From Hyphomicrobiaceae bacterium (GTDB taxonomy: Bacteria; Pseudomonadota; Alphaproteobacteria; Rhizobiales; Xanthobacteraceae), in assembly GCA_947472885.1 (NCBI GenBank), contig CANJBX010000015.1, positions 1 to 64,000 of the forward strand: DNA of 64,000 bases. The letters are read 5' to 3'. Position numbers and translations under genes: made by a program. The notes below the pieces were generated by a model that had not been told where the DNA came from, did no database searches, and saw nothing but the letters and a program-made list of their open reading frames with translations. Each line of letters starts with the position of its first letter. Position 1 is the stretch's first letter. This document shows positions 1 to 64,000 of this stretch, in pieces.

Positions 1-113
1 GTCGCCTTGATGGCCACGCGCTCTTGCCAAAACTTATCCTGGGGGTAAAGTTCACTAACGGGTTGGAGGTCATCGCCAAGGCGAGCGACCTTCAGGACGA
101 AACCGCCGCCTAA
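1..113 (+). CDS. C-terminal end of an unidentified protein, cut by the left edge
   Basis: An open frame entering at base 3 runs to a TAA at 111-113 and encodes about 36 residues ending in DLQDETAA. The third codon positions are mostly G or C, as in the real genes around it, and the sequence does not look like a random shadow. The preceding part lies outside the window, so neither family nor function can be named. It is on the same strand as the DUF4169 gene, which follows after about 260 bases. Confidence 0.45.
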   Translation, partial: RLDGHALLPKLILGVKFTNGLEVIAKASDLQDETAA

Positions 114-372
114 AAGATCAGGCCGTCACCAACTTTAGGCGATAGCTCTTTTCTGAAACTTCAGAAGATTTTATCGTAGCTACCATTTGAGCAACAAAAC
201 TCGCGCTTTGGCGCAATTTATGCTGCGTAATTAATCGTTTGTGACCACTAATCACCATTTTTCAATGGAACAAAAAAGGTATCCGGGGCCTTTGTATAGG
301 CACATTTAGCCCTGACTATAAAGTCAACAAACACAAACGTACGAGCCGACTACCGAGTGAAGACCATCGTGC
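114..372. other. AT-rich intergenic region upstream of the DUF4169/RHH pair
   Basis: No coding frame is convincing here, and the base composition is clearly more AT-rich than the neighbouring genes. A small hairpin with stem TTCTGAA/TTCAGAA lies near 152-167 and could end the preceding gene, although it lacks a long T run. The promoter of the DUF4169 gene should lie in the distal part, where TTGTAT (about 293) and TATAAA (about 318) are visible with a poorer than ideal spacing. Confidence 0.4.
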
Positions 373-561
373 ATGGGCGAAGTCGTAAACCTACGCGTTG
401 AACGCAAACGCAAACGGCGTAAGCAAGATGCCGTAAAGGCGACCGAGCAGCGCGCCCTGCACGGCGCTACCAAGAGCGAGAAATCGCTGGAGGAAGCCCG
501 TGAAGAACGCGCAAAACTTAACCTCGACCAACACCGGCTCGACACTGGAGACCGCGAATGA
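373..561 (+). CDS. DUF4169 family small basic protein
   Basis: This 62-residue, very basic and highly charged protein begins MGEVVNLR and continues with a run of Arg/Lys, then ALHGATK and repeated Glu/Ala/Lys, ending near LDQHRLD. This matches the short alphaproteobacterial DUF4169 family, whose members share the MGE(V/I)VNLR start and an RxLHGRTK-like block. The function of the family is unknown. No signal peptide or membrane segment is visible. Its stop overlaps the next gene's start (ATGA), so the two are translationally coupled. Confidence 0.75.
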   Translation: MGEVVNLRVERKRKRRKQDAVKATEQRALHGATKSEKSLEEAREERAKLNLDQHRLDTGDRE

Positions 562-845
562 AAAGCCAGGTTGTCAAACGATCAATCGTGATTGCGCACC
601 ACAAGACCAGCGTAAGCCTTGAGGACGCATTCTGGAACGGATTGAAAGAGATCGCGACGATCCGCAACATCGCGTTGTCTGATCTCGTGTCGTCGATCGA
701 CAAGGAACGCAAGCACGGCAATCTGTCGTCGGCGATCCGCCTGTTTGTCCTCGATTATTATCGCGGGCAGAACAACACGGGCACACAATCCGATGACAGC
801 AGCTCGTCGGACGCGCTGCACCGTCGTCAGGCGCTCTCTGCCTGA
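558..845 (+). CDS. ribbon-helix-helix domain protein (RHH_4 type)
   Basis: This 95-residue protein contains KRSIVIAHHKTSVSLEDAFW followed by a helix-rich segment and ends the domain with SSAIRLFVLDYYRG. It is typical of the alphaproteobacterial ribbon-helix-helix family (arylsulfate sulfotransferase-like RHH, RHH_4), a small probable DNA-binding fold in which the beta strand precedes two helices. The tail after residue 75 is low complexity (Asp/Ser). The ATG overlaps the DUF4169 stop by four bases, so the two are one operon. The DNA target is not known. Confidence 0.75.
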   Translation: MKSQVVKRSIVIAHHKTSVSLEDAFWNGLKEIATIRNIALSDLVSSIDKERKHGNLSSAIRLFVLDYYRGQNNTGTQSDDSSSSDALHRRQALSA

Positions 846-854
846 TCTGACCAG

Positions 855-3800
855 CTATTGCGCAATTGGCGCCAGCGGCGCTGACTCGATTGCAGGCGGA
901 GTGCGCTGTGACGGCGCCTCCGCCTGTGGTGTTTCTGGAGCAGCCTGACGCCGCAGGAGCTGTTCCATATCTGCGTTGATCTTCTCCCATCGCTCGGCCT
1001 CGCGTTCTTCCAGTTCAAGTTTCCTGGCCGCGCGGTCCACGGCCTGAAGCGTAAGCCATCCAACCAGCGGCGACACATCGACCGTGCGGCGCGGTGTGGC
1101 AATCGGTCCCTTCAGCATCACGGAGATCTCCGGCCGCTGCGAGGCCGTCGTGCCTGCCCCGATTTGCGCGCCCGTCAACGTAAAGCGCGCATCCAGCACC
1201 TCATCCACGAGGTCGATGCTGCCGGCGACGGCAAGACTGCCCGCCTGCGGCGGCGTCACGAACTTGCCAAGGCGGACGCGGCCTGCGGAAATTTCAATCG
1301 GCGCCGTGGCTTGCGCAAAGCTATACGTGCTGGCGTCCATGACCCGCGTAACGACTTCGGTGATGCGCGGGGCCGCAACCGGCGCGCCACGCTCGACAGC
1401 ACGAATGGCAACGTCGATGGCCTTGGCGTCAAGTCCCGCGATCTGCGCATTCTCCAATGTAACCGTGCCCGTGCCGCGCAACGCACCGATCAAATTGGCA
1501 GGCGTGGTGCCGGCACCTTCAAATTCAATCCGGGACGACAACTTTCCCTGCACGGGTGCAGTACCGGAAGCACGGATGACGCCGTTGGCGTCGGCGTTCG
1601 CAATTGCGATATTGCCGCGCGCGGAAAGACCGCCCGCACCGGAGGAAAACTTCATCTGCCCCGACAGGCTGCCGTTTCCGACATTCCCGTTCACGTTGTC
1701 GAAAGTGATCTCCGACGGCGCAAAACTGACGGTGCTGCGAAATTTTCGTGCGAGGACGGCTGGCATGACCTCGGCCTGAGCGACTTCCAATTCAATCTTG
1801 CCGCGCAAATCCGCCAGTGGACTTGCCGCGAACGGCTGCGACGGCCATGCCGCAGGTTTTGCGGGTGGCGGCATGCCGATCAATGCCGCAACAAGGGACG
1901 GCGCATCGAGCGTGTCCGTCGAAATCGAACCCTCGATGCGTCCCTGCGCATCGCGCACGACGCGTCCGCCGATATTTGCCGCACGGACTTTTCCAGCAAG
2001 ATCATTGAAAGCAATCGCGCCGTCGCCGATGACGATGTTGCTCTTAAGCGCCAGCGGAAGCGCCGCCGGATCGCGGCGCAAGCCACGCAGGTCCGCGACC
2101 GCTACCGACACCGTGAATTTACCGCCGACGTCAGCACCAACGACCCGCAAGGCTCCCGACGCCGTACTATCGATCCCCTCGCCTGCGAGCGTGGCTTCGA
2201 TGCGAAGGTCGCCATTGGCCGGGCCGTTGGCGGAAACCGTCAGGCTCGCGGGACGCTTGTTGGGCGCCAGCACACGGTCGAGCCCCAGCAACGTCAGCAA
2301 CGCCGCATCGTCCGATCCGATCTGTGCATTCAGCTTAAGATGGGTGTCCGCGAGCTTGTCGATGCTGCCGGCCGCATCGCCGCTGACATTCACGCGCAGC
2401 GCACCCAGTTTTCCATTGAACGCAAGCTTGCCAACCGTCGCCGGGCCGGCCGATGCGGGCTGCGGGTCGATCCTGATCGACGCCTCGATGACCGCCGGCG
2501 CAAGCCGCGCCGCATAGCGCGACAACGTATCGGCGGCATCGGGAGCCACCTTGCGCAACAATGCGGCGACACCATCGACCTTTTGCGCATTGAGCGACAC
2601 CGCAATGGCACCGCGCGGCGGCACCGACAGGATATCGATCTGACCGCTGGCGCTGACCGCCGCGCCGCCGAAGTCACCGATGGACAGCTTCTCGATCCGC
2701 AAGCCGCTGGCGTCGTACCGGACGTTGGCCTTGGTTGCCGTCGCCTCAATGCCCGCGTAGGTCATGCGGCCGATATCGAGCGCCAGCGCAATGTCGCCGG
2801 GCCGCGTGAACGAGGCGCCTGAAAACGCAGCATTGAAGAACCCGACCGCGCCATCGACATCGAATTCGCCGGCGCTCAGCGCGGCATCGAGCTTGGCGCT
2901 CTGGCCGCTGCGCGCATAGGTGTAGGCGAGCCGTCCCTCGAACGCCTTGCGGTCCGACTCGGCGCGCACCCGGTCAATCGCAAAACGCTCCTTGCCAAAC
3001 GCCACTTCACCGCGCAGCTTGAGCGGCGCAATCGCGCTGCGCGCACGCTCAAAGCCTTCAAGCCAGGCGAGCAACGCACGCGGGTCGGCCGAATCCAGCG
3101 ACACCGGACCGGAAAACTCTCCGCCCTGCTCCGCGCTGTCGATCCGGCCCGACAATGCAACCTGCGTGTAGCCCGGGGCGCGAAACTCGAAATTCTCGAT
3201 GCTCCACGCATCGTTCGCGAACTTGAGATCGCCGCGCACCGATTGCAGCGGCGCACCGCTCAGTGTCACGGAATCGATACCGATACCGAGGCTCACCGGC
3301 ATCGGCAGACGGCCCAGATCGCCGAGCGATTCCGTCAGTCCCCGCACCGCAGCCAGCGGCAAGCGGCTCGCCACATCGGAGGCCGCCATCGCGCGGTCGA
3401 GATCAATCTGCCGCGCCGAGAGTACGCCGCTCAAGTTCGGCGTTCTGCCAAAGTTCATGTCGGCGGTGCCGGTCAGCCGGCTGATGCGTTCCTCGGGGCC
3501 GTATTGCAGTTCGATCTGTTCAAACAGCGCGCCGCGCACATCCGCCTTGATCTTGCTCGCGATGCGCCACGGATCGTTCGCCACCGTCTTGCCACCGGCG
3601 AGTTCGACGCCCGCCGGCCGCACCACGGACAGCGTGCCTTCATAGCGCGGCTTGCCGGCTTCCAGCGTGACCAGCCCATCGGTCTCGAACGCCAGCGGCC
3701 GGTCGGCCGGGTCGAGATTGAAATGCAGGCGCAGACCGCCCTCGGCGTTGCGGCCGGTCGCGAGCCGGTACTTGTAGGCGCGGCCAGCAGAAGCAAACGC

Positions 3801-4334
3801 GCCCTCCCCTTTCACCGCACCAGCGAGCGAACGGATCTCGCCGGTAAATGACAATTTCTGCAACACAAGCCGCCCGCCGCTGGTGGCATCGTCCAATGCG
3901 AGGTTGCCGCCGGTGACCGCGATGCGGTCGATGGAGATGCGATCAAGATCGACGCCGGGTACGGCGTTACGCGCGACGATCTGGCCGCTGGCATCGAGAC
4001 CAAGACTGACGTCAGGCGCCTCCAGCGTCAGCAGCGCAGCACGCCACTCGCCCTTCATCGCCGAACCCAGCGACAACTCGGCGCGCGCAACCTGCGCCCC
4101 GAAAACGGGAGCCGCCCGCGATCCGACCTCCACATCGCGCAGTACAATAATAGGTATCGGCAGCAGACGGACATCGATGGCGCCGCCGATCCGCACCGGC
4201 AGGCCGGCAATCCGGCTGGCTTCGCTTTCAAAGCCCGAGCGATAGCGGCCCCAGTCGATAAACAACGGCCCGGCCAGCGCCGTTACCAGCGCCAGAATGA
4301 GCGCAACGCCCAATCCAAGCAGCGTGTGTTGCAC
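855..4334 (-). CDS. AsmA family protein (large envelope protein)
   Basis: The protein is 1159 residues. It starts with one hydrophobic segment (residues about 5-25, LGLGVALILALVTALAGPLF), followed by the AsmA N-terminal signature FIDWGRYR and IAGLPVRIGGAIDVRLLP. A very long beta-rich body follows, with repeated short segments such as LSGRIDSAEQGGEFSG. The C-terminal AsmA_2-like region ends in a charged coiled segment and a Pro/Ala-rich tail. AsmA proteins are inner-membrane anchored, lie in the periplasm and belong to the bridge-like lipid transfer group implicated in phospholipid transport to the outer membrane. It lies 87 bases downstream of the FAD-linked oxidase gene and is probably separately expressed. 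The exact cargo is unknown. Confidence 0.88.
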   Translation of the reverse strand: MQHTLLGLGVALILALVTALAGPLFIDWGRYRSGFESEASRIAGLPVRIGGAIDVRLLPIPIIVLRDVEVGSRAAPVFGAQVARAELSLGSAMKGEWRAALLTLEAPDVSLGLDASGQIVARNAVPGVDLDRISIDRIAVTGGNLALDDATSGGRLVLQKLSFTGEIRSLAGAVKGEGAFASAGRAYKYRLATGRNAEGGLRLHFNLDPADRPLAFETDGLVTLEAGKPRYEGTLSVVRPAGVELAGGKTVANDPWRIASKIKADVRGALFEQIELQYGPEERISRLTGTADMNFGRTPNLSGVLSARQIDLDRAMAASDVASRLPLAAVRGLTESLGDLGRLPMPVSLGIGIDSVTLSGAPLQSVRGDLKFANDAWSIENFEFRAPGYTQVALSGRIDSAEQGGEFSGPVSLDSADPRALLAWLEGFERARSAIAPLKLRGEVAFGKERFAIDRVRAESDRKAFEGRLAYTYARSGQSAKLDAALSAGEFDVDGAVGFFNAAFSGASFTRPGDIALALDIGRMTYAGIEATATKANVRYDASGLRIEKLSIGDFGGAAVSASGQIDILSVPPRGAIAVSLNAQKVDGVAALLRKVAPDAADTLSRYAARLAPAVIEASIRIDPQPASAGPATVGKLAFNGKLGALRVNVSGDAAGSIDKLADTHLKLNAQIGSDDAALLTLLGLDRVLAPNKRPASLTVSANGPANGDLRIEATLAGEGIDSTASGALRVVGADVGGKFTVSVAVADLRGLRRDPAALPLALKSNIVIGDGAIAFNDLAGKVRAANIGGRVVRDAQGRIEGSISTDTLDAPSLVAALIGMPPPAKPAAWPSQPFAASPLADLRGKIELEVAQAEVMPAVLARKFRSTVSFAPSEITFDNVNGNVGNGSLSGQMKFSSGAGGLSARGNIAIANADANGVIRASGTAPVQGKLSSRIEFEGAGTTPANLIGALRGTGTVTLENAQIAGLDAKAIDVAIRAVERGAPVAAPRITEVVTRVMDASTYSFAQATAPIEISAGRVRLGKFVTPPQAGSLAVAGSIDLVDEVLDARFTLTGAQIGAGTTASQRPEISVMLKGPIATPRRTVDVSPLVGWLTLQAVDRAARKLELEEREAERWEKINADMEQLLRRQAAPETPQAEAPSQRTPPAIESAPLAPIAQ

Positions 4335-4421
4335 TGATGAAGGCTCCCGCCGCAGCGGCCTGGAACCAGATTCCAGACCGTACCCGAGACTCGCATGCCA
4401 CGGGTCGGCGGCGATTATATG

Positions 4422-5852
4422 TCAGGCTCGCGGGTTTGCGCCAAGCGTGACGATTTTACCGGGGTTCATGATGTTTTGGGGGTCGAGCGCACGCTTGAGC
4501 GAGCGCATGACGTCGAGCGCCGCCTCGCCATGCTCCTCCGGCAGGTATTTCATCTTGCCCTGCCCGACGCCGTGCTCGCCGGTACAGGTGCCCTCCATCG
4601 CCAGCGCGCGTTCGACCAGCCGATGCAGGAACGCTTCGGCGCGCGCAATTTCCGCGCTGTTGGCGGCATCCACCAGCAGCAGCATGTGAAAATTACCGTC
4701 GCCGACATGGCCGACAATCGGTGCGATCAGTTTGCTCTCGACAAGGTCGCGCTGGCTTTCCGTGACACATTCTGCAAGCCGCGAAATCGGCACGCAGACA
4801 TCGGTCGAAAGCGCGCGCAGGCCGGGCCGCAGCGCACACGCCGCCCAGTAGCCGTCATGCCGGGCGCGCCAGAGCCGCGTGCGGTCCTCCGGCTTGGTCG
4901 CCCATTCAAAAGGTCCGCCGCCGAATTCCCTGGCGATCTCGCCGAAGCGTTCGGATTGCTCCGCCGTGCCGGCTTCGGTGCCGTGGAATTCGACCAGCAA
5001 CAAAGGCTTTTCGGGCAACGTCAGCTTGGAATAGGCGTTGCTGGCCTTCACCTGCAGTTCGTCGAGCAGCTCGATGCGCGCAACCGGAATGCCCGACTGG
5101 ATGGTCATGATGGTGGCATTGCAGGCGGCCTCCACGGATGGAAACGAGCAGATGCCGGCGGCGATGGATTCCGGGATGCCGGAGAGCTTCAGCGTGATCT
5201 CCGTAATGATGCCGAGCGTACCCTCGGAGCCGACCAGCAGCCGCGTGAGGTCGTAGCCCGCTGACGACTTCCTCGCACGGCTTGCGGTCGAGATCAGTTC
5301 ACCGTTGGCGAGTACCGCCTTCAGCGACAGGACATTGTCTTTCATCGTGCCGTAGCGCACGGCGTTGGTGCCGGAGGCGCGTGTCGAAGCCATGCCGCCG
5401 ATGGAAGCATTGGCGCCGGGGTCGATAGGAAAGAATAGGCCCTGGTCGCGCAAATATTCGTTGAGCTGCTCGCGCGTGACACCGGGTTCGACCACACAGT
5501 CGAGATCCTCGGCATGAACCGTAATGATGCGGTTCATATCGCGCAGATCGATGCAGACGCCGCCCTGCGGCGCGTTGACCTGCCCTTCGAGCGACGAGCC
5601 GGTTCCGAAGGCGATGACCGGCGCACTGTGTTTGGCGCAAATCTTCACAATGCCCTGCACATCGTCGGCGGATTGCGGAAACACCACCGCATCCGGCGGC
5701 TGATTGGGCAGCCACGTCGTCGTATGGCCGTGCTGCTCGCGCACCGCCTGCGAGGTGACGACGCGGTTGCCGAAGGCTGCCGTCAATTCGGTAATGGCGG
5801 CGGCGATGGCGCCGTCGCGTTTCGGATCCAGGGTACGCTGTGGAATTGCCAT
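4422..5852 (-). CDS. FAD-linked oxidase, D-lactate dehydrogenase (cytochrome)/GlcD type
   Basis: This 476-residue protein belongs to the vanillyl-alcohol-oxidase FAD-binding superfamily. The FAD_binding_4 region (residues about 48-225) shows PQSADDVQGIVKIC, the FGTGSSLEGQ loop, DPGANASIGGMAST and GSEGTLGIIT. The C-terminal FAD-oxidase_C domain shows VGHVGDGNFHMLLL and ends with the CTGEHGVGQGKMKYL and DPQNIMNPGKI motifs. The family oxidises 2-hydroxyacids such as D-lactate, D-2-hydroxyglutarate or glycolate and passes electrons to the respiratory chain. The substrate here cannot be chosen from sequence alone. It lies 20 bases downstream of a Bug-type receptor gene, suggesting oxidation of an imported hydroxyacid. 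Confidence 0.9.
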   Translation of the reverse strand: MAIPQRTLDPKRDGAIAAAITELTAAFGNRVVTSQAVREQHGHTTTWLPNQPPDAVVFPQSADDVQGIVKICAKHSAPVIAFGTGSSLEGQVNAPQGGVCIDLRDMNRIITVHAEDLDCVVEPGVTREQLNEYLRDQGLFFPIDPGANASIGGMASTRASGTNAVRYGTMKDNVLSLKAVLANGELISTASRARKSSAGYDLTRLLVGSEGTLGIITEITLKLSGIPESIAAGICSFPSVEAACNATIMTIQSGIPVARIELLDELQVKASNAYSKLTLPEKPLLLVEFHGTEAGTAEQSERFGEIAREFGGGPFEWATKPEDRTRLWRARHDGYWAACALRPGLRALSTDVCVPISRLAECVTESQRDLVESKLIAPIVGHVGDGNFHMLLLVDAANSAEIARAEAFLHRLVERALAMEGTCTGEHGVGQGKMKYLPEEHGEAALDVMRSLKRALDPQNIMNPGKIVTLGANPRA

Positions 5853-5872
5853 TCCACAGTCCTAGCAAACAA

Positions 5873-6856
5873 TCAGTCGGCGAAAAACCCCGAGGCTTTG
5901 ACGACAGGTTCCCATTTCGCGGCGTCGGCTTTCTGAATGGCGCCGAGTTCGGCACCGCTTGTTCCGGTCGGGTCGAGGCCAAAGCCGGTCAACCGTTCCT
6001 TGATGTCGGGCAAACGCACCGCATCAGCAACGGCCTTATTGAGTCGCGCGATCACGGCGTCCGGGGTCTTCGCCGGCACGAACATGCCGTACCAGCCGGT
6101 GCCGACGATATCGATCCCACTCTCCTTGAAGGTCGGGACGCCCTTGTAACCGAGCGACGGCTTTGTGCCGGAAGTCGCAATCACCCGAATCTTGCCGGCG
6201 TTATGCAGTTCGAGGAAATCGCTCGCCGTCGATGACACCATCGGGATCTGTCCGCCCATCAAATCGACGATGGCCGGAGCGCCGCCCTTGTAGGCGATGT
6301 GGTTCATCTCAATCCCGATGGCTTTGCCGAACATCAGGCCGAAGAAGTGCGGCAATGCGCCCGCACCGGGCGAGCCGTACTGCGCCTTCGTCGGATTGGC
6401 CTTGATCCACGCGATGAGTTCCTGCGGCGTCTTGGCCGGAACGTCATTGTTGACCGCGAGCGCGAAATCGAAAGTGCAAACCTGCGACAGCGGCCGCAAT
6501 TCGGTGAACGGATCGTAGTCGAGTTGCTTGTAGACGAACGGATAGATCGTCACCGCGGCGAACGGCGTGTAGAGCAGCGTCAATCCATCGGGCGCCGCAT
6601 TCTTGACAGCGACCACGCCGATGCGCCCCGCACCGCCGGTGCGGTTTTCGACCACGACGGACTGACCGAGCGCCGCCTGCATCCTGTCCGCGATCAACCG
6701 GACCGAACCGTCGCCGCTGCCACCGGCGGCGAACGGAAAGATAATGCGGATGGTGCTGCCTTGCGCATTCGCAACATGCGGCGCAGCGAGCGCGGCCACC
6801 GATGCACCCAGACCGAGAGAGACCTGACGGCGGTCGAGTTTTACATTCCCCTCCAT
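5873..6856 (-). CDS. Bug/TctC-family tripartite tricarboxylate transporter receptor
   Basis: This 327-residue periplasmic solute-binding protein starts with a probable Tat-type signal (DRRQVSLGLG, then a hydrophobic stretch to AAPHVANAQ). It then shows the Bug family pattern: IRIIFPFAAGGSGDGSVR, VVVENRTGGAGRIG, a VNNDVP-type segment and VPTFKESGIDI. The family binds carboxylates and feeds a TctA/TctB permease, but no permease genes are present here, as is common for these expanded families. The ATG at 6856 follows GGGAGGA with a short spacer. It sits 15 bases after the sulfatase stop, so the sulfatase, receptor and oxidase genes probably form one transcript. Confidence 0.9.
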   Translation of the reverse strand: MEGNVKLDRRQVSLGLGASVAALAAPHVANAQGSTIRIIFPFAAGGSGDGSVRLIADRMQAALGQSVVVENRTGGAGRIGVVAVKNAAPDGLTLLYTPFAAVTIYPFVYKQLDYDPFTELRPLSQVCTFDFALAVNNDVPAKTPQELIAWIKANPTKAQYGSPGAGALPHFFGLMFGKAIGIEMNHIAYKGGAPAIVDLMGGQIPMVSSTASDFLELHNAGKIRVIATSGTKPSLGYKGVPTFKESGIDIVGTGWYGMFVPAKTPDAVIARLNKAVADAVRLPDIKERLTGFGLDPTGTSGAELGAIQKADAAKWEPVVKASGFFAD

Positions 6857-6871
6857 GCATTCCTCCCGGTT

Positions 6872-8533
6872 TTATTTTTTCAATAAGGTATCGGCACTGT
6901 CACCACGATAGCGGCCCCAGTATTTGTCGTCGATATCGGTTTCGTCCCAGACGCCGATCAGGATGCCGAATTGCTGGGCGCGGCCGCGCATACCCTTGAT
7001 CTGCTCTTCCGAGCGCGTCACGCGCTGCGACTGGCGCAGACCCCATTCGGCAAGACGCTCGGAATAACGCTGGCGCACGTCGGCATACTTAAGGTCGCTG
7101 CCAAGGTCTTTGAGTTCCTGCGGATCGTTCCTGAGATCGAACAGCATGGGCCGGAATCCGATGGCATGGACGTATTTCCACTCCTTGTCGGCGATCATGA
7201 ACAGCCGCTGATCGCTTGGTGCGGACGTGAACGCCGAACCATACTGGATCGAATAGTCGTATTCGCTGACGACGTAGTTGCGCCATTGCTCCGGCTTCCT
7301 GCCGGCTACGAGCGACAGCAGCGAACGACCTTCCAGCCGGTGCGACTCTTTCGTTGCGTCGCCGCCAAAGGCCTCGAGGAATGTCGGCGCAAGGTCGATG
7401 GCTTCGACCAGTTCATCGCAGGTCGTGCCGCGCGCGGCATCAGCCTCGGCGGACGGATCGAAGATGATGAGCGGGACTTTCACCGACGGTTCATGGAACA
7501 ATTCCTTTTCGCCAAGCCAGTGATCGCCGAGATAATCGCCGTGGTCCGACGTGAACACGATCATGGTGTTGTCGAAATAGCCGCCGTCCTGCAGGAACTC
7601 GAACAGCACACCCATCTGGTCGTCGATCTGCTTGATGAGACCCATGTAGACCGGGATGACTTCCTCACGTACTTCGTCGCGCGCGAAGCTCTTGCCGATC
7701 AGATATTCCTGGAATGCCTTGACGACCGGATGCGGATTGTTGCGCTCTTCCTCGGAGCGCACCACCGGCACCACGTCCTTCGCGCTATACATTGCGTTAT
7801 AAGGTGCGGGCGCGATATAGGGCCAGTGCGGCTTGATATAGGAAAGGTGGACACACCACGGCTTGTCGCCGGCTTCGCGGATGAAATCCATGCCGCGGCG
7901 GGTCATGTAGGGCGTCTCGGAGTCTTCTTCCTTCACGCGCGCGGGCTTGCGCGCATTCTTCATCGCCCAGCCCGACGCCAGTTCGTTGCCCTCGCCCTCC
8001 GCCGCATTGGCCCAGTCGTGCCACGGGTTCTCGCCCTCGTAGCCCTTCTCGTTGAGATAGCGGTTGTAGCGCGGCTGCGGATCGCGCGTGCCGGCAGGAC
8101 CGCGTCCATGCAAACCGTCGTCGCGCTCGTAAGGGTCGAATCCGCATTCGGAAACCCGGACACCGATGATCGACTTGGGATCGATGCCGAGGCGCTCCAT
8201 GCCTTCCTTGTCGGCGGTCATGTGCGTCTTGCCGACCAGTACCGTCTCGACCCCCAGCGCGCGGTAATAATCGCCCATGGTCAGTTCGCCGACGTTGAGC
8301 GGAATGCCATTCCAGTTCGAGCCGTGCGAGTTCATGTAGCGGCCGGTATAGAAGCTCATGCGCGACGGCCCGCAGATCGGCGACTGCACATAGGCGCGCG
8401 TGAAGCGCACGCCGCGCTTCGCCAGCGCGTCGATGTTCGGCGTCTTGAGCGTCGGATGGCCCGCGCAGGAGAGATAATCCCAGCGCAGCTGGTCGCACAT
8501 GATGAAGAGGACGTTTTTGACTTTACGCGGCAT
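6872..8533 (-). CDS. sulfatase/alkaline phosphatase superfamily hydrolase
   Basis: The 553-residue protein begins with the superfamily metal-binding strand KNVLFIMCDQLRWDY. It carries CGPSR at residues 54-58, the C-x-P-S-R motif whose cysteine becomes formylglycine in type I sulfatases and in some phosphonate monoesterases. A second metal-site region (IVFTSDHGDYLGDHW) follows near residue 325. No signal peptide is visible, which suggests a cytoplasmic enzyme. The first start consistent with family length is the ATG at 8533, preceded by GGGAGG; longer forms only add unrelated residues. The natural substrate (sulfate, phosphonate or phosphate ester) cannot be told apart from sequence. It is probably the first gene of an operon with the receptor and FAD-linked oxidase. 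Confidence 0.87.
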   Translation of the reverse strand: MPRKVKNVLFIMCDQLRWDYLSCAGHPTLKTPNIDALAKRGVRFTRAYVQSPICGPSRMSFYTGRYMNSHGSNWNGIPLNVGELTMGDYYRALGVETVLVGKTHMTADKEGMERLGIDPKSIIGVRVSECGFDPYERDDGLHGRGPAGTRDPQPRYNRYLNEKGYEGENPWHDWANAAEGEGNELASGWAMKNARKPARVKEEDSETPYMTRRGMDFIREAGDKPWCVHLSYIKPHWPYIAPAPYNAMYSAKDVVPVVRSEEERNNPHPVVKAFQEYLIGKSFARDEVREEVIPVYMGLIKQIDDQMGVLFEFLQDGGYFDNTMIVFTSDHGDYLGDHWLGEKELFHEPSVKVPLIIFDPSAEADAARGTTCDELVEAIDLAPTFLEAFGGDATKESHRLEGRSLLSLVAGRKPEQWRNYVVSEYDYSIQYGSAFTSAPSDQRLFMIADKEWKYVHAIGFRPMLFDLRNDPQELKDLGSDLKYADVRQRYSERLAEWGLRQSQRVTRSEEQIKGMRGRAQQFGILIGVWDETDIDDKYWGRYRGDSADTLLKK

Positions 8534-8728
8534 TTTCTTGTGCTTTCCCTCCCGAACGCGCGGCCAGCATGGCATGCGGGGAAGCAGGATTTCCATGCCC
8601 ATCGCAGATGACATGACGAGATTACCGTTTTCCCACGGTTTTCGAGCCATTTCAGAGGCTTGCCGCCCTCGCAAAGTGGCGGTGCCGATGCCATCTTAGG
8701 ACACAAGAGAATCAAGGACATTTCGCAC

Positions 8729-11458
8729 TTGGCCGACCCGCTGAAACACGCAGCTCCACACCCGTCTGCCCCCGCTGGCGGCGGCATTGCCGCGCGCGCG
8801 CGTGCCATGTCGGTGCCGCCGTATCTGCAGGGACTGAACCCCGAACAGCGTGAAGCAGTCGAGACGCTCGACGGTCCTGTGCTGGTGCTTGCGGGCGCCG
8901 GCACCGGCAAGACGCGCGTGCTCACCACGCGCATCGCGCATATCCTCAGCCTCGGTCGCGCGCGGCCACAGGAAATCCTCTCCGTCACCTTCACCAACAA
9001 GGCGGCGCGCGAGATGAAGGAGCGCGTCGGCAAGATGGTCGGCCAGGTGGTCGAAGGCATGCCGTGGCTCGGCACGTTCCACTCCATCGGCGCACGCATC
9101 CTGCGACGCCACGCCGAACTCGTCGGCCTGAAATCCGATTTCACCATTCTCCATACCGACGACCAGATCAGGCTCCTTAAGCAACTCATCGCCGCCGAGA
9201 ACATCGACGAGAAGCGCTGGCCGGGCCGCATGCTCGCCATCATGATCGACGGCTGGAAAAATCGCGGCCTGCTGCCGGACATGGTGCCGGCCGGCGAAGG
9301 CATGGCGTTCGCCAACGGACGCGGGCTTGCGCTCTACAAGGACTATCAGGCGCGCCTGAAGACGCTCAACGCCGCCGACTTCGGCGATCTGCTGATCGAG
9401 AATATCCGGCTATTTCGGGAACATCCGGGGGTGCTGAGGGATTACCAACAGCGCTTCAAGTTCATTCTGGTGGACGAATACCAGGACACCAACGTGGCGC
9501 AGTATCTGTGGCTGCGGCTTCTGGCGCAGCGCACGGCAAATCCCGCTACGTCAGGAATGTTGAATGGCACAAGAGCCGAAACAGCCGGAAACACCGATGC
9601 CGGTGCAGGAACCGAAGACGACGCCGGGCTATACGCCGACGGAGCTTCCGCCGACGCCGGACCCGGTGGACAGTCCGCCGCGGGATCCTTCGCCAGTCGG
9701 AGAGCCGAGCCAGCCGGACGTGACGCCGATGGAAGACCCGGCGCTGCCGCCCAACCAGATCTGACCACGCAGAAGAACATCTGCTGCGTCGGCGACGATG
9801 ACCAGTCGATCTATGGCTGGCGCGGCGCGGAAGTGGACAACATCCTGCGTTTCGACAAGGATTTTCCCGGCGCGAAAGTGATCCGCCTTGAGCGCAACTA
9901 TCGCTCGACCGGCCATATCCTCGCAGCTGCGTCGCATCTCATCGCCTACAACGAAGGCCGCCTCGGCAAGACGCTGCGCACCGACGATGTGGATGGCGAG
10001 AAAGTCGCCGTCGTGTCGGCATGGGATTCCGAAGAGGAAGCCCGCTCCATCGGCGAGGAGATCGAGCAGCTGCAGCGCGAGAAGCACTCGCTCAACCAGA
10101 TCGCCATTCTGGTGCGCGCGTCGTTCCAGATGCGCGAGTTCGAAGACCGCTTTGTCACGCTCGGTCTCCCCTATCGCGTCATCGGCGGCCCGCGCTTCTA
10201 CGAGCGTGCGGAAATCCGCGACGCGCTGGCTTACCTGCGGCTGGTCAATCAGCCGGCGGACGATCTCGCGTTCGAGCGCATCGTCAATGTTCCCAAGCGC
10301 GGGCTGGGTGATGCGACCGTGAAGCAGCTGCACGATGTTGCGCGCGCGCAGGGCGTGCCGCTCCTTGAAGCCACGCGCCGCATTGTCGGCACCGACGAAT
10401 TGAAGCCCAAGCCGCGCCAAACCCTGCGCGACCTCGTCGAGTCGTTCGACCGCTGGCGCTTGCAGCGCGATGCGATGCCGCACAACAAGCTCGCCGAGAT
10501 CGTGCTGGACGAGAGTGGCTACACCGAAATGTGGCAGAAGGACCGCTCCGCCGACGCCGCCGGGCGGCTTGAAAACCTCAAGGAACTCGTGCGCTCGATG
10601 GAAGAGTTCGAGAACCTGCAGGGTTTCCTCGAACACATCTCGCTGGTCATGGACACCGGCAACAACGAAGGCGGCGAAACCGTCTCGATCATGACGCTGC
10701 ACGCGGCGAAGGGGCTGGAGTTCGACACCGTGTTCCTGCCCGGCTGGGAGGAAGGCATCATCCCGCACCAGCGTTCGCTTGACGATCAGGGCCGCGCCGG
10801 ACTTGAGGAAGAACGCCGCCTCGCCCACGTCGGCATCACGCGCGCACGCAAGCGCGCCAAGATTTTTTTCGTCGCCAACCGCCGCATCCATGGTTCGTGG
10901 ACGAGTTCGATCCCGTCGCGCTTCATCGACGAATTGCCAGCCGACAGCGTCGAGGTCGCGGAATCCAAGGCGGGCTTCGGCGCGAGCTTTGGCGGCGGCG
11001 GATCGCGCTTCGATCGGGCCGAATCATTCGGCTCAAGCTATGCGACGCCCGGCTGGAAACGCGCGCAGCAGCGCGGCCGCAACAGCTTCGGCGACGACGA
11101 GGGTTTTGAGCAGGAAGGCGTCGATTATGCGAGCGACGACTCGGCAACCCGCGGCGGCGACTACGGCAAAGCCAAACCTGACAAGAGCGGCGCTTTCGGG
11201 GGGCGCAGCGCGGCCGCGCCCTCGCACGCGAAAAGCAGTTCCGGGTTTGCGGGCCGCAGCCGCCAGCCACTCACCATCGAGGGCGAACTGGTCGCGAAGT
11301 CCACCAGCACCGTCTCGGATTATGCCGTCGGCGACCGCGTGTTCCATCTCAAGTTCGGCAACGGCAATGTCACCCACGTCGAAGGCAACAAGCTGACCAT
11401 CGCGTTCGACCGTGCCGGCGAGAAGCGCGTGGTGGACAGCTTCGTCGAACGGATTTGA
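8729..11458 (+). CDS. uvrD: UvrD/PcrA-type superfamily 1 DNA helicase with an unusual internal insert
   Basis: This is a 3'-5' helicase of nucleotide excision and mismatch repair. Visible motifs are LNPEQREAV (Q motif), Walker A GAGTGKT (about residue 56), VDEYQDTN (Walker B, about 248), GDDDQSIYGWRGA (about 354), TLHAAKGLEF and VGITRARKRAK. After a Gly/Ser-rich linker comes a C-terminal Tudor-like segment (VGDRVFHLKFGNGNVTHVEG). The stretch between Walker B and GDDDQS is normally a few residues. Here residues about 268-349 form an 82-residue Ala/Gly-rich spacer. I chose the TTG at 8729 because AAGGA lies upstream; a longer TTG start at 8660 or an ATG at 8807 without a ribosome site are alternatives. 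All motifs look intact. Confidence 0.9.
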   Translation: MADPLKHAAPHPSAPAGGGIAARARAMSVPPYLQGLNPEQREAVETLDGPVLVLAGAGTGKTRVLTTRIAHILSLGRARPQEILSVTFTNKAAREMKERVGKMVGQVVEGMPWLGTFHSIGARILRRHAELVGLKSDFTILHTDDQIRLLKQLIAAENIDEKRWPGRMLAIMIDGWKNRGLLPDMVPAGEGMAFANGRGLALYKDYQARLKTLNAADFGDLLIENIRLFREHPGVLRDYQQRFKFILVDEYQDTNVAQYLWLRLLAQRTANPATSGMLNGTRAETAGNTDAGAGTEDDAGLYADGASADAGPGGQSAAGSFASRRAEPAGRDADGRPGAAAQPDLTTQKNICCVGDDDQSIYGWRGAEVDNILRFDKDFPGAKVIRLERNYRSTGHILAAASHLIAYNEGRLGKTLRTDDVDGEKVAVVSAWDSEEEARSIGEEIEQLQREKHSLNQIAILVRASFQMREFEDRFVTLGLPYRVIGGPRFYERAEIRDALAYLRLVNQPADDLAFERIVNVPKRGLGDATVKQLHDVARAQGVPLLEATRRIVGTDELKPKPRQTLRDLVESFDRWRLQRDAMPHNKLAEIVLDESGYTEMWQKDRSADAAGRLENLKELVRSMEEFENLQGFLEHISLVMDTGNNEGGETVSIMTLHAAKGLEFDTVFLPGWEEGIIPHQRSLDDQGRAGLEEERRLAHVGITRARKRAKIFFVANRRIHGSWTSSIPSRFIDELPADSVEVAESKAGFGASFGGGGSRFDRAESFGSSYATPGWKRAQQRGRNSFGDDEGFEQEGVDYASDDSATRGGDYGKAKPDKSGAFGGRSAAAPSHAKSSSGFAGRSRQPLTIEGELVAKSTSTVSDYAVGDRVFHLKFGNGNVTHVEGNKLTIAFDRAGEKRVVDSFVERI
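9564..9764 (+). CDS. proline-rich 66-residue ORF nested out of frame inside uvrD
   Basis: An ATG at 9564, preceded by AGGA seven bases upstream and directly by an in-frame TGA, opens a 66-codon frame ending in TGA at 9762-9764. The product has 21 prolines and many Glu/Asp/Thr residues (for example TPGYTPTELPPTPDPVDSPP), with no membrane segment or signal peptide. Counting by hand, 52 of 66 third codon positions are G or C, against 36 of 66 in the uvrD frame over the same bases. It therefore looks like the primary coding frame of this segment. It lies wholly inside the extra stretch of uvrD. It resembles a disordered small protein of unknown role; expression is unproven. Confidence 0.55.
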   Translation: MAQEPKQPETPMPVQEPKTTPGYTPTELPPTPDPVDSPPRDPSPVGEPSQPDVTPMEDPALPPNQI

Positions 11459-11590
11459 GGCAAATTCTCTCCGTCTGAGACTTTTCGCCGGCCACCACCC
11501 TCCCCTATACTTCCCCGATGCAACCGTTCGTCCACGATCACATCGTCGCGAACCTGACTGCGGCCGTCACACAACGCACGGATTAACCCC

Positions 11591-12649
11591 ATGCGCGATA
11601 ACAGCCAGCCGCCGCCACTCGTCCTGGGCGCAACCATCGGCTCCATCGCGCTGGTAATACTGGTCTGGAACATGCCGGACAGCTGGCGGATGCGCCTGCC
11701 GTACAGCGACAGGGATGAATTCTATATCGGATTTACTTTCCTGCCGATGGTCGCGCTGATCGTGTCCGCCGTCATCGCGAAATTGCGTGAGGCGAAGAAG
11801 GCGGAGACATGGTCGCAAACCACGGCGCGCATCGTCGTCTCCCGTGTCGAGGCAAAGCATCATCAGTTCCCCGGTTCGGAGACGACCGTCACCAACGTCC
11901 CCGTCGTGGAATATGAATTCACCGTCAACGGACAAAAATGGCGCGGCAACCGCATCAGTATCGGCGAAGACGCCGGCGGCGCCAACCTCGAAGCAACGCT
12001 CGCACGTTACAAGACCGGCACGACGGTCACGGTCTACTACGATCCAAAGCACCCTACGGATTGCGTGCTGGAGCGCGATGTACCCAAGGGCTTCGGGCCG
12101 GGCTGCGCGGCAATTGCACTATTCTTCATCGGCGGCGCTGCGGCGATCTACTACCTGACCACCAACGCATCGCACCTGCTCGCGAACGCAGCGCCGAACG
12201 CGGACGCACCCGTGACCATTTTCGCTGCGTGTTTCGGTCTTGTGATGCTGCTGGCCTTCTTCGGCGTGCGGCACATGATGAAGCAGGCGACCAACTGGCC
12301 TTACGTCAGCGGCAAGATCGAAATCAGCACGACCGAAAGCCATCGCGATACCGATAACGGCCCCGCGCGCATCTACTACACACCCGTTGTGGAATATTCC
12401 TACACCTTCAACGGCAACCGCTATCGCAGCCGCCGGATCAACCTCAGCAGCACAACTTCCGGCTCGAAGGCCTGGGCAGAAAAGGTCGCCGCGCGTTATC
12501 CGAAAGGCCGGGACGTCGAAGTCCATTACGATCCGACGAACCCCTCCAACGCCGCGCTGGAAAACCCCACGGGCATGAGCTGGCTCATCCTCGCGGTGGC
12601 GGCCGCGTGCTTTGGAATAGCCATCTACACCAGCGGCGTCTTCAAGTAA
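11591..12649 (+). CDS. membrane protein with two DUF3592 repeats
   Basis: This 352-residue protein has four predicted membrane segments: two near the N-terminus (about residues 13-30 and 42-60), a central pair, and one at the C-terminus (LAVAAACFGIAIYTSGVF). It carries two copies of a soluble module about 90 residues long. Each copy has a VVEYEFTVNG or VVEYSYTFNG strand and ends in (V/E)YYDPKHP or VHYDPTNP, the DUF3592 signature. The internal duplication is plain by eye. The function of the family is unknown. It is convergent with the PilZ gene and follows uvrD by about 130 bases. Confidence 0.8.
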   Translation: MRDNSQPPPLVLGATIGSIALVILVWNMPDSWRMRLPYSDRDEFYIGFTFLPMVALIVSAVIAKLREAKKAETWSQTTARIVVSRVEAKHHQFPGSETTVTNVPVVEYEFTVNGQKWRGNRISIGEDAGGANLEATLARYKTGTTVTVYYDPKHPTDCVLERDVPKGFGPGCAAIALFFIGGAAAIYYLTTNASHLLANAAPNADAPVTIFAACFGLVMLLAFFGVRHMMKQATNWPYVSGKIEISTTESHRDTDNGPARIYYTPVVEYSYTFNGNRYRSRRINLSSTTSGSKAWAEKVAARYPKGRDVEVHYDPTNPSNAALENPTGMSWLILAVAAACFGIAIYTSGVFK

Positions 12650-12692
12650 GGGCACAACGCGCCGTCACTTTCGGCGGATCACGCCTGGCCTC

Positions 12693-12742
12693 GCGTGATC
12701 CTTGTCCGAAAACCGGAAGCCCACTTTTCGGGGATCACGCCC
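12693..12742. repeat. palindromic intergenic repeat, copy 1
   Basis: This is an imperfect palindrome of about 50 bases: GCGTGATCC and GGGATCACGC form the ends, with TCCGAAAACCGG and CCACTTTTCGG inside. The same element, with CATGATC ends, occurs at 23748-23796. Extragenic palindromes of this composition are abundant in Bradyrhizobiaceae-type genomes. It lies between convergent genes, and its edge supplies the TGA stop of the PilZ gene. Confidence 0.75.
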
Positions 12743-13001
12743 TGAACGCGACGCCCATCCGCATGTCGAAGCGCCACACCATCCTGCAGCAATGCACGAT
12801 GGCGAGTTCGTCGAAGCTCAGTTCGAATTCCGGCGGCAGCACCGCCGGGGCCGCAAGCACGAGGCAGGCGCCCGTATCGCTGATGTTGCGCACGGTGCAA
12901 TCGAGCACGGAAGCGCGGGCGTTGAACACGATCTTCGCGGGCTTGCAGACGCGAATGCGCGCGTGTGTTCTGCGGTCGGAAAAGAAAAGCGGCCTGTTCA
13001 T
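12735..13001 (-). CDS. single-domain PilZ protein (c-di-GMP binding)
   Basis: This protein of 88 residues consists of little more than a PilZ domain. It contains the RxxxR motif (RTHAR, residues about 9-14) and the (D/N)xSxxG motif (NISDTG), which together bind cyclic di-GMP in the family. Single-domain PilZ proteins act as adaptor receptors. The start MNRPLFF at 13001 is chosen because it leaves a domain of normal size; an upstream extension to 13103 has no similarity to the family. The last residues and the stop codon fall inside a palindromic repeat, so the C-terminus may have been reshaped by that element. Confidence 0.82.
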   Translation of the reverse strand: MNRPLFFSDRRTHARIRVCKPAKIVFNARASVLDCTVRNISDTGACLVLAAPAVLPPEFELSFDELAIVHCCRMVWRFDMRMGVAFRA

Positions 13002-13130
13002 GCCAGCAATGATGCACGGCAAAGCTGAGAGCTGAACTAAAGCAGACCACACTTCAAACGGGTATTTTGTAATAAAGCATTTACCATGCGGGCTGGCGCG
13101 CATGGGCGGCTGAAGCCGATATCACAAAAG

Positions 13131-14561
13131 CTAGAGCGGGAATTTCTGCTCGGCCATCAGCGGAATGCGCTCGATCAATCCGCCGAGATTCCCGGACGTC
13201 AACAACAGCACGACATCATCCGCTCGCAGCGACCCGCCGATTGTATTGAGCGCATGTTCGGGATCGGAGATCGGCTCGGCGTCGAAACCTGCCTTGATGA
13301 CGCGCGCGACGATTTCATCCTGCGAGATCTGCGCATGGGTCGCCGCGCCCTGCGCTGCCGGCTCGAAGATGTAGACCTTGCTGGCGCCGCCGAACACATC
13401 GTCATACCAGCCGATGGATTCCCGGTTGCGCCAGGAAAACGTGTGCGGCTCGAACACAACCACCAGCCGCTGCGCGGGGAAGTGCTGCTTCATCGCCGCA
13501 ATGGCGCTGCGCGCCTTGTCGTAGGATGAACCAAAGCCCTCGAAAATCGGCAGCCGCGTCTTTTCCGATTTGCGGTCCAGCCTGCGGCGAATGCCGCGGA
13601 AGCTCGCAATCGCCGTCGCGATCTGTTCCGGCGTAGCGATGTTGTGCGTGAGCAAGAATGCCGCGACGCCAACGATGTTCTGGATATTGTGTTCGCCAAG
13701 CTGGTTGGTTTCGAGCGATACAATCTTTTCAGCGCCGCGCATCAAGGTGAAGCGCGTGCGTTCGCCCCAGACGATATCGGCGGCGTGATATTCGCCCCTG
13801 TGAACGCCGTAGGTAACGACCGGGCGGGCGATTCTGGTCAGCACGTCCGCGCTCAGCGGCCCCTCAAGACACATCACGATGCTGCCGTCCGCCGGAACGA
13901 GCTTCGTCAGTTCGATGAATGGCGCGACGTAATCCGCTGGTGTCGGAAAAATATTGACGTGGTCGTGTGCAATCGGCGTGATCAGGAGATGCCTGGGATG
14001 GTAATGCAGGAACTTCGAGCGCGGATCGGTGTTCGACGACGGATACTCGTCGCCTTCCAGCACGAACAGCTTGCCCTTCCCCATCCGCGCATTGGTCGAT
14101 GGCGTCAGCGGGATCGCGCCAATGAACCAGGATGAATCGTATCCTGCGCTCGATGCCGGCAGGCTTTCGAGGCAATGGGCGAACAGCGCCGTGCTGGTCG
14201 ATTTGCCGAATGCACCGGCGACAACGATGGTGTCCTTGGCTGAGGATATCTCGCTCAGGACTTCGGGAAACGACATGATGCGAATGCCGCTCGCGTAAGC
14301 CGCTGCGACTTCAGGATTGGTCTCAGGCACCAGCTTGGCGTTCTTGCCGATGACAATGAGGTCCGCATCGCGTGGCAGGTTCCCGGCGGCATAGCTGGTC
14401 TGGTAGGGAATGCCGAGGTCTTTCAGAAAGTCGGAAACCGGCGGATAGACGCCTTCGTCCGAGCCCGTGACGACCACGCCGCTGTCGTGCAACAGCTTCG
14501 CCACGGCGCTCATGCCGGCGCCCGCGATGCCGATGAAATGGACGCGTCGGAAGGTCGCCAA
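13131..14561 (-). CDS. Mpl-like Mur ligase with divergent active-site motifs
   Basis: This 476-residue protein has the Mur ligase layout. The N-terminal Rossmann part (VHFIGIAGAGMS, VTGSDEGVYPP) and the EGDEY, SKFLHYHPR and GEHNIQN segments are closest to Mpl, which ligates UDP-MurNAc to recycled L-Ala-gamma-D-Glu-meso-DAP. The ATP loop is GAFGKSTS (residues 116-123) instead of GTHGKTTT, and the usual DDYAHHPT block is replaced by EGFGSSYDKA. The start is a TTG at 14561 with GGGGA six bases upstream. It lies far from the dcw cluster, as expected for a recycling enzyme. It may be an Mpl with altered chemistry or a paralogue with another amino-acid substrate. Confidence 0.8.
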   Translation of the reverse strand: MATFRRVHFIGIAGAGMSAVAKLLHDSGVVVTGSDEGVYPPVSDFLKDLGIPYQTSYAAGNLPRDADLIVIGKNAKLVPETNPEVAAAYASGIRIMSFPEVLSEISSAKDTIVVAGAFGKSTSTALFAHCLESLPASSAGYDSSWFIGAIPLTPSTNARMGKGKLFVLEGDEYPSSNTDPRSKFLHYHPRHLLITPIAHDHVNIFPTPADYVAPFIELTKLVPADGSIVMCLEGPLSADVLTRIARPVVTYGVHRGEYHAADIVWGERTRFTLMRGAEKIVSLETNQLGEHNIQNIVGVAAFLLTHNIATPEQIATAIASFRGIRRRLDRKSEKTRLPIFEGFGSSYDKARSAIAAMKQHFPAQRLVVVFEPHTFSWRNRESIGWYDDVFGGASKVYIFEPAAQGAATHAQISQDEIVARVIKAGFDAEPISDPEHALNTIGGSLRADDVVLLLTSGNLGGLIERIPLMAEQKFPL

Positions 14562-14635
14562 AATAAATCCCCAGCCGAATAAGTGATGACAACCTATAGA
14601 GCGCCCGCAAAAGCCGGTCAGCAACCAAATCGGAT

Positions 14636-15166
14636 ATGGTAAAAATGACCGTGAGCGAATCCACCCCCTCCCAGGCCATTACCCTTTACGTCGATGCCGA
14701 CGCCTGTCCGGTAAAGGCGGAGATTTACCGCGTCGCCGAGCGGCACGCGACGAAAGGCGTCGCGATCAGGGTTTTCGTCGTCAGCAACAGCCCGATTGCG
14801 ATCCCGCGTGAATATACCGGCGGCGCGTTGATCGAGCGGATTGTCGTGCCGGAAGGCATGGATATCGCCGACAACTGGATCGCCGAGCGCGCGAAACAGG
14901 GCGACATCATCGTTACTGCCGACGTGCCGCTCGCCGCCCGCGGCGTGAAAACCGGCGCCACCGTGATCGCGCCGAATGGCAAGCCGTTCACCGAGAGCGC
15001 CATCGGCAACGTGCTGGCGACCCGCAACCTGATGGCGGATCTGCGCTCTGCCGGCGCCATCACCGGCGGGCCGCAGCCGTTTTCGCCCCGCGACCGTTCG
15101 CAGTTCCTGTCATCCCTCGACCTCGCCATTGTCCGGCTGATACGGGCAGGATTCGGCCACGCGTAA
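14636..15166 (+). CDS. YaiI/YqxD family protein (DUF188)
   Basis: The 176-residue protein begins its conserved part with [18 protein letters not shown] and continues with [34 protein letters not shown] and [10 protein letters not shown]. These are the hallmarks of UPF0178, a PIN-like fold with unproven nuclease activity. The expected acidic residues (DAD, TAD) are present. A second ATG nine bases downstream (14645, MTVSES) is an equally good start. It is divergent from the Mpl-like gene across about 75 bases. Confidence 0.87.
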
Positions 15167-15227
15167 CACCCGCGACACGCAGGTTCATAGCGCGTAGGCT
15201 TGCACGAACATTTACGGAGCGTCAGCC

Positions 15228-15476
15228 ATGATGAAGCGCGAGACGTTCGACATTGCTAAAATCTACGTGCCGGTGAAGCGGCGTCTCACGATCAAGCCTG
15301 AAGTCGTCGCTGAAATTGCCAGGAGCATCGCCGCCGACGGCCTGCAGACGCCGATCATGGTGCGCGACGATGGCGAACGCTTCGTGCTGGTGGAAGGATT
15401 GCAGCGCCTTGAGGCGGCAAAGTCGCTCGGCGAAACCACGATCCTCGGCTATCGCGTACAATCGCGGAAATTCTGA
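15228..15476 (+). CDS. mini ParB-like N-terminal domain protein
   Basis: The 82-residue protein contains only the ParB/sulfiredoxin-like N-terminal fold: YVPVKRRLTIKPEVVAEIARSI, then DGLQTPIMVR, then LVEGLQRLEAAKSLGE. The helix-turn-helix and dimerisation domains of a true chromosome-partitioning ParB are absent. The GERRxRA nucleotide motif is degenerate (EGLQRLEA). Such stand-alone domains occur on mobile and accessory DNA and may bind nucleotides or regulate. Its role here is unknown. It converges on a 97-residue hypothetical gene with 13 bases between the two stops. Confidence 0.75.
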   Translation: MMKRETFDIAKIYVPVKRRLTIKPEVVAEIARSIAADGLQTPIMVRDDGERFVLVEGLQRLEAAKSLGETTILGYRVQSRKF

Positions 15477-15489
15477 CAATGCCGCTGAG

Positions 15490-15783
15490 CTAGACCGGCT
15501 TTTTCGGCGGGCTTTTGGTGACGGCCTTGGTGCGGAAATAAATCGTCGGCGCTTTGGGCGTTTTACGATAGTTCATCCAGGCTGGCATTGACGGATCGAC
15601 CGCCGCCACAGGCACCTCAACCTCAACCGCCTTGCTGCGCGCCTTGGATGTCCACTTGCTTTCGAGATAGTGGAATTGCGTCTTGTTGGCCACGCGGTCT
15701 TCCTTGGCCCAGAAAAGTTGCCGCTCGCTGGGCGGCAGGACGCTTTTGCGGATCTTCGCCGGCTTTTTATCCGAACGCCACAT
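15490..15783 (-). CDS. hypothetical protein, 97 residues
   Basis: This basic protein has no recognised domain. It includes RKSVLPPSERQLFWAKEDRV, then FHYLESKWTSKARSKAV, then PAWMNYRKTPKAPTIYF, and a Lys/Pro-rich C-terminus. Aromatic residues are spaced regularly and no signal or membrane segment is visible. The codon pattern and lack of a better frame support a real gene. It converges on the mini ParB-like gene, and the two could be an accessory pair. Confidence 0.55.
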   Translation of the reverse strand: MWRSDKKPAKIRKSVLPPSERQLFWAKEDRVANKTQFHYLESKWTSKARSKAVEVEVPVAAVDPSMPAWMNYRKTPKAPTIYFRTKAVTKSPPKKPV

Positions 15784-15889
15784 ACGCTGGAACTACTTTC
15801 ACAAAACGGCGTCAGAACATCCAGAAAGGCCACGCCTGCGAGGCAAAAAGCATAACCCGCTTTTGTTAAGCCTTTATTCCCGCGATCGG

Positions 15890-15955
15890 CCGCTTTTGAT
15901 CCAACCGGCAACAAGGCCGCGGCAGAATGACCTCACCTTACCCAATCAAAAGCGG
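15890..15955. repeat. 11-bp perfect inverted repeat between two minus-strand genes
   Basis: CCGCTTTTGAT at 15890-15900 is exactly complementary to ATCAAAAGCGG at 15945-15955, with 44 bases between. A third partial copy of the left arm (CCCGCTTTTGTT) lies near 15857. It is downstream of the BA14K gene and upstream of the hypothetical gene. It could be a long-loop stem or an operator; no T run follows it. Confidence 0.45.
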
Positions 15956-15982
15956 GGGATGAGGCCAAACCGTCGATTATCG

Positions 15983-16405
15983 CTAGGGGCAAGGGTGGCG
16001 AATGCCGTCGTACCCCAGATACGTGCCGGAACGCGGATCGTAGGATTTGAACCGCCGCATGCAGTATCCGACATCGCCGCTATCTTCGGCGTAATAGGTC
16101 GGCGGCGGGCCGTAAGGCTGGGCATAATATGGCGCGTAATACGGCGGCGGCGCGTAGTACCGATAAGCAAGACCACTGCCGAGCAAAGCACCCGCAGCAA
16201 ACCCGCCATAGCCCCATCCGCCGCGATAACCACCGCGCCCACGCCAGCGCACGGCTTCGACATTCGGCAGCGCCGTGATTTCGTGCGCAGCGGCCTTCAT
16301 CACCGCGCCACCCGCAACGGGCGCAGATGAAGCCCCGCCTGCAAAAGAAACCAGTCCGGCAGCGACAAGACCCGACGCCATCAGCGCCGCAGCTGTCCTC
16401 GACAT
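15983..16405 (-). CDS. BA14K family secreted protein
   Basis: The 140-residue protein has an N-terminal signal or anchor (LMASGLVAAGLVSFAGGASSA). It continues with a Gly/Arg-rich segment, a short hydrophobic segment (FAAGALLGSGLAYRYY) and a Tyr/Pro-rich stretch. It ends in the BA14K signature CMRRFKSYDPRSGTYLGYDG followed by IRHPCP. BA14K proteins are immunoreactive, lectin-like envelope proteins first described in Brucella. The start at 16405 (MSRTAA) gives a proper signal peptide; longer frames overlap the upstream GST gene. Confidence 0.87.
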   Translation of the reverse strand: MSRTAAALMASGLVAAGLVSFAGGASSAPVAGGAVMKAAAHEITALPNVEAVRWRGRGGYRGGWGYGGFAAGALLGSGLAYRYYAPPPYYAPYYAQPYGPPPTYYAEDSGDVGYCMRRFKSYDPRSGTYLGYDGIRHPCP

Positions 16406-16421
16406 GACAACTTCTCCCCTG

Positions 16422-17210
16422 TTACTCGCCGCCCTTGCGGCGCACCGTAGACTGAGAAATACCGCCGCCCAAGGGCGCAATTGTGACGCCCGATTGGGAA
16501 ATCCGGCTGCCGGGATAAAACGCCGTAACATAGGACGGCCGCGCCTTGATCCGCGCATACCAGGCCGTGACGCCCGGATAGCCGCGCCACATACCGGCCA
16601 TGCCGAGGTCGTCGAGGCGGTCGATGGTCGGGATCACCACGATATCGGCAAGCGAGAATTGCTGCCCCATCAGCCAGGGGCCTTTGGCGAGCGCGTCTTC
16701 CATCCGCCGCAGGGTCAAATCGAGTTGATCCAGCGATGCTTCGATTTCGTCCTGTGAAAATCCGCCGGATTTCATCTTGCGATAAAAGTGTTTGCGCAGC
16801 GGACGAATATCGGCGCGCTCGGTGCGATAGGTTTCCTGATCGACGCCCGCGAACGGCTTGAGCGCCATGTGAAACGTCGGCACGCGAATGGCGGCGGTCG
16901 GCACTTCTTCCAGAAAGCGCAGCCACTTGCGCAGGTGCGCACGGCCGACGGCATCGTCAGGGCCAAGGCGCGGCTGTGGAAAAACCTCATCGAGATATTC
17001 GCAGATCACGCTCGAATCCAGAATGACGTTGCCGTCGTGAACCAGCGTCGGCACGACACCATTGGGATTAAGCTTGAGATATTCCGGCGTGAGGTTTTCG
17101 TTGAGGCGCAGGTTGACGTTGCGGCTGACGAATTCGACGCCCTTCTCGGCGAGCGTCATCCGCACCTTCTGGCTGCATGTCGAGGTGGCCGTGTGATAAA
17201 GCTCGAGCAT
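16422..17210 (-). CDS. glutathione S-transferase family protein
   Basis: The 262-residue protein starts MLELYHTATSTCSQKVRM. The thioredoxin-like N-terminal domain (residues about 1-80) has the conserved NPNGVVPTLVHDG and DSSVICEYLDE segments that bind glutathione. A helical C-terminal domain contains LMGQQFSLADIVVIPTIDRL, the GST N-capping motif. The catalytic residue is probably in the TSTCSQK loop. The substrate is unknown. The chosen ATG at 17210 begins the first beta strand; the long upstream extension is not homologous. Confidence 0.88.
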   Translation of the reverse strand: MLELYHTATSTCSQKVRMTLAEKGVEFVSRNVNLRLNENLTPEYLKLNPNGVVPTLVHDGNVILDSSVICEYLDEVFPQPRLGPDDAVGRAHLRKWLRFLEEVPTAAIRVPTFHMALKPFAGVDQETYRTERADIRPLRKHFYRKMKSGGFSQDEIEASLDQLDLTLRRMEDALAKGPWLMGQQFSLADIVVIPTIDRLDDLGMAGMWRGYPGVTAWYARIKARPSYVTAFYPGSRISQSGVTIAPLGGGISQSTVRRKGGE

Positions 17211-17515
17211 CGCCGATCCTGAATTTTCCAATCCAACGGTCACAGCAACCTTGCACGCGGGTGACGGGCGGAGGAAGCCGTCTGGCCGCGCGTGACGGTT
17301 GCGTATCCTGTGAACAAGACCATTGAATTTGGGGATCAGCCGGTGGAAAAGCCGGGGACAGACGGGGGAAAACCGCCCCCGGAAATGGCTACTCCCTCGC
17401 ACACGGGGGGTGTGTGGAAAACTTCGGGGACAAGTTCAGGCAAAACCGCCATAACAAACTGACCCACATCAGCTTTTTCAGCTACAAAGCCTGCATTCAA
17501 ACGACTGGATAACCT
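17211..17515. other. divergent intergenic region between GST and prmA
   Basis: About 305 bases separate two divergent genes, so promoters for both should lie here. No short coding frame stands out. A GC-rich hairpin (CGGGGG/CCCCCG, near 17366-17383) is visible in the middle. Nothing else is supported. Confidence 0.4.
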
Positions 17516-18409
17516 GTGAATTCCGCTCACCCGAACGCCCTCGACAAGGCCGCGTCCTACGCCCGCGTCGCCACCGACACCGCAACCGCCAGGCGGCTGG
17601 CCGACCTGCTGGCCGAGCACCTCGAATACGTCAGCGTTTCGGCTTTCGAGGTCACCGAGGGCCAATGGGATGTCGAGATTCATTCCGCTGACGCGTTCGA
17701 CCGCAAGAAGCTCACCAGCCTGGTCGCGGACATTGCCGGCGACGCGACGGCGAAGGCGCTCGCCTTCGGTACCGTCGAAACCCGGGACTGGGTGGCGGCA
17801 AGTCTTGAAGGCCTCGCGCCTGTCGAAGCCGGCCGCTTCCTCATTCATGGCTCGCACGATCGCGCCCGCGCGAAGAACGCCCGCATCCCGATCGAGATCG
17901 AAGCCGCACTGGCCTTCGGCACCGGCCATCACGGCACCACGCGCGGCTGCCTTGTCGCGCTCGACCTGCTGCTGCGCGCGCGCAAGCCGAAACATATCCT
18001 CGACGTCGGCACCGGCACCGGCGTGCTGGCCATCGCCGCAGCGGCGGCGTTGCACACCCGCGTGATCGCAAGCGACATCGACAAGGTTTCAGTGATCGTC
18101 GCGCGCGAGAATGCGCGGCTCAATCGCACAGCGGCGCTGATCGCGTTCGTCCACGCCCAAGGCGTTGCGGCCCATGCGCTGCGCGCCCCCAGCCCCTACG
18201 ACCTGATTTTCGCCAACATCATCCTGACGCCGCTGAAGCAGCTCGCAGCGCCGCTATCGAAATTGCTCGCGCGCAATGGCCGCATGGTACTGTCGGGCCT
18301 GCTGCCGTCACATGCCAATGCAGCCCTGTCGGCGTATCGCATGCAAGGTCTTGCGCTGGAGCGCAAGATGACGCTCGACGGCTGGTGCACGCTGATTTTG
18401 CGACGTTGA
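17516..18409 (+). CDS. prmA: ribosomal protein L11 methyltransferase
   Basis: The 297-residue protein has an N-terminal L11-recognition part and a class I methyltransferase domain. Motif I is ILDVGTGTGVLAIAAA (about residue 160), preceded by EAALAFGTGHHGTTRGCL and followed by the FANIILTPL catalytic loop, as in PrmA. The enzyme trimethylates amino groups of L11 using S-adenosylmethionine. Motif IV reads ANI, as in other PrmA proteins. The start is the GTG at 17516; no better ATG precedes the conserved part. Confidence 0.92.
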   Translation: MNSAHPNALDKAASYARVATDTATARRLADLLAEHLEYVSVSAFEVTEGQWDVEIHSADAFDRKKLTSLVADIAGDATAKALAFGTVETRDWVAASLEGLAPVEAGRFLIHGSHDRARAKNARIPIEIEAALAFGTGHHGTTRGCLVALDLLLRARKPKHILDVGTGTGVLAIAAAAALHTRVIASDIDKVSVIVARENARLNRTAALIAFVHAQGVAAHALRAPSPYDLIFANIILTPLKQLAAPLSKLLARNGRMVLSGLLPSHANAALSAYRMQGLALERKMTLDGWCTLILRR

Positions 18410-18500
18410 TTTTGAAGCCTTGGCGCATAGCGCGCATTCATGACATGGCCGTTGCCGCGTGGGACTGCCGACCCTAGATTGCAGCCAAGAGAAAGCAACC

Positions 18501-20327
18501 ATGACCGGCGCACACTTTCAGTCGTTCGATGACGAATCCGATCCCGCCGCATCCGCGCCGCGGGTCGCCGCATTGCGTGCGGAACTCACGCGCCGCGATC
18601 TCTCCGGCTTTGTCGTTCCGCGCTCCGATCGCCACCAGAATGAATATGTCGCGCCGGCCGACGAGCGGCTGATGTGGCTCACCGGATTTACCGGCTCGGC
18701 CGGCACAGCCATCGTGCTGCAGGATCGCGCCGCGCTGTTCGTCGATGGCCGCTACACGTTGCAGGCCAGGGACCAGATCGACACAAACATTTTTGCCATC
18801 GTGCCGATTGCCGAAACAACGCCGGAAGCCTGGCTCGAAGCCAACCTGACGGCGGGCGCGACGCTCGGCTATGACCCGTGGCTGCACACCGTCGAAGGCG
18901 CGGAACGGTTGTCGCGCGGCTGCACGGCAGCGGGCGCAACACTGAAGCCTGCCGACGGCGACCCCTTCGATGCGATCTGGAACAACCGCCCCGCGCCACC
19001 GCAGGGCAAGGTCGTGCTGCATGACCTGAAATATGCCGGCATCGCGGCGGGGGAAAAACTCAGGAATATCCAGGACGAACTCGGCAAGCTCAAGAACGAC
19101 GCGCTGGTCGTCACCGATCCCCATGCCGTGGCGTGGACCTTCAACATCCGCGGCAACGACGTTGCGCATACGCCGCTGGCGCTTGCCTTCGCCACCGTGC
19201 CGCAGCAAGACCGCCCCGCCGTCTATATCGACGCCGGCAAGCTGACCCATGCCGTCCGCGCCGCGCTCGAAAAAATCGCCGATGTGCGCGAACCCGCCGC
19301 CTTCACCAGCGACCTTCAGGGATTCAACGGCAAAAGCATCCGGCTCGATCAGGCGACCGCCGCCGATGCGGTGAACCGCATCGTCACGCAGGCCGGCGGC
19401 AAGACCGCGCGCGGTGCCGACCCGATCACCCTGATGAAGGCGATCAAGAATGCTGCCGAGATCGCAGGCACCCGCAGCGCGCATGTCCGCGACGGCATTG
19501 CTGTCACAAAATTCCTGGCGTGGCTGTCGCGCGAGGCCGGCACCGGCAAGCTGACCGAAATCGCCGCCGTCGAGGCGCTGGAAGGCTTCCGCCGCAACAC
19601 CGGCCTGCTCAAGGACGTCTCGTTTCCAACGATCTCCGGCAGCGGGCCGAATGGCGCGATTGTGCATTACCGCGTCACCCGCAAGACCAACCGCACCATC
19701 GGCACCGGCGAACTCTTCCTCGTCGATTCCGGCGCGCAATACGAAGACGGCACCACCGACATCACCCGCACGGTCGCCATCGGCACGCCGAGCGCGGAAA
19801 TGCGCGACCGCTTCACGCGCGTCCTCAAAGGCCACATCGGCATCGCCCGCGCGGTCTTCCCGGACGGCACCACCGGCGCGCAGCTCGACAGTTTCGCGCG
19901 CCAGCACCTGTGGAGCGCCGGCCTTGACTTCGATCATGGCACCGGCCACGGCGTCGGCAGCTATCTTTCCGTGCACGAAGGCCCGGCGCGCATTTCCAAG
20001 CTCGGCGGCGCAGCCCTCAAGCGCGGCATGATCCTGTCGAACGAGCCGGGCTATTACAAAGCCGGCCACTACGGCATCCGCATCGAAAATCTGGTGCTGG
20101 TCACGGAAGCCACCGTCGCCGGCGCCGAGCGCCCGCTCAACGCATTCGAGACGCTGACGCTGGCCCCCATCGACCGCACCCTCATCGTGCTGGCAATGCT
20201 GGATTCCGGTGAGGCCGTGTGGATCGACGGTTATCACGCGCGCGTGCGCGACACGCTTGCGCCGCAACTCGATGGCACGGACGCCGCATGGCTCGAGGCC
20301 GCCACCCGGCCGCTTGCCGCAACGTGA
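18501..20327 (+). CDS. aminopeptidase P family protein (Xaa-Pro peptidase)
   Basis: The protein is 608 residues, the long three-domain form. Two creatinase-like N-terminal domains include FVVPRSDRHQNEYV, ERLMWLTGFTGSAG and AVAWTFNIRGND. They are followed by the M24 pita-bread domain with metal ligands in LVDSGAQYEDGTTDITRT, GTGHGVGSYLSVHE, SNEPGYY and IRIENL. It removes the N-terminal residue before proline and is probably cytoplasmic, since no signal is visible. The ATG at 18501 follows GAGAAAG. The next gene begins ten bases after the stop, so they may be co-transcribed. Confidence 0.93.
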   Translation: MTGAHFQSFDDESDPAASAPRVAALRAELTRRDLSGFVVPRSDRHQNEYVAPADERLMWLTGFTGSAGTAIVLQDRAALFVDGRYTLQARDQIDTNIFAIVPIAETTPEAWLEANLTAGATLGYDPWLHTVEGAERLSRGCTAAGATLKPADGDPFDAIWNNRPAPPQGKVVLHDLKYAGIAAGEKLRNIQDELGKLKNDALVVTDPHAVAWTFNIRGNDVAHTPLALAFATVPQQDRPAVYIDAGKLTHAVRAALEKIADVREPAAFTSDLQGFNGKSIRLDQATAADAVNRIVTQAGGKTARGADPITLMKAIKNAAEIAGTRSAHVRDGIAVTKFLAWLSREAGTGKLTEIAAVEALEGFRRNTGLLKDVSFPTISGSGPNGAIVHYRVTRKTNRTIGTGELFLVDSGAQYEDGTTDITRTVAIGTPSAEMRDRFTRVLKGHIGIARAVFPDGTTGAQLDSFARQHLWSAGLDFDHGTGHGVGSYLSVHEGPARISKLGGAALKRGMILSNEPGYYKAGHYGIRIENLVLVTEATVAGAERPLNAFETLTLAPIDRTLIVLAMLDSGEAVWIDGYHARVRDTLAPQLDGTDAAWLEAATRPLAAT

Positions 20328-20337
20328 TCGGCCCCTT

Positions 20338-21579
20338 GTGGAACCGCTAGTACCAAAACCCGCGCCTGCGAAAGACGACGGTACGACGCCGTGGCGTCTG
20401 CTTGCGCTGCTGATGACCATGACCGCCATCGGCGCGATGTCGCTCAATATCCTTGTGCCGGCCGTCCCCAAGCTCGTGCAGATTCTGGCGAGCGACACCG
20501 AGACCGTGCAGATGACGATCTCGGTCTATATTCTCGGTCTTGCGACCGCGCAGCTGTTCACCGGCCCATTGTCCGACCGCTTTGGCCGCAGGCCGGTGCT
20601 GCTGGTCGGCTTTGCACTGACGACGTGCGCGGGCCTCGCCGCGATCTTCATGCCGAACGCGCCGGCGCTGATCGCCATGCGCTTCCTGCAGGCCATCGGC
20701 GGCGCGACCGGCGTCGCCATCGGCCGCGCCATCATCCGCGATCTGTTCGGCCGCGAGCGTTCCGCGCAGATGATCGGCCTCGTCGCCAGCGCCATGGCGC
20801 TGGCGCCAATGATCTCGCCGCTGATCGGCGGCATCCTCGAAACGCTGTTCGGCTGGCAGGCGATCTTCGCATTCGCGGCCACCGCTTCATTCATCGTGCT
20901 GGTGTGGACGTGGCGGATGCTGCCGGAAACCCGCGCCGAGATGGCGCCGGGCGTCGCGCGCGACACATTCCGCATGAACATCGGCGCGCTGTTCCGCAAC
21001 AAGCGCTTCGTCGGCTATATCCTCAGTGCCGCTTTCGGCTCCGGCGCGTTCTTCGTTTACGTCGGCGCGGGGCCGCACGTCATCATCACCATGATGCACA
21101 GGAGTTCCGCCGAGTATGGCCTGTGGTTCATCCCGACCGCGCTGGGCTACATCATCGGCAACTTCGTCACCTCGCGGCTGTCGGTGCGCTTCGGCATCGA
21201 TCACATGCTGTGGTGGGGCAATATCATCAACCTGCTTGGCGCCCTGTGCGGCCTCGCGCTGCTGCCCTTCGTCGATACGGTCGGGCCGCTGGTGATCGTC
21301 ACCGCCGGCACCGTCATGGGCATCGGCAATGGCATCATGCTGCCGAACGCGATTGCCGGCGCAGTCAGCGTGCGGCCGCAGGCGGCGGGCACGGCTTCAG
21401 GCATCGTCGGGGCAACGCAGATGTTCTTCGGCGCGTTCACTGCCCAGCTCGCCGGCCATCTCGTCGCCTATGCGACGACGCCGTTCCCGATGGTCCTGCA
21501 CATGATCCTGGTCGCGGCGGGCGGATTGCTGGCGTTTGTCTTGCTGGTGCAGCCGCATCCACGCACGAAAGCGAAGTAA
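20338..21579 (+). CDS. Bcr/CflA family drug efflux MFS transporter
   Basis: The protein of about 413 residues has twelve expected membrane helices. It shows the DHA1 pattern: SLNILVPAVPKLV in helix 1, GPLSDRFGRRPVLLVG (motif A) after helix 2, and the ALIAMRFLQAIGGATGVAIGRAIIRDL segment characteristic of Bcr/CflA exporters, with Arg in helix 4. Family members export bicyclomycin, chloramphenicol or amino-acid derivatives using the proton gradient. The start is uncertain: a GTG at 20338 is used because it follows the peptidase stop. It converges on ligA with five bases between the stops. Confidence 0.9.
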   Translation: MEPLVPKPAPAKDDGTTPWRLLALLMTMTAIGAMSLNILVPAVPKLVQILASDTETVQMTISVYILGLATAQLFTGPLSDRFGRRPVLLVGFALTTCAGLAAIFMPNAPALIAMRFLQAIGGATGVAIGRAIIRDLFGRERSAQMIGLVASAMALAPMISPLIGGILETLFGWQAIFAFAATASFIVLVWTWRMLPETRAEMAPGVARDTFRMNIGALFRNKRFVGYILSAAFGSGAFFVYVGAGPHVIITMMHRSSAEYGLWFIPTALGYIIGNFVTSRLSVRFGIDHMLWWGNIINLLGALCGLALLPFVDTVGPLVIVTAGTVMGIGNGIMLPNAIAGAVSVRPQAAGTASGIVGATQMFFGAFTAQLAGHLVAYATTPFPMVLHMILVAAGGLLAFVLLVQPHPRTKAK

Positions 21580-21584
21580 CCGCC

Positions 21585-23711
<2,127 letters not shown>

Positions 23712-23747
23712 TTACGCTGGTTGCGCGCCGCGCCTATCTTTTTGTTT

Positions 23748-23796
23748 GGGCATGATCTGATCCGAAAACCGGCATCCACTTTTCGGGATCATGCCC
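23748..23796. repeat. palindromic intergenic repeat, copy 2
   Basis: This 49-base imperfect palindrome has GGGCATGATC and GATCATGCCC ends. Its centre, TCCGAAAACCGG plus CCACTTTTCGGG, is shared with the copy at 12693-12742. It lies between recN and ligA and its edge touches the recN stop codon. Confidence 0.8.
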
Positions 23797-25460
23797 TAGC
23801 TCGCGGCCTTGATCAGCCGGTCGGCTGCGGCGCGTGCCTCGGCGGTGATTTCGGCGCCGGCCAGCATACGGGCGATTTCCTCGCGGCGGCGGTCCGTGGC
23901 AAGCTCAGTGACGCGGGTCGCAACGCGCTTGCCCTTGTCGAGCGCATCCTTGCTGATGAGGTAGTGATGGTCGGCGCGCGCAGCAACCTGCGGCGCGTGC
24001 GTCACGGCCAGCGCCTGCACGCGGCCGCCGAGCTTGCCAAGCCGCATGCCGATGGCGTCTGCCACCGCGCCGCCGACGCCGGTATCGATTTCGTCGAACA
24101 CCAGGGTCGGCGCGGAGCCGCGATCCGCCAGCACGACTTTCAGCGCCAGCATGAAGCGCGCGAGTTCGCCGCCCGAGGCGACCTTCATCATCGGGCCGGG
24201 CTTGGTGCCGGGATTGGTCTGCACCCAGAATTCCGCGCGGTCGATGCCATGCGGTCCAGGCTCCGTGATTTCGAGGGCGGTGGAAAATTTCGCGCGTTCG
24301 AGTTTGAGCGGCGCAAGCTCGGCATTCACCGCCTTGTCGAGTTTGTCGGTGGTTTTCTTGCGCTTGGCAGAGAGCGCCTTGGCCTGCTCATCATAGGCAA
24401 GGGCTGCTTCGCGTGCGGCCTTTTCCAGCGCGACGAGTTGCTCCGCGCCGGCATCGATCTGCGCCAGATCGGCCACGTAGCGCGCGGCGAGTGCGGCAAG
24501 CCCATCGACCGGCGTATTGTATTTGCGGCCGGCGGCGCGCAACGCGAACAGCCGTTCCTCGATGCGCTCCAGCTCCAGCGGGTCGTGGTCGGCAGCCCGC
24601 AGCGCGCGTTCGAGATGGGTGCGCGCTTCCTCGATGGCGTTCAGCGCGGTGTCCAATGCCTGCGCCGACGGCTCGATCAGTTCAGGCGCCTGCGACTTGC
24701 GCCGCTCAAGACGACGCACCGCCGCCGAGAATGCCGGCACCGGCGACGCGGAACCCGATACCGCGTCATAGGCATCGCGCAAATCCTCGGCGACTTTTTC
24801 GCCCTGCATCATGGTGGCGCGGCGCGCCGCCAGTTCGGTTTCCTCGCCGGCTTGCGGCGCGAGCTTTTGAAGTTCATCGGCGGCGTGGCGCAGATATTCC
24901 GCTTCGCGCAGCGCCCGTTCAATGCCTGCGCGATGCCCGGCAACCGCTTGTTCCGCGCTGCGACGGGCTTCCCAGAGCGCGGCAACGCCAGCAGATGCGC
25001 TTTCCAGCCCGCCAAAAGCATCCAGCAGCCGGCGGTGGGTCGCCGCATCGACCAGCGCGCGGTCGTCATGCTGGCCATGGATTTCGACCAGCGTTGCGCC
25101 AAGACTGCGCAAAATCTGCACGCCGACCGGCTGATCGTTGACGAAGGCGCGCGTCCGCCCATCGGCAAACTGCACGCGGCGCAGAATAAGCTCGTCTTCG
25201 ATGACAATATCGTTGTCGGCCAGCACCGCGTAGGCCGGATGCTTCCTTGCCAGTTCGAATGCCGCCGTGACCTGCCCTTGTTCCGCACCCTGCCGCACAA
25301 GCCCGGCGTCGCCGCGCGCGCCGAGCGCCAGCGCGAACGAATCGAGCAGGATGGATTTTCCTGCGCCGGTTTCGCCGGTAAGCACCGACAATCCGGAAGC
25401 AAAATCAATGTCGAGCCGGTCAATCAGGACGATGTCGCGGATCGAAAGCCTGGTCAGCAT
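23796..25460 (-). CDS. recN: DNA repair protein RecN
   Basis: The 554-residue protein is an SMC-like ATPase of double-strand break repair. Visible are Walker A GETGAGKS (residues 29-36), a long Arg/Glu/Ala-rich coiled-coil centre, the ABC signature SGGELARFMLALKVV, Walker B TLVFDEIDTGVGG and the switch region QALAVTHAPQVAARAD. The start MLTRLSIRDIV at 25460 is the conserved family beginning. It follows bamD by about 100 bases on the same strand, an arrangement common in this bacterial order. Confidence 0.95.
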   Translation of the reverse strand: MLTRLSIRDIVLIDRLDIDFASGLSVLTGETGAGKSILLDSFALALGARGDAGLVRQGAEQGQVTAAFELARKHPAYAVLADNDIVIEDELILRRVQFADGRTRAFVNDQPVGVQILRSLGATLVEIHGQHDDRALVDAATHRRLLDAFGGLESASAGVAALWEARRSAEQAVAGHRAGIERALREAEYLRHAADELQKLAPQAGEETELAARRATMMQGEKVAEDLRDAYDAVSGSASPVPAFSAAVRRLERRKSQAPELIEPSAQALDTALNAIEEARTHLERALRAADHDPLELERIEERLFALRAAGRKYNTPVDGLAALAARYVADLAQIDAGAEQLVALEKAAREAALAYDEQAKALSAKRKKTTDKLDKAVNAELAPLKLERAKFSTALEITEPGPHGIDRAEFWVQTNPGTKPGPMMKVASGGELARFMLALKVVLADRGSAPTLVFDEIDTGVGGAVADAIGMRLGKLGGRVQALAVTHAPQVAARADHHYLISKDALDKGKRVATRVTELATDRRREEIARMLAGAEITAEARAAADRLIKAAS

Positions 25461-25563
25461 GAAACCCGTGCCGGTTGTTCCCTGAGTCGCGCCAACTTTA
25501 AAGACGCGCATGGCCGGGACAAGCCCGGCCATGCAGTACACACATCAAGAAACACGAGGATGA

Positions 25564-26445
25564 CTAGCCCAACCCGACCTTCTTGAAGGCCTTGGTGATC
25601 CAGGAATCGTCTTTTTCCTTGGGTTCCAGCCCGCCGCCCTTCACGAGGTTATAGGCGTCCTGGTACCACGGGCTGTCCGGGAAGTTGTGCCCCAGCACGG
25701 CGGCAGCGGTCTGCGCTTCCTGCACGATACCGAGCGCCATGTAGCATTCGGTCAGGCGCAGCAGCGCCTCCTCGACGTGGCGCGTGGTCTGGTACTGCGT
25801 CACGACGATCTTGAAGCGGTTGATCGCGCCGGTGAAATTCTTTTTGCCCTGATTGACCCGGCCGATTTCCATTTCCTTGGCGGCGAGCTGGTCGCGGCCC
25901 ATCTCGATCTTCTTCTTGGCCGACTGCGCATATTCCGTGTTCGGATACTTGCGGGTGACTTCTTCCAGCGCGGAAATGGCACGCTCGGTGCGGCCCTGGT
26001 CGCGGGTAACGTCGGGGATCTGGTCGAAGTAGGACGAGCCGATCAGGTACTGCGCATACGGCGCCTCGGGGCTGCCGGGATGCAGGCTGATATAGCGGCG
26101 CGCCGATGCGATGGAATCGTCATAGGCCCGGCCTTCATAGTAGGCGTAGGCCGACATGATCAGCGCCTTGCGCGCCCATTCCGAATAGGGGTGCTGGCGG
26201 TCGACTTCCTCGAACTTCTTGGCCGCGCCCTTGTAATTCTTCTCTTCGTTGAGCAGGAACACGCCTTCGGTGTAGAGGCGGTCGGCGGGTTCATCGGGCG
26301 GCGTATCGTCGCCGGAACCGAACAGATTGAATGAATTGGCGCCACAGTTGGCCAGCAACAGGCCGGCAAACAGCAAAACTGCCAGACGTGCACAGGCACG
26401 GCCCCAGCGACCCGAACCCTGCGGGCGACCTGCACGCACAAGCAT
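25564..26445 (-). CDS. bamD: outer membrane assembly lipoprotein BamD
   Basis: The 293-residue protein has a hydrophobic N-terminal segment ending LLLANCGAN and TPR-like repeats (DRLYTEGVFLLNEEKNYKGA, RRYISLHPGSPEAPYAQYLIG, ISALEEVTRKYPNTEYAQSA). This is the BamD (YfiO) layout for insertion of beta-barrel proteins with BamA. The predicted lipobox has Asn at the position before the cysteine, where Gly, Ala or Ser is usual. The ATG at 26445 is the first start that keeps a normal signal. The gene sits between lpxC and recN, as in related bacteria. Confidence 0.93.
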   Translation of the reverse strand: MLVRAGRPQGSGRWGRACARLAVLLFAGLLLANCGANSFNLFGSGDDTPPDEPADRLYTEGVFLLNEEKNYKGAAKKFEEVDRQHPYSEWARKALIMSAYAYYEGRAYDDSIASARRYISLHPGSPEAPYAQYLIGSSYFDQIPDVTRDQGRTERAISALEEVTRKYPNTEYAQSAKKKIEMGRDQLAAKEMEIGRVNQGKKNFTGAINRFKIVVTQYQTTRHVEEALLRLTECYMALGIVQEAQTAAAVLGHNFPDSPWYQDAYNLVKGGGLEPKEKDDSWITKAFKKVGLG

Positions 26446-26696
26446 CAAAACCAACCCGTTCCCGTCATGAATGCCGCCTAGCCCCTGGAGCCGGTGGCGG
26501 TCCCGGTTAGGATTAGCCCCCGAGGGCCATCCGCGCAAACCCGGTTACGCCAGTATTCGGCCCGGAATGTGGCAGATGGTTAAGTCCAATTGGTTGATAT
26601 TTCGAAGATATGGCGGGTTTATTACCGCAATCGCGCGCAATCGGCGGCCAACCGGACGCGCCTGTCCGATCCCGCAGCGCCAAACGATGTAAAAGT

Positions 26697-27650
26697 TCAG
26701 GAAACGTCCGGGCCGTAGGTCGGGGCCGGCAGGCTGGCCGGAATATCGGCATGGCCACGGACGCGGCGGGGCGTGTTCCCGACGGTGACATAGGTCCAAG
26801 CCGTCGGATCGGCCATCAGCGCGCACAGCACGGCGTGGTTGATCTTGTGGCCACCCCGCACCGAGCGGTAGGTCGCCAGCAGCGGCGCACCGGCAAGCGC
26901 GAGATCACCGACCCCATCGAGCGCCTTGTGGCGCACGAACTCGTCGGCAAAGCGCATGCCGTCGGGATTAAGAACGCGCTCTTCGCTGATCACCAGCGTG
27001 TTGTCGAAATTGGCGCCAAGCGCGTAACCGGCGCTCCAGAGCTTCGCCACATCCTTCATGAAGCCGAAGGTGCGTGCGCGGGAAAGTTCGCGGCGGAAGC
27101 TGTTGGCGTCGATATCCATCGCGCAGATCTGATGACCGATCAGCGGATGGTCGAAGTTGATTTCCGTCTCGACGCGCAGGCCGCGGTCGTTCGGGAGGAG
27201 TTCGCCGTAAGCGTCGCCACGGACGACACGAACCGGCTTCAAAACCTTGATGTAACGGCGCGGCTCGTCGAGCGTCACGATGCCGGCCTTGTCGATGGCG
27301 GCGACGAAAGCGTCGGCGCTGCCGTCCATGATCGGCACTTCCGGCCCGTCGATTTCGACGATCACGTTATCGACGCCAAGCGCCGAAATCGCAGCCAGGA
27401 CATGTTCGGAGGTCGAGCACAGCGGGCCATGGCTGTCGCCAAGGACGGTCGCAAATTCGGTGGCCGTCACGGCACGGACATCGGCGCGGATTTCGCGGCG
27501 CGGCTGTCCGTTGCTGCCAGTGCGGATGAAAGTAATGCCGGTATCGGCCTCGGCGGGGCGAAGCGTCAAAGTCACGGGCAGATTTGAATGAACGCCAATG
27601 CCCGAAAGCGAGGCATCGTCGCGCAGCGTGGTTTGCTTGCCGGACTTCAT
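26697..27650 (-). CDS. lpxC: UDP-3-O-acyl-N-acetylglucosamine deacetylase
   Basis: The 317-residue zinc amidase catalyses the committed step of lipid A synthesis. It begins MKSGKQTTLRDDASLSGIGVHS. Zinc and catalytic regions are visible: STSEHVLAA (first His), FVRHKALDGVGDLAL (His and Asp ligands) and RGGHKINH near the C-terminus. The ATG at 27650 gives the usual family length; the open frame upstream to 27923 is not conserved. It is downstream of ftsZ, separated by a terminator and an approximately 450-base leader, so it should have its own promoter. Confidence 0.96.
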   Translation of the reverse strand: MKSGKQTTLRDDASLSGIGVHSNLPVTLTLRPAEADTGITFIRTGSNGQPRREIRADVRAVTATEFATVLGDSHGPLCSTSEHVLAAISALGVDNVIVEIDGPEVPIMDGSADAFVAAIDKAGIVTLDEPRRYIKVLKPVRVVRGDAYGELLPNDRGLRVETEINFDHPLIGHQICAMDIDANSFRRELSRARTFGFMKDVAKLWSAGYALGANFDNTLVISEERVLNPDGMRFADEFVRHKALDGVGDLALAGAPLLATYRSVRGGHKINHAVLCALMADPTAWTYVTVGNTPRRVRGHADIPASLPAPTYGPDVS

Positions 27651-28094
27651 GCTGTTGTCGTGTCGTGCCGTTGCTTCGAGTCTGGGTTGCACTGATCCGC
27701 TAAAGACCAATTCGCGCCTGTATCCCGATGCTTCGACCCGATCCCCTACCCCTTGGTAACTTACTACCCAGTCGTCCTGTCGAGCCGCTGTTTCGCCCAA
27801 TTTCCGGTTCCAAGTCTGACCTGTCGGCTGACCGGGTTCCGCATTGCCCCAAGCGAAAAGCGCCTTGACCCTGTGGAGATTAGCCTGCGCAGGCCCCCTC
27901 ACCAATTCACGCTTTTTTACCAACTGTTACCTTTGAATCGGCGGTTTTTTGCCCGTCTTTCGCCATTGTATCAAAGGCTTAACGAAACAGGCCAAAAGGT
28001 TAATTTCTACCGTGTAACAGTTAATCACAGGGTGACGGACGCCTAAAACGTCCTTCCGGAAAAGCCCTTTAAGTGCAGTCCGATAGCCACCCCT
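27651..28094. other. long AT-richer leader region upstream of lpxC
   Basis: About 440 bases lie between the ftsZ terminator and the lpxC start and hold no convincing gene. The half near ftsZ is AT-rich, with clustered TTAA words (near 27970-28022) and a small hairpin (GGACG/CGTCC, 28036-28052). It should carry the lpxC promoter and perhaps a regulated leader. Confidence 0.4.
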
Positions 28095-28130
28095 GAAACG
28101 AAAACGGGCCCCTGCTTTCGCAGAGGTCCG
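28095..28130 (-). terminator. rho-independent terminator of ftsZ
   Basis: A ten-base-pair stem (28106-28115 with 28120-28129, one mismatch and one G-U) closes a four-base loop. Read on the minus strand it is followed by GTTTTCGTTT. It lies 24 bases after the ftsZ stop and marks the end of the dcw transcript. Confidence 0.7.
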
Positions 28131-28153
28131 TGTACATCAGGCGTTAACCTTCC

Positions 28154-29839
28154 TTAATTCGACTGGCGGCGCAGGAAGGCTGGAATGTCGAGCTGGTCGT
28201 CATCCACAGGCGCCGCGGCAGGTGCCTGACGGCCATGCGGATCGAGCCCCTGGGGCGCCGGACGCTTGGCGAACTCCGAAATCGGCTCCTGCTGATTCGC
28301 GGACGGCATCCGGGGAGCCGGGCGTGTCGGCAGCGCCGGCATCTGCTGGCGTGGGGCTGGAGGCGCCGTCCGGCGCTGTTCGTCCTCTTCCTTGCGGCCG
28401 AGGCCAACCGAGGCCAGCCGCTGTAGCAGCGACATGCGCGGCTTCTCCAGCGGGTCTTCCTGAACCTCGGCCTGCTGGTCGCGGGCGCGGATCTGGTTCT
28501 GCGCGGGCATCGGCAGTTCGTCGATACGCGGCATGCGCGGCGCGCGCACCGTGCGTTCGGCCTGCGGCGGGATGAACGCTGCGGGCATCGCAGGCTCCAC
28601 CGGGGCTTCCTGGGTGATCGGCTCGATGAACAGCGAAGGCTTCTGCTGGATCGGGCGGATCGTCAGGTCGTCGGACACCTTGGGCATCAAGGCCGCTGCC
28701 ACAGCAGCGGTAGCCTGGGCGTCAAGCGAGGGACGCAACATGGCAGCCGGCTGGGCCGGAGCCTGTACCGGCGCCGGCGCAGCAACAGTGCGGCTCTGGA
28801 CTTCGGCACGGGCGGCACGCGCCGCCTCGGCCAGACGCTGCTCCGCAGCCGACGGCTTCGCGGCCGTGACACCGACCTGATCGACGCCGGTGGCGACCAC
28901 CGACACGCGGATGATGCCATTGAGGCCTTCATCGAAGGTCGCGCCGACGATGATGTTGGCTTCGCTGTCCAGTTCCTCGCGGATACGGGTCGCCGCTTCA
29001 TCGACTTCGTACAGCGTCAGGTCGTTGCCGCCGGTGATCGACACCAGCAGGCCCTTGGCGCCGCGCATCGAGACGTCGTCGATCAGCGGGTTGGAGATCG
29101 CGGCTTCGGCGGCGCGCAGCGCGCGCTTCTCGCCTTCGGCCTCGCCGGTACCCATCATCGCCTTGCCCATCTCGCGCATGATGGCGCGGACGTCGGCGAA
29201 GTCGAGATTGATCAGGCCTTCCTTCACCATCAGGTCAGTGATGCAGGCGACACCCGAGTAAAGCACCTGATCGGCCATCGCGAAGGCGTCGACGAAGGTG
29301 GTCTTCTCATTCGCAACCCGGAACAGGTTCTGGTTCGGGATGATGATGAGCGTGTCCACGGCCTTCTGGAGTTCCAGTATACCGGCCTCGGCGCACCGCA
29401 TGCGGCGCTGGCCTTCGAAGTGAAACGGCTTGGTGACGACACCCACCGTCAGGATGCCCATTTCACGCGCGGCCTTGGCGATGACCGGCGCGGCGCCCGT
29501 GCCGGTACCGCCGCCCATGCCTGCCGTGACGAACACCATGTGCGCGCCATTGAGGTGATCGCGGATTTCGTCGATCACTTCTTCAGCGGCGGCGCAGCCC
29601 ACTTCCGGCTGTGAGCCGGCGCCAAGACCTTCGGTGACGGCGACGCCCATCTGGATGATGCGCTCGGCCTTCGACATGGTAAGCGCCTGCGCGTCGGTGT
29701 TGGCGACAACGAAATCGACGCCCTGCAAGCCGGCAGTGATCATGTTGTTGACGGCGTTGCCACCGGCACCGCCCACCCCAAACACCGTGATCCGCGGCTT
29801 CAGTTCCCTGATGTCCGGGATTTTCAGGTTGATGCTCAT
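28154..29839 (-). CDS. ftsZ: cell division GTPase FtsZ
   Basis: The 561-residue tubulin homologue has the GTPase core with [14 protein letters not shown], the tubulin signature GGGTGTG (residues 109-115) and the T7 loop [11 protein letters not shown]. The core is followed by an unusually long, Pro/Gln/Ala-rich disordered tail of about 220 residues. The last residues DIPAFLRRQ form the conserved C-terminal peptide that binds FtsA and other partners. The long tail is normal for rhizobial FtsZ. A hairpin terminator follows the stop. Confidence 0.98.
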
Positions 29840-29933
29840 TGTTGCCTCTTTTTTTCGCGGACGTACAAAACGCCGCCAGTGGGTGCCGGTCCGCCGCCGG
29901 CGCTGGTTGGAATTGGATGTAGATCGGTTTTCA

Positions 29934-31256
29934 TCAGAAGCTCTCGCGAAGCCATCGCCCCACCCTTCCGATATAGCCGCCTGTCCCCGTCATCAATTGC
30001 CGCGTATGCCGCGGTTCGTAATGTTCGAGATGCGCAACCTGTGCATAAACCAGCAGGCCGGCCGCAACCGAGAAGGCCGGGCCCTTGGCCGCTTCCGGCA
30101 GGCCCGCAATGCCGAGCGGACGGCCGATCGCAACCGGACGGCCGAGCACGCGCGCGGCCAGATCCGACATGCCGGTCAGCACACTCGATCCGCCGGTGAG
30201 AATGATGCGGCCGCGCGGCTCCGACGCAAATGGCGACAAAGCCAGCCGGTCGCGCACCATTTCGAGGATTTCCTCGACGCGCGGCTTGATGATGTGTGTC
30301 AGTGTCGCTCGCGAAACGAATTGCGGCGCCTCCCGATCGTTGCCCGCGGTGTTCGGCAGGGCGATCATGTCGCGTTCGTCCAGCCCACCGGCGAGAACAC
30401 TGCCATAGAGCGTCTTGATTCGCTCGGCATCGTACAGACCGGCTGGCAAACCGCGTGCCAGATCCATGGTGATATGATTGCCGCCGAGTGCGAAGCCATC
30501 GGCATGCACGAAGCGGCCGTTCGAGAATACCGACATTGTCGTGGTGCCGGCACCCATGTCGATCACGGCCGCACCAACATCCGCCTCATCGTCGGCAAGT
30601 GTGGATAACGCCGCCGCATAGGGGCTGGCGATCATCGCTTCGATGTCGAGGTGGCACCGCTCGATCATCAGCATGAGATTGCGGCACGCCGCTAGGTCCG
30701 ACGACACCAGGTGCATATCGACGCCAAAACGCTGGGCCAGCATGCCGCGCGGATCGCGGATGCCGCTGGCGCCGTCGATGTTGAAGCCAATCGGCATCCC
30801 GTGCAGCAAGACGCGGCCCTGTTTGGCCGACGAGCGGGTACAGGCGTTCATCACACGGGTAATATCGTGGTCAGCAATCGTCGCGCCGCGCACATCCGCG
30901 GATGCTGCGAGGCGCTCGCTGGAAATACGTCCGGCAGACATCGACACCAGCACCGCATCGACCTGCACCTTGGCGGCGCGTTCGGCGAGATCGACCGCGT
31001 GACGCACGGCCTCCTCGGCATCGACGAGATCGACGACCGCGCCAGCCTTCATGCCGCGTGCGCCGGTATGCGCAAATCCTACGACTTCGATGGCGTGACT
31101 GCGGCGGCGCAAGGCCTCGCCCTGTGCGTTCGGCGTCAGCCGCGCAATCAGGCAGGCAATCTTGCTGGTGCCAATGTCGAGCGCGACGACCAGCGCGGAA
31201 CGGCGCGGCGACAATGGCTTCATCTTGGGGGTCAGGCCGTAGTTGAGAGGGCTCAT
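29934..31256 (-). CDS. ftsA: cell division actin-like protein FtsA
   Basis: The 440-residue actin-fold ATPase shows [17 protein letters not shown] (phosphate 1), [16 protein letters not shown] (phosphate 2) and [17 protein letters not shown] (adenosine motif). The C-terminus ends in a short amphipathic segment ([10 protein letters not shown]), the usual membrane-targeting helix. It tethers FtsZ to the membrane. Its start overlaps the ftsQ stop by four bases. Confidence 0.97.
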
Positions 31257-32242
31257 GCGTTCCCTCCCTTCTTCTGCTGCTTGGCCTTTTCCTTGGCAGC
31301 GGCTTCGCGCGCCTGGCTGGCTGCTTCGGACAACCGCACCGTCACACGATCCGGCTCGCGCAAATCCACAATGGTGATGTCGCGGCTGGTCAGCCGCTGC
31401 TCACGGTCGAGTGTCGCCAATCGTTCGAGCGCCTGCGCAACATCGGCTTCCGGCAATTTGACGTCGAGACCGTTCTTGAGCCGCAGATTCCAGCGCCGCT
31501 CCGCGATCAAAACCGAGGCCCGCACATTGGCGCGCACATCGGGATACTTGTCGAGCAGTTGCAGAAATTCCTTCGCGCGCGCCTCCGCGCCCTTGCCGAC
31601 CAGCAGCGGCAGATCGACAAACGGGCGCGACACGTAATTTTCAAGCACGGAACCATCGGCGGCAATGACACTGACGCGGCCATTCACCTGCCACAGCGCA
31701 TAGGGTTTGCGTTCGGTGATCGTGATTTGCAAACGGTCAGGATAAAGCTTGAGCAAGGTCGCGTCGGCGATGCGCGGGTCCGCCATCAGGCGCGTGCGCG
31801 CATCCGCGACGTCGAGGAACAGCAGCGATGACGTGCCGGTGACTCCGGCCCGCGCAAGAATTTCCTCGCGATTGAGGTGCTTCTGGCCTGTGAAGGCGAT
31901 ACCGGCGATGCGGAATCCCGCGGCATTACCTGCCCAGTCGCGGACATCCTTGAACACCGAGGCGATCTCGCCGGTGTGGCCGCCCTTGACGACACCATAA
32001 CCGATGCTGCCGGCGACGATCAGCAGCGAGGCCGCAAGGCCGCCGCCGCGGTAAAAGCGGAGCGCAGTCAGGAATGCCGCATGGCGCTCGATCCAGCGTT
32101 CGAACGCGCTGTCGCGGCCCGCACGCGGTTGCGCACGGCGCGTTGCGCGCCGCCGCGGCAGCGCATCAATCGTGATACCTGACGGTTCCCGGGATGAACC
32201 CGCCGGGGTCAACGATTGAGCGAGGCGTCCTCGACCATCCAT
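31253..32242 (-). CDS. ftsQ: cell division protein FtsQ
   Basis: The 329-residue bitopic protein has a long basic cytoplasmic N-terminus, one membrane segment (GGLAASLLIVAGSIGYGVV) and the POTRA domain starting FRIAGIAFTGQKHLNREEILARAG. It ends with the beta domain (DLREPDRVTVRLSEAA) and a Lys-rich tail. It links cytoplasmic and periplasmic division proteins with FtsL and FtsB. The start (MDGRGRLAQSL) overlaps the end of ddl by 34 bases, an overlap usual in these bacteria. Confidence 0.95.
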   Translation of the reverse strand: MDGRGRLAQSLTPAGSSREPSGITIDALPRRRATRRAQPRAGRDSAFERWIERHAAFLTALRFYRGGGLAASLLIVAGSIGYGVVKGGHTGEIASVFKDVRDWAGNAAGFRIAGIAFTGQKHLNREEILARAGVTGTSSLLFLDVADARTRLMADPRIADATLLKLYPDRLQITITERKPYALWQVNGRVSVIAADGSVLENYVSRPFVDLPLLVGKGAEARAKEFLQLLDKYPDVRANVRASVLIAERRWNLRLKNGLDVKLPEADVAQALERLATLDREQRLTSRDITIVDLREPDRVTVRLSEAASQAREAAAKEKAKQQKKGGNA

Positions 32243-33129
32243 TTCACCAGCTCTTCGAACGTGACACCCGCGTACGCCGCGAGTTCAGGCACAAGAGACG
32301 TCTCGGTCATGCCAGGCTGGGTATTGACCTCAAGACAGGCCAATCCCTGCGTGCCTTCCATGCGGTCGTCGAAACGAAAATCCGCACGGCTCACGCCCCG
32401 GCACCCGAGCGCACGATGCGCCAGAAGAGCCAGTCTTCGGACTTCTTGGTAAACATTTGGTTTAAGGATTGCCGGCAATACATGCTTTGATCCGCCGGGG
32501 GCGTACTTGGCCTCGAAATCATAGAATTTTACCGCGGGGACGATTTCGATCACGTCCAGGGCGCGATCCCCCATGACCGCGCAGGTCAATTCCTTGCCGG
32601 CGATGAAGCGCTCGCACAGCACCAACTCGCCGTGGGTCCAGTCCGGCCGGGTCAGTTCCTGCGGCGGGTGGGCGTGTTCCTCGGTGACGATGAAAACGCC
32701 GACGCTCGAGCCTTCCGAGATCGGCTTGATGACATAGGGCCGCGGCAGCGCATGGGCCTTGGCCGCCTCCAGCCGCGAAATGACCAGACCTTCCGGCACC
32801 GGCACGCCGGCAGCCGACATGGCGATCTTGGCCCGGTCCTTCTGCATCGCCAGCGCCGAGGCCAGCACGCCGGAATGGCTGTACGGGATGCCGAGGATTT
32901 CCAGCACGCCCTGAATGGTGCCGTCCTCGCCGGGGCTGCCGTGCAGCAGGTTGAGCGCGACGTCCGGCTTCACCTCCGTGAGCCTGGCAGCGACGTTGCG
33001 GTCCACGTCGATCCGCGTGACCCGAAAGCCCGCCCGCTCCGCCGCATCGGCACAGGCCTTGCCGGACCGCAGCGAAATCTCGCGCTCGGCCGACCAGCCT
33101 CCCATCAAAACGGCGACGTGCTTGGACAT
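32209..33129 (-). CDS. ddl: D-alanine--D-alanine ligase
   Basis: The 306-residue ATP-grasp enzyme makes the D-Ala-D-Ala end of the peptidoglycan stem peptide. Signatures include VLMGGWSAEREISLRSG, LHGSPGEDGTIQG, VIKPISEGSSVGVF, ARADFRF-type ligands (SRADFRFDD) and LEVNTQPGMTETSLVPE. The start MSKHVAVLMGG is preceded by GGGAG. The gene is separated from murB by an unrelated FAD monooxygenase, although the two are normally adjacent. Confidence 0.97.
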   Translation of the reverse strand: MSKHVAVLMGGWSAEREISLRSGKACADAAERAGFRVTRIDVDRNVAARLTEVKPDVALNLLHGSPGEDGTIQGVLEILGIPYSHSGVLASALAMQKDRAKIAMSAAGVPVPEGLVISRLEAAKAHALPRPYVIKPISEGSSVGVFIVTEEHAHPPQELTRPDWTHGELVLCERFIAGKELTCAVMGDRALDVIEIVPAVKFYDFEAKYAPGGSKHVLPAILKPNVYQEVRRLALLAHRALGCRGVSRADFRFDDRMEGTQGLACLEVNTQPGMTETSLVPELAAYAGVTFEELVKWMVEDASLNR

Positions 33130-33156
33130 GCAAAACTCCCGGCTCGCAAATGCTGT

Positions 33157-33166
33157 GCAAACAAAT
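33157..33166. repeat. short direct repeat flanking the monooxygenase, left copy
   Basis: GCAAACAAAT occurs here and again at 34426-34435. The two copies flank the FAD monooxygenase gene that interrupts the dcw cluster. Ten bases is short, so chance is possible. Confidence 0.4.
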
Positions 33167-33210
33167 ACTAGCGCTGCGCTGCTGAAAATAACATGAAGGC
33201 CTGGCGGGCG

Positions 33211-34413
33211 TTACTTTGCCGTAAGCGCCGTCGGCACCCTGGCGCCGTCATAGAGCCACGCCAGCGAATCCCAAACCTCGTCGCGCGACATGGCGCGGAA
33301 GCGGCGATGGACCGGGCCGCGCGTCTCGCCTTCGGGATGCAGCACCGTCCACAGGTAGCGCGACTCGAAAATCACCCGCGCGGTACGCACGGCGCGCTCG
33401 GCCTGGAACTGGCGGAATGCGGCTTCATAGTTGCCGCGCGATAGCTCAATCAGTTCGGCAAGTACCACGCCATCTTCAATTGCCATGCAGGCGCCCTGCG
33501 CCAGTGCCTGCAGCGTCGAATGCGCGGCATCGCCGAGCAGCACCGCGCGGCCCCTGGTCCAGTGGCGGATCGGTTCACGGTCGGCGACCGCGCCACGCCA
33601 GTCGAGCGCCGTCATGTCGATCAGCTGCTTCATGACGGGATGCGCGCGGGCATAGGTCTTCTGGATTTCGTCGCGATAGGTCTCGACATCGACCTTCTGC
33701 GCATAGGTCGGCGTGCGGAACACCGTGACGATGTTGAACAGCTTGCCGTGGCGCAACGGATAATGAACGATGTGAAAGCCTTCGCCACCCCACAGTGCGA
33801 CGACGCGCTTGTCCACGCCGTTCGGCACCTGCTCGATTGGAATGGTCGTGCGATGCGCGACCCAGCCGATGTAGTTCGGATCGCCATCGCCGAACATCTG
33901 CGCACGAACTCTGGAACGAATGCCGTCCGCACCGATCAGCGCTGCGCCGTCGAAGTGATTGCCATCGGCCGTGTTCACAACCACATGGCTGCCGCGATCC
34001 TCGAAACCCGTCACCGCCGAGCCGGTCGAAAACGAAATCCCGCTTACCTTCCGGCACGCATCCATCAGGATATTATGCAGGTCGCCGCGGTGAATGATGA
34101 TGTAGGGCTGGCCGAAGCGCTTGAGGATTTCCGGCGTCGTATCGACGCGCGTCACTTCCTCGCCGCTGAACGCATCGACCCAGACAGCAGCCTGCGGAAA
34201 ATCCGCCTCGCGCTTCACGATGTCGGAGAGGCCAAGCCGGTCGAACATGTGAAACACGTTCGGCCCGAGCTGGATGCCGTAGCCGATGCCACCGATTTCC
34301 CTCGCCTGTTCGATGACATGAACGGGGATACCCTTGCGGCCGAGCGCCAGCGCTGCTGAAAGTCCCCCGATGCCACCGCCCGCGATCAGGATCGGCTGAG
34401 AAATCGTCCCCAT
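33211..34413 (-). CDS. FAD-dependent aromatic hydroxylase (3-hydroxybenzoate 6-monooxygenase-like)
   Basis: The 400-residue protein is a group A flavin monooxygenase. It shows the N-terminal GxGxxG (ILIAGGGIGGLSAALAL), the DG motif (LIGADGIRSRVRAQMFG), and the second FAD motif GRAVLLGDAAHSTLQALAQG. It resembles 3-hydroxybenzoate 6-hydroxylase and salicylate hydroxylase, which use NAD(P)H and oxygen; the exact ring substrate cannot be read. It lies between murB and ddl, on the same strand and about 40-80 bases from each, so it is probably carried on the dcw transcript. No other aromatic catabolism gene is close. Confidence 0.87.
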   Translation of the reverse strand: MGTISQPILIAGGGIGGLSAALALGRKGIPVHVIEQAREIGGIGYGIQLGPNVFHMFDRLGLSDIVKREADFPQAAVWVDAFSGEEVTRVDTTPEILKRFGQPYIIIHRGDLHNILMDACRKVSGISFSTGSAVTGFEDRGSHVVVNTADGNHFDGAALIGADGIRSRVRAQMFGDGDPNYIGWVAHRTTIPIEQVPNGVDKRVVALWGGEGFHIVHYPLRHGKLFNIVTVFRTPTYAQKVDVETYRDEIQKTYARAHPVMKQLIDMTALDWRGAVADREPIRHWTRGRAVLLGDAAHSTLQALAQGACMAIEDGVVLAELIELSRGNYEAAFRQFQAERAVRTARVIFESRYLWTVLHPEGETRGPVHRRFRAMSRDEVWDSLAWLYDGARVPTALTAK

Positions 34414-34425
34414 GGGGATTAGCTA

Positions 34426-34435
34426 GCAAACAAAT
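34426..34435. repeat. short direct repeat flanking the monooxygenase, right copy
   Basis: This is the second copy of GCAAACAAAT (first at 33157-33166). It lies in the short gap between murB and the monooxygenase start. Confidence 0.4.
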
Positions 34436-34453
34436 GCGGCGTACGCGAGTGGA

Positions 34454-35371
34454 TTAGGCCGGAACGCCAATCCGCTTGATTTCCCACTCCAGTTGAATGC
34501 CGGAGCTTTCCTTGACCCTGGCGCGCACGGCTTCACCGAGGCCTTCGATATCCGCCGCCGTCGCACCGCCGAGGTTGATCAGGAAGTTGCAATGCAATTC
34601 CGACACCTGCGCGCCGCCGATCTTCATGCCGCGGCAACCCGCCGCGTCGATCAGTTGCCAGGCCTTGTTGGCGGGCGGATTCTTGAAGGTCGAACCGCCG
34701 GTGCGGCTCTTGATCGGTTGCGTCGCCTCGCGCGATTCCGTGATCTTGTCCATCGCCGCCTGTATCGCGACCGGATCTCCGGGCGCGCCCTGATACAGCG
34801 CCTGCGTAAAGATGATGTCGTCCGGCAGACCGCAATGCCGGTAGGTGTAATGCATATCGGCATTTGTGTAGACGTGGATGTTGCCCTTGCGGTCGATACC
34901 GCGCGCCTCGATCAACACGTCTTTGGTTTCGCCGCCATAGGCTCCGCCGTTCATGCGCAACGCGCCGCCGATACCGCCCGGGATGCCGCGATAAAATGCC
35001 AAACCATCGAGCGAGGCTTCCTGCGCGGTGCGGGCGACCTTCACATCCGGCACGCCGGTTCCTGCGCGCACACGATTGCCGCTTTCAACCGTTACTTCGG
35101 AAAATCCGCGGCCGAGGCGAATGACAACGCCCGGCACGCCGCCGTCGCGCACGATGAGGTTGGAGCCAAGCCCCACCACCGTCACCGGGATTTCATCCGG
35201 CGTATTCCTGAGAAAACAGGCGAGGTCGCCCTCGTCCTCCGGCATGAACATCACCTGAGCCGGCCCACCAACGCGAAACCACGTCAGTTCGGCGAGTGTC
35301 TGGTTGGCAATCAAGCGACCGCGCACATCCGGCGCACGCGCTTTCAGGTCTGGAATGATGTCGGCGAACAT
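34454..35371 (-). CDS. murB: UDP-N-acetylenolpyruvoylglucosamine reductase
   Basis: The 305-residue FAD enzyme reduces the enolpyruvyl ether to give UDP-MurNAc. Visible are [51 protein letters not shown], the [11 protein letters not shown] block with the proton-donating Ser, and [22 protein letters not shown]. This is a type I MurB. Its start and the murC stop share one base. Confidence 0.97.
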
Positions 35372-36777
35372 TACGCCTTCGTCCCACCGAGTTCGTTCGG
35401 CAATGCGTAAGCCCAGGTCGTGATCGAACCCGCGCCGAGGCAGACGACGTAGTCGCCCGGCTTCGCGATGCCCTTCACGATGGAAGCAAGCTGTTCAGGA
35501 CCATCGAGCGGGATCACATGACGATGGCCGCGCGCGCGCAGGCCGGAGATATAGGAATCACGGTCGATGCCGGGGATCGGCTGCTCACCGGCGGAATAGA
35601 TCGGTGCGACGACGACGGCATCGGCGTCATTGAAACAGGTGCAGAATTGCTCGAATAGCGATTGCAGGCGCGTGTAGCGATGCGGCTGCACCACCGCGAT
35701 GACCTGCCCCTTGGTGGATTCCCGCGCAGCCCTCAGCACCGCCGCGATTTCGACCGGGTGATGGGCATAATCGTCGATGATGGTGACGCCGTTCCATTCG
35801 CCGGTGCGGGTGAAGCGCCGCTTGACGCCGCCGAAACTACCGAGCGCCTTGCGGATGCGGTCATCGTCCACGCCGAGTTCGCGCGCGACCGCAATCGCAG
35901 CCGTCGCATTGAGCGCATTGTGACGGCCCGGCATCGGCAACACGAGGTCGGAGATCGTGTGCGCAGCCGCACCGTCCCGGTCACGGAATACAATTTCAAA
36001 GCGCGAACGGCCGCCTTCGTTACTGAGTTTGGTCAGACGCACGTCGGCCTGCGGATTCTCGCCATAGGTCAGGATACGGCGATCCTCGATGCGGCCAACC
36101 AGCTGCTGCACCACATCATGATCCGTGCACATGACGGCAAAACCATAGAACGGCACGTTCTCGATGAACTTCTTGAACGCGGCCTGCACCGCATCGAACG
36201 TCTTGAAGTGATCGAGATGTTCGGGATCGACATTGGTGACAACCGCAATGTCGGCCGGCAGCTTGAGGAACGTGCCATCGGATTCGTCAGCCTCGACCAC
36301 CATCCAGTCGCCATCGCCGATGCGTGCGTTGGTGCCATAGGCGTTGATGATGCCGCCATTGATGACCGTCGGATCGAGATTGCCAGCGTCGAGCAACGCC
36401 GCAACCATGGATGTCGTCGTGGTCTTTCCATGGGTGCCTGCAATCGCGACGCAGCTCTTGAAGCGCATCAGCTCGGCAAGCATTTCAGCACGCAGCACGA
36501 CCGGACGGCGGCTGGCGCGCGCGGCCACGAGTTCCGGGTTATCGCGCTTGATCGCCGACGACACGACGACCACGGCGGCATTGCCGATGTTGGCCGCTTC
36601 ATGACCGATGGCGATTACGATGCCTTTTTCCCGAAGGCGTTTTACGTTGGCACTGTCGGCCACGTCGGAGCCGGTGACCTTATAGTTGAGGTTCACCAGC
36701 ACTTCGGCGATGCCGCTCATGCCAATGCCGCCAATTCCAACAAAATGGATCGGCCCGATGTCACGCGGCAGTTTCAT
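35371..36777 (-). CDS. murC: UDP-N-acetylmuramate--L-alanine ligase
   Basis: The 468-residue Mur ligase starts [21 protein letters not shown]. It has the canonical P-loop [35 protein letters not shown] and [10 protein letters not shown], all complete, unlike the Mpl-like paralogue at 13.1-14.6 kb. It adds L-Ala to UDP-MurNAc in the cytoplasm. It is in the usual place between murG and murB. Confidence 0.98.
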
Positions 36778-36905
36778 GGGGGCTACTTACACATTCTCGC
36801 GCCATATCTCCAGCGCCGGGAAAACCGGCGCATGCCGCCCCTGCGGCAATAATGGCAATGGAATAGGGATGCCGCCGCCCGGCGGGCAAGACAACTGAAA
36901 AAACG

Positions 36906-38018
36906 TCAGTTCCTTAACTTCGCCACCCGCATGACCAGCTCGGCCAGCCGGTCGGCAGCGTCGATGGCGCCGCAGCCACGCGAGGCCCCGGCCATGGCCG
37001 TCAGGCGGGAGGGCTGCGCGAAAAGGCCCTCGATTTCAGCGGCAAGCCGCTTGGGCGTGAAGTCGGCTTGATTAATACGGATCGCGCCGCCCGCCTTCTC
37101 CAGCACCGAGGCATTCACAAGCTGATCGTTATCAAGCGAATGCGGCAGCGGGACCAGCACACCGGGACGGCCGATGGCCGCGAGTTCCGCGACGGTCGAT
37201 GCGCCCGAGCGGGAGACGATCAGGTGGCTTGCTGCAATGCGCACCGGCAGATCGGAAAAGAACGGCGCGATTTCGACGGTGACACCGAGGCGCGTATAAA
37301 TTTCCTGCACGCGCGGCATGTCTTCATCCCGCGCCTGCTGGACGATGTGAAGCCGCGCGCGCAATGCTGGCGGCAACAGTTCGACGGCGGGCGGCACGAC
37401 ATCGGCCATCACGCGGGCGCCCTGGCTGCCGCCGAACACCAGCATGCGCAGCGTGCCCTCGCCCGGCGGATCGAACGGTGTTTTCGCCGCCTGAATAACC
37501 GCAGGCCGCACCGGATTGCCGGTGTGGGTCGCCTTGGCGGCCAGCGCGGGGTACGCCGTCAACACATTGGGAAAGCTCGTCGCGATGGCATCGACCAATG
37601 GCGCAAGGCGTTTGTTGGCGCGGCCAAGCACGCCGTTCTGTTCGTGGATCAAGGTCGGAATGCCGAGCGCCCGTGCGGCAAGCAATGGCGGGAATGTCGG
37701 ATAACCGCCAAAGCCGATCACGGCCGCGGGCTTGAGCCGCATCAGCGTGGTGAATGCGCGCATCACGCCATAAGCAATTTTCGCGGGCGCGGTGATGAAG
37801 GTCAGCGGATTGTCCTTGCGCAGCGTCGCGCTCGGAATGACATGGGTCGCGCGCGCGGGAAACGCGCTGCCATAGCGGGTCGCGCGTTCGTCGGTCGCAA
37901 GATCGACGATAATGCCATTACGAACCAGCGCCGCCGCAAGCGCCTCAGCCGGAAACAGATGTCCCGCCGTGCCACCGGCAGCCACGACCACCAGCGGTTG
38001 TCGGCCCGTATCGCTCAA
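36906..38018 (-). CDS. murG: UDP-GlcNAc:lipid I transferase
   Basis: The 370-residue GT28 glycosyltransferase converts lipid I to lipid II at the inner membrane. It has the GGTAGHLFPA glycine loop, GFGGYPTFPPLLAA, HEQNGVLGRANK, VFGGSQGARVMAD and SRSGASTVAELAAIGRPGVLVPLPHS. Four bases of overlap couple it to ftsW upstream. A gap of about 128 bases separates it from murC. Confidence 0.97.
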   Translation of the reverse strand: MSDTGRQPLVVVAAGGTAGHLFPAEALAAALVRNGIIVDLATDERATRYGSAFPARATHVIPSATLRKDNPLTFITAPAKIAYGVMRAFTTLMRLKPAAVIGFGGYPTFPPLLAARALGIPTLIHEQNGVLGRANKRLAPLVDAIATSFPNVLTAYPALAAKATHTGNPVRPAVIQAAKTPFDPPGEGTLRMLVFGGSQGARVMADVVPPAVELLPPALRARLHIVQQARDEDMPRVQEIYTRLGVTVEIAPFFSDLPVRIAASHLIVSRSGASTVAELAAIGRPGVLVPLPHSLDNDQLVNASVLEKAGGAIRINQADFTPKRLAAEIEGLFAQPSRLTAMAGASRGCGAIDAADRLAELVMRVAKLRN

Positions 38019-39169
38019 GCCGGGATCCCCGCAGTCGCAATACGTTGCTGGGATGCCATACCTTCAGCACTCGGCCGCTCGCGCATCAACGCGAGCAGCA
38101 TACCCATGCCGTATGCGAGCGAAATCATCGACGAGCCGCCATAGGAAATAAACGGCAAGGTCATGCCCTTCGCCGGGATGAGCGCAAGATTGACCGACAT
38201 GTTGATCGCAGACTGCGCACCGAACAGGATCGCGAGGCCGGCGGTCGCAAACCGCGCAAAAGGATCTTCGTTGCGCATCGCATTGGTGAGTGCGCGCAAA
38301 ACGATGAAGGCGAACAGCGCAACCAGCACGAGGCACAGCACGATGCCGAATTCCTCAGCTGCCACCGCGAACACGAAGTCGGCGTGGCTGTCGGGAAGAA
38401 TGCGCTTCACGGTGCCCTCGCCCGGCCCGCGGCCGAACCAGCCGCCGCGCATGAAGGATTCCAGCGAGTTGTCGATCTGGAACGTATCGCCGGAAGCCGG
38501 ATCGAGGAAGCGTTTGATGCGCCGCGCGATATAGGGAACGAAATAGTAGGCGCTGAAGAGGCCGAACGACGCCACGCCGGTCAGACCGACGACCCATACC
38601 ATCCGCATGCCGGCCATGAAGAACAGCGCACCCCAAACGAGCGAGATCAGCATCGTCTGGCCGAAGTCCGGCTGCATCACCAGTGCGACGACCGAAGCGA
38701 CAAGCAGCGCCAACGCTATCGTGTTTGCAGGGACGTCCGGCTTCTTGGCCGATTCGGCAAACAGCCACGCCACCAGGATGACGAATGCAGGCTTCAGGAA
38801 TTCCGATGGCTGGATATTGACGCCAGCAATGATGATCCAGCGATGGGCGCCCTTCACCTCCGCGCCGTAGAACTGCGTCATGATCACCAGCACGAAGCTG
38901 ATGGCGAATACGACCAGCGCGCTGCGCCGGATCAGGCGCGGCGACAGCAGCGACACCGCCAGCATCAGGACGAGCGCCGGGATCAGGTACATGATGTGAC
39001 GGCCGACGAAGTAGAATGGATCGAGGCCGATGCGCGTCGCGACGGGCGGGCTTGCGGCAAGCGACAACACGATCCCGCCCAGCATCAGCGTGATGATCGC
39101 GGCAAGCGTCAGGCGATCAACGGTCCACCACCACGAAGCGAACGGTGAACGCGTGGCGCGCGAAACCAT
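38015..39169 (-). CDS. ftsW: peptidoglycan glycosyltransferase FtsW
   Basis: The 384-residue SEDS family membrane protein has about ten helices. Conserved regions include GAHRWI, NIQPSEFLKPAFVI, VMQPDFGQTMLI, NSLESFMRGGWFGRGPGEG, the LPDSHADFVFAVAAEEFG loop and LPFISYGGSSM near the C-terminus. It polymerises septal glycan together with FtsI. The start at 39169 (MVSRAT) fits the family. Confidence 0.96.
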   Translation of the reverse strand: MVSRATRSPFASWWWTVDRLTLAAIITLMLGGIVLSLAASPPVATRIGLDPFYFVGRHIMYLIPALVLMLAVSLLSPRLIRRSALVVFAISFVLVIMTQFYGAEVKGAHRWIIIAGVNIQPSEFLKPAFVILVAWLFAESAKKPDVPANTIALALLVASVVALVMQPDFGQTMLISLVWGALFFMAGMRMVWVVGLTGVASFGLFSAYYFVPYIARRIKRFLDPASGDTFQIDNSLESFMRGGWFGRGPGEGTVKRILPDSHADFVFAVAAEEFGIVLCLVLVALFAFIVLRALTNAMRNEDPFARFATAGLAILFGAQSAINMSVNLALIPAKGMTLPFISYGGSSMISLAYGMGMLLALMRERPSAEGMASQQRIATAGIPA

Positions 39170-39303
39170 GGGTCGGCTCCAATACGGACAGGCAGGCACC
39201 AGTCCTGCCCAAATATGGTTGCCAAGATGTTAAGGAAAAATTCAAGCGCCGGATTTGCCTGAACTTTTGCTCAGGTTTTGAGACGTGGACAGAAACCGGA
39301 AGA

Positions 39304-40710
39304 CTATTTTGTCCGGATCGATTCAAGCCCCGGCAGCGCCTTGACCAGACTGCGGAACGCGTCACCCCGGATTTCGAAGTTCCGGTATTGGTCGAACGAT
39401 GCACAGGCAGGCGACAATAATACCACTGGATCTGCCACGCCTGACGCCGCCGCATCCTTGGCCGCCGCGGCGACGGCGCGATCGAGCGTGCCGACGATAT
39501 CCGCCGATGCTTTGCCCTCAAGCGTGGCGGCGAAGTCACTGGCCGCCTCGCCGATCAGATACGCCTTGCGGATGCGCGGGAAGAATTCCGACAGCGAGAC
39601 AATACCGCCGGTCTTGGGCTTGCCGCCCGCGATCCAGAAAATATTGCTGAAACAGGCCAGCGCCTGCGCGGCAGAATCCGCATTGGTCGCCTTGGAGTCG
39701 TTGACGAACAGCACATCGCCGACGTGGCCGACCTGCTCCATGCGGTGTGCAAGACCGGGGAAGCTGCGCAATCCATCCTGGATTTGCTGCACCGTCATGC
39801 CCAGCGCAAGCGCGGCCGCCGCCGCGCACGCCGCATTCTGCGCGTTGTGGCGCCCGCGCAGCGAGCCGATGCCGTCGAGGCTGGCAATCGTCTGCACGAC
39901 ACCGTCTTTCGCCAGCATGACTTTATTATCCGCGGCGAAAATCCCGTCACGCAATGCGCGCTGTGCGGAAATCCGCACCACGCGCTTGCCGGCTTTTGAA
40001 ACGCGGTCAGCCGCGGCGGCGCACCACTCATCATCGACGCCGACAACTGCCGTGCCATTCGCGGGCACACCGGCAACAAGGCGCTCCTTCACCGCAGCGT
40101 AATGCGCAATCGTGCCATGGCGGTCGAGATGATCTTCCGAAACATTGATAAGGATGCCGACGGTGGGGTCGATGCTCGGCGCGAGATCGATCTGATAGGA
40201 CGAACACTCGATGACGTAGCTGCGTCCCGGACGCGGCGGATCGAGCGACAGGATCGCGGTGCCGATATTGCCGCCGAGCTGCACATCGTGGCCGGCGGTT
40301 GCGAGCAGGTGCGCGATCAGTGCGGTCGTCGTCGATTTGCCATTGGTGCCGGTGATCGCGACGAACGGCGTATCCGGCGCGTGGGCGCGGCGCTCCTGGC
40401 AGAACAGTTCGATATCGCCGATGACCGGGACGCCGGCGGCTTTCGCCAGCGTCACCGGCCAGTGCGGCGCGGGATGCGTCAGCGGCACGCCGGGCGTCAG
40501 CACCAGCGCAAAAATCTTCGTCCAGTCGAGTGTGTGAAAGTCGGCGGTCGGCACGCCGGCCTGATGCGCATGCGCCATCCGTTCCGCGCTGTCGTCACCC
40601 GCGACCACATCGGCTCCGCCCGCGAGCAACGCACTGGCGCCCGCCAGCCCCGACCCGCCAAGGCCGAAGACCGCGACCTTCTTGCCGGCGAATGTGGTGA
40701 TCGGGATCAT
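39304..40710 (-). CDS. murD: UDP-N-acetylmuramoyl-L-alanine--D-glutamate ligase
   Basis: The 468-residue Mur ligase has [18 protein letters not shown] at the N-terminus, the P-loop [16 protein letters not shown], the SSYQ strand ([11 protein letters not shown]), [11 protein letters not shown] and a C-terminal [15 protein letters not shown]. It adds D-Glu to UDP-MurNAc-L-Ala. It follows mraY by nine bases. Confidence 0.97.
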
Positions 40711-40719
40711 CGCGCGGTC

Positions 40720-41805
40720 TTATCGCAGCTTGAGCGTGGAGAGCCCTGCCAGCGCGAGCACAATCGCGATGATCCAGAACCGGATCACGATCTGCGGCTC
40801 GGTCCAGCCCTTCTGCTCGAAGTGATGGTGGATCGGCGCCATGCGGAACACGCGCTTGCCGGTCAGTTTGAACGACGCCACCTGCACGATCACGGAAACC
40901 GCTTCGAGTACGAACAGGCCGCCGACAATGGCGAGTTCGACTTCATGCTTGGTCGCGACCGCGACCGAGCCGAGCAATCCGCCGAGCGCCAGCGAACCCG
41001 TATCGCCCATGAAGATCGACGCCGGCGGCGCGTTGAACCACAGGAATCCAAGGCCCGCACCCAGCACCGCACCGCACAGCACCGCGAGTTCGCCGGTGCC
41101 CGCCACATAGCGGATCTGCAGATAGTCCGCGAGCACGGCGTTGCCCGACAGATAGGCGAAAGCCGCAAAGCTCAGCGCCGCCGTCATCACCGGGCCGATG
41201 GCAAGGCCATCAAGACCGTCGGTGAGGTTCACCGCATTGGCCGCGCCGGTGATGATAAACGCGCCGAACAGGATGTAGAACACGCCAAGATTGAACGTGA
41301 GGTCCTTGAGGAGCGGAAACGACAGCGTCGTTCCCATCGGCCCGCGGCCAAGCCATGCGATGGCGGCGCAGGCAAGTCCGGCAATCAACGCTTCAATCAG
41401 CAGGCGCGTGCGGCCGGAAACACCGGCGTGGGTCTGCTTGGTGACTTTGAGATAGTCGTCGTAGAAGCCGATAGCGCCAAAACCGAGCGTGACCAGCAGC
41501 ACGACCCAGACGTAACCGTTGGTAAGGTTCGCCCACAGCAATGTCGAAACGATCAGGCCCAGAAGGATCATGAGCCCGCCCATGGTCGGCGTGCCCTTCT
41601 TCGTCACCAGATGCGACTGCGGACCGTCCGCGCGGATCGGCTGGCCCTTGCCCTGCCGCGCGCGAAGGAAGTCGATCAGTCCCGGCCCGAACATGAAAAC
41701 AAAAATGATCGCGGTCGCCATCGCGCCGCCGGTGCGGAACGTGATGTAGCGAAACACGTTGAGGAACGAAAAACTCCCGGAAAAATCAGCAAGCCAATAA
41801 AGCAT
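40720..41805 (-). CDS. mraY: phospho-MurNAc-pentapeptide translocase
   Basis: The 361-residue enzyme with ten membrane helices makes lipid I from undecaprenyl phosphate. Diagnostic segments are [82 protein letters not shown] and [14 protein letters not shown]. The start MLYWLADFS at 41805 is conserved; an upstream in-frame start adds 16 residues overlapping murF. Confidence 0.97.
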
Positions 41806-41809
41806 CTGG

Positions 41810-43249
41810 TCAGCCTTCAGCGCGCGCGGGCTGGCGTCCGGTGTCGCGGCCATAACGGGCTGCCAGCGACTTGACGATGGGCGCCATTTTCGAGCCGGCG
41901 GAACCCTTGATCATGACGGCATCGCCCTCACGAATCGCCGCCACCACGTCCGGCTCCAGCGCGGCGGCGGTCTTCGCATAGCCGCCCCGGCGTTCGGATG
42001 GAAGGGCCTGCCAGAGCGCTTCCATCATGGGCCCGGCGCAAAACACCAGATCGACGGCATTTTCCCTGATTGCAGCGGCCAATCCGCGATGCAATTCCTC
42101 GGCCGCCGTCCCCAGCTCAAGCATGTCGCCGAGAACGGCAATGCGCCGTCCATGGCGGCCGATGCTGGACTGCCCCAGGAGGGCGAGCGCCGCCCGCATG
42201 GAGGTTGGGTTGGCGTTGTAGCTTTCGTCGATCAGCAGGGCGTCGCCGCCCGGCAGTTCGAGGGAAATGCGGGTACCGCGCCCGGCAGCCGCCTTCAGGT
42301 CGGCCAGCGCCAGTGCGGCCAGCGCAAGGTCCGCCCCGGCGAGCTTCGCTGCCGCCAGCACGGCCAGCGAGTTCATCACCAGATGCTTGCCCGGGGCGCC
42401 GAGCTTGTAAGTGACACGTTCGCCCAGAATATCGGCCTCGACCGTTGAACTCTCCGGCTGCATCGCCAGCTTGATGAGCCGCGCATCGGCGCTCTTGTGT
42501 TCGCCGAACGAAATGACCTGCGCGATGTTGGCGGCCCCGGCGTGTTTCGCCAGACGCGCGAACTGCGGGTTGTCGCGGTTGAGAACGACAGCCCCGCCCG
42601 GCTCGACCCCTAAGAAAATTTCCGCCTTGGCATCCGCGATCTTCTCGATCGACTCAAAAAATTCGAGATGCACCGGCTCGATGGTGGTGATGATCGCGAC
42701 GTGAGGACGCACCAGATTCACCAGCGGCGTAATCTCGCCCGCGTGATTCATGCCGATTTCAAAGATCGCGTAGCGCGCGCTTGCGGGAAGCCGCGCCAGC
42801 GACAGCGGCACGCCCCAGTGATTGTTGAACGATGCCGTTGACGCATGCGTCTCGCCGTCCCGCGCCAGCGCGCGCAGCAGCGCCTCCTTGGTCGATGTCT
42901 TGCCGACCGAGCCGGTGACGGCAATGACCTTGGCGGGTGAACGCAAACGCGCGGCGCGCGCGAGGTCGGTCATGCCTTCAAGCACATCGTCCACGATCAG
43001 CAGCGGCGCGCCGGCAGGCATCTCCGCGCGCTTGGCCTTGGCGACAACAGCGACACCCGCATGGTTTTCGAGCGCCTTGGCGACAAAGCCGTGGCCGTCG
43101 TGGATGTCGCCCTTGATGGCAAAGAAGGCTTCGCCCGGCTTGATCGAGCGGCTGTCGATGGAAATGCCGGTTGCGTCAACCGGATTGCCCGCGCGCTCCG
43201 CTTTCATCGCCGCAGTCATCGCATCGACAGTCCACAATGCATCACTCAT
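41810..43249 (-). CDS. murF: UDP-MurNAc-tripeptide--D-Ala-D-Ala ligase
   Basis: The 479-residue Mur ligase shows [21 protein letters not shown]-loop [46 protein letters not shown] and [10 protein letters not shown]. It adds D-Ala-D-Ala, joining the products of ddl and murE. Its start overlaps the murE stop by four bases. Confidence 0.97.
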
Positions 43250-44694
43250 CGCGCAGCCTCCCGCAGCGCCATCGCAACCGCTTCATGATCCGAGAACGGC
43301 AGGATTTCCTTGCCGACAATCTGCCCTGTCTCGTGGCCCTTGCCTGCCACCAGCAGCACGTCACCGGCATGCAGCTCTGCGACCGCCAGACGGATCGCCG
43401 CATAACGATCGCCGATTTCCATGGCACCTCGCGTTGCCGCGAGGATCGCGCTGCGGATCGCAGCAGGGTCTTCGCTGCGCGGATTGTCGTCGGTGACAAT
43501 CACGCGGTCGGCTTTCTCTGCGGCAATCGCGCCCATCAAGGGCCGCTTGCCCTGATCGCGGTCGCCGCCGGCGCCAAACACGACGACAAGCCGCCGCTTC
43601 ACATAAGGCCGCAAGGCTTCGAGCGCCTTGGCCAGCGCATCGGGCTTGTGCGCGTAGTCAACGAATATCGGCGCGCCGTCTTTCTGGCCGACCAGATCGA
43701 GACGCCCTTTCGCGCCCTGCAATCCTTCAAGCGTCGCAAGGACACGCGCAGGATCGCGGCCAGTGGTGATCGCAAAGCCCGCCGCAACCAGCGCATTCTC
43801 GACCTGAAATTCGCCGACGAGCGGCAGCCGCACGCGATAGCTTTTTCCGGCGTGTTCGATCTTTAGCGTCTGCGAGAAGCCATCGACTTCGCTCTCGCGC
43901 AAATTCAACCCTGTGCCGCCCCGGCCGACCGTAAAGACGTTCATGCCGTGTGCGCGCGCCGCTGCAACCACCTGCCCGGTGTGCGAATGGCCGGAAGCAA
44001 TCACCGCGCTGCCACCCGCCGGAATGAGTTGCCGGAACAAGATGAGCTTGGCCTCCAGATAGGACTCAAGCGTGCCGTGATAGTCGAGATGATCGCGCGA
44101 CAGGTTCGTGAAGCCGCCAACCGTAATGCGCACGCCATCGAGACGATGTTGCTGCAAGCCATGTGAGGATGCTTCGAGTGCAAGATGCGTGACACCGTCG
44201 TAGGCCAGCCGGTCGATGGTCTTGTGCAATTCTACCGGGTCCGGGGTCGTCAGCGAGCCATAGACTTCGCCTGCCGGTGAAACCACCCCGACGGTGCCGA
44301 TGCTCGCCGCCTGTTCGCCCAGCGCTTCCCAGATTTGCCGTGTGAAAGCTGCAACGGAAGTCTTGCCGCTGGTGCCGGTAACGGCGGCAATGGTTGCAGG
44401 CTGACGCGGATAGAGATTTGCCGCCGACAGCGCCAACGCGCGGCGAAGGTTGGGAACCGTGACAACGGCGATGCCTTCCGGCGCAGCCACCGCACCTTCG
44501 GCCATCACCGCGACCGCACCTGCCGCAATCGCCTGCGGCACGAAGGCCTGCCCATCGGCCTTGGTGCCGGGTACGGCGGCAAACACATTGCCGGGCTTGA
44601 TGGTGCGGCTGTCCGCCGAAATACCCGTCACCTCAAGCGCGTCGAAACGCGGCTCGCAGATCGCATCGGCGGGTAAAAGCTCGCGCAGTTTCAT
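43246..44694 (-). CDS. murE: UDP-MurNAc-L-Ala-D-Glu--meso-DAP ligase
   Basis: This 482-residue Mur ligase has GISADSRTIKPGNVFAAVPG, the P-loop VTGTSGKTSVAAFTRQIW, EASSHGLQQHRLDG, and the DNPR motif (VTDDNPRSEDP) that selects meso-diaminopimelate over lysine. The wall is therefore the DAP type. The start MKLRELLP at 44694 fits the family. Confidence 0.97.
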   Translation of the reverse strand: MKLRELLPADAICEPRFDALEVTGISADSRTIKPGNVFAAVPGTKADGQAFVPQAIAAGAVAVMAEGAVAAPEGIAVVTVPNLRRALALSAANLYPRQPATIAAVTGTSGKTSVAAFTRQIWEALGEQAASIGTVGVVSPAGEVYGSLTTPDPVELHKTIDRLAYDGVTHLALEASSHGLQQHRLDGVRITVGGFTNLSRDHLDYHGTLESYLEAKLILFRQLIPAGGSAVIASGHSHTGQVVAAARAHGMNVFTVGRGGTGLNLRESEVDGFSQTLKIEHAGKSYRVRLPLVGEFQVENALVAAGFAITTGRDPARVLATLEGLQGAKGRLDLVGQKDGAPIFVDYAHKPDALAKALEALRPYVKRRLVVVFGAGGDRDQGKRPLMGAIAAEKADRVIVTDDNPRSEDPAAIRSAILAATRGAMEIGDRYAAIRLAVAELHAGDVLLVAGKGHETGQIVGKEILPFSDHEAVAMALREAAR

Positions 44695-44750
44695 GGCGGC
44701 ATTCGGCTCAAGCAAGCGTTGGACTCAAAGCGGAAGTAACGCCAAATCGT

Positions 44751-46523
44751 TTAGCGCGTCGGCTTGCTGGAAGCGAGGATTTGCCGGTCAGCCGTGGGCA
44801 GGTCGAAACGCGGGACGAGGCCCAGCAGCGGGCCGATTCTGGAAATGACGTTGGCGGCGGTAGGGGCTGCGTTCCAGCTGGCGGTCGCAAAACCCTTGGT
44901 TTCGGGGATGATTTGCGGCTCGTCGAGCATAATCAGGACCAGATAACGCGGGTCGTCCGACGGCAACACCGCCATGAAATCGGTCATCAGCTTGGTCTTG
45001 GAATAGCGGCCGTTGACGACCTTTTCCGCGGTCCCGGTTTTACCGCCGACGTAATAGCCCTTCACGTCGGCCTTGCCGGCGCTGCCCTTCTCGGCATTCA
45101 GGCGCATCAGGTAGCGCATCTGCACGCTGGTCTCGGGCTTGACCACCTGCTTGGCGAGGGCGTTGGCTTCCTGCTCGCTGCGTTTGAGGAATGTCGGCGG
45201 AATGAGCTTGCCGCCATTGAGAAGCGCGGCAACACCCATCACCGCCTGCAATGGCGCAACCGACAGGCCGTGGCCGAACGCGATGGTGACCGTGTTCAGT
45301 TCACCCCAGCGCTTCGGAACCTGCGGCTCGCGGCTTTCCGGCAATTCCGTACGCAGACGGTCAAGCTGGCCTAATTTGCGCAGGAATGACTTGTGTTCCT
45401 CGACGCCGAGCTTCAGCGCGACCCGCGCTGCGCCGATATTGGAGGAATAAGTAAAAATCTCCGGGATACTCAGCACGCGGTTCTGGGCGTGATAATCGCT
45501 GATCTTGAACCTGCCATAACGCAGCGGCAATCGCGCGTCGAAGGTTGTCGCAAGGTTCATCTTGCCGGAGTCGAGGCCCATGCCAAGGGTGATCGCCTTG
45601 AACGTCGAGCCCATCTCGAAGATGCCGGTGGTCAGGCGATTGAATTTCGTCGGGTCATTGGCCTCGCGCGGATTGTTGGAGTCGTAGTCCGGCAGCGACA
45701 CCATGGCAACGACTTCGCCGGTTCGCACGTCCAGCACGATGCCGGCCGCGGCTATCGTCTTGAACTTGCGATGCGCCGCGACGAGTTCGTCGCGCAACGC
45801 ATGCTGCACGCGCAGGTCAATGGAGAGCTGCACCGGCTTCTGGTCGCGGTCCGAGGCAAAGCCCGCACGATGCAGGTCGGCAAGGCCAGTTGAATCGAGC
45901 CACTTCTCGATGCCGGCCGTACCCTGGTTATCGACGTTGACGTGTCCGATGACATGGGAGACTTCCGGGCCATTCGGATAGACGCGCTTGTTTTCCGTGA
46001 GGAAGCCAAGTCCTGGCACGCCGAGATGATGCACTTCGGTCTGCTGCTTGGCCGAGATTTCACGCTTGAGCCAGACAAAGCCGCGCCGCGACCCGAGCCG
46101 TTCGCGCAGGTCGGAATGATCGAGGTCCGGCATCACCGCGGTGAGCAGCTCCGCCGCCTCGTCGGAATCGATAATGCGCCTGGGTTCGGCAAACAGCGAG
46201 GGCGTCATGACGTCGGTCGCCAGCACTTCGCCACGGCGGTCGAGGATATCCGGGCGCGATGTCGCGACGGCGTCTCCGCTCACGCGGCGCTGCGCCACCG
46301 GACCTTCCGGCGTCAAAGCATAGAGAACCAGCCTGCCGCCGATGATGAGATAGACAATGGAGAACGCAAGAATGGCGAGACCGAGCCGCGCCTTCGCCTT
46401 CTTCGCACGGTCAACCCCGCGGCCATACAGTATCGCCTGCACGCTGCGGCGATGCAGCGCCTGCGGAGGCGTGCGCGGCGCGAGCGGCATTTCGGCGGAT
46501 GCGTCGGGATTATGATCGGTCAT
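44751..46523 (-). CDS. ftsI: septal peptidoglycan transpeptidase (PBP3)
   Basis: The 590-residue class B penicillin-binding protein has one N-terminal membrane segment (ILAFSIVYLIIGGRLVLYAL), a pedestal domain (SRPDILDRRGEVLATD) and the transpeptidase domain. The three active-site motifs are intact: STFK (about residue 305), SSN (TYSSNIGA) and KTG (GGKTGTAEK). It cross-links septal peptidoglycan with FtsW. Its start overlaps the ftsL stop by four bases. Confidence 0.97.
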   Translation of the reverse strand: MTDHNPDASAEMPLAPRTPPQALHRRSVQAILYGRGVDRAKKAKARLGLAILAFSIVYLIIGGRLVLYALTPEGPVAQRRVSGDAVATSRPDILDRRGEVLATDVMTPSLFAEPRRIIDSDEAAELLTAVMPDLDHSDLRERLGSRRGFVWLKREISAKQQTEVHHLGVPGLGFLTENKRVYPNGPEVSHVIGHVNVDNQGTAGIEKWLDSTGLADLHRAGFASDRDQKPVQLSIDLRVQHALRDELVAAHRKFKTIAAAGIVLDVRTGEVVAMVSLPDYDSNNPREANDPTKFNRLTTGIFEMGSTFKAITLGMGLDSGKMNLATTFDARLPLRYGRFKISDYHAQNRVLSIPEIFTYSSNIGAARVALKLGVEEHKSFLRKLGQLDRLRTELPESREPQVPKRWGELNTVTIAFGHGLSVAPLQAVMGVAALLNGGKLIPPTFLKRSEQEANALAKQVVKPETSVQMRYLMRLNAEKGSAGKADVKGYYVGGKTGTAEKVVNGRYSKTKLMTDFMAVLPSDDPRYLVLIMLDEPQIIPETKGFATASWNAAPTAANVISRIGPLLGLVPRFDLPTADRQILASSKPTR

Positions 46524-46900
46524 CGGTCGTCACCAGAAGGAATACTTCCGGTCGGCGGCTCGCTGTCCGTGTTCTCGATAATCATCGCAATCGGATCTTC
46601 GCTGTCCGGCGGCACGATCTGGATCGGACGGTCCGGCAGCTTGTCGTATGTATCGTATTGCGTCAGCTCAAGCGGCTTGAGCGTGAGATGGCGCTTGGCC
46701 AGTTCCTGAACGCGGGCCGGTGAATCGAGTCGTGCCCATTGCGCACGCAAGCTGGCAATGGCGTCACGCTCGCGCTTGATCTCGTTGCGAATGACCGCAA
46801 TACGCTCGGCCTGCACCGTGGCTTCAAACTTGATCTTGTAGACCCAGATGGCCGCCGCGACGAAGGCGCAGACGACGATAAGGTGGACAATGCGGATCAT
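46520..46900 (-). CDS. ftsL: cell division protein FtsL
   Basis: The 126-residue bitopic protein has one N-terminal membrane segment ([18 protein letters not shown]), a heptad-like coiled coil (residues about 25-65) and an acidic, Pro-rich C-terminal tail. This size and place between rsmH and ftsI are those of FtsL, which partners FtsQ and FtsB. Sequence conservation in the family is low, so the assignment rests on topology and position. Confidence 0.88.
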
Positions 46901-47928
46901 CGCCGGTCCCCCCGCAGGATTTCATCGAGCGACGGCAGGTTCGGGAATGGCGATGCAACGGCTTCGGTAGCCGCGGCGGCGGTGCGCTCACCGGCGCGCA
47001 GCTTGGCTGAACGCGAACGCGGATTGGCGGCGACTTCGGAGTCGTCGGCAACGACGGGTTTCTTGGTCAAGGTAGCGAAGGTCGCCGGCGCACTGACCAT
47101 CTCCGGCAGATGCCGCGAGCCGGCGCGGGTGCCGGCGCGTTCAGCGAAGAAGTTTTTGACGATGCGGTCTTCAAGCGAGTGGAACGACACCACGACCAGC
47201 CGGCCGCCGGGCTTGAGGACGCGCTCGGCAGCGGACAGCGCGCGCGCCAGTTCGCCGAGTTCGTCGTTCACGAACAGCCGCAGCGCCTGGAACGTGCGGG
47301 TCGCGGGGTGAATTTCGCCGGGCTTGCCGCGCACGACGCGCGACACGATATCGGCCAGCGCACGCGTCGTCGTAATCGGCGCTTCAGTGCGCGCCTTGAC
47401 GATGGCACGCGCGACGCCGCGCGAGTGTCGTTCTTCGCCGAGCATGAAAATCACGTTGGCAAGGTCGCGTTCGCCGGCGCGCGCCACGATGTCGGCCGCG
47501 GTCGGGCCGTCCTGCCCCATGCGCATATCCAGCGGACCGTCGAGCCGGAACGAAAAACCGCGTTCCGCGGTGTCGAGCTGCATCGACGACACGCCGAGGT
47601 CGAGGACGACGCCATCGGCCTGCCCGGCACCGGCAACATCGCCCAATGCGGAGAACGTATCCTCAACCAGCGACAGCCGGCCACCCATGGCTTCGACCAG
47701 GCCATAGCCCGCCGTAATCGCGGTCCGGTCACGGTCGATGCCGATGACGTTGCAATTGGCAGCGCTAAGAATTTCGCGGGTATAGCCGCCCGCACCAAAG
47801 GTGCCGTCGATGACCAGCGATTCATGACGGAGATTCAGGTGTTCAACCACCTGTTTAACGAGCACGGGAATGTGTCGAGCTAGTCCGCCAGCGGCCTCCG
47901 GTTGTCCGGCACCGCCGCCCGTCGTCAT
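46897..47928 (-). CDS. rsmH: 16S rRNA (cytosine1402-N4)-methyltransferase
   Basis: The 343-residue SAM-dependent enzyme shows [13 protein letters not shown], motif [47 protein letters not shown] and the C-terminal [16 protein letters not shown]. It methylates C1402 of 16S rRNA. The ATG at 47928 overlaps the mraZ stop (ATGA); the open frame upstream of this is a shadow over mraZ. Confidence 0.96.
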
Positions 47929-48395
47929 TCCCCTGCTCCTGGGGGTTTTTGCCCCGCCCCTTGAGAACCCCGCGTTGCGCGCACCATCGAAGTGGCCGTC
48001 GATAAATGCGCCCGAAACCGCTGCGGTTCCCAAATCTGAAACTTGTGACCAAGACCGACGAAAGCGACCTGGTCGGCAATGCCGGCGTGGGTCTTCAGTT
48101 CGTCGCTCAGCACCACCCTGCCCTCTCCATCCACCTTCAAGGTCTCGCTCGTGCCGTAGAGCGCCACCGAGAATTGCTCCCGCTCCTGCGTGTAGGGCGG
48201 AAACCGATCGATCAATCGTTCGATCTCCAACAGCAGCGCATTGCCGCCAGCGTCGATCGCCGCATGGTCGAGTGTGGGATAGCAGTACAGACCGTCGAAG
48301 CCGTCGCGAGCGAGTACGGCGCGATAAGGAGCTGGAATCGAGACGCGCCCCTTGGCATCGAGCCGCAACGTGTAGTTCGACACGAAGCGATCCAT
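47925..48395 (-). CDS. mraZ: transcriptional regulator MraZ
   Basis: The 156-residue protein has two SpoVT/AbrB-like repeats: [22 protein letters not shown] and [21 protein letters not shown]. MraZ is the first gene of the dcw cluster and represses it by binding direct TGGG repeats in the promoter; such repeats are present at 48472-48505. The start MDRFVSNY at 48395 is the conserved one. The C-terminal tail is Ala/Gly-rich. Confidence 0.96.
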
Positions 48396-48471
48396 ACGCA
48401 CTCCACGCAGACCCGTTACTCCCCACGAGAGCGGCGACACTTTCCCCGTACATGGAGAACGCCTGCATCAA

Positions 48472-48511
48472 TGGGTGATTATGGGATAACATGGGATAAT
48501 CTGGGCGTCAA
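48472..48511 (-). promoter_or_regulatory. mraZ promoter with MraZ operator repeats
   Basis: Four TGGG words on the plus strand start at 48472, 48482, 48492 and 48502, exactly 10 bases (one helical turn) apart. Read toward mraZ, a TTGACG (-35 like, 48511-48506) abuts the most distal repeat, and the -10 would fall within the repeats (16-17 base spacer). MraZ of Escherichia coli binds repeats of this spacing, so this is the expected autorepression site. Confidence 0.75.
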
Positions 48512-48660
48512 CGGGCTATGGCACCGCCGACGGGCAGTGCGCCAAGGGATGCACAAGCGTTGATTAGGAACTGTTAAGTTTAAGGAATCGTTGAGAACGC
48601 CAACCCTTTCCGTGCGTTAGGAAGGCTATCCCGCAAGCAAGTTCCACAGGGGCATTCTGC

Positions 48661-48666
48661 TATAAT
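48661..48666 (+). promoter_or_regulatory. perfect TATAAT -10 box immediately before the amidase gene
   Basis: TATAAT ends five bases before the ATG at 48672, with no Shine-Dalgarno sequence between or upstream. A transcript starting the usual 6-8 bases after the -10 would begin at the start codon itself. The -35 region is not clear. Confidence 0.45.
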
Positions 48667-48671
48667 TGCGC

Positions 48672-49430
48672 ATGACGACTTTTTCGCCTGATACAGCCCT
48701 GGCCGGGCGCATCTCGCCCTCCCCGAACCACGATGCGCGCGCCGATGGCATCGCGGCAGATATTCTGCTGCTGCACTACACCGGCATGAAAAGCGCCGCG
48801 GACGCCGAGCGGCGGCTATGCGAAGCCGCATCGAAAGTGTCGTCGCACTATCTCGTCTATGAGGATGGCGCGGTCTGCCAGATGGTGCCGGAAGCCCGCC
48901 GTGCGTGGCACGCTGGCGTGTCGTCATGGCATGGCGCGACGGACATCAATTCGCATTCCATCGGTATCGAAATTGTGAACCCCGGTCATGAATTCGGCTA
49001 TCCGGAATTTCCGGGCGCGCAGATCGATGCCGTGGTCGCGCTGTGCGGCGATATCGTGAAGCGCCGCAATATCAAGCCCGAACGCGTGCTGGCGCATTCG
49101 GATATCGCGCCGTCGCGCAAGAACGATCCGGGCGAGAAATTCCCATGGGATAAACTCAACGCCGCCGGCGTCGGCCTGTGGCTTGAGCCGACGAAAATCG
49201 TTCCCGGTCCTGAGCTGGATCCCGGCGACCACGGCGAAATCGTATCGAGGTTACAATCATCGCTGAAGCAATTTGGCTACGGCATCGACGTCACCGGCAA
49301 CTACGACGACAAGACCAGGGATGTTGTCACCGCATTCCAGCGCCACTATCGCCCGGCGCGTGTCGATGGCCTCGCCGACCATTCCACGGTCGAGACGCTC
49401 AGGCGGCTGCTCGCCATGTTGAGGGCTTAA
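48672..49430 (+). CDS. N-acetylmuramoyl-L-alanine amidase (AmiD/AmpD type) with peptidoglycan-binding domain
   Basis: The 252-residue protein has an Amidase_2 zinc domain with LLLHYTGMKS (first His), SHSIGIEIVNPG and LAHSDIAPSRKNDPGEKFPW (second His and conserved tail). A C-terminal PG_binding_1 domain (SRLQSSLKQFGYGIDVTGNYD, VVTAFQRHYRP) follows. It cleaves the bond between MurNAc and L-Ala. No signal peptide or lipobox is visible, unlike secreted AmiD, which favours an AmpD-like role in muropeptide recycling, together with the Mpl-like gene at 13.1 kb. No ribosome site precedes the ATG. Confidence 0.88.
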   Translation: MTTFSPDTALAGRISPSPNHDARADGIAADILLLHYTGMKSAADAERRLCEAASKVSSHYLVYEDGAVCQMVPEARRAWHAGVSSWHGATDINSHSIGIEIVNPGHEFGYPEFPGAQIDAVVALCGDIVKRRNIKPERVLAHSDIAPSRKNDPGEKFPWDKLNAAGVGLWLEPTKIVPGPELDPGDHGEIVSRLQSSLKQFGYGIDVTGNYDDKTRDVVTAFQRHYRPARVDGLADHSTVETLRRLLAMLRA

Positions 49431-49496
49431 CCCTCTCACCCCGCTGTCGCGCAAAATATCAGCCGTGCTAGGCTGCATGTATTGCAGGGGCCTAGG

Positions 49497-50438
49497 ATGA
49501 AGCGTTGGTACTTCTGGTATTTCGGAATTCTGCTGGTACTGGCAGCATTGTCACAGATCGGCAGCGTTCTCGCCATTTCCTCGATGCTGGTTGTGCCGGG
49601 TATCGTGCTGGTCGGGGCCAACACGCTGCTGCTTTATTCGATTCTGCTGTTGCCGTTTTTCCTGCGCCCGCATGAAATGCTGGAGAAACCCATCAAGGCC
49701 GCATTTGCGGTTGCGCCCGCCCTCATTGTCGCATTCGGATTGCCGCAGCTTGCGCAGTCGCGGCGCGATACATTCATCGCCCGTCAGCAGATCGAGGATT
49801 TCGACCGGGGCACGCCGGCGTCGAAAGTAGGCACGATTACATTTGCGGTCGCGCGTACGGCAGATCTCACATGCAGCGATGTCTGCGAGCGGCTGCTCTA
49901 CAATGGCGAAGTCGATAGGGTCGTGAAAGCCTACTTCGACAATTCCGCGCTGCAGGGCACGCCGCAGACGGTTGCCTATCGTGTCCAGAAACAAACTGCT
50001 TGCGAACGCGGATCAGGGGCACCAGGCGCTTATTCCGCCGGTGCGCGGGCACGCATGCAGGCAGGCGAATGTATCGTGCGCGAACCAAACGCCGGCATTG
50101 ACGCCACAGACGCCACGATTGCCGAGTGGCCGGCCTATTACAGCGGCGGACTGTGGCGCGATCCACGCGACGACAATGACCGTTTGCTGTTCGATCTCAC
50201 CAGCATCCAAGTCGTGACGCTATTCGCAGGCGGGCCGCGCAACGGCAAACCCATCCTGCGCCGCACGACCGTCGTCGCAAGCGCCGCAGCATCACCGCTG
50301 CATGTCACGACGACGAACAACGCCTTTTCGCCCGAACTGATGATCGCAACCCGCAGCGCGCCCTATTCCGGCTACGCCATGGAGCAGGTGCTCAAGCAGA
50401 AGCTCGGCTTTCGGCTGGCCGAAGTCGCCAATCCTTAA
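49497..50438 (+). CDS. membrane protein of unknown function
   Basis: The 313-residue protein has three hydrophobic segments near the N-terminus (residues about 6-24, 28-55 and 68-85). A soluble domain of about 220 residues follows, with four or more cysteines (TCSDVC, TACERG, GECIV). No family is recognised. The ATG at 49497 follows GGGG and AGG. It ends about 60 bases before the RNase P RNA. Confidence 0.7.
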   Translation: MKRWYFWYFGILLVLAALSQIGSVLAISSMLVVPGIVLVGANTLLLYSILLLPFFLRPHEMLEKPIKAAFAVAPALIVAFGLPQLAQSRRDTFIARQQIEDFDRGTPASKVGTITFAVARTADLTCSDVCERLLYNGEVDRVVKAYFDNSALQGTPQTVAYRVQKQTACERGSGAPGAYSAGARARMQAGECIVREPNAGIDATDATIAEWPAYYSGGLWRDPRDDNDRLLFDLTSIQVVTLFAGGPRNGKPILRRTTVVASAAASPLHVTTTNNAFSPELMIATRSAPYSGYAMEQVLKQKLGFRLAEVANP

Positions 50439-50499
50439 TTCCACAACCATGATTGCGCCCGCCGCTTGACGGCGGCGGCGCGGCATCCCATGCCTATGG

Positions 50500-50906
50500 G
50501 GTCAGTCGGCTGGACGGCCGCTCGCTCCTACGCCGAAAGGTGGCGCGAGAGGAAAGTCCGGGCTCCATGGACATACGGTGCCGGATAACGTCCGGCGGGG
50601 GCGACCCCAGGGACAGTGCCACAGAGAACAGACCGCCGCGGTGCGTAGTGTTTTGCCGCGGTAAGGGTGAAACGGTGAGGTAAGAGCTCACCGCGCTTCC
50701 AGCAATGGCGGCGGCACGGCAAACCCCACCGGGAGCAAGACCGAATAGGGACGGCGCAGGCGGCGCAAGCCAACTGGGATCTGTGTCCAGATCTGGCCGT
50801 CCGGGTAGGTTGCAGGAGGCGTCAGGCAACTGGCGTCCCAGAGGAATGGTCGTCACGCACGGGGCAACCGGTGCCATACAGAACCCGGCTTACAGGCTGA
50901 CTGATT
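50500..50906 (+). ncRNA. rnpB: RNase P RNA, bacterial type A
   Basis: The RNA component of the tRNA 5'-processing ribozyme is recognisable from GAGAGGAAAGTCCGGGCTC (P3/P4 left) and the matching ACAGAACCCGGCTTA near the 3' end (P4 right). The J-region words GGTAAGGGTGAAACGGTG and AGACCGAATAGGG are also present. The ends pair (TCAGTC at 50502 with GACTGA at about 50899) to form P1. A TTGACG at 50466 may be the -35 box. Boundaries are accurate to a few bases. Confidence 0.95.
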
Positions 50907-50913
50907 GTTAAGA

Positions 50914-50952
50914 GGGCTCGGCGGCAACACCGCCGGGCCCTCACCAATTTTG
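50914..50952 (+). terminator. rho-independent terminator of rnpB
   Basis: An 11-bp stem (GGGCTCGGCGG at 50914-50924 with CCGCCGGGCCC at 50930-50940, one G-U pair) with a five-base loop follows the P1 end by a few bases. It is trailed by TCACCAATTTT. Confidence 0.75.
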
Positions 50953-51037
50953 CGACGACGTTGATGCGCTTTTCCATTCCGACTCGTCTATGGGAAGTCA
51001 GCGACGGTGATTATCGGCCTGCGCTCGCGTCGACGAA

Positions 51038-51508
51038 CTAATTGCCGGAGATTCTTCGGCGTCGACGTCTTTGAGACGCCAAATCCACAATGAGGACCAA
51101 GCAAGTTATTCCCAACCAGCCGCCAGCCAGGTCCATTGCAGGGACCTGAGACTGATGGTTCTCTTTATTTTTTCTACATCGGTCCAACTCGCAATTCCAC
51201 GCGTCAGATCCATTTTTTAAAAAAGCAATAGGTTCTCGAAAGCGAGCGACTTCATCTAGAAAACCGATAGCTGGTATCGATGCAAATCCGATGGAGGCAG
51301 CGACAGCGAGGCTCTGCACGAACGATCTCAGCTTGGGCCAGACAAAAGCAAAAAAAAACACTAAGAGAAGAACAAGGCTAACAACCAAGTTCAGGATGCC
51401 AAATTCCTCTGGCGCGACAAACAGTGATACCGCTACTGCCACAATTGCTGCAGCAAGTGCAGCGATATCAGTGTTGTCCTGCGTTTCAGTCTGACGATTG
51501 TCACTCAC
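51038..51508 (-). CDS. small membrane protein in a lower-GC patch
   Basis: The 156-residue protein has two membrane segments near the N-terminus (IAALAAAIVAVAVSLFVA and a second ending FFFAFVWP) and another near IGFASIPAIGFL. A polar stretch with two cysteines (NCELDRCRKN), a further hydrophobic segment (GGWLGITCLVLIVDLA) and an Arg-rich tail follow. No family is recognised. The DNA is visibly more AT-rich than its neighbours, with runs of A and T. It lies directly after rnpB and before a TRAP gene cluster. Confidence 0.5.
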   Translation of the reverse strand: MSDNRQTETQDNTDIAALAAAIVAVAVSLFVAPEEFGILNLVVSLVLLLVFFFAFVWPKLRSFVQSLAVAASIGFASIPAIGFLDEVARFREPIAFLKNGSDAWNCELDRCRKNKENHQSQVPAMDLAGGWLGITCLVLIVDLASQRRRRRRISGN

Positions 51509-51516
51509 CTTGATCC

Positions 51517-52497
51517 TTACATTTTCTTATACGCATCGATCACCGCCTGCCCGTCGGCGCCCGCGCGCTTGAGCCAGTCCGCGGTAAGCTGATCGCCGAC
51601 CTTCTTGAGATCGTCCTTCAGCTTGTCGCTCGGCGGCTGCACCTTCATGCCACGCGCCTTCATTTCGCTCATGTAGAACGCCGTCTTGTCCTGCGACATT
51701 TTCCAACCGCGTTCTTCGGCGGCAGCAGCGGCTTTCAACACCGCGTCCTGCACCGGCTTGTCGAGCGCATCGAACGCCGCCTTGTTCACGAAGGTGATGT
51801 TCTTCGGGAGCCAGGCCTGCGTGTCGTAATAGTAGCTGAGCGACTCCCATACCTTGGTGTCGTAGCCCGTCGCCGACGACGTCATGAACGCATTGACGAC
51901 GCCGGTCGCCAGTGCCTGCGGCAGTTCGGCGGCCTGGATCGTCACCGGCTGCGCGCCGACGATCTCGGCGATGCGCGATGTGCCGGCGTTGTAGGCGCGC
52001 CACTTCAGGCCTTTCATGTCGGCGGTCGAGTTGATCTCGCTCTTGGAGAAAATGCCCTGCGGTGGCCATGCCACCGAGAACAGGACCATCAGCCCCTGCC
52101 CGGCAAGTTTCTTTTCCGTCGCCGGCTTTGAGGCCAGCCACAGTTTCCTGGCGTCGGCAAAGCTCGTCGCAAGGAACGGCACCACGTCGATGCCGAACAC
52201 CGGGTCCTCGTTCTCGTGCAGCGAGATCAGCACTTCGCCGACCTGCGCCTGCCCCGTTTGCACGGCGCGCTTGATTTCCGGTGCCTTGAACAGTGACGCA
52301 CCGGCATGAACGGTGATTTGCAGCTTGCCGCCGGTGGCTTCGGCGACGTCCTTTGCGAACGCCATCAGGTTTTCGCTGTGGAAGTTATCGGCCGCGTAGG
52401 CCGCCGGCAGATTCCACTTGGTTTGCGCCGAAGCAGGCAACGTCGCAAGCAGCCCGGCAACGCCGGCAAGCAGCAAGGTCATTCTGGAGATTTTCAT
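51517..52497 (-). CDS. TRAP transporter substrate-binding protein DctP
   Basis: The 326-residue periplasmic receptor has a signal peptide (LLLAGVAGLLATLPASAQ) and the DctP fold: WNLPAAYAADNFHSENLMAFAKDV, the GEVLISLHENEDPVFGIDV region and MKGLKWRAYN with the conserved Arg that binds the substrate carboxylate. Substrate specificity cannot be predicted. It lies last in a receptor, large permease, small permease set on the minus strand. Confidence 0.92.
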   Translation of the reverse strand: MKISRMTLLLAGVAGLLATLPASAQTKWNLPAAYAADNFHSENLMAFAKDVAEATGGKLQITVHAGASLFKAPEIKRAVQTGQAQVGEVLISLHENEDPVFGIDVVPFLATSFADARKLWLASKPATEKKLAGQGLMVLFSVAWPPQGIFSKSEINSTADMKGLKWRAYNAGTSRIAEIVGAQPVTIQAAELPQALATGVVNAFMTSSATGYDTKVWESLSYYYDTQAWLPKNITFVNKAAFDALDKPVQDAVLKAAAAAEERGWKMSQDKTAFYMSEMKARGMKVQPPSDKLKDDLKKVGDQLTADWLKRAGADGQAVIDAYKKM

Positions 52498-52517
52498 TTT
52501 CGCCCCTCCTGTTATTT

Positions 52518-53828
52518 TCAATTCGGGAAAGCCATCCGCGGCAGCACCATCACGATATCAGGAAACACCGTAATGATCGCCACCGCGGCAACCAGCAAAA
52601 AGAAGAACGGCAGCGCGGCTCGCGCCACCGTGTTGGAATCCTTACCGCTCATGGTTTGCAGCACGAACAGGTTGAATCCGACCGGCGGCGACACTTCCGC
52701 CATCTCGACCACCAGCACGACAAATATTCCAAACCAGACGAGATCGAAGCCCGCCTGCTTGATCATCGGAATGACGATGGTTGTCGTCAGCACGATCATC
52801 GAAATGCCATCGAGCGCGGTACCCAGCACAATATACATCACCGTCAGCGCCGCGATTAGCGCATAGGGGCTCAGGCCAAAGCTGCCGACCCACGAGGCCA
52901 GCGCCTGCGGAATGCCAGTGTAGGCCATCGACGTGGACATATACGACGCGCCGGCGAGGATCAGCATGATCATGCAGGTGACGCGCGTTGCGCCCATCAC
53001 GCTCGCCCAGAACGAGGGCCAGTCGAGCATGTCATGCCACCATGCAATCGCAAGCGAACCCAGCACGCCCCACGCGGCGCATTCGGTCGCAGTCGCCCAA
53101 CCGAATAACAGCGACGCGAACACCAGACCGATCAGCAGCATCGTTGGCATCAGCTTGGCGGATTCGCGCAGCTTCTCGCGCAACGGCATCGGCGGATCGC
53201 GCGGCGGCGTTTTCTCTGGATTCAGCAGCGACCAGACGATGATGTAGCCGGAATACAGGACCATCACGAGCAGGCCCGGCAGGAATCCCGCAAGAAAAAC
53301 CTGGATGATCGAGACATTCGCCGCGACGGCGTAAATCACCATCATGATCGACGGCGGAATGAGAATGCCGAGCGTACCAGCGCCCGCGAGCGAGCCAAGC
53401 GAAATCATCTCGTCGTAGCCGCGCTTTTTCAGTTCCGGCAGCGCGATCTTGGCGACCGTCGCGCAGGTCGCAGCAGACGAACCCGACACCGAGCCGAAAA
53501 TGCCGCAGGCCAGCACGTTCACATGCATCAGGCGACCCGGCAGCCAGTTCAGCCATGGCGCAAGGCCACGGAACATTTCCTCTGACAGTTTCGTGCGAAA
53601 AAGAATTTCGCCCATCCAGATGAACAGCGGCAGCGCCGCCAGCGTCCACGACGCGCTATTGCCCCAGATCGTCGTCGCCAGCACAGGACCGGCCGGAATA
53701 TTGCCGCCGACATACTGCATGCCGACATAACCGCATGCCATCAGCGCAATCGCGATCCAGACGCCGCCCGCAAGCAGCACCGCAAGCAGGGCGAGCAACA
53801 CCAGCGAGATCTGGACCAGTTCAAGCAA
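52518..53828 (-). CDS. TRAP transporter large permease DctM
   Basis: The 436-residue integral membrane protein carries the TRAP large-subunit pattern: about a dozen helices, ACGIFGSVSGSSAATCATVAK (sodium-binding re-entrant region), and a second inverted repeat with LGTALDGISMIVLTTTIVIPM. The C-terminal EVSPPVGFNLFVLQTMSG segment is also present. It moves substrate across the inner membrane driven by sodium. It overlaps no gene and sits two bases from the small subunit. Confidence 0.95.
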   Translation of the reverse strand: MLELVQISLVLLALLAVLLAGGVWIAIALMACGYVGMQYVGGNIPAGPVLATTIWGNSASWTLAALPLFIWMGEILFRTKLSEEMFRGLAPWLNWLPGRLMHVNVLACGIFGSVSGSSAATCATVAKIALPELKKRGYDEMISLGSLAGAGTLGILIPPSIMMVIYAVAANVSIIQVFLAGFLPGLLVMVLYSGYIIVWSLLNPEKTPPRDPPMPLREKLRESAKLMPTMLLIGLVFASLLFGWATATECAAWGVLGSLAIAWWHDMLDWPSFWASVMGATRVTCMIMLILAGASYMSTSMAYTGIPQALASWVGSFGLSPYALIAALTVMYIVLGTALDGISMIVLTTTIVIPMIKQAGFDLVWFGIFVVLVVEMAEVSPPVGFNLFVLQTMSGKDSNTVARAALPFFFLLVAAVAIITVFPDIVMVLPRMAFPN

Positions 53829-53830
53829 CG

Positions 53831-54373
53831 CTACACTCCGCTCTGGATGGCTTGCTCGATGACCTCTTCGGCGGTCTGCGGCTTGGGTTTTTCGTAGCGC
53901 GGAGGATGGCCCGAAATCACATGAACAAACTCATCGACGAAAGCGATCAGCAGGATGACGAGGCCGCCGGAATAGCCGAGTTGCGGAATCCACAACGGCA
54001 CGGCCAGCACGCCCTGCGCCATGTCATGGAAGCGCCAGGAGTCCCAGGTCATGCGCGCCGCGTGCCAGGCAAAGAACGCGATGAATCCGGTACCAATAAC
54101 CAGTGCGAAGATTTCAAAGTACCAGCGCCGCCGCCCTTCGATCAGGTCAATCAGCAGGCCGACCCGGATCATCTCGCCGGATCGGAACGTATGGGCGAGG
54201 CCGAGAAACGACATCGCCGCCATGCACCATGCGACAAGGTCGTCGCCTGCCGGAATATTGATGCCAAGCGGCCGCCCCAGCGACAACAGCATCATCAGGA
54301 TAAAAATAAGGAGCAGAAATCCACCAGCGGCGAAACCGGCAAACAGATAGAGACGATCCAGAAATACGCGCAT
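53831..54373 (-). CDS. TRAP transporter small permease DctQ
   Basis: The 180-residue protein has four membrane helices and the DctQ motif [34 protein letters not shown], of which the SGEMIRV part is characteristic. The start [11 protein letters not shown] at 54373 is chosen because the first helix follows directly. It is divergent from the oxoprolinase gene across only about 50 bases, so the two promoters must share or overlap. Confidence 0.9.
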
Positions 54374-54425
54374 GATGTATGATGACCGGCGAAGCCGGTG
54401 GATGGCAAGGCGAATGCGGGTGCAG

Positions 54426-57400
54426 ATGGCGGGCGGCGGCAATAAAAGCTGGGATTTCTGGATCGACCGGGGCGGCACGTTCACCGACATCATCGGGCGG
54501 CGGCCGGACGGGACGCTGGTTGCGCACAAGCTGCTGTCCGAAAACCCCGAAGCCTACCGCGACGCCGCCGTCCACGGCATCCGCACCCTCCTCGGCCTCA
54601 AGCACGGCGATCCCATTCCCCCAAACGCCGTAGGTGCGATCAAGATGGGCACCACCGTCGCCACCAATGCGCTGCTGGAACGCAAGGGCGAGCGCACGCT
54701 GCTGGTGACGACCAAGGGTTTCCGCGACGCGCTCAAGATCGGCTATCAGGCGCGACCCAAGATTTTTGCGAAACACATCATCAAACCGGACGTATTGTTC
54801 GACCGTGTGATCGAGATCGACGAACGCGTGCGCGCCGACGGCACGGTTGAACAAGCGTCGAACCTTTCAGTCGTACTCGGACAGCTCGCCGAAGCGAAGT
54901 CCGACGGCATCAATGCCGTCGCCATCGTGTTCATGCATGCCTATCGCTATCCTGAGCACGAAATCCAGGTTGCGACGCTGGCGCGCAAACTGGGCTTCGC
55001 ACAGGTTTCCGTCAGCCATGAAGTCTCGCCGCTGATCAAGCTGGTCGGGCGCGGCGATACAACCGTTGTAGACGCCTACCTGTCGCCGATCCTGCGGCGC
55101 TATGTAGAGACTGTGGCCAGCGAACTCGGTGCCGGCGAAGATGAAGCCACTCGCCTGATGTTCATGATGTCGTCCGGCGGCCTCACCGCCGCCGAACTGT
55201 TCCAGGGCAAGGACGCCATTCTCTCCGGCCCCGCCGGCGGCGTGGTCGGCATGGCCCAGACCGGACACGAGGCCGGTTTCGACCGCCTGATCGGTTTCGA
55301 CATGGGCGGCACCTCGACCGATGTTTCTCACTTCGACGGCGAGTACGAACGCGCCTTCGAAACCGAAGTCGCGGGCGTGCGCATGCGTGCGCCCATGATG
55401 CTCATTCATACGGTTGCGGCCGGCGGCGGCTCGATCCTGCATTTCGACGGCACGCGCTTTCGCGTCGGCCCCGACAGCGCGGGCGCCAACCCCGGCCCGA
55501 AGTGCTACCGCCGCGGCGGGCCGCTTGCCGTCACCGATGCCAATGTGATGGCCGGCAAACTCATGCCAGACTTCTTTCCGAAGATTTTTGGCACCGCACA
55601 GAATAAACCGCTCGATGCGGACGCCGTGCGCAGAGGATTTACCGCGCTCGCCGATGAAACCGGCCGCACGCCGGAAGACGCTGCCGACGGCTTCATCAAG
55701 ATCGCCGTCGAGAACATGGCCAATGCGATCAAGAAAATCTCGGTACAGCGCGGCTATGACGTCACGCGCTATGCGCTGAACTGCTTTGGTGGCGCCGGCG
55801 GCCAGCATGCCTGCCTCGTCGCCGATTCACTCGGCATGACCAAAGTGCTGATCCATCCCTATTCGTCGCTGTTGTCGGCCTACGGCATGGGCCTCGCCGA
55901 TATTCGCTCAACGCGGCAGCAGGCGATCGAAGAACCGTTTGGCGATGCTGCGCTGATGGCGTTGAAAGAAGTCGGAGAGCGGCTTTCCATCGAAACGCGC
56001 AACGAGGTCGCCGGACAGGGCGTACCGGCACAAGACATCTCGATCCATGTTCGCGCGCACGTCCGCTACGCCGGAACAGATACCGCGATTGTCGTGCCGG
56101 CGTCGTCAACGCTCGCCGACATGCAAGCAACATTCGAAACTGCACACAAATCCCGCTTTGGGTTCATCGATACATCCAAACAACTCGTCGTCGAAGCCGT
56201 TTCGGTCGAGGCCGTTGGCGGCGGCGCCAAATTCTCCGAACCCAAGGCCGAGACAACCTCAGCGCCCCTTCCCGCCCCCGCCCGCCAGACGCGTTTCTAC
56301 TCGGACGGTTCATGGCACGACGCCAGCGTGTTTACGCGCGATCAGCTCGCACCCGGCCACAAGGTTAATGGCCCCGCCATCGTCATCGAACCGCACCAGA
56401 CCGTCGTGGTCGAACCCGGCTGGCGCGCCGAGATCACAGCAAAGAACCATCTGGTGCTGGAGCGCACTGTGGCGCTCGTGCGCGCGCATTCCATCGGCAC
56501 CCATGCCGATCCGGTCATGCTGGAAATATTCAATAACCTGTTCATGTCGATTGCCGAACAGATGGGCGTATCGCTGCAGAACACCGCCTATTCGGTCAAT
56601 ATCAAGGAGCGGCTGGACTTCTCCTGCGCAGTGTTTTCCGCCGACGGCACCTTGGTCGCCAACGCGCCCCACATGCCGGTGCACCTTGGCTCGATGGACC
56701 GTTCGGTCGAGACCGTCATCCGCGACAACAAGGGTAACGTAGCGCCGGGCGACGTGTTCGCGATCAACGCCCCCTACAACGGCGGCACACATCTGCCGGA
56801 CATCACGGTATGCACGCCGGTGTTCGACGATGCGCAGCAGAACATCCTGTTCTGGGTTGCCTCGCGCGGCCACCACGCCGACGTCGGCGGCATCTCGCCG
56901 GGATCGATGTCGCCGAACGCCACGAACATCGAGCAGGAAGGCATCTATATCGACAACTTCAAGTTGCTCGACCGTGGTCGTTTCCGGGAGCGCGAACTCG
57001 ATGCGCTGCTAACAGGCGGAAAATATCCGGCGCGCAATGCGTCCCAGAACATCAACGACCTCAAGGCGCAGATCGCGGCCAACGAGAAAGGCACGCAGGA
57101 ACTGCGCAAGATGGTGGCGCAATTCACCCTGCCGGTCGTGAAAGCCTACATGCAGCACGTTCAGGACAACGCCGCCGAGAGCGTGCGCCGCGTGATCGAC
57201 CGCCTGCACGACTCGGCGTTTTCCTACGAGATGGATCAGGGCACCGTGATCAAGGTGAAGATCACTGTGGACAAGACAAAGCGCGAGGCAACTGTCGATT
57301 TCACCGGCACGTCGCCGCAACAGCCGACCAACTTCAACGCGCCGGAGCCGGTGACGCGCGCCGCCGTGCTTTATGTCTTCCGCATGATGGTGGACGACGA

Positions 57401-58067
57401 CATCCCCATTAATGCCGGCTGCTTGCGGCCGATCAATATCGTGATCCCGGAAAAGTCGATGCTGTCGCCGGAATATCCAGCAGCCGTCGTCGCGGGTAAT
57501 GTCGAGACATCGCAAGCCGTAACGAACTGCCTGTTCGGCGCGCTGGGCGCACTCGCCGCCGCACAAGGCACCATGAATAATCTCAACTTCGGCAACGCCA
57601 AATATCAGTATTACGAAACGATCTGTTCCGGCTCGCCCGCAGGATCGGGCTTCCCCGGCACCGACGCCGTGCATACGCACATGACCAACACGCGCCTCAC
57701 CGACCCGGAAATTCTGGAATTCCGCTATCCGGTGGTGCTGGAGGATTTCCATATCCGCAAAGGCTCCGGTGGGCGCGGCGAATGGAATGCCGGTGATGGC
57801 ATCCGCCGCACCATCCGCTTCCTTGAAAAAATGGACTGCACCATATTGTCAGGACACCGCCGCGTGCGGCCCTTCGGACTTGCCGGCGGCGAAGCCGGTC
57901 AGGTTGGCGAAAATTCCGTGCGCCGCAAGGACGGCCATGTTGAAAAACTGCAAGGCTGCGACGCCACCGTGATCGACGCCGCCGAAGCCGTCATTATCCA
58001 ATCCCCGACCGCGGGCGGGTACGGTGATCCGCGTAAAAATCCCATCAATGGCAGAACCGGGGATTAA
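54426..58067 (+). CDS. fused hydantoinase A/B (5-oxoprolinase type) enzyme
   Basis: The protein is 1213 residues and combines HyuA and HyuB in one chain. The HyuA part has the ATPase start [39 protein letters not shown] and [13 protein letters not shown]. The HyuB part starts near [20 protein letters not shown] and has [31 protein letters not shown] and [13 protein letters not shown]. Fused enzymes of this size are typical of ATP-dependent 5-oxoprolinases; N-methylhydantoinase or acetophenone carboxylase activity is possible. The ATG at 54426 begins the conserved part; several upstream ATGs are in frame. It is divergent from a TRAP transporter that may import its substrate. Confidence 0.9.
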
Positions 58068-58132
58068 CGCTGTTGCGGCTTTTGGCGCTGCAAACGCCTC
58101 GCATCCCGCCCGCAAGCGATTAACATTATGTC

Positions 58133-58513
58133 ATGAAGATTCGCCTGTGCACCACGCTTGCACTCCTCGCCGCAACGGCTTGCGGCAGCGCAGCCGCGCG
58201 GGCTGCGACCTATCCCGTCAGCGGCTCATGGACCTACGAAAACGCATCCGAAAAAGGCCCGGCGAAAAGCTGTGGCAAGCGCAACATGCGCTTTGAAGGC
58301 AACCTGCGTTACGACACGGGTTCGGGTGTGCCGGAATACAAGAACGTCTCGGTGCGGCCTTCGGGACCTGCGACCTCAGCCGTCGCCGATGAATTCTTCA
58401 CCGGCATGATGCGCGGCCGCGTGTATTACAGCCTGCGTATCGTTGATCCCGACCACATTGAACTGAAGCTCGACAAGACCGGCGGCACGACCTTGCTGCG
58501 ACGCTGCGGCTGA
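58133..58513 (+). CDS. small secreted protein of unknown function
   Basis: The 126-residue protein has a clear signal peptide (LCTTLALLAATACGSAAARA) and a mature part with SGSWTYENAS, a C-G-K-R-N turn and a terminal cysteine (LRRCG). The two cysteines (residues about 47 and 125) could form a disulfide. No family name is supported. It lies 65 bases after the hydantoinase gene and converges on the Tim44-domain gene. Confidence 0.65.
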   Translation: MKIRLCTTLALLAATACGSAAARAATYPVSGSWTYENASEKGPAKSCGKRNMRFEGNLRYDTGSGVPEYKNVSVRPSGPATSAVADEFFTGMMRGRVYYSLRIVDPDHIELKLDKTGGTTLLRRCG

Positions 58514-58531
58514 CGTCATTCATCCCGTCTC

Positions 58532-58572
58532 ACAAAAGAAAAATGGCGCGGAGCCTGAGCCCCGCGCCATTC
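58532..58572 (-). terminator. rho-independent terminator of the Tim44-domain gene
   Basis: ATGGCGCGG (58543-58551) pairs with CCGCGCCAT (58562-58570). On the minus strand the stem is followed by TTTTCTTTTGT, 20 bases after the gene's stop. The stem is symmetrical enough to act on the facing gene too. Confidence 0.7.
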
Positions 58573-58590
58573 GATTCTTGCAGACAGCGA

Positions 58591-59589
58591 TTACGACTGC
58601 TGGATTGCTGCGAGCATCCAGTTGCCGCCACGCGCGCGCATGAAGGTCCAGACCTCGACCACTTCCTGCGGCTTCGAACTGCCTTCGACAACCTTGCCGC
58701 TGGCACGCTCGATCGTCTGATCGACGAGCGAAATGCGCATCGCCACCGTGGCGTATTCGGCGTTGCCTTCACGCCAGGCTTCGGAAAGATCGCCCTGCGC
58801 GAGTTTCACATCGGTGACCTTGTTGACGACGCCGCGGCTCGCGTTCTCGGCGAGATCCTCGGAGAAGTACGACACCATTTCCGGCGTCGCGAGGCGGCGC
58901 AGCGTGCCGATGTCTTCGCTGCTGTAAGCAGCCTGCAACTCGGTCAGCAAATGCTCGAACGCATCATAGTCCGCCGGCGTGATGCCGATGGCATCGGACG
59001 GTTCGGATGAAGCGCCGCCGCCATTCGGTGCGGCACCGCCGCCCGATCCGTTGCCAAACATTTCGCGCAGCATCGGACGGCCTTGCGGGTCCGGTTGCGA
59101 ATTCGGCGTTGCAAAAGCCGGAGTCTGCTGGTTGCGGCGCTGCCACCATACGAAGGCAAGACGCGCCACGATGATGACGAGGCCGATCTGGAGCAGCAGA
59201 CCGAGGATCGAGGCGAAGCCGCCCATGCCACCCATAAGGCCATGGCCGAACAGCATGCCGAAGAGGCCGGCGCCAATGAAGCCGGCCGCGAGGCCGCCCA
59301 GCATTCCGCCACCAAACATACCGCCCGGACGGCTGAAGAAGCCGCCGCCCGCAGTTGCGGCGCTGCCAGCCGTTGCCGCGCCCGCTTGAGCCGGCTGCGT
59401 CACCGTGCGCTGCATCGGCTGTGCTGCCGATGGCGCCGTCGTCGTCGCCGCAGGAGCGGAAGACGTGCGCGAACCGCGGCTACCGCTGGATCCGTTATTG
59501 CCGACTCGCGCGTCTGCCGCCGTCGCCACTATCAGGGCAACCGCAAAGCTGGCAGCGCAAACCATTGAAATAATACGGCTATACCGCAT
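58591..59589 (-). CDS. Tim44-like domain protein
   Basis: The 332-residue protein has an N-terminal signal or anchor (VCAASFAVALIVATAADA) and a Ser/Ala/Gly-rich stretch. A second membrane region (GGFASILGLLLQIGLVIIVARLAFVWW) and a C-terminal Tim44 domain (residues about 205-330) follow, starting DYDAFEHLLTELQAAYSSEDIGTLR and ending ARGGNWMLAAIQQ. Bacterial Tim44 proteins are poorly characterised inner-membrane proteins related to the mitochondrial import component. It has its own terminator. Confidence 0.85.
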   Translation of the reverse strand: MRYSRIISMVCAASFAVALIVATAADARVGNNGSSGSRGSRTSSAPAATTTAPSAAQPMQRTVTQPAQAGAATAGSAATAGGGFFSRPGGMFGGGMLGGLAAGFIGAGLFGMLFGHGLMGGMGGFASILGLLLQIGLVIIVARLAFVWWQRRNQQTPAFATPNSQPDPQGRPMLREMFGNGSGGGAAPNGGGASSEPSDAIGITPADYDAFEHLLTELQAAYSSEDIGTLRRLATPEMVSYFSEDLAENASRGVVNKVTDVKLAQGDLSEAWREGNAEYATVAMRISLVDQTIERASGKVVEGSSKPQEVVEVWTFMRARGGNWMLAAIQQS

Positions 59590-59758
59590 CGATGTAACCT
59601 CCCGGACGCCCCGGATCGGGGCCTTCTAAACGGCTGTTCCTGCAACCGTCTTAGAACTGGTCGATGAATATCATGTTTCAGAGGGTGGTTTGGAAGGGGC
59701 GCTGGTGTCGCACATCTTTTAAGCGTGTGTGGACCAGAAAGCCTGCTTTAGACGCAAT

Positions 59759-59938
59759 TTAAGGGTCCGAAATCGGCTGCGCCTGTTCCGGCGGATGGCG
59801 CATGACCAGTACCAGCGCGGCAAAGACGATAAACAGTACCGCCAGCGGCGGGAACACGTCGCCAAACGCCTTAACCGTGCCCTGCGGGTGCGCCATCAGG
59901 CTCATCTGCTTGAGCACCATGGTCTTGGCGGCGAAATA
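59759..59938 (-). pseudogene. C-terminal remnant of a DHA2/EmrB-like multidrug exporter
   Basis: An open frame too short to be an ordinary gene runs from just after the extensin stop to TAA at 59759-59761. It encodes SYFAAKTMVLKQMSLMAH, then PQGTVKAFGDVFPPLAVLF and a hydrophobic helix ending VLVMRHPPEQ. This is the pattern of the last helix and tail of DHA2 (EmrB/QacA) transporters (AFGDVF, then RxP after the helix). Only about 55 residues remain. An ATG at 59920 would allow a 53-residue peptide, but a gene fragment left by deletion is likelier. Confidence 0.6.
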
Positions 59939-59942
59939 AGAA

Positions 59943-61586
59943 TTACTGCGGCCGGTTGATGTCCACGTTCATGGGCGCCATGACGCGCGGCAGCGACAGG
60001 CGCGGGGCGGTCGTTTCCGGCGCAGCAATCTGCGGCGGCTCCGTCACATGCTCATCGCCCTCGTCGCCGAGGAAATACTCGTCGTCGATGATCTGGCGCA
60101 GCGAATTCTTCGACTTGTCGGCGATCGAGCCTGTTGTTTCGCGCCCACCCTTGTTGGGACCGCGCCAGGCAAACGGATCGTTGTCGCGTTCGATGATCTG
60201 CTGCTCGCGTGGACCGCGCTCGCGTTCGGCACTTGCTGCAGCTGATGGCCGCCACTCCTGGCGCTCAGCAAACATCGGGCCATTCTTGCCGCGCACGCGT
60301 GCCGCGACTTCCTCGCCGGGAATAGCGCGCGGCTGACAGATGCGCCGGCCGCTGGCGCGCCGCATCAGATCGACGTGGATGTGATCGTAATGATAAACGT
60401 TCGAACCCGGCGCCAGCACCGTCGTGAATTGCTCGCAGGCAGCAAGCTGTATGTCATGCAGGAAGCCCTGCTCTTCCGCCGAGCCTTTCCAGCCTTCCTT
60501 GATCGTTATCTTCTTGCCGTCGCTCAGCACGAATGCCGAAATGTCGAGCGCGTTGCCGAAAGCGTGTTCGGAAATATGCGCACCAGCCTGACCGTTCATG
60601 CCGCGGCATGAGTAAGCCGAAATCTGCTTGATCTCGACAACCGGCTGATTGAACCAGCGCTGCGCCGCAGGCTGCACCGCGTCGATAATCCAGCGATCAA
60701 GCGCGGACACAATGGGGCACGCGAGCGTCGCCGCTGGCGTTATCGCTGCCGTTGTCGCCACCGGCGCACGCGAAGGCCCGAGCGGAATGCGGCTCGGCGA
60801 CAGACGCGGCGATTGCGTTGGCATGGTGGTGTAAGGCGCATCGGCGCGCTCCCGCTCGCGTTCGGCCGGATAGCCGCGGTTCTGGCCATAAGGCTGCTGC
60901 TGTGGCGGGTAGGATTCGCGTTGAACCGGCGCGCGCGAATAGGTCTCGGGCTGCGCGTCGTAACGCTCGTTCGGCGCATAGGTGTCGCGCGACATCGATT
61001 CATTCGACAGGTAATAGTCCGGCGTGTTCTGCCCGCCCTGCATTCCGCGTGCCTGCGCATCGAGCGACAGCGGCGGCTGACCAGGACCTTGCTGGCCGGA
61101 GGGCGGCAGCGCGTAGGAAGTCTGCGGGCGTGGCGCTGGCGCATCGTAGCTGCCGCGCGTCATCGGCTGCGGCGGCGTATAGCCCTGCGAGGAATAGGAA
61201 GGCGCGGCATAGCCCTGCTGCGGCGGCAGCGGAGACGAAGAAACACCGGATGGCGGACGTGGATAGGAATTCGCCGGCGGGAACTGCGAACCCTGCGGCA
61301 CCGAACCTGGCGGACGCAAATCATCGGCATAACCGAGTGACGCGGTCTGGATCGCGCTTTCGCCAAGCACACCGACCTTGAGCGGGAAATCCGCGCCGCA
61401 CATGCCCGGCCCCTGGATCGGCTTGAGCAAAGCGACGGACGGACTTTCCTTCACCGCGCCTTGCGCGAGACACTTTTCCTCAGCCTCATGACGCCACGGC
61501 GCGCGTGACTCGAACATCGTCGGGTTGCAGCCGGCGAGGACGCCGAACAACCCGCACACAACGATAACGCCACCGGCTACACGCAT
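59943..61586 (-). CDS. extensin-like family lipoprotein
   Basis: The 547-residue protein has a lipoprotein signal (VVCGLFGVLAGC). A very long Pro/Gln/Tyr/Ser-rich low-complexity middle (about residues 85-290) precedes the Extensin_C domain from LACPIVSALDRWIIDAVQPAA to HVDLMRRASGRRICQPRA. That domain holds SAYSCRGMNGQAGAHISEHA and YHYDHIHVDL, with His residues that suggest a metallopeptidase-like site (DD-peptidase fold). The C-terminal tail is charged. It is likely an outer-membrane or periplasmic wall-binding protein. Confidence 0.85.
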   Translation of the reverse strand: MRVAGGVIVVCGLFGVLAGCNPTMFESRAPWRHEAEEKCLAQGAVKESPSVALLKPIQGPGMCGADFPLKVGVLGESAIQTASLGYADDLRPPGSVPQGSQFPPANSYPRPPSGVSSSPLPPQQGYAAPSYSSQGYTPPQPMTRGSYDAPAPRPQTSYALPPSGQQGPGQPPLSLDAQARGMQGGQNTPDYYLSNESMSRDTYAPNERYDAQPETYSRAPVQRESYPPQQQPYGQNRGYPAERERERADAPYTTMPTQSPRLSPSRIPLGPSRAPVATTAAITPAATLACPIVSALDRWIIDAVQPAAQRWFNQPVVEIKQISAYSCRGMNGQAGAHISEHAFGNALDISAFVLSDGKKITIKEGWKGSAEEQGFLHDIQLAACEQFTTVLAPGSNVYHYDHIHVDLMRRASGRRICQPRAIPGEEVAARVRGKNGPMFAERQEWRPSAAASAERERGPREQQIIERDNDPFAWRGPNKGGRETTGSIADKSKNSLRQIIDDEYFLGDEGDEHVTEPPQIAAPETTAPRLSLPRVMAPMNVDINRPQ

Positions 61587-61718
61587 TCTGCCAAAATGCG
61601 AGCGAGTGCGTTAACGGCTCTTCAATGTTGTGGGGCGGATTTGCGGCGCGCAAAATCGTGGTTAAGGCTTGATTGCAAACCGCCTTTCGGTTCACATCGC
61701 CGGCGCTGGGAGGGGCAA

Positions 61719-61952
61719 ATGGACCAAAAATCGCGGGTTATTCTGGCGCTGCTGATGTCCGGCGCCATGGCGTTGATGGTGACGCTGCTCGTCACGTTCC
61801 TCAACCTCGGGTTCCCGCACGACTTTATCGTCCGCTGGCTGAAAGCCTATGCCATCGCCTGGCCGATTGCGGCAGCGACGGCCTATCTGGTCATGCCGCT
61901 GGCGCGGCGCGCGACCGAGCGCATCGTCGCCTCGCTCGGCGGAACCCCCTGA
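61719..61952 (+). CDS. DUF2798 family membrane protein
   Basis: The 77-residue protein has two membrane helices: ILALLMSGAMALMVTLLVTFL and AYAIAWPIAAATAYLVMP. With the LNLGFPHDFIVRWLKAY and RRATERIV segments this fits the DUF2798 family, of unknown function. The ATG at 61719 follows GGGAGGGG. Its stop overlaps the amidase start (TGATG), so the two are coupled. Confidence 0.82.
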   Translation: MDQKSRVILALLMSGAMALMVTLLVTFLNLGFPHDFIVRWLKAYAIAWPIAAATAYLVMPLARRATERIVASLGGTP

Positions 61953-63217
61953 TGCTCTCGGCGCTCGACCTTGCCCGCCGGATCGAAGCCGGAAGCCTGA
62001 CGCCCGCCGGCGCGGTGGATCTGTGCGCACAGGCAATTGCCGCGCGCGAGGCCGAAGTCGGTGCGTTCGTGATCCTCGATCTAGATGCTGCAAAGGCCAA
62101 CGCCAGTTCGGACGAAGCCAGGCTGAAGTCTTTGCCGCTGCGCGGCGTGCCGGTCGGATTCAAGGATATTTTCGATACCGTGGATTTCCCCACCGCCTAC
62201 GGCTCGTCGATTTATGCCGGGCACCGCCCGCGCAGCGATGCGGCGCTTGTCGCAATGGCAAGACGCGCCGGCGCCGTCATACTCGGCAAGACCGTCTCGA
62301 CCGAGATGGCTTTTCTCGATCCGGCACATACGCGCAATCCTCATAATCTCGCGCACACGCCGGGCGGCTCGTCGTCAGGCTCGGCCGCCGCCATTGCCGC
62401 AGGCATGTTGCCTGTCGCCATCGGCACACAAACCGGCGGCTCGGTGATCCGCCCTGCTTCCTATTGCGGCATCACCGGATTCAAGCCGTCGTATCGCTTG
62501 CTGCCGATGGTCGGCGTGAAATGTTTTTCATGGTCGCTCGATACTGCCGGCATTTTCGCCGCCAGCGTCGCTGACGCCGCGTTTGCCGCGGCAAGCATCA
62601 CCGGACGCGATCTTCGCATCGACCGCACGCCGCCTTCCGCGCCGCGCATCGCACTCGTTCGCACCCACATCTGGTCCGAAGCCAGCCCAGTCATGCAAGG
62701 CGCCGTTGAGACCGCAGCACGCGCCGCCGAAAAGGCTGGTGCAAACGTGCGCGAGATCACGCTGCCGACGATCCTCGAAGATGCCTTCCGCATTCATCCG
62801 GTGTTGCAGAACTATGAAGCTGCACGCGCGCTTGCGTCGGAATACGACCGCCATCGCGATCAGCTGCCGAAGCTGCTGCGCGCGTTGCTCGACAATGCGA
62901 GCGCGATCACGGCGAATGAATATGACGACGCCCGGCGGATCACGAAGCGCGCACGCAAAGCCTATATCGACGTGATGGCGGAGTTCGACGTGATCCTGAC
63001 ACCGTCGGCGCCAAGCGCCGCACCCAAGGGACTTGCGTCAACGGGTGACGCAAAATTCAACCGGCTGTGGACGCTGCTCGGGTCGCCGTGCGTGAATGTC
63101 GCCGGCATTTCCGACAACGAGGGTTTGCCGCTCGGCGTGCAGATCGTCGGGCGTTTTGGCCGCGACCACGAAGCACTCGAAGCTGCAAACTTCGTCGAAA
63201 CCGCAATTGCAAAATAA
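61952..63217 (+). CDS. amidase signature family enzyme
   Basis: The 421-residue protein carries the Ser-cisSer-Lys triad: Lys71 in VGFKDIF, the cis-Ser in TPGGSSSGSAA (residues 137-147) and Ser164 in GTQTGGSVIRPA. The core LARRIEAGSLTPAGAVDLC begins the family fold and ENEGLPLGVQIVG-like words (DNEGLPLGVQIVG) end it. It hydrolyses an amide bond; the substrate is unknown. It is not the GatA subunit, judging by the lack of gatB/gatC nearby. The start overlaps the DUF2798 stop. Confidence 0.9.
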   Translation: MLSALDLARRIEAGSLTPAGAVDLCAQAIAAREAEVGAFVILDLDAAKANASSDEARLKSLPLRGVPVGFKDIFDTVDFPTAYGSSIYAGHRPRSDAALVAMARRAGAVILGKTVSTEMAFLDPAHTRNPHNLAHTPGGSSSGSAAAIAAGMLPVAIGTQTGGSVIRPASYCGITGFKPSYRLLPMVGVKCFSWSLDTAGIFAASVADAAFAAASITGRDLRIDRTPPSAPRIALVRTHIWSEASPVMQGAVETAARAAEKAGANVREITLPTILEDAFRIHPVLQNYEAARALASEYDRHRDQLPKLLRALLDNASAITANEYDDARRITKRARKAYIDVMAEFDVILTPSAPSAAPKGLASTGDAKFNRLWTLLGSPCVNVAGISDNEGLPLGVQIVGRFGRDHEALEAANFVETAIAK

Positions 63218-63483
63218 CGGCCAGCGCTGAATCGAAACGGCGTCCAGCGTTTAGTAGCAAGACACCGGCGCTGTGGATAAAGCCTGGGTCATAAGCAAAA
63301 TACGGGTTCCATCACGCCGCGAAATAATCGCGCGAAATCCGATAAAATTCATGGAGATACCGCTTACTTCAGCAACTTTTCTTTCGCCATTCACGGAACC
63401 GGATTCCGCCATCGCCGTTGTTTGCTTCGGAGCTGGCGAGAAACTCTGGTATGCTCCGACCAGGTTAGCATGAGGAGGCACTC

Positions 63484-63567
63484 GTGGACCTAGCTGTGAA
63501 GCTGAATGTCTTCGCTGTATGCGTTGCATTTACGTTCATCGGCGCCGTAATACTGGGTGCGTTCTAG
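63484..63567 (+). CDS. 27-residue hydrophobic membrane peptide
   Basis: A GTG start preceded by GAGGAGG opens a 27-codon frame ending in TAG. It encodes MDLAVKLNVFAVCVAF followed by a hydrophobic run ending GAF, enough for one membrane helix. The strong ribosome site, the sensible composition and the terminator downstream make a real short gene likely, though it is too short for family assignment. It has no overlapping better frame. Confidence 0.6.
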   Translation: MDLAVKLNVFAVCVAFTFIGAVILGAF

Positions 63568-63612
63568 TTACGTCGAACGCGCGCTGTTCTTCGAGCAACA
63601 ACATTCGTCATC

Positions 63613-63647
63613 AACACCGGAGAGGGATGCCTCCCCGGTGTTTTTTT
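63613..63647 (+). terminator. rho-independent terminator after the 27-residue gene
   Basis: ACACCGG (63614-63620) pairs with CCGGTGT, with an inner GAGG/CCTC stem, and is followed by seven T residues (63641-63647). It terminates plus-strand transcription. Confidence 0.85.
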
Positions 63648-63671
63648 ATGCGAGATCTGAATTGATTTGTT

Positions 63672-64000
63672 TCAGGCGACGTCGCGTGCATCGCCAGCGG
63701 CGGCGACGCGCGGATCGCGGCCAAGCCACAGCGACACCGCGATCTTGCCGTCAGAGCCAGGTTCGGGCGGCAGGTTGCGATGGCCGAGCAGATCGAGGCC
63801 AGCCTGCTCCAGCCATTGCGTGACGGACTCCGCGGAAAATCCGAGACGCAGATGCGCCTGCTCGTCGCGCAGGAATTCCAGGTCGTGCGGCGCGAAATCC
63901 ACCACCAGCAGACGGCCCTGCGGGCGCAGCACGCGCGCCGCTTCACGTACCGCGCGGGCACCATCGTCGAGGTAATGCAACACCTGATGCACAATCACGA
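63672..64000 (-). CDS. SAM-dependent methyltransferase C-terminus (probable ArsR-type fusion), cut by the right edge
   Basis: The frame is open to the window edge and encodes at least 108 residues: IVHQVLHYLDDGARAVREAARVLRPQGRLLVVDFAPHD, then LRLGFSAESVTQWLEQAGLD and SLWLGRDPR. This is the C-terminal half of a class I methyltransferase (motifs IV to VI) of the type found fused to an ArsR-family DNA-binding domain and often next to metF. The N-terminal part lies outside. The ArsR fusion is inferred from resemblance, not seen. Confidence 0.65.
   Translation of the reverse strand, partial: VIVHQVLHYLDDGARAVREAARVLRPQGRLLVVDFAPHDLEFLRDEQAHLRLGFSAESVTQWLEQAGLDLLGHRNLPPEPGSDGKIAVSLWLGRDPRVAAAGDARDVA

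Follow-up and report, generated by a model that had tools for sequence, protein, structure and literature searches.

A Mpl-like Mur ligase clade with a rebuilt C-terminal domain, shared by Patescibacteria and Rhizobiales: possible loading of L-Ala-D-Glu in place of MurC and MurD

The pathway in which MurC, MurD, MurE, and MurF act in this order is among the most conserved in bacteria and is a drug target. Canonical murein peptide ligase (Mpl) accepts tri-, tetra-, and pentapeptides and uses L-Ala-D-Glu at 1.4 per min versus 260 per min for the tripeptide, the sole dipeptide figure in the available text; E. coli mpl, when overexpressed, can substitute for murC (PMC3060825). The same text assigns Mg, adenine, ribose, and phosphate contacts in Mpl, describes an Mpl-specific Tyr182 and the loop (S/T)AFFDKRSK, and names His376, Arg377, Arg380, Tyr346, and His348 as the residues said to hold L-Ala in MurC (PMC3060825). 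PgeF removes single residues from UDP-MurNAc and acts mainly on UDP-MurNAc-monopeptides (available text of PMC8844914), and ATE1 transfers a tRNA-borne amino acid onto the amino group of Asp or Glu (available text of PMC10115844). In the open-licence PMC literature, we recognized no description of the ligase clade reported here, of its gene neighbors, or of Patescibacteria without MurC and MurD.

The window (the whole stretch of 64,000 nucleotides analyzed here, from a Hyphomicrobiaceae bacterium) encodes a Mur ligase in which the usual DDxAHHP block reads EGFGSS (Table 1). Its frame is intact, with a TTG start at 14561, GGGGAT ahead of it, and a GC/GC3 of 0.609/0.776, like the adjoining genes. 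The Pfam domains Mur_ligase (PF01225), Mur_ligase_M (PF08245), and Mur_ligase_C (PF02875) follow one another in order, each above its gathering score. The EGFGSS ligase is present as a single copy in the host genome, which holds no Mpl above the curated cut-off and retains canonical MurC, MurD, MurE, and MurF beside it. A gene for a PilZ-like protein, recognized by eye, adjoins the ligase gene (12735 to 13103, minus strand), and a PilZ-like frame also lies ∼1 kb from the ligase in one related locus (L044). Within the dcw cluster, a FAD-monooxygenase-like gene, likewise recognized by eye, is located between ddl and murB (33211 to 34413, minus strand). PADLOC defense models gave zero matches, and a defense role was rejected on this ground.

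Table 1. Positions of the EGFGSS ligase, its motifs, and the canonical Mur ligases of the host in the window
Feature	Positions	Strand	Basis or remark
EGFGSS-type Mpl/MurC-like Mur ligase, 476 aa	13131..14561	-	Pfam domains; model pLDDT 94.7
P-loop GAFGKSTS, residues 116-123	14193..14216	-	Motif reading, alignment; most clade members read GS[FY]GK[ST]
Mpl-like central insert EGDEYPSSNTDPRSKF, residues 169-184	14010..14057	-	Alignment with E. coli Mpl and MurC
EGFGSSYDKA, residues 341-350, replacing DDxAHHPTxx	13512..13541	-	Motif reading, alignment
FEPHTFSWRNR, residues 370-380, replacing QPHRxTR (MurC) or EPRSNTMR (Mpl)	13422..13454	-	Alignment
Canonical MurC, dcw cluster, DDYAHHP and GTHGKTTT intact	35371..36777	-	Motif reading, alignment
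Canonical host MurD	39304..40710	-	Served as tree outgroup
Canonical full-length host MurF, 479 aa	41810..43249	-	Reference for MurF lengths
Canonical full-length host MurE, 484 aa	43246..44715	-	Reference for MurE lengths

When 84,980 species genomes were scanned with a 10-row alignment, 287 relatives were returned, the best 80 of which were taken and make up 80 of the 89 related loci considered here. EGFGS recurred in 88 of the 89 and the loop G..GK[ST] in 87 (L133 is truncated, and L112 reads GSYAKST). Neither EGFGSS nor G..GK[ST] was among the two peptide patterns used in the scan; one of these was FEPHTF, whose conservation in the 80 loci from the scan therefore partly reflects how they were chosen. 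Because of this recurrence, the divergence is neither chance nor sequencing error, and decay or a frameshift was ruled out by the open frame and the conservation of the motifs across two phyla. The original prediction had called the divergence real on the grounds that the MurC of the cluster has both motifs intact, and in this it was borne out. For comparisons of single residues, 59 of the 89 loci were aligned with the window protein (60 rows; near-copies above 82% identity and two truncated rows were left out).

None of 40 relatives has an orthologue. Matches at 1e-20 were obtained in 37 of 41 genomes, but besides the window gene all were at most 31% identical and were taken as MurC, and a conserved function in close relatives was therefore rejected. 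Of 247 further genomes from the family, 5 have orthologues with 53 to 59% identity, and one is also present in each of four genomes that are more distant but within the class. Among the best 80 of the 287 relatives, 55 loci belong to Proteobacteria, mainly Rhizobiales, and by their titles include isolates (Roseiarcus fermentans and several Bradyrhizobium; isolate titles at L073, L082, L096 to L098, and L130). The other 25 come from Patescibacteria (Adler-, Nomura-, Kaiser-, Campbell-, Parcubacteria, and others) or from phylum-unnamed small genomes grouping with them. Patescibacteria are mostly uncultured episymbionts. When 96 of their genomes, including the known carrier G984, were drawn evenly, G984 alone gave a clade-like score (766 bits; next, 348), and the ligases of other Patescibacteria mostly have GTHGK and DDYAHHP (29 loci read). 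Contamination of bins is unlikely given the Rhizobiales isolates, neighbors found in Patescibacteria only (rsmI, 12 loci), and carrier genomes of 0.5 to 0.9 Mb without any other MurC. A plasmid origin was also rejected: 56 plasmid records matched, none with at least 60% identity, and the annotated ones among the matches listed were MurC or Mpl.

The protein was assigned to neither of the two nearest families. It scored 251.8 bits with the NCBIfam murC profile (TIGR01082; cut-off, 335.1) and 188.9 bits with mpl (TIGR01081; cut-off, 388.7). All 60 aligned members matched both profiles, with best E values of 2.6e-82 (murC) and 5.7e-67 (mpl), which, by comparison with the scores of the window ligase, would correspond to bits below both cut-offs. 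Conversely, a profile made from the 60 members scored E. coli Mpl at 381, above MurC at 330. True Mpl or true MurC membership was rejected on cut-offs and motifs together. The Mpl-like layout that had been predicted from EGDEY, SKFLHYHPR, and GEHNIQN was found as described, with all three segments present, an Mpl-like insert, and the Mpl-specific Tyr182 after EGDE represented by Y173. The Mpl loop itself is absent, and PSSNTDPRSK in its place shares only D-x-RSK. The NCBIfam scores thus lie nearer murC than mpl, and below both cut-offs, while the profile of the 60 members ranks Mpl first.

The original prediction had described the canonical active-site motifs as lacking, with EGFGSSYDKA in place of the DDxAHHP block; the replacement was seen at residues 341 to 350, whereas GAFGKSTS still fits Walker A, with K120 invariant in 60 of 60 aligned members. 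As read from the alignment, the one genuine loss is that of the C-terminal DDxAHHP block, and the ATP loop is conservatively changed. Further residues invariant in all 60 are E169, Y173, H201, H291, N295, R327, E341, G344, S345, S346, K349, H373, W377, and R378. They include what is expected of the Mur ligase superfamily: beside the P-loop Lys, the Mg ligands (E169 and H201), the adenine His/Asn pair (H291/N295), and the Arg preceding the C-terminal domain (R327) are all conserved. The ribose-binding Asp and phosphate-binding His of DDxAHHP are missing. Relative to the ATP contacts predicted for Mpl (PMC3060825, available text), the ribose-binding Asp373 aligns with G342 (preceded by E341), the phosphate-binding His376 with S345, and Asn205 with P196; Asn205 is likewise replaced, by Ser, in Patescibacterial ligases with intact DDYAHHP (L233, L234, and L240). 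E341 may assume the ribose contact. Among the residues said to bind L-Ala in MurC, the alignment retains only His376 (H373), while Arg377, Arg380, Tyr346, and His348 correspond to T374, W377, F343, and S345. The predicted structure is a high-confidence, full-length Mur fold (pLDDT 94.7) whose nearest solved structures are MurC (1p31; Z, 43.4; root mean square deviation [rmsd], 2.3 over 452 residues); against Mpl (3eag), Z was 38.2 and rmsd 2.2 over 312 residues.

Since the UDP-MurNAc loop, P-loop, and metal sites are retained and the ATP and L-Ala contact sites are changed, the ligase is expected from its sequence to be active with another incoming group. The earlier suggestion of a different peptide substrate probably holds. 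The changed ATP-binding residues predicted for Mpl speak against this reading, and together with the finding that no cell-wall-linked gene adjoins the ligase within the window, they would suit an inactive or repurposed paralogue without a role in peptidoglycan synthesis in Rhizobiales. We consider such a paralogue most improbable, given that the catalytic Lys, the metal ligands, and the motif are kept in 60 of 60 aligned members of two phyla and that no defense model matched.

The history of the gene was examined in a quick, midpoint-rooted tree without bootstrap, comprising 104 rows (including the window protein and 54 hand-picked loci of the 89, with the host MurD as outgroup and L245 cut to its first 470 residues). 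Proteins with EGFGSS and GS[FY]GK[ST] formed one clade with an SH-aLRT support of 100. A clade sharing the same replacements, of the kind that had been named as decisive if its members were proven Mpl enzymes, thus exists; to our knowledge, none of its members has been biochemically proven, as Mpl or otherwise. Its sister consists of three Patescibacterial rows (L232, L245, and L252) with DLAHSP motifs, a plausible intermediate. Proteobacterial rows were scattered among Patescibacterial ones, a single proteobacterial clade was rejected (lnL difference, 197; p-AU, 0.0005), and the window protein grouped with the Patescibacterial L054 and L055 and other Rhizobiales (support, 100). Because the proteobacterial copies are polyphyletic among Patescibacteria, several transfers between the two phyla are likely; judged by the nesting in this quick, midpoint-rooted tree, their direction was most probably out of Patescibacteria.

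A murC search covered 35 carrier genomes (12 proteobacterial and 23 small; L105 and L132 were left out). All 12 proteobacterial carriers also have canonical MurC above the cut-off. None of the 23 small genomes does: in each, the EGFGSS ligase is the sole MurC/Mpl-type enzyme and itself the best murC match (217 to 277 bits). MurD is likewise missing from all 23, where the matches are other ligases with at most 92.5 bits, versus 261 to 395 bits for the MurD of seven other Patescibacteria (7 of 8 control genes were scored; L271 was left out). MurE above the cut-off and a MurF-like gene below it are present in all 23, the latter fragmentary in G994, and one MurE match (G983:C2:58172-59413) contains an in-frame TAA. 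As read from the match lists, each small genome has three Mur ligases; beyond these, G995 has a weak fourth gene, G993 a weak, fragmentary match, and G982 additional MurF pieces. Patescibacterial carriers have the EGFGSS ligase alone for what takes two different enzymes in other bacteria. In G984 (488,796 bases), MurA, MraY, MurG, FtsW, FtsI, and MurI are present (regions L195 to L221), and queries from E. coli or the window found no convincing match for MurB, Ddl, or FtsZ, so either the pathway is unusual or the genome is incomplete. A non-peptidoglycan Mur ligase, one of the options originally raised, is disfavored by the presence of MurE and MurF-like genes without any other MurC/Mpl-type ligase in Patescibacterial carriers, and by MurA, MraY, and MurG in this one carrier genome searched.

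Among the carrier frames read (20 MurE and 22 MurF-type), all 20 MurE lack the first 60 to 103 reference residues and have a short stub instead. MurF frames are likewise N-terminally short, except for L166_3, with a longer N terminus, and the fragment L178_2. The EGFGSS ligase is therefore the main Mur ligase with a clear UDP-MurNAc domain in these genomes. MurE and MurF without the UDP-MurNAc domain might build a tri- or pentapeptide free in the cytoplasm, which the ligase would attach as a whole; the mostly short carrier frames and the acceptance of tri-, tetra-, and pentapeptides by Mpl (PMC3060825, available text) agree with such a route. We nevertheless regard it as quite unlikely: in other Patescibacteria (L262 and L276, the latter with canonical MurC and MurD), short MurE and MurF also stand beside MurD and DDYAHHP ligases, and truncation therefore does not have to imply that free peptides are the substrates. 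The short frames were rejected as proof of free-peptide assembly, the controls marking them as a wider Patescibacterial trait. In many Patescibacteria (L154 to L193; L262, L263, L265, L268, L272, L276, L277, and L280), whether or not canonical MurC and MurD are present, MurE and MurF lack the N-terminal UDP-MurNAc-binding domain (the first ∼60 to 107 residues of the reference).

Two genes recur beside the ligase in Patescibacteria. Of the 25 Patescibacterial loci, 20 have a gene resembling arginyltransferases (ATE-like) shortly downstream of the ligase and in the same orientation, with an overlap of the ligase stop in several, and 13 have a PgeF-like gene upstream; seeds for both models were picked by motif or position, and seed loci match their own model by construction. 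Neither gene was found in any of 64 proteobacterial loci or in the window, an absence that is weak where flanks are short (∼1.5 kb in L040 to L049), and no functional neighbor of the ligase was found in Rhizobiales. Among 20 control regions from Patescibacteria, an ATE-like gene is absent from the 8 with MurD; L261 and L272, which have no MurD in the region, do have one, and the ligases of both are members of the sister group. A sister-group protein of 695 aa (L245 in G1041, and also L272:8388-10484) is a Mur ligase that extends far beyond the usual C terminus and has the motifs GNFGKGT and RDLAHSP, adjoined by an ATE-like gene; L252 (G1059) has similar motifs. In two related loci (L114:8758-9981 and L131:8776-9987), a protein of ∼405 aa is encoded upstream of the ligase with a convergent murE downstream; the scan of L131 gave no clear family.

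The predicted structure of the ATE-like protein (pLDDT 85.2) was nearest to ATE1 (8tzv_A; Z, 18.6; rmsd, 3.5 over 221), with a Z of ∼16 against KlAte1 with Glu/Asp-started peptides; MprF and FemX came next. ATE1, MprF, and FemX are all aminoacyl-tRNA-dependent enzymes. A search of solved structures by sequence with the ATE-like profile gave weak ATE1 matches only (E, 0.25). By analogy, ATE1 chemistry would be that required for making L-Ala-D-Glu.

We give even chances to a joint reading in which the protein is an active Mpl-like UDP-MurNAc:peptide ligase of Patescibacterial origin, loads L-Ala-D-Glu there, and serves salvage in Rhizobiales. The ligase would attach a peptide by its N terminus to the UDP-MurNAc lactyl carboxylate at the expense of ATP, with a C-terminal amino-acid/peptide-binding domain apparently rebuilt by the change from DDxAHHP to EGFGSS and the loss of both L-Ala-holding arginines of MurC. 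In Patescibacteria, where MurD is missing, it would be the only enzyme able to start the stem peptide; because MurC and MurD are missing and the Mpl-type insert is kept, the simplest candidate for its substrate is a ready-made unit containing L-Ala and D-Glu. Canonical Mpl is poor with L-Ala-D-Glu, and any use of the dipeptide would have to stem from the rebuilt domain. The candidate for making L-Ala-D-Glu, from Ala-tRNA and D-Glu, is the ATE-like protein; that for removing misloaded single residues is the PgeF-like protein. Rhizobiales and other Proteobacteria would have received only the ligase, on several occasions, and probably employ it for Mpl-type peptide salvage beside a complete MurC-to-MurF set. 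Caulobacter, another alphaproteobacterium, is described as having neither Mpl nor LdcA (available text of PMC13046382); a borrowed Mpl-like enzyme could therefore add peptide salvage. The 5 of 25 Patescibacterial loci without an ATE-like neighbor, the lack of a functional neighbor in Rhizobiales, the occurrence of short MurE and MurF outside the carriers, and the gaps at MurB, Ddl, and FtsZ in G984 count against the joint reading. The complete scheme, in which an ATE relative makes L-Ala-D-Glu, the rebuilt ligase loads it onto UDP-MurNAc in place of MurC and MurD, and the ligase alone passed repeatedly to Rhizobiales, is offered tentatively, as one we would sooner doubt than accept.

A PgeF-like neighbor in 13 of 25 loci would fit a MurC-like step at least as well, as PgeF edits UDP-MurNAc-monopeptides (PMC8844914, available text). 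The ligase could then be a divergent MurC that adds L-Ala, another unrecognized enzyme adding D-Glu in Patescibacteria and Rhizobiales keeping a spare MurC. The higher murC than mpl score, its top rank among MurC-type matches in all 23 Patescibacterial carriers, and the ability of overexpressed E. coli mpl to replace murC (PMC3060825, available text) point the same way. A divergent MurC nonetheless seems unlikely to us, since the Mpl-type insert and its Tyr are retained, both arginines and His348 of MurC are lost, D-Glu addition is left unexplained with MurD missing in 23 of 23, and a second MurC would seem of little benefit to Rhizobiales.

A lineage without MurC and MurD yet with MurE and MurF-like genes (and with MraY and MurG in the one genome searched) points to an alternative start of the stem peptide, for which the carrier lineage names three candidate genes. 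The repeated gene exchange between Patescibacteria and free-living Rhizobiales is a clear case and may hint at who lives with whom.

Compared with described systems, the window ligase shares with Mpl (TIGR01081; 3hn7 and 3eag) the three-domain architecture, EGDEY with the Mpl-specific Tyr, the D-x-RSKF insert, and its occurrence as a single stand-alone gene in Proteobacteria; it differs in scoring below the cut-off, in EGFGSS for DDFAHHP and FEPHTFSWRN for EPRSNTMR, and in forming a separate clade. With MurC (TIGR01082; 1p3d and 2f00) it shares the fold (Z, 43), the best NCBIfam score, and the position of sole MurC-type enzyme in Patescibacterial carriers, but MurC has no central insert, and its Arg377, Arg380, Tyr346, and His348 are replaced. 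The DDYAHHP MurC/Mpl-like ligases of Patescibacteria in part share the EGDEY-type insert and differ in that GTHGK and DDYAHHP are intact in most. Like the ATE1/Bpt arginyl- and leucyl-tRNA-protein transferases, the ATE-like neighbor has ATE_C Pfam matches and ATE1 as its nearest structures; in contrast to them, it scores far below the curated arginyltransferase cut-offs. The PgeF-like neighbors retain the catalytic Cys107 and His124 of PgeF/YfiH in 10 of 10 aligned proteins, whereas His71 is not kept in the alignment and one of three scanned neighbors matches the Pfam model. Finally, the sister group (L232, L245, and L252) shares with the EGFGSS clade an ATE-like gene adjoining two of its ligases, as seen in L261 and L272.
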